This document shows positions 1-9,980 of a stretch of 9,980 bases of DNA, piece after piece. Source of the stretch: an uncultured Lachnospiraceae bacterium (lineage in GTDB: Bacteria; Bacillota_A; Clostridia; Lachnospirales; Lachnospiraceae). The notes beneath the pieces were generated by a model. That model was not told where the DNA came from and ran no database searches. It saw only the letters and a program-made list of their open reading frames with translations. Each line of letters opens with the position of its first letter. Position 1 is the first letter of the stretch. A program made the position numbers and the translations under genes. The DNA lies in NCBI GenBank assembly GCA_947564305.1, contig CANOBT010000186.1, positions 1-9,980 of the forward strand. Reading direction: 5' to 3'.

Positions 1-54
1 ATTACGAGGATCATACGGCAGAATCTGTAAAGAATTGTTAATAAACTGTGATAG

Positions 55-94
55 AGAGCTGTTATTTCAGAGTTGAGATAGCAGCTCTTTTTTT
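55..94 (+). terminator. Rho-independent terminator of an upstream gene
   Basis: An 11-bp stem (55-65 paired with 78-88, one G-U pair) with a 12-base loop is followed directly by a run of seven T (88-94). It would end a plus-strand transcript entering from before the window. Stop codons in all three plus frames lie just before or within it (28-30, 39-41, 74-76), so a gene tail may end here, but too little is present to choose its frame. It also insulates the downstream cluster from read-through. Confidence 0.8.
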
Positions 95-284
95 CGTAGG
101 ATAAATATATTGTTTATAAAAAGATTATAAATTCTTTGGACAATATAAGTTATTGATGTAAAATGGATTTATAAAGAGTATTTCAAGTTTTGGATTTTGA
201 AATAAGCTTCTTAACTTTATGTTTAAACAAGCGAAGATTTTTATGCTAGAGTTGATGTTTGAAAGTTGTGAGATAAAGTTCTAA

Positions 285-317
285 AACATTTTTAAAAGGA
301 ATCTTTTAGCAAATGTT
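285..317. repeat. AT-rich imperfect inverted repeat / stem-loop
   Basis: The sequence folds into one long hairpin. Seven base pairs (285-291 with 311-317) stack on a G-U pair and six more pairs (293-298 with 303-308), with a single bulged C at 310 and a GAAT tetraloop. No T-run follows on the plus strand, so a plus-strand terminator is unlikely. On the minus strand a short T-rich stretch follows, so a weak minus-strand terminator or a regulator binding site is possible. Confidence 0.4.
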
Positions 318-380
318 ATACGGCAGTAGTGTTCTGCCATGTCGGGAAGTGTGTCCATTCAAGCTACATACATTGTTGTT

Positions 381-410
381 TTGTATTCTCAAAGGGAAGT
401 GAGGTATACT
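381..410 (+). promoter_or_regulatory. Candidate sigma-A promoter for the accessory cluster
   Basis: TTGTAT (381-386) and TATACT (405-410) are separated by 18 bases, a reasonable match to a vegetative promoter. It would give a leader of about 150 bases before the gene at 568. A second candidate is the perfect TATAAT at 480-485, but it has no good -35 box at the right distance. In such AT-rich DNA, matches by chance are common, so this is tentative. Confidence 0.4.
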
Positions 411-567
411 TTACTTTGTAGATTAAGGTGTATAAAGAAAAAACAAATAATGGCGATATTTATATTATGGTGAGCCATATATAATATATATTTATTAAAG
501 ATTATATAGCGTACATAAATATAGCAATTTGAATATATTGAAAAAATTATTTATGGGAGGATGGAAA

Positions 568-1227
568 ATGAACGAAAAGGAGTTACTTAAAAATCTAATT
601 GATAATCCGAAACAGCCCTCTGTGAACGAGTGGGTATACGAGGTTGAAACTTTTTTAGAGGATACAAAAAATGTTTCGGAGGAAGCTAAAGAATTAATAC
701 GAGGAATTAAGCTTCAAGGTGATAATTTTCAGCGTTGTGATAATTTGGTAGCGTTATTGAGACAATTATACAAGAAAAAATATGATAAGATTACCGTACC
801 GCCAATAACAAAGAGAAGTCAAATTTTTGTGGCAATGATGTTTTCAGCAGAAACAGATAGAATTTATGAGAAGGTTTATAGGCCTGTTATTCAATCCATG
901 GACTATGTGGCGTTGAGAATTGATGAAAAACAGTTTAATGGTTCTATTATTAAAGAGATAACTACCGAAATAACAGATTCTATAGCTATGATAGCAGATT
1001 TGACTGGAAATAGAGGCGGGGTCTATTATGAAGCAGGTATAGCGAGAGGGCTGCAATTATGTAATCATCCTATAAAACTGATTTTTACTTGCCGACGTGA
1101 TTTCTTTGACAATGAGAAGGTTCATTTTGATGTAAGCGGAGACAACATATTGTTATATAACGATGATGAAGATTTGAACAACAAACTAAAAATGCGGCTA
1201 CAGGCCGCATTTGCGGATAAAAATTGA
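568..1227 (+). CDS. Nucleoside 2-deoxyribosyltransferase-like / TIR-like domain protein
   Basis: A 219-residue cytosolic protein with no signal peptide or membrane segment. The ATG at 568 was chosen because GGGAGG sits seven bases upstream; an in-frame TTG at 529 has no such site. Residues 1-80 are mostly helical and unrecognised. Residues about 86-197 look like a Rossmann-type domain of the nucleoside 2-deoxyribosyltransferase / TIR-like group: FVAMMFS strand (87-93), RID (117-119), IADLTGN (142-148), YYEAGIARGL (153-162) and a closing DVSGDNILLY strand (188-197). In that fold the glutamate of the YEAG motif (E155) is the expected catalytic or nucleotide-contacting residue. Family members cleave or transfer at N-glycosidic bonds of nucleosides, and relatives occur in antiphage and conflict loci as effectors or nucleotide sensors. 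The substrate cannot be read from the sequence. It is first in a same-strand cluster, 52 bases ahead of an ADP-ribosyltransferase, which suggests a shared role. Confidence 0.75.
   Translation: MNEKELLKNLIDNPKQPSVNEWVYEVETFLEDTKNVSEEAKELIRGIKLQGDNFQRCDNLVALLRQLYKKKYDKITVPPITKRSQIFVAMMFSAETDRIYEKVYRPVIQSMDYVALRIDEKQFNGSIIKEITTEITDSIAMIADLTGNRGGVYYEAGIARGLQLCNHPIKLIFTCRRDFFDNEKVHFDVSGDNILLYNDDEDLNNKLKMRLQAAFADKN
1190..1212. other. Perfect 9-bp hairpin at the 3' end of the first cluster gene
   Basis: AAATGCGGC (1190-1198) and GCCGCATTT (1204-1212) pair perfectly around the five-base loop TACAG, inside the last codons of the gene that ends at 1227. It is GC-rich in AT-rich surroundings. On the minus strand the stem is followed by TTAG-type sequence, so it could be a weak minus-strand terminator. 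On the plus strand it could be an mRNA processing or stability element between the first two genes. Confidence 0.35.
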
Positions 1228-1279
1228 ACATATATGTAATCGTAATTAATAGGTAATATTTATGAGGTGATGGATAAAC

Positions 1280-1912
1280 TTGAACAAATTGCTAGAAGGA
1301 AAATCATACCACGAATTTGATAGTACAGAAGAAGTGGAAATATGGGCTAGGAAACATTATGCCGATTTGTTGAATATCCCCAGAGAAGATGAGCTGCATC
1401 AAATGATTTCCAGCTATACAGGAAGTTACTATAAATGGTATAATAAATTATTGCGAAATTATATATCTGCAAACGGCAATAAGTCTAGAGAAATTGAATC
1501 AGTTGATGTTAAAGATGATGTGATAGAAATCCAGAAAATCACGGACATGCTGTGTAAGCATTCGTTGCCGGAAAATATTATTGCTTATCGATATACACAC
1601 AAAAAGGATATTGTGTCACTTTGTAGTGGAAATGTATTGCGCAATGGCATAGAGTTTTCCGATAAGGCGTTTTTCAGTACAACACTTATCCGCAAGATGT
1701 TAAAGGGATTTATGTGGGAGAACCATTGTGATTGCCTTTTAAAGCTTTATCTTCCCCAAGGGTTGCCAGGCGCATATGTTTCAATAGATAAAGAATGGTC
1801 ACGTTTAGATGAGCAAGAATTTTTATTGCCACCGAACACTAATTTTAGGATTTTAAAAATTCATCATTTTACATATCCACTTAAAATTGAATGCAAGGCA
1901 ATTTATAATTAG
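1280..1912 (+). CDS. Mono-ADP-ribosyltransferase (ADPRT exoenzyme-like fold)
   Basis: A 210-residue protein that I assign to the R-S-E class of ADP-ribosyltransferases, which move ADP-ribose from NAD+ to a target. The three signature elements appear in order and spacing: R104 in IAYRYTH (NAD+ binding), FFSTT at 131-135 (the STS element, here STT), and E178-Q179-E180 followed by FLLPP. An E-x-E pair is typical of arginine-modifying enzymes, with E180 as the catalytic residue. The upstream segment YTGSYYKWYNKLLR (46-59) matches the helical start of this toxin fold. There is no signal peptide, so the enzyme probably acts inside the producing cell rather than as a secreted toxin. The start is a TTG at 1280, chosen because AGGTGAT (1265-1271) lies eight bases upstream; the ATG at 1270 is in another frame and gives only 16 codons. 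No obvious antitoxin or ADP-ribosylglycohydrolase gene is adjacent. The target is unknown. Confidence 0.8.
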   Translation: MNKLLEGKSYHEFDSTEEVEIWARKHYADLLNIPREDELHQMISSYTGSYYKWYNKLLRNYISANGNKSREIESVDVKDDVIEIQKITDMLCKHSLPENIIAYRYTHKKDIVSLCSGNVLRNGIEFSDKAFFSTTLIRKMLKGFMWENHCDCLLKLYLPQGLPGAYVSIDKEWSRLDEQEFLLPPNTNFRILKIHHFTYPLKIECKAIYN

Positions 1913-1976
1913 TTTATTAAATTTGTACAGCATATCATTAAATATTTTTATGTCGAATACTTAAAACGGAGGGGGC

Positions 1977-3218
1977 ATGGAAACGGTAATGTCGTTTTTT
2001 AGCAGTATCATAATAAATATTATTTCTTGCGTTGCATATGATAAAGGACGCCTTTTTATTGCATCAATGGATAAAGGGAAAATTGAAGAAAAAATTTGTG
2101 CATGGACAGAAAAATTTTTTTCTACACATTCTGAAATGGTTTTTGAAACATCGAAATTTATTGATTATGTCACTTATCAAAAACCATTGGAAAAGATATG
2201 TGAATATGTATTTAATGCAAATAAAAATGTAGTAATTAAAGAGCAAGATTTTGTAAAAAGCCTTGTATATGAATATAAAAGAAATATTAATGATGCAGGT
2301 GTAAACTGCTCTATTCTTGAGGAAAGTGCAATAAGAGATCTGTTTTATGGTGTTTTAGTTCTTTGCAAAGAAATATTATCTGAAAAAACTACTAAAGGTG
2401 AAAAATTAATTTTGTATCAAAGCCAGCAAAGCAATGTCAAACTTGATGCAGGGATTAGGGATATTAGTTCCAAAATTGACGAACTTGAGGAAAAACTCAC
2501 ACATCAGGATCAAATAACGGACTCTATAGTTATTGAGGATGTATATAAAATTTTGTCAGGTGCAATATGGGAAGGAAAACTTACAAAGGTATTTAGTTTT
2601 CTTTCGGTGCTTGCAGGAAAGAATGATGACTTGGAAAATGCAGTCAAGATTAAGCTTGCGGTTTTATCTGACTATAATGTTTTAACAGGAGAGCCGCTGA
2701 TTTTATGTGGGAATATTAAAAATGTAGTTTTAAGAGATGATGTGTTTCGCCTGTTGATTCTCCATAATTTTTTTAAGCCAGATAAATTGAATCCTTATCT
2801 GGAATTAATATCAGATCCGACTTTGAAAAAAATTGCTATATCTGTTGCTACAGGCCATTTGGAGGATGTGATTACTGAATCAAAGACGAGGCAAAATAAT
2901 GTTACTAGTTATAACTGTGAAATTGTTGCTGGATTGGAAACAGAAGAATGGCTTACTAAGCGTCTTTGTGTTTTAAAATTGAATATACTGCCCATATGTA
3001 ACCTTTCAAAAACGATTGCAGAATTGGTTCAACAACCTAATTTTGTTGATCAACTTTACATATGGGAACATTACCTTAACGAAGTGATTGCTTTTGATAG
3101 TGATAAAAAGTGTGTAAATTCTGATATATTCTGCAAATATTTTGATGAGATGAAGGAAAGCATCAATATTTTTAATCATGCGCAAATAGATTTACAAAAG
3201 CGTTTTATGTATCCTTGA
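1977..3218 (+). CDS. Helical protein with coiled coil, N-terminal part of a putative TPR-GreAB-C-PIN conflict system
   Basis: A 413-residue, almost wholly helical protein with no recognised enzymatic motif. Residues 5-20 form a short hydrophobic helix (FFSSIIINIISCVAY) like the start of the helical N-terminal domains seen in STAND/NACHT-type and TPR conflict proteins; it is too short and irregular to call a membrane anchor. Residues about 155-180 have a heptad-like charged pattern (DISSKIDELEEKL) suggesting a coiled coil. Residues 185-413 look like HEAT/TPR-type helix pairs. GGAGGGGG (1968-1975) precedes the ATG at 1977 at short spacing; the next ATG (1989) would be too far away. The stop overlaps the start of the next gene by four bases, and the next protein begins in the middle of a similar helical array. 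The two may therefore form one complex, or may derive from a single protein of about 1,200 residues. Likely role: sensor or scaffold half of an immunity module. Function is inferred from context only. Confidence 0.6.
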   Translation: METVMSFFSSIIINIISCVAYDKGRLFIASMDKGKIEEKICAWTEKFFSTHSEMVFETSKFIDYVTYQKPLEKICEYVFNANKNVVIKEQDFVKSLVYEYKRNINDAGVNCSILEESAIRDLFYGVLVLCKEILSEKTTKGEKLILYQSQQSNVKLDAGIRDISSKIDELEEKLTHQDQITDSIVIEDVYKILSGAIWEGKLTKVFSFLSVLAGKNDDLENAVKIKLAVLSDYNVLTGEPLILCGNIKNVVLRDDVFRLLILHNFFKPDKLNPYLELISDPTLKKIAISVATGHLEDVITESKTRQNNVTSYNCEIVAGLETEEWLTKRLCVLKLNILPICNLSKTIAELVQQPNFVDQLYIWEHYLNEVIAFDSDKKCVNSDIFCKYFDEMKESINIFNHAQIDLQKRFMYP

Positions 3219-5569
3219 TAAAAGGAATGTTATTGGCAGAGGATGCAGGTATAAATAATATATTGGATTCCATTCCAAATAAAATTGCTGAACTTCCGGA
3301 AATCGAAGCATATAAATTTATTCGGGAGATAAAAGAAGGGAGGGCCAATCAAGACAGCGTAATTAGATTTGTTCTCCGCACAGGGCAATATTGGGTTTTG
3401 ATTAATTACTGCGCAAGTCTTAAAGATGATCAGAAAGCTTTAGATGTAATTAATCAGGTAAAATGGTTATTGGATCAGAGTTTTGAAATATTTGAATATA
3501 CAGTTATTGCTACCAAATGTGTTTTGGAAAATCAGGATGCACTGAAGCTGTTGAAAGAACATGAAAAGACTTATTCTGATTATATTGAATTTTGGGTTAG
3601 AGCATACCAAATGTCTGAAACGGATGATGAGCATCAATGGGCGGTAAATTCGGCCATTGCTAAAATGAGGGATGATGAATGTAAATCAGTAGGTATTTAC
3701 GGAAGAAAATCATTGGTGGATATTTTGATTAAGGAAAAGAAATATACGGAAGCAATAAGTATAATAGCAGGTCTTGAACAAATAGTTGCAGATAATTTGG
3801 ACATGACTTATAGGAAGATCGAAGTCTATATGAATAGCGGACATCAGATAGAAGCTCTTACTGAAATAAATGGACATTATGATGATCTGAAAAATGATGT
3901 ACGGATTATGGACTTGCTGCTTTCCGTTTCTTTAAATTATAAACGCGCTGTTGATGACAAGATACTTGCTCATGCAAAAGAGTTTAATAACGTAAGGGTT
4001 TTGATGTTGGCGGCTGAGACAGAGTATATTAAGGGAAATTTCAATGAGGCGAGAAAACTGGCGATGCAGTCAATGCTCATATCGACAGTGGATAATGAAG
4101 AACTTTTTGATGTTGCGAGCAAGTTTTTTCTTGGAGATGATTCCGAGAGTAACAGCACGCTCAGCCGCGTAAAGGAGAATACTTTTTTTGTTGCTAATAA
4201 TCAGCAGGATCATACAAGACAGACATTTTGCATTTATAAGGAAAAAATATTACCAGAGGTAGAATATCGGTGGAAGGATGCGTGGCACATACATATTGAC
4301 GACGCTATTAATATGAATTATATGCGTCTTTCTATTGGAGATGTGATTGATTTTAAGGGTAGTTTGTATAAATTGGTTCGTATTGGCTCTATAGAGGCAT
4401 TTTACTTTCATGTTTGTCTGGAAAGTATGATCAGGCGAAACCGGGCATGGGCTATTACTGGAAAAAATGCTGAAGAGATGCTGCAAGGAATTATTGAGAC
4501 CTACAGAGAGCATCCCGGCTGGAATGACAAGGATTGGGAACAAGCATATATGGATTTTTCTCAATCTCCGTTGACTGTTTTTGCGCTGAAGTCGTTTGTG
4601 AATCTGGAATACGGGCAGTTAATGCGGGTTATAATGGATGATTCTTCTGTGATAGTCAGAGAATATATATTACCAGCAAAAAAATATGATGGTAGAGAAT
4701 ATGTGGTAACCTATACAGCATTAGTGGAGATGTACAAATTGGGAATTGATTCCAAAGAATTATGCCGTGATTCTATAATGGTTCCGTATTCCGCAGTGGT
4801 GGAAGCTGAACGGGAGGCAGATGCTATATATAAGAGCAATAACAGGGAAATTGTAGCTTCGTTAGCTGTTCGGGATGAGAAAGTGCAATTTTTTGAGTCG
4901 GGAGAAGATGTTAAGCGGGAAAATATCCGTCAGGCTATTGGATTTAGAAAGTTCATATCAGGTTTTTCAATTATCGAAAATATGCATGATATAATAATTC
5001 AGGAGTTGCAAAGCAAGGATATCATGGAGATTATTGGAATCAGCGATTATGATGCGCTTGCACTTGCACATACAAGAGGGGCTGTTTTAATAACTGGAGA
5101 AATGCTGGTGGCAGGTTTGACAAAGTTAGAGGCAGCAAAAGCAGATGCTGCTGGCATAGCAGATTTCCTATGTTTACTTGGGATACCTATTATGAGATTG
5201 TTTGATATAATAAATCGGATGATGCAATACAGGTTTTATGCCGCAATTACTCCAACAGTGGCATTGCATGTCAGGGATCAATATGATATTGCCAATGTGG
5301 CAGAAAGGGGGAAAATTGCTGAAGCATGGAATGATATTTTGCAAATTGTGAAAAATCTTGAGGATGAGAATTATCGAGAAAAATTTAAAGAAGCTTGTCT
5401 TGAGACTATGCGTTTGCTGGGAGAAGACAATGTGGATTTAAGGCATCCTATTTTGCAGGCATTTTATTGGGCATCGTTTTATTATAACGATTTAAGGATA
5501 AATTATTATATAGAGGAAGGTGCACTATATTATAATGTTGTTCGGATAGATAGAGAAACCGAAAGTTGA
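3215..5569 (+). CDS. TPR / GreAB-C-like / PIN-domain protein of a predicted conflict system
   Basis: A 784-residue protein with three regions. Residues about 10-310 are TPR-like helix pairs (for example YTEAISIIAGLEQI at 177-190 and NFNEARKLAMQSML at 275-288). Residues about 335-410 form a compact beta-rich unit (IGDVIDFKGSLYKLVRI, then EAFYFHVCLESMI) that resembles a GreA/GreB C-terminal-like domain. Residues about 490-660 look PIN-like: a VVTYTALVEMYKLGI strand-helix (497-511), VPYSAVVE ending in E530, YDALALAHTRGAVLIT with D613, then GE with E629. PIN domains are metal-dependent ribonucleases, but the usual first aspartate aligns with T499 here, so activity is uncertain. This order matches the predicted TPR-GreAB-C-PIN conflict systems. 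The TTG at 3215 overlaps the previous stop and has no clear ribosome binding site; an in-frame ATG at 3227 is an alternative. Translation is either coupled to the gene upstream or this is the back half of a gene split by a frameshift. Confidence 0.65.
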   Translation: MIKGMLLAEDAGINNILDSIPNKIAELPEIEAYKFIREIKEGRANQDSVIRFVLRTGQYWVLINYCASLKDDQKALDVINQVKWLLDQSFEIFEYTVIATKCVLENQDALKLLKEHEKTYSDYIEFWVRAYQMSETDDEHQWAVNSAIAKMRDDECKSVGIYGRKSLVDILIKEKKYTEAISIIAGLEQIVADNLDMTYRKIEVYMNSGHQIEALTEINGHYDDLKNDVRIMDLLLSVSLNYKRAVDDKILAHAKEFNNVRVLMLAAETEYIKGNFNEARKLAMQSMLISTVDNEELFDVASKFFLGDDSESNSTLSRVKENTFFVANNQQDHTRQTFCIYKEKILPEVEYRWKDAWHIHIDDAINMNYMRLSIGDVIDFKGSLYKLVRIGSIEAFYFHVCLESMIRRNRAWAITGKNAEEMLQGIIETYREHPGWNDKDWEQAYMDFSQSPLTVFALKSFVNLEYGQLMRVIMDDSSVIVREYILPAKKYDGREYVVTYTALVEMYKLGIDSKELCRDSIMVPYSAVVEAEREADAIYKSNNREIVASLAVRDEKVQFFESGEDVKRENIRQAIGFRKFISGFSIIENMHDIIIQELQSKDIMEIIGISDYDALALAHTRGAVLITGEMLVAGLTKLEAAKADAAGIADFLCLLGIPIMRLFDIINRMMQYRFYAAITPTVALHVRDQYDIANVAERGKIAEAWNDILQIVKNLEDENYREKFKEACLETMRLLGEDNVDLRHPILQAFYWASFYYNDLRINYYIEEGALYYNVVRIDRETES

Positions 5570-5591
5570 GAAAACAAATTATTTAAAGAAA

Positions 5592-5801
5592 ATGGATAAA
5601 GCAACATTGCTGGAATAATTGCGAATTCTGCTTGTAGAATCTGTGAGAAGAATTTATGGAGGACATGATATGCTCAGAACGGATAGGTAGAAAATGTTGG
5701 TTGATTCGGGAGAAATTTCGGGGTATAATAATAGCGAGGTCATGAGCCTTCTGTGTATGCCCCATGTATTTCGAACAGATGCAGAAGGAGGAAACCAATG
5801 A
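5592..5801 (+). pseudogene. Possible degraded small gene upstream of the nuclease gene
   Basis: One frame from ATG 5592 to TGA 5799-5801 reads as protein-like sequence (starting MDKATLLE, later SGEISGYNNSEVM) broken by only two stops, TAA at 5616 and TAG near 5688. Its final stop overlaps the ATG of the nuclease gene at 5798 in an ATGA arrangement typical of translationally coupled genes. An intact 35-codon piece remains from ATG 5694. This could be a decayed small partner gene of about 70 codons. The alternative is chance, because the stretch is short and also contains a near-perfect promoter. I do not recognise the peptide. Confidence 0.3.
5701..5729 (+). promoter_or_regulatory. Near-consensus sigma-A promoter for the PD-(D/E)XK nuclease gene
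   Basis: TTGATT (5701-5706) and a perfect TATAAT (5724-5729) are separated by exactly 17 bases. The predicted transcript start near 5736 leaves a leader of about 60 bases before the ribosome binding site and ATG at 5798. This suggests that the nuclease gene is transcribed independently of the four-gene cluster before it. Confidence 0.6.
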
Positions 5802-6748
5802 ACGTAGAAATCAATAATGCAATAAATGCAGCGGATACTGAAGCGCAATATGATGAAAAGGCCAAGCGTCTGTTAAGCAACAAGATTATACTGGCACATA
5901 TTTTAGTAAAGGCTGTGGATGAGTTTCAGGGAATGACACCCGAGGCCGTTGCGCCTTATATTGAGGGAGACCCGCTTATTAGCGTGGTTCCAGTGGAGCC
6001 GGGGCTGACAAATGCGGTAGCAAAGCCTGTTGCTGATAGTCTGAAAACAGGACAGCGTATTATTGGGCTGAACACGGAAAATGTAGAGGTAAATGAAGGG
6101 CTTGTCCGGTTTGATATTATCTTTTATGTACGAATGAAAGACGGTATTTCACAGGTTATTGTCAATCTGGAGGCACAAAAAGATGAGCCAACAAGCTATC
6201 ACGTTTTGAACCGGGCAGTGTTTTATGTAAGTCGTCTTATTTCTTCACAGAAAGAACGGGATTTTGTTAAAACGAACTATAATGACATCAGGCGTGTATT
6301 TTCCATATGGGTTTGTATGAATATGACTGAGAACAGTATGGCGTATGTTCATTTGTCAAAAGATGACCTGATTGGGGCTTATCCTTGGAAAGGCGGGCTT
6401 GACCTGCTGAATATTGTTATGATAGGCATAGCAGACGAACTTCCTGAACATGATGAAAAATATGAACTGCATCGTCTGCTGAGTGCATTGCTGTCGATGG
6501 AATTATCTACTGATGAAAAGTTAGGAATTATTAAAAATGAGTATAGAATTCCGGTAGATGATAAATTGAGAAAGGATGTGAGTGCCATGTGTAATTTGTC
6601 GCAGGGAATTAAAGATGCTGAAAATGCAAAAATAATCATGAATATGCACAAGAAAGGCTATACGCCGGAACAAATAGCAGAAATTGTAGAGAAAACCATT
6701 GACGAAGTTGAGGGCGTAATAAGGAAAAAAGAGCCCGTTTTGGTGTAA
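5798..6748 (+). CDS. PD-(D/E)XK nuclease family transposase (Rpn/PDDEXK_2-like)
   Basis: A 316-residue protein of the PD-(D/E)XK nuclease family transposase group, which is very common and multi-copy in Lachnospiraceae. It begins with the typical helical lead-in (YDEKAKRLLSNKIILAHILV, 18-37). The nuclease core follows: D106 in VRFDIIFYVR, then a strand ending in NLEAQKDE with E125. The position after E-x is Q127, as is usual for this branch, rather than lysine. The conserved H-V-L-N-R-A-V-F-Y segment is at 135-143. The tail (IIMNMHKKGYTPEQIAEIV, 279-297) is the short helix-turn segment typical of Rpn-like proteins. AAGGAGG (5785-5791) lies six bases before the chosen ATG; the longer open frame from 5753 has no such site. 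Relatives promote RecA-independent DNA recombination, and many are annotated as transposases although they carry no terminal inverted repeats. It has its own promoter, so a functional link to the upstream cluster is not shown. Confidence 0.8.
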   Translation: MNVEINNAINAADTEAQYDEKAKRLLSNKIILAHILVKAVDEFQGMTPEAVAPYIEGDPLISVVPVEPGLTNAVAKPVADSLKTGQRIIGLNTENVEVNEGLVRFDIIFYVRMKDGISQVIVNLEAQKDEPTSYHVLNRAVFYVSRLISSQKERDFVKTNYNDIRRVFSIWVCMNMTENSMAYVHLSKDDLIGAYPWKGGLDLLNIVMIGIADELPEHDEKYELHRLLSALLSMELSTDEKLGIIKNEYRIPVDDKLRKDVSAMCNLSQGIKDAENAKIIMNMHKKGYTPEQIAEIVEKTIDEVEGVIRKKEPVLV

Positions 6749-6774
6749 CTGCAGAGTGCAATGAGACGGACAGG

Positions 6775-6824
6775 AAAGCAGTGAACATGGTTTTCGATTT
6801 AATGAAAGCGGTTCACTGCTTTTG
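6775..6824 (+). terminator. Stem-loop with 12-bp arms after the nuclease gene, likely terminator
   Basis: AAAGCAGTGAAC (6775-6786) pairs perfectly with GTTCACTGCTTT (6811-6822) around a 24-base loop, 26 bases past the nuclease stop codon. The right arm ends in four T's followed by G, and a second T-rich patch comes soon after. The tail is weak for an intrinsic terminator but position and symmetry fit. A bidirectional element or a regulator site is possible. Confidence 0.55.
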
Positions 6825-6926
6825 TGGTTTATATTTGCAAAATGCAGAAAAAAGTTATCAGAAATTGAAATGATTTAGTAAGATTAATTTATCCAGCACA
6901 GGGAAATAAAACTTCACACGACCGCT

Positions 6927-6964
6927 ATATGTTGTGCAAACAGCTTGACAAAACCCATATGTTG
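6927..6964 (+). repeat. Direct repeat ATATGTTG, 30-bp period, flanking a -35 box
   Basis: ATATGTTG occurs at 6927-6934 and at 6957-6964. The copies are 30 bases apart, close to three helical turns, with one copy upstream of the TTGACA box and one in the promoter spacer. This is the layout of an operator for a dimeric regulator, but the unit is only 8 bases and could be chance. Confidence 0.3.
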
Positions 6965-6973
6965 CGTTAATCT
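6945..6973 (+). promoter_or_regulatory. Candidate promoter with perfect TTGACA box
   Basis: TTGACA (6945-6950) is followed after 17 bases by TAATCT (6968-6973), a weak -10 box. A transcript would start near 6980, just before the first GC-rich stem-loop at 6991, which fits a dedicated promoter for a structured leader or small RNA. The poor -10 match suggests regulation or an activator requirement. Confidence 0.45.
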
Positions 6974-6979
6974 TATCTT

Positions 6980-7261
6980 GTGATTGATTTTTGTGCGCCT
7001 CCCTTTGGGAGATCAGCCTTTTGGCTGTAAGCGGAAGTAAATGCCGCATTGCACACGTTGTAAAGATTGTATTTGTGCCAGTAGTATTGCTATGCCCTTT
7101 TGGGCGGTGGTCTGCTGGCTTTTGTATTCGTGGGAACGGAATCCTTGCAGTGTGCGGATTCTGTTATTCCGCACACACTATCCAAAATAGCGGGAATGAC
7201 TTTGGTTCATAAGCAGTTATGGACGCCAGGTAATGGTTTCAAGGTCATTCCCGCTTTTTTT
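6980..7261 (+). ncRNA. Putative structured non-coding RNA or operon leader
   Basis: Between a promoter candidate and a terminator lie several compact stem-loops: CTCCC-TTT-GGGAG (6999-7011), CAGCC-TTTT-GGCTG (7014-7027), GCGG/CCGC (7031-7047), GCCC-TTTT-GGGC (7094-7105), and a 9-bp GTGTGCGGA/TCCGCACAC hairpin (7150-7176). TGTGC (6992-6996) can pair with GCACA (7051-7055) and would close the first three hairpins into a multi-branch junction. The unit ends in a 17-bp terminator hairpin. No protein frame explains this symmetry. I do not recognise a named RNA family. It could be an independent small RNA of about 280 nt, or a leader controlling the downstream operon by attenuation. The structure is paired by eye, with no folding energy computed. 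Confidence 0.45.
7189..7261 (+). terminator. Strong intrinsic terminator or attenuator upstream of the recombination operon
   Basis: AGCGGGAATGAC (7189-7200) pairs perfectly with GTCATTCCCGCT (7244-7255). The stem extends inward to 17 bp with two G-U pairs (7189-7205 with 7239-7255). The 33-base apical part holds a small CATAA-GCAG-TTATG hairpin (7208-7221). A run of seven T (7255-7261) follows immediately. It lies 75 bases before the first operon gene with no clear promoter between. GTGGGAA at 7130-7136 could pair with TTCCCGC in the right arm (7248-7254), a possible but weak antiterminator. Confidence 0.8.
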
Positions 7262-7336
7262 GCGTGCAGCAAGCCTGCCCAAACGCCGGATACGGCTTTG
7301 AGGATAAACCATTTTCAGGAAAGGAGAGCAGAGAGA

Positions 7337-7492
7337 ATGAGACAGGAAAGAAACAGGGGGAGCCGGCTGAACCGGCATCCCAAACACCCGGATTACAAGG
7401 AGTACAACAGGGGGATAAACGGGCAGTACCGCAGTCCCCAGGTGGCCTGCAGGACAGCAAATCTTCCGCGCAGGGCGGGAAGGGGGGCATGA
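7337..7492 (+). CDS. Small basic protein at the head of the recombination operon
   Basis: A 51-codon frame beginning MRQERNRGSRLNR and ending RRAGRGA, very rich in arginine, with a Y-rich middle (DYKEYNRGINGQYRS). GGAG (7323-7326) is ten bases before the ATG. The stop is three bases before the GTG of the recombinase gene, suggesting translational coupling. Third codon positions are mostly G or C and arginine codons are AGG/CGG-rich, as in the genes downstream, which favours a real gene over the overlapping alternative frame. The charge suggests nucleic-acid binding, but I recognise no family and assign no function. Confidence 0.5.
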   Translation: MRQERNRGSRLNRHPKHPDYKEYNRGINGQYRSPQVACRTANLPRRAGRGA

Positions 7493-7495
7493 CAG

Positions 7496-8560
7496 GTGCC
7501 GGAAAACGTAGGACAGAGGACAAGGCATGTTCCCTTAGTGCTGGTGGACACGGAAAACCTGTCCCGGGAGGAATGGCTTGCCTGCCGCCGCCAGGGGATC
7601 GGAGGCAGCGACGTGGCGGGCATCATGGGGATATCCCCCTTCCGGACGGCCCGCGATGTTTATTATGACAAACTGAATATTGCACCTGTGGAAGAAGAGC
7701 CGGAAAACTGGGTGGCCCTGGAGGTGGGGAACCTGTTAGAGAACCTGGTGGCAAGGATCTTCCACAAAAAGAGCGGCCTGGAGATCTTCCAGGTCAAAAA
7801 GATGTTCCGGCATCCCATGTATCCCTTCATGCTGGCGGATGTTGACTACTTTGTCCGGCTGCCGGACGGGGAAACGGCCATTTTGGAGATCAAGACCACC
7901 AATTACAACGCCACGGATGCGTGGTGGCAGGACGGCAGGGAGATTGTGCCGCCGTACTATGAGGCGCAGGGGCGCCACTATATGGCGGTGATGGATGCGG
8001 ACAGGGTGTTTTTCTGCTGTCTGTACGGCAACACGGAGGATGAGGTCATCATCCGGGAGATCAGGAGGGACATGGCATATGAACAGGAAATGATCTACCT
8101 GGAACAGTACTTCTGGGAGAGCCATGTGCTGGCAAAAGATCCCCCGCCCTATACGGAGGACGGCGCACGGATCCTGGGGAGCGTACAGCGGTACTGCGGC
8201 CCGGCGGATACAGGTGCGCCCGTGCTGGAGCTTGGCGCGGACATGACGGAAACGCTGATGTATTACCTGCGGCTCCAGGAGGAAAAGAAAAAAGCGGAGA
8301 AAAGATCCGGGGAACTGGAAAAGGAGCTGCAGCGGGCAAAGGCCATCCTGATCGCGGAGATGGGAACCAGCTGCACTGCCCAATGCCGCAGGGACGGTTT
8401 TCACTATACCGTGACCTATAATCCGGTGCGGAAGGCAGGGGTGGACAAGAACAACCTTTCACGGCTGAAGCTCCAGTACCCGGAGATCTACGAGCGGTTC
8501 GTGACCGTGTCGGAGTACAGGAGATTCCTGGTAAAAGTCAGCGCAGAAGAGGCTGCCTGA
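7496..8560 (+). CDS. YqaJ-type (lambda exonuclease-like) viral recombinase family protein
   Basis: A 354-residue protein of the YqaJ / lambda-exonuclease family, PD-(D/E)XK enzymes that resect double-stranded DNA ends to leave single strands for annealing-type recombination. The family entry motif is at 26-49 (EEWLACRRQGIGGSDVAGIM, then GISPF). Catalytic elements are E82 in GNLLENLVAR, the acidic LADVDYF segment with D115 or D117, E131-x-K133 in ILEIKTT, and the Q-x-x-x-Y helix at Q158-Y162. Residues about 258-285 are a charged coiled coil, and the C-terminal portion (YTVTYNPVRKAGVD and PEIYERFVTVSEYRRF) is the usual tail of Clostridia members. The GTG at 7496 was chosen because it has AAGGGGGG eight bases upstream and lies before the conserved entry motif; the next methionine is at residue 44, inside that motif. 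It precedes a RecD-like helicase gene by 57 bases, so both probably serve replication-coupled recombination of a mobile element. Confidence 0.88.
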   Translation: MPENVGQRTRHVPLVLVDTENLSREEWLACRRQGIGGSDVAGIMGISPFRTARDVYYDKLNIAPVEEEPENWVALEVGNLLENLVARIFHKKSGLEIFQVKKMFRHPMYPFMLADVDYFVRLPDGETAILEIKTTNYNATDAWWQDGREIVPPYYEAQGRHYMAVMDADRVFFCCLYGNTEDEVIIREIRRDMAYEQEMIYLEQYFWESHVLAKDPPPYTEDGARILGSVQRYCGPADTGAPVLELGADMTETLMYYLRLQEEKKKAEKRSGELEKELQRAKAILIAEMGTSCTAQCRRDGFHYTVTYNPVRKAGVDKNNLSRLKLQYPEIYERFVTVSEYRRFLVKVSAEEAA

Positions 8561-8617
8561 CAGCAGAATGAGAGCCGGAGGCATATAAGATGGCGCCCCG
8601 GCGGAGAGAGAGGAAAT

Positions 8618-9980
8618 ATGAGTATTGTAGGAACTTATGACAGCACGGTTTACAGCAATCCGGCAACCAAGTACTGTGTGATCCGTGTCAGGACGGCAGA
8701 CCGGGGCATCCCGGAAGGTGCCCGTGATAAAAGGAGGTACAGCGACCACCTGATCCGGTTTACTGCGGTGGGTTACGACCTGCCCTGCACCGATGCGGTG
8801 GAGCTGGAGTTTGACGGTGAATGGACGGACGGAAAGTATGGGCTGCAGCTGCAGGTCGTACAGTGGCAGACGGTCGTTCCCAGGACGGAGGAAGGCGTAA
8901 AAGGCTACCTTGGCTCAGGGCTCATAAAGGGCATCGGGGAAAAGACGGCGGCGGAGATCGTGGCCCGTTTCGGGGTGAATGCCCTGGACATCCTTGAGAA
9001 ACAGCCGGAGCGGCTGCTGGAGGTCAGGGGCATCACGGAAAACAGGCTGGAGGACATTAAGGCCTCCTATGCGGAAAGCCGTGCCCTGCGGGACATCATG
9101 ACGCTGCTGGCGCCGTTTAAGCTGACACCGTCAGCGGCACAGAGGATCTACCAGCAGCTGGGTCCTGCCAGCGTGAAGATCCTGAGAGAGAATCCTTATG
9201 AGCTCTGCCGGATCTCAGGGTTTGGTTTCTTAAGGGTGGACGCCATCGTGCAGCACACGGACAGGCGCCTGAACACCCCCATGCGGATCAGGGGGGCGCT
9301 GTACTATGCGCTTGACAAGGCGCGGGCGGAAAAAGGGCACCTGTTCCTGCCCAGGGACACCCTGGTATGTGAGGCGCTGAAACTGTTAAACAAAAGGATA
9401 CCTGTCCCTGCACAGAGGGTACAGAAAGCAGAGGTGGAGGATGTCCTGGAGGGTGTCATCCTGGGCGGCAGCGTGGTATCCATGAAGGACAGCATCTATT
9501 CCGTAAGCCAGTTTACCATGGAGGACGAGACGGCCAGGCAGATCGCCCTGCGGCTTTTGGCAGCGCCGGTACAGGAGGACATTACCCTGCAGCTGGCGGA
9601 GGCCAGGGAAAAACTGGGGCTCAGCCTGTCGGAAAAACAGGAAAGCGCGGTTCGCACGGCATTCCTGCACAGCCTTTCCATCATCACCGGCCCTCCCGGC
9701 ACAGGAAAGACCACGGTGCTTAAGGGCATCCTGGAGGTCTATAGGCTCCTGCACCCGGACGGGAAGATCGCGCTCATGGCGCCCACCGGACGGGCCAGCC
9801 GCCGCATGGCGGAGAGCACCGGATTTGACGGGGCCTGCACCATGCACAGCGGGCTCGGGCTCCTGGGCGGCGAGGATGAAAGCGGGAGCCTGATGAAAGA
9901 AAGGTTCCTGGATGCGGACCTTGTCATTGCCGATGAGTTCAGCATGGTTGACATGTGGCTTGCCAGGCAGTTCTTTACCC
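8618..9980 (+). CDS. RecD2-like SF1 DNA helicase (partial, runs off the window)
   Basis: The first 454 codons of an ATP-dependent RecD-like helicase, continuing past the window end. Residues 1-95 resemble the N-terminal OB-like domain of RecD2. Residues about 100-215 carry helix-hairpin-helix DNA-binding repeats (SGLIKGIGEKTAAEIVARFG, LLEVRGITENRLEDI, then LCRISGFGFLRVDAIV). The helicase core then begins: Walker A TGPPGTGKTT at 357-366 with K364, motif Ia APTGRASRRMAES, and Walker B IADEFSMVD with D439 and E440 (relatives often have DEASM, here DEFSM). RecD2 proteins are usually about 700-850 residues, so roughly half is visible. They unwind DNA 5' to 3' without RecBC. GAGAGG lies four bases before the ATG at 8618. 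Together with the YqaJ nuclease upstream it suggests a self-contained recombination/repair module of an integrative element, plasmid or phage. Confidence 0.88.
   Translation, partial: MSIVGTYDSTVYSNPATKYCVIRVRTADRGIPEGARDKRRYSDHLIRFTAVGYDLPCTDAVELEFDGEWTDGKYGLQLQVVQWQTVVPRTEEGVKGYLGSGLIKGIGEKTAAEIVARFGVNALDILEKQPERLLEVRGITENRLEDIKASYAESRALRDIMTLLAPFKLTPSAAQRIYQQLGPASVKILRENPYELCRISGFGFLRVDAIVQHTDRRLNTPMRIRGALYYALDKARAEKGHLFLPRDTLVCEALKLLNKRIPVPAQRVQKAEVEDVLEGVILGGSVVSMKDSIYSVSQFTMEDETARQIALRLLAAPVQEDITLQLAEAREKLGLSLSEKQESAVRTAFLHSLSIITGPPGTGKTTVLKGILEVYRLLHPDGKIALMAPTGRASRRMAESTGFDGACTMHSGLGLLGGEDESGSLMKERFLDADLVIADEFSMVDMWLARQFFT

Follow-up and report, generated by a model that had tools for sequence, protein, structure and literature searches.

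The window analyzed here, a stretch of 9,980 nucleotides from an uncultured Lachnospiraceae bacterium, contains four open reading frames on the same strand, which raises the question of which of them belong together and what they might do. The original prediction was a four-gene candidate immunity module with an NDT/TIR-like enzyme, an ADP-ribosyltransferase (ART), a helical coiled-coil protein and a GreA/B-C/PIN protein. The four reading frames were found where they had been described:

568..1227, plus strand: gene 1, 219 aa, N-terminal helices and a putative NDT/TIR-like Rossmann-type domain with a GGVYYEAG motif
1280..1912, plus strand: gene 2, 210-aa ADP-ribosyltransferase with a single catalytic domain, TTG start, R104 / S133-T134 / E178-Q-E180
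1977..3218, plus strand: gene 3, N-terminal part of the TPR-GreA/B-C-PIN protein (the core), 413 codons, early end by frameshift
3215..5569, plus strand: gene 4, C-terminal part of that core protein, 784 codons

Genes 1 and 2 are separated by 52 bp and the ART and the core by 64 bp. Genes 3 and 4, however, turned out to be one broken gene. The database protein P0006 is a single chain of 1,197 aa (413 + 784). All 784 residues of gene 4 recur in it unchanged, as do the first 410 of the 413 in gene 3. At least 22 core homologues are present in the protein collection, where scoring covered the 7,992 candidates with the most words in common. Four separate genes were rejected, as 21 of the 22 homologues listed read through the split point without a change of frame; the remaining one, P0009, begins downstream of it. 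The core was also a single reading frame in 7 of 7 genome loci. The frameshift in the window copy lies near 3,200-3,218, within the predicted helix 404-420. The overlap of 4 nt between genes 3 and 4 results from this frameshift in one reading frame, as does the original reading of the core as two genes, and the supposed separate coiled-coil protein is the N-terminal part of the core. Programmed frameshifting was rejected because intact relatives use one frame. A second close core copy is also broken, at another place, with its halves P0009 and P0026 on one contig of 5,066 nt. The locus thus illustrates an annotation trap, in which a frameshifted long gene is mistaken for a new two-gene module.

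The domains of the core were predicted on P0006:

1977..2381, plus strand: helical domain at the N-terminus (P0006 1-135), without a recognised enzyme domain
2523..4129, plus strand: alpha-solenoid, TPR-like (P0006 183-718), interrupted by the frameshift in helix 404-420
4154..4390, plus strand: GreA/B-C-like domain (P0006 727-805), between TPR and PIN
4688..5188, plus strand: PIN-like domain (P0006 905-1071), with a non-acidic residue where the first catalytic Asp is expected

The predicted domain order of the intact core is that of the TPR-GreA/B-C-PIN architecture (Pfam PF20698), and this part of the original prediction held. The window piece stays below the PF20698 threshold (21.9 vs a cut-off of 27.8), while all 18 aligned core homologues (18 of 22) match the family at E<=1 and the core of L001, a Lachnospiraceae metagenome-assembled genome, passes the cut-off (29.5). 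Structure prediction and a fold search had been proposed for each protein; they were uninformative for gene 1, but the predicted core fold was found to resemble GreA/Gfh1, a PIN protein and TPR proteins. The Foldseek top 50 for the core was made up entirely of solenoid proteins; the GreA and PIN matches came from a second look. TPR_19 was matched at E<=1 in 7 of 18 core members and below its cut-off in P0006. The N-terminus of P0006 had no Pfam match and its predicted fold is helical. A profile of this N-terminal domain matched 4 of 299 genomes, always within a core reading frame, three of the four having contributed rows to the profile.

The first Asp position of the PIN domain is Thr in 21 of 23 sequences and non-acidic in all 23, with the register taken from sequence and the 1v8p range. 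The second acid is represented by E943 in 17 of 23 and by E/D947 in 23 of 23, and D1024, D1026, E1042 and D1063 are present in 23 of 23. Both the break in the window copy of the core and the apparently non-canonical PIN active site count against an ART-core pair.

The ART with intact motifs was confirmed. Pfam ADPrib_exo_Tox matches it at 6.8e-18 (65.1 bits vs a cut-off of 23.4), the profile match to 1qs2 is 1.5e-20, and an alignment of the window protein with 28 of its 50 homologues, 29 sequences in all, shows R104, S133-T134, E178 and E180 without exception, as expected for the Arg, Ser-Thr-Ser/Thr and Glu-x-Glu motifs. The start residue is the same as in homologue P0028. Judged by these residues, the protein is an R-S-E type ART with a complete motif set and predicted transferase activity. 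It shares the catalytic domain and motif set with Vip2/C2/C3-type R-S-E ADP-ribosyltransferases, but differs from them in being one 210-aa domain beside an intracellular-type scaffold, and no partner for export or cell entry was seen within the window; it is probably cytosolic. A PHROG of phage ART proteins matches it at 2.5e-10, and it matches one plasmid record (30% identity). In a sample of 397 genomes five were positive for the ART, four of them without a core match, a further point against the pair.

In L001 the ART, the core and gene 5 are collinear with the window, at 77% nucleotide identity over 4.8 kb. Relative to L001, dN/dS was low: the ART had 0.137, and the core had 0.161 in its N part and 0.163 in its C part. 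These values are rough because dS was 0.9-1.35. Conservation of gene order had been set beforehand as a test, and the outcome was mixed: the ART-core order is kept in L001, but gene 1 is missing from its place there, and the ART adjoins the core in 2 of the 12 core loci examined (in L006 and L030 less than 1 kb upstream of the core is present). The refuting condition of the original prediction, genes regularly found apart, thus holds for gene 1 in L001 and for the ART in the more distant cores. Both of these loci are close relatives, and the linkage may therefore be recent chance. Indirect signs of linkage come from shared longest contig sizes, 49,434 for ART P0036 and core P0008 and 5,066 for ART P0032 and the core halves P0009/P0026.

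On both sides of the pair the window contains further features:

53..100, plus strand: terminator-like hairpin and T run, 17-pair stem 53-90 plus tail, by consensus match alone
78..183, plus strand: 5' block matching L001 8-112 (73%, E 9e-11)
137..164, plus strand: promoter-like site TGGACA-16-TAAAAT within the 5' block kept in L001
5798..6748, plus strand: gene 5, 316 aa, PD-(D/E)XK, PDDEXK_2-like below cut-off
7496..8560, plus strand: YqaJ-type exonuclease of a probable mobile element, flank outside the pair
8618..9980, plus strand: RecD2-type helicase, also assigned to this probable element, extending past the window end

The hairpin would terminate an upstream unit, and the 5' block appears to be the start mark of the module. 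The promoter-like site matches the consensus at 10 of 12 positions, which is equalled by eight other sites; such sites were not commoner in the window than in shuffles (35 vs 31.1 +/- 5.3 expected). At gathering cut-offs no Rfam family was found in the window. Gene 5 is retained 3' of the core in L001, with 82% identity over the 91 residues present there. The ART and the core would be low-GC cargo next to the recombination block of what is probably an integrative element. The source of the element is a gut bacterium, and the pair is predicted to be anti-phage.

We consider, with a probability of about one half, that the conserved unit is a lineage-specific, mobile-element-borne two-gene system made up of the ART and a TPR-GreA/B-C-PIN protein of ~1,200 aa, with gene 1 as an extra. 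The large core protein would be sensor and scaffold, its GreA/B-C domain docking on RNA polymerase and its solenoid, together with the helical N-terminus, holding the ART or letting it go. Upon infection the ART would modify a target, protein or RNA, and growth would stop. The ART would then be the separately encoded effector of the TPR-GreA/B-C-PIN protein. It is conceivable, albeit improbable, that the ART ADP-ribosylates RNA polymerase or the nascent transcript, with GreA/B-C placing the core at the secondary channel of those polymerases that serve phage DNA and the degenerate PIN domain only binding RNA. Phage T4 ARTs modify the host polymerase, and a host ART acting on polymerase or transcript would be the mirror image of these.

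In 2021 TPR-GreA/B-C-PIN proteins were put forward as a predicted conflict system (Kaur et al., eLife, PMC8195603), in which EAD10 or one of 13 effector domains that replace it is fused at the N-terminus; several of these 13 are named in the main text, and ARTs are mentioned only elsewhere in it. The core resembles the family as described there in having a TPR-type solenoid, GreA/B-C and PIN-like domain in one protein and in the same order, in being rare in the genomes sampled and in having distant relatives near other defence genes. It differs in that the enzyme is fused N-terminally in the published proteins, whereas here a helical N-terminus with no recognised enzyme is accompanied by a separate upstream ART gene, and in that the first PIN acid appears to be missing, as read from the sequences of the present clade alone. 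A clade with the enzyme in a separate ART gene would allow a clean test of the TPR-GreA/B-C-PIN prediction, scaffold and enzyme being separable. A literature search, weak as the spelling GreA/B-C is unsearchable, found no experimental test of the family, and the family is not named in the excerpts of a BREX survey (PMC12839542). DS-3 and DS-5 of DefensePredictor share a PIN domain with the core; there it is needed for phage defence, and no classical antitoxin is involved. PIN catalytic residues were shown to be necessary in these two, and the passages on them (PMC13092281) mention neither an ART nor GreA/B-C.

The main competitor, possible but clearly less probable than the two-gene system, is that the core acts alone and has nothing to do with the neighbouring ART, which would be a toxin or defence enzyme encoded by a single gene and linked by chance in one mobile-element lineage. 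This would agree with the published family, whose proteins are expected to act alone and whose genes are mostly standalone with few conserved neighbours (Kaur et al., PMC8195603), with the 10 of 12 core loci in which no ART was found, and with distant ART relatives located elsewhere, such as the one in L035 that overlaps the end of an MmeI-type restriction gene. However, the 64-bp spacing, the collinearity and the low dN/dS of both genes at ~77% nucleotide identity argue for a link, and in the present clade no enzymatic N-terminal domain was recognised and the PIN acids are incomplete.

Less probable again is a toxin-antitoxin-like pair, with the large protein serving to neutralise the ART. 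An antitoxin of 1,200 aa would be unusual. The two genes are tightly arranged, and in CmdTAC, which shares the phage-defence logic of an ART effector with partner proteins, the ART toxin is held by these partners (PMC11618068). CmdTAC differs in having three genes that include an antitoxin and a chaperone, and its abstract gives no GreA/B-C or PIN scaffold. Against such a pair, the window core is broken while the ART frame is intact, and an ART shares the longest contig size of the second broken copy (P0009/P0026); a needed antitoxin should not be the first to go, unless the breaks are sequence errors.

Gene 1 as an NDT/TIR-like protein stands in part, mainly by transitive homology. A relative in L037 reaches the PF05014 cut-off (28.8 of 28.8 bits) and a PADLOC TIR-effector model is matched at 2e-5, but a Pfam scan of gene 1 itself gave nothing at E<=1 and its structure model is weak (pLDDT 69.7), the fold comparison tying TIR with receiver domains and other Rossmann-like folds. 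A PF05014-type domain would carry its catalytic Glu in a YYEAG-type motif; E155 is invariant in the 20 close sequences aligned, taken from 120 listed relatives out of 525 matches. In L001 gene 1 is missing between the 5' flank and the ART; the contig starts 7 nt before the flank, and a copy may lie further upstream. Gene 1 as an obligatory part was rejected on this one locus. It is most likely a separable accessory, optional cargo or an independent gene, and is probably co-transcribed with the ART. The combination of three activities in one module was not upheld, genes 3 and 4 being one gene and gene 1 being absent at its place in L001. A single multi-effector immunity module comprising all the genes and combining NDT/TIR-like, ART and PIN activities is very unlikely. 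In its favour are the common strand, the short distances of 52 and 64 bp, a promoter-like site that precedes all the genes, and a longest contig size of 119,314 nt shared by close relatives of gene 1 (P0084) and the ART (P0028). Against it stand the 79 nt that L001 has in place of 1,075 nt with gene 1 between the retained flank and ART-core, a gene 1 family that outnumbers the ART family in the protein collection (525 vs 50), and relatives of the gene 1 domain that are found beside different partners, for instance a KAP NTPase in L037.

In the genus of L001, gene 1 matches were found in 3 of 60 genomes at E<=1e-3 (35-41% identity); the search of the 397 genomes used E<=1e-20. Among plasmids and phages gene 1 had weak matches to 6 plasmid and 3 phage records, all below 60% identity, one of them annotated as nucleoside 2-deoxyribosyltransferase. 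The core had no match in PLSDB or INPHARED, and in IMG/VR none of 14 pattern-matching stretches encoded a core relative (0 of 1 for gene 1). Wide spread on plasmids or phages was rejected on these results, together with the weak matches of gene 1 and the single plasmid match of the ART.

A search of 179 genomes for canonical PF20698 members, intended for comparing active sites, gave only the genome of L001 itself and one match below cut-off in a control genome. In the genome search for cores, 3 of 8 matches (E 4e-4 to 9e-4, short TPR stretch only) were not counted. Neighbourhoods of distant cores speak for a defence role: the core of L005 lies directly after BREX genes, L030 directly before reading frames read as type I restriction-modification, and L007 ~5 kb from such frames. 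The genus of L002 had a core in 1 of 58 genomes, L002 itself. The gene upstream of the L002 core had been considered DUF2971-like by eye, but Pfam and pairwise tests did not support a link to DUF2971 or the ART; it has weak PHROG and PADLOC matches only. PADLOC models gave no match at E<=0.1 for the intact cores P0006, P0007, P0011, P0018, P0023 and L005. The L004 core matches a PADLOC TPR model at 0.038, and the isolated gene 3 piece gives a weak NERD+UvrD match (0.001).

The original prediction placed four genes of a candidate immunity module on one strand. Four ORFs were found there:

568-1227, plus strand: gene 1, NDT/TIR-like
1280-1912, plus strand: gene 2, ADP-ribosyltransferase (ART)
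1977-3218, plus strand: gene 3, piece of the TPR-GreA/B-C-PIN protein (the core)
3215-5569, plus strand: gene 4, piece of the core

The ORFs hold, but they do not represent four separate genes; they comprise one broken core, one intact ART and one separable NDT/TIR-like gene. With gene 4 as protein query 22 homologues were listed, 18 of them sized 1,081-1,221 aa. The best match, database protein P0006, has 1,197 residues, exactly 413+784; of the 413 residues of gene 3 it shares 410, and of the 784 of gene 4 it shares all. The split point is crossed in a single frame by 21 of the 22 listed homologues, while P0009 begins downstream of it, and the core is a single ORF in all seven reference-genome loci (L001-L007). 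Judged from the P0006 match, the unbroken homologues and these single ORFs, genes 3 and 4 are a single gene, whose window copy carries a frameshift of one base near 3,200-3,218. A second close core relative, P0026 plus P0009 (88% identical; longest contig of both 5,066 nt), is also split, around residue 588-602 and thus at another place. The breaks may be either sequence errors or real inactivations, and two copies split at different places may reflect either recurrent breakage or recurrent assembly error.

A TPR-GreA/B-C-PIN conflict system was predicted by Kaur and colleagues, its N-terminus being fused to EAD10 or to any of 13 effector domains (PMC8195603). We give about even odds that the ART and core form a two-gene variant of this system with the enzyme encoded separately, odds set mainly by the Lachnospiraceae MAG locus L001 and by the ART adjoining the core in 2 of 12 core loci (window, L001-L007, L028-L031). 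The chief competing reading is that the core stands alone and the ART is an unrelated neighbour; the genes of the published system were expected to be mostly standalone, acting on RNA polymerase and cutting transcripts, and the main text names ARTs solely in other connections (PMC8195603). No description of an ART-core pair was recognised in the literature searched, where the usual spelling of the family is not searchable.

Window 78-183 aligns with L001 8-112 (73%, E 9e-11) and, collinear with this 5' block, window 1259-6070 aligns with L001 192-4999 (77%). L001 retains ART, core and the first part of gene 5, as well as the 5' flank and the promoter-like site in it. Between the two blocks L001 has 79 nt compared to 1,075 nt, including gene 1, in the window. 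Gene 1 was not found at the matching place in L001, whose contig starts 7 nt before the 5' flank, so that this applies to the place only and a copy farther upstream may exist. The dN/dS ratios relative to L001 were 0.137 for ART (210 codons), 0.161 for the N part of the core (407 codons) and 0.163 for its C part (784 codons). Equal longest-contig values of 49,434 and 5,066 nt among ART and core relatives indirectly suggest two more ART-core linkages, with the caution that short values (such as 1,465 and 1,212) were likewise common to the ART and gene 1 lists.

The L002 core, 44% identical, is preceded at a distance of 83 bp by a 259-aa gene (9101-9880) with weak PHROG and PADLOC matches; standing where the window and L001 have ART, this gene is possibly a swapped separate effector. 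The PD-(D/E)XK-like gene 5 (window 5798-6748) is directly behind the core in L001 too (82% over the 91 residues present); it may belong to the unit or be ordinary mobile cargo.

The gene 2 product is a single domain of 210 aa, scoring 65.1 bits against Pfam ADPrib_exo_Tox. Its profile best matched the catalytic domain of Vip2-type enzymes (1qs2, 1.5e-20), and R104, S133-T134, E178 and E180 were kept in all 29 aligned rows (gene 2 and 28 homologues). No entry partner for the ART was seen within the window.

Whereas the published enzyme or effector is fused at the N-terminus, the N-terminus of the window-clade core is helical. The profile of this domain matched in 4 of 299 Lachnospiraceae genomes, always inside the core ORF, three of the four having supplied rows to the profile; on this thin evidence the domain may be constant. 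In the PIN domain, read in an inferred register resting on the active-site numbering we assume for 1v8p, the first aspartate position was Thr in 21 of 23 sequences and an acid in none. E943 was Glu in 17, and D1024, D1026, E1042 and D1063 were kept in all 23 of these aligned core sequences. The non-acidic first position may be special to the clade or shared with the canonical family members.

The core was clear in 5 of 397 sampled Lachnospiraceae genomes (eight matches at E<=1e-3, three of which were short TPR stretches and left out). ART was found in five of the 397 (one 69% identical, four 27-37%) and gene 1 in one at E<=1e-20. Relatives in the protein collection numbered 525 for gene 1, 50 for ART and at least 22 for the core.

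The GC content of the module is 30-40% compared to 55-58% in the YqaJ/RecD2 block behind it. Within window 6500-7500 it climbs from about 39% to 55%, where the cargo gives way to the YqaJ/RecD2 block of what is probably an integrative element. The block was found near integrase-like ORFs, judged by their N-termini, in three of five loci (L051, L054 and L055); none were seen near it in L052 and L053, with ORFs judged by eye. Because of the GC contrast and these integrase-like ORFs, an integrative element probably carries the ART-core pair as cargo.

Distant cores were placed after BREX genes (Pfam PglZ, BrxL) in L005, and, with type I restriction-modification ORFs read by eye, directly upstream of them in L030 and about 5 kb from them in L007. 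These neighbourhoods fit a defence role and are no proof of it. In L035 the end of an MmeI-type restriction-modification gene overlaps with a distant ART (3115-3810). Relatives of the gene 1 domain occur with other partners, e.g., a KAP NTPase in L037, where a KAP-type NTPase, an NDT/TIR-like protein and a 272-aa protein are consecutive (7078-10147) beside an integrase-like ORF, in what looks like another small defence cassette.
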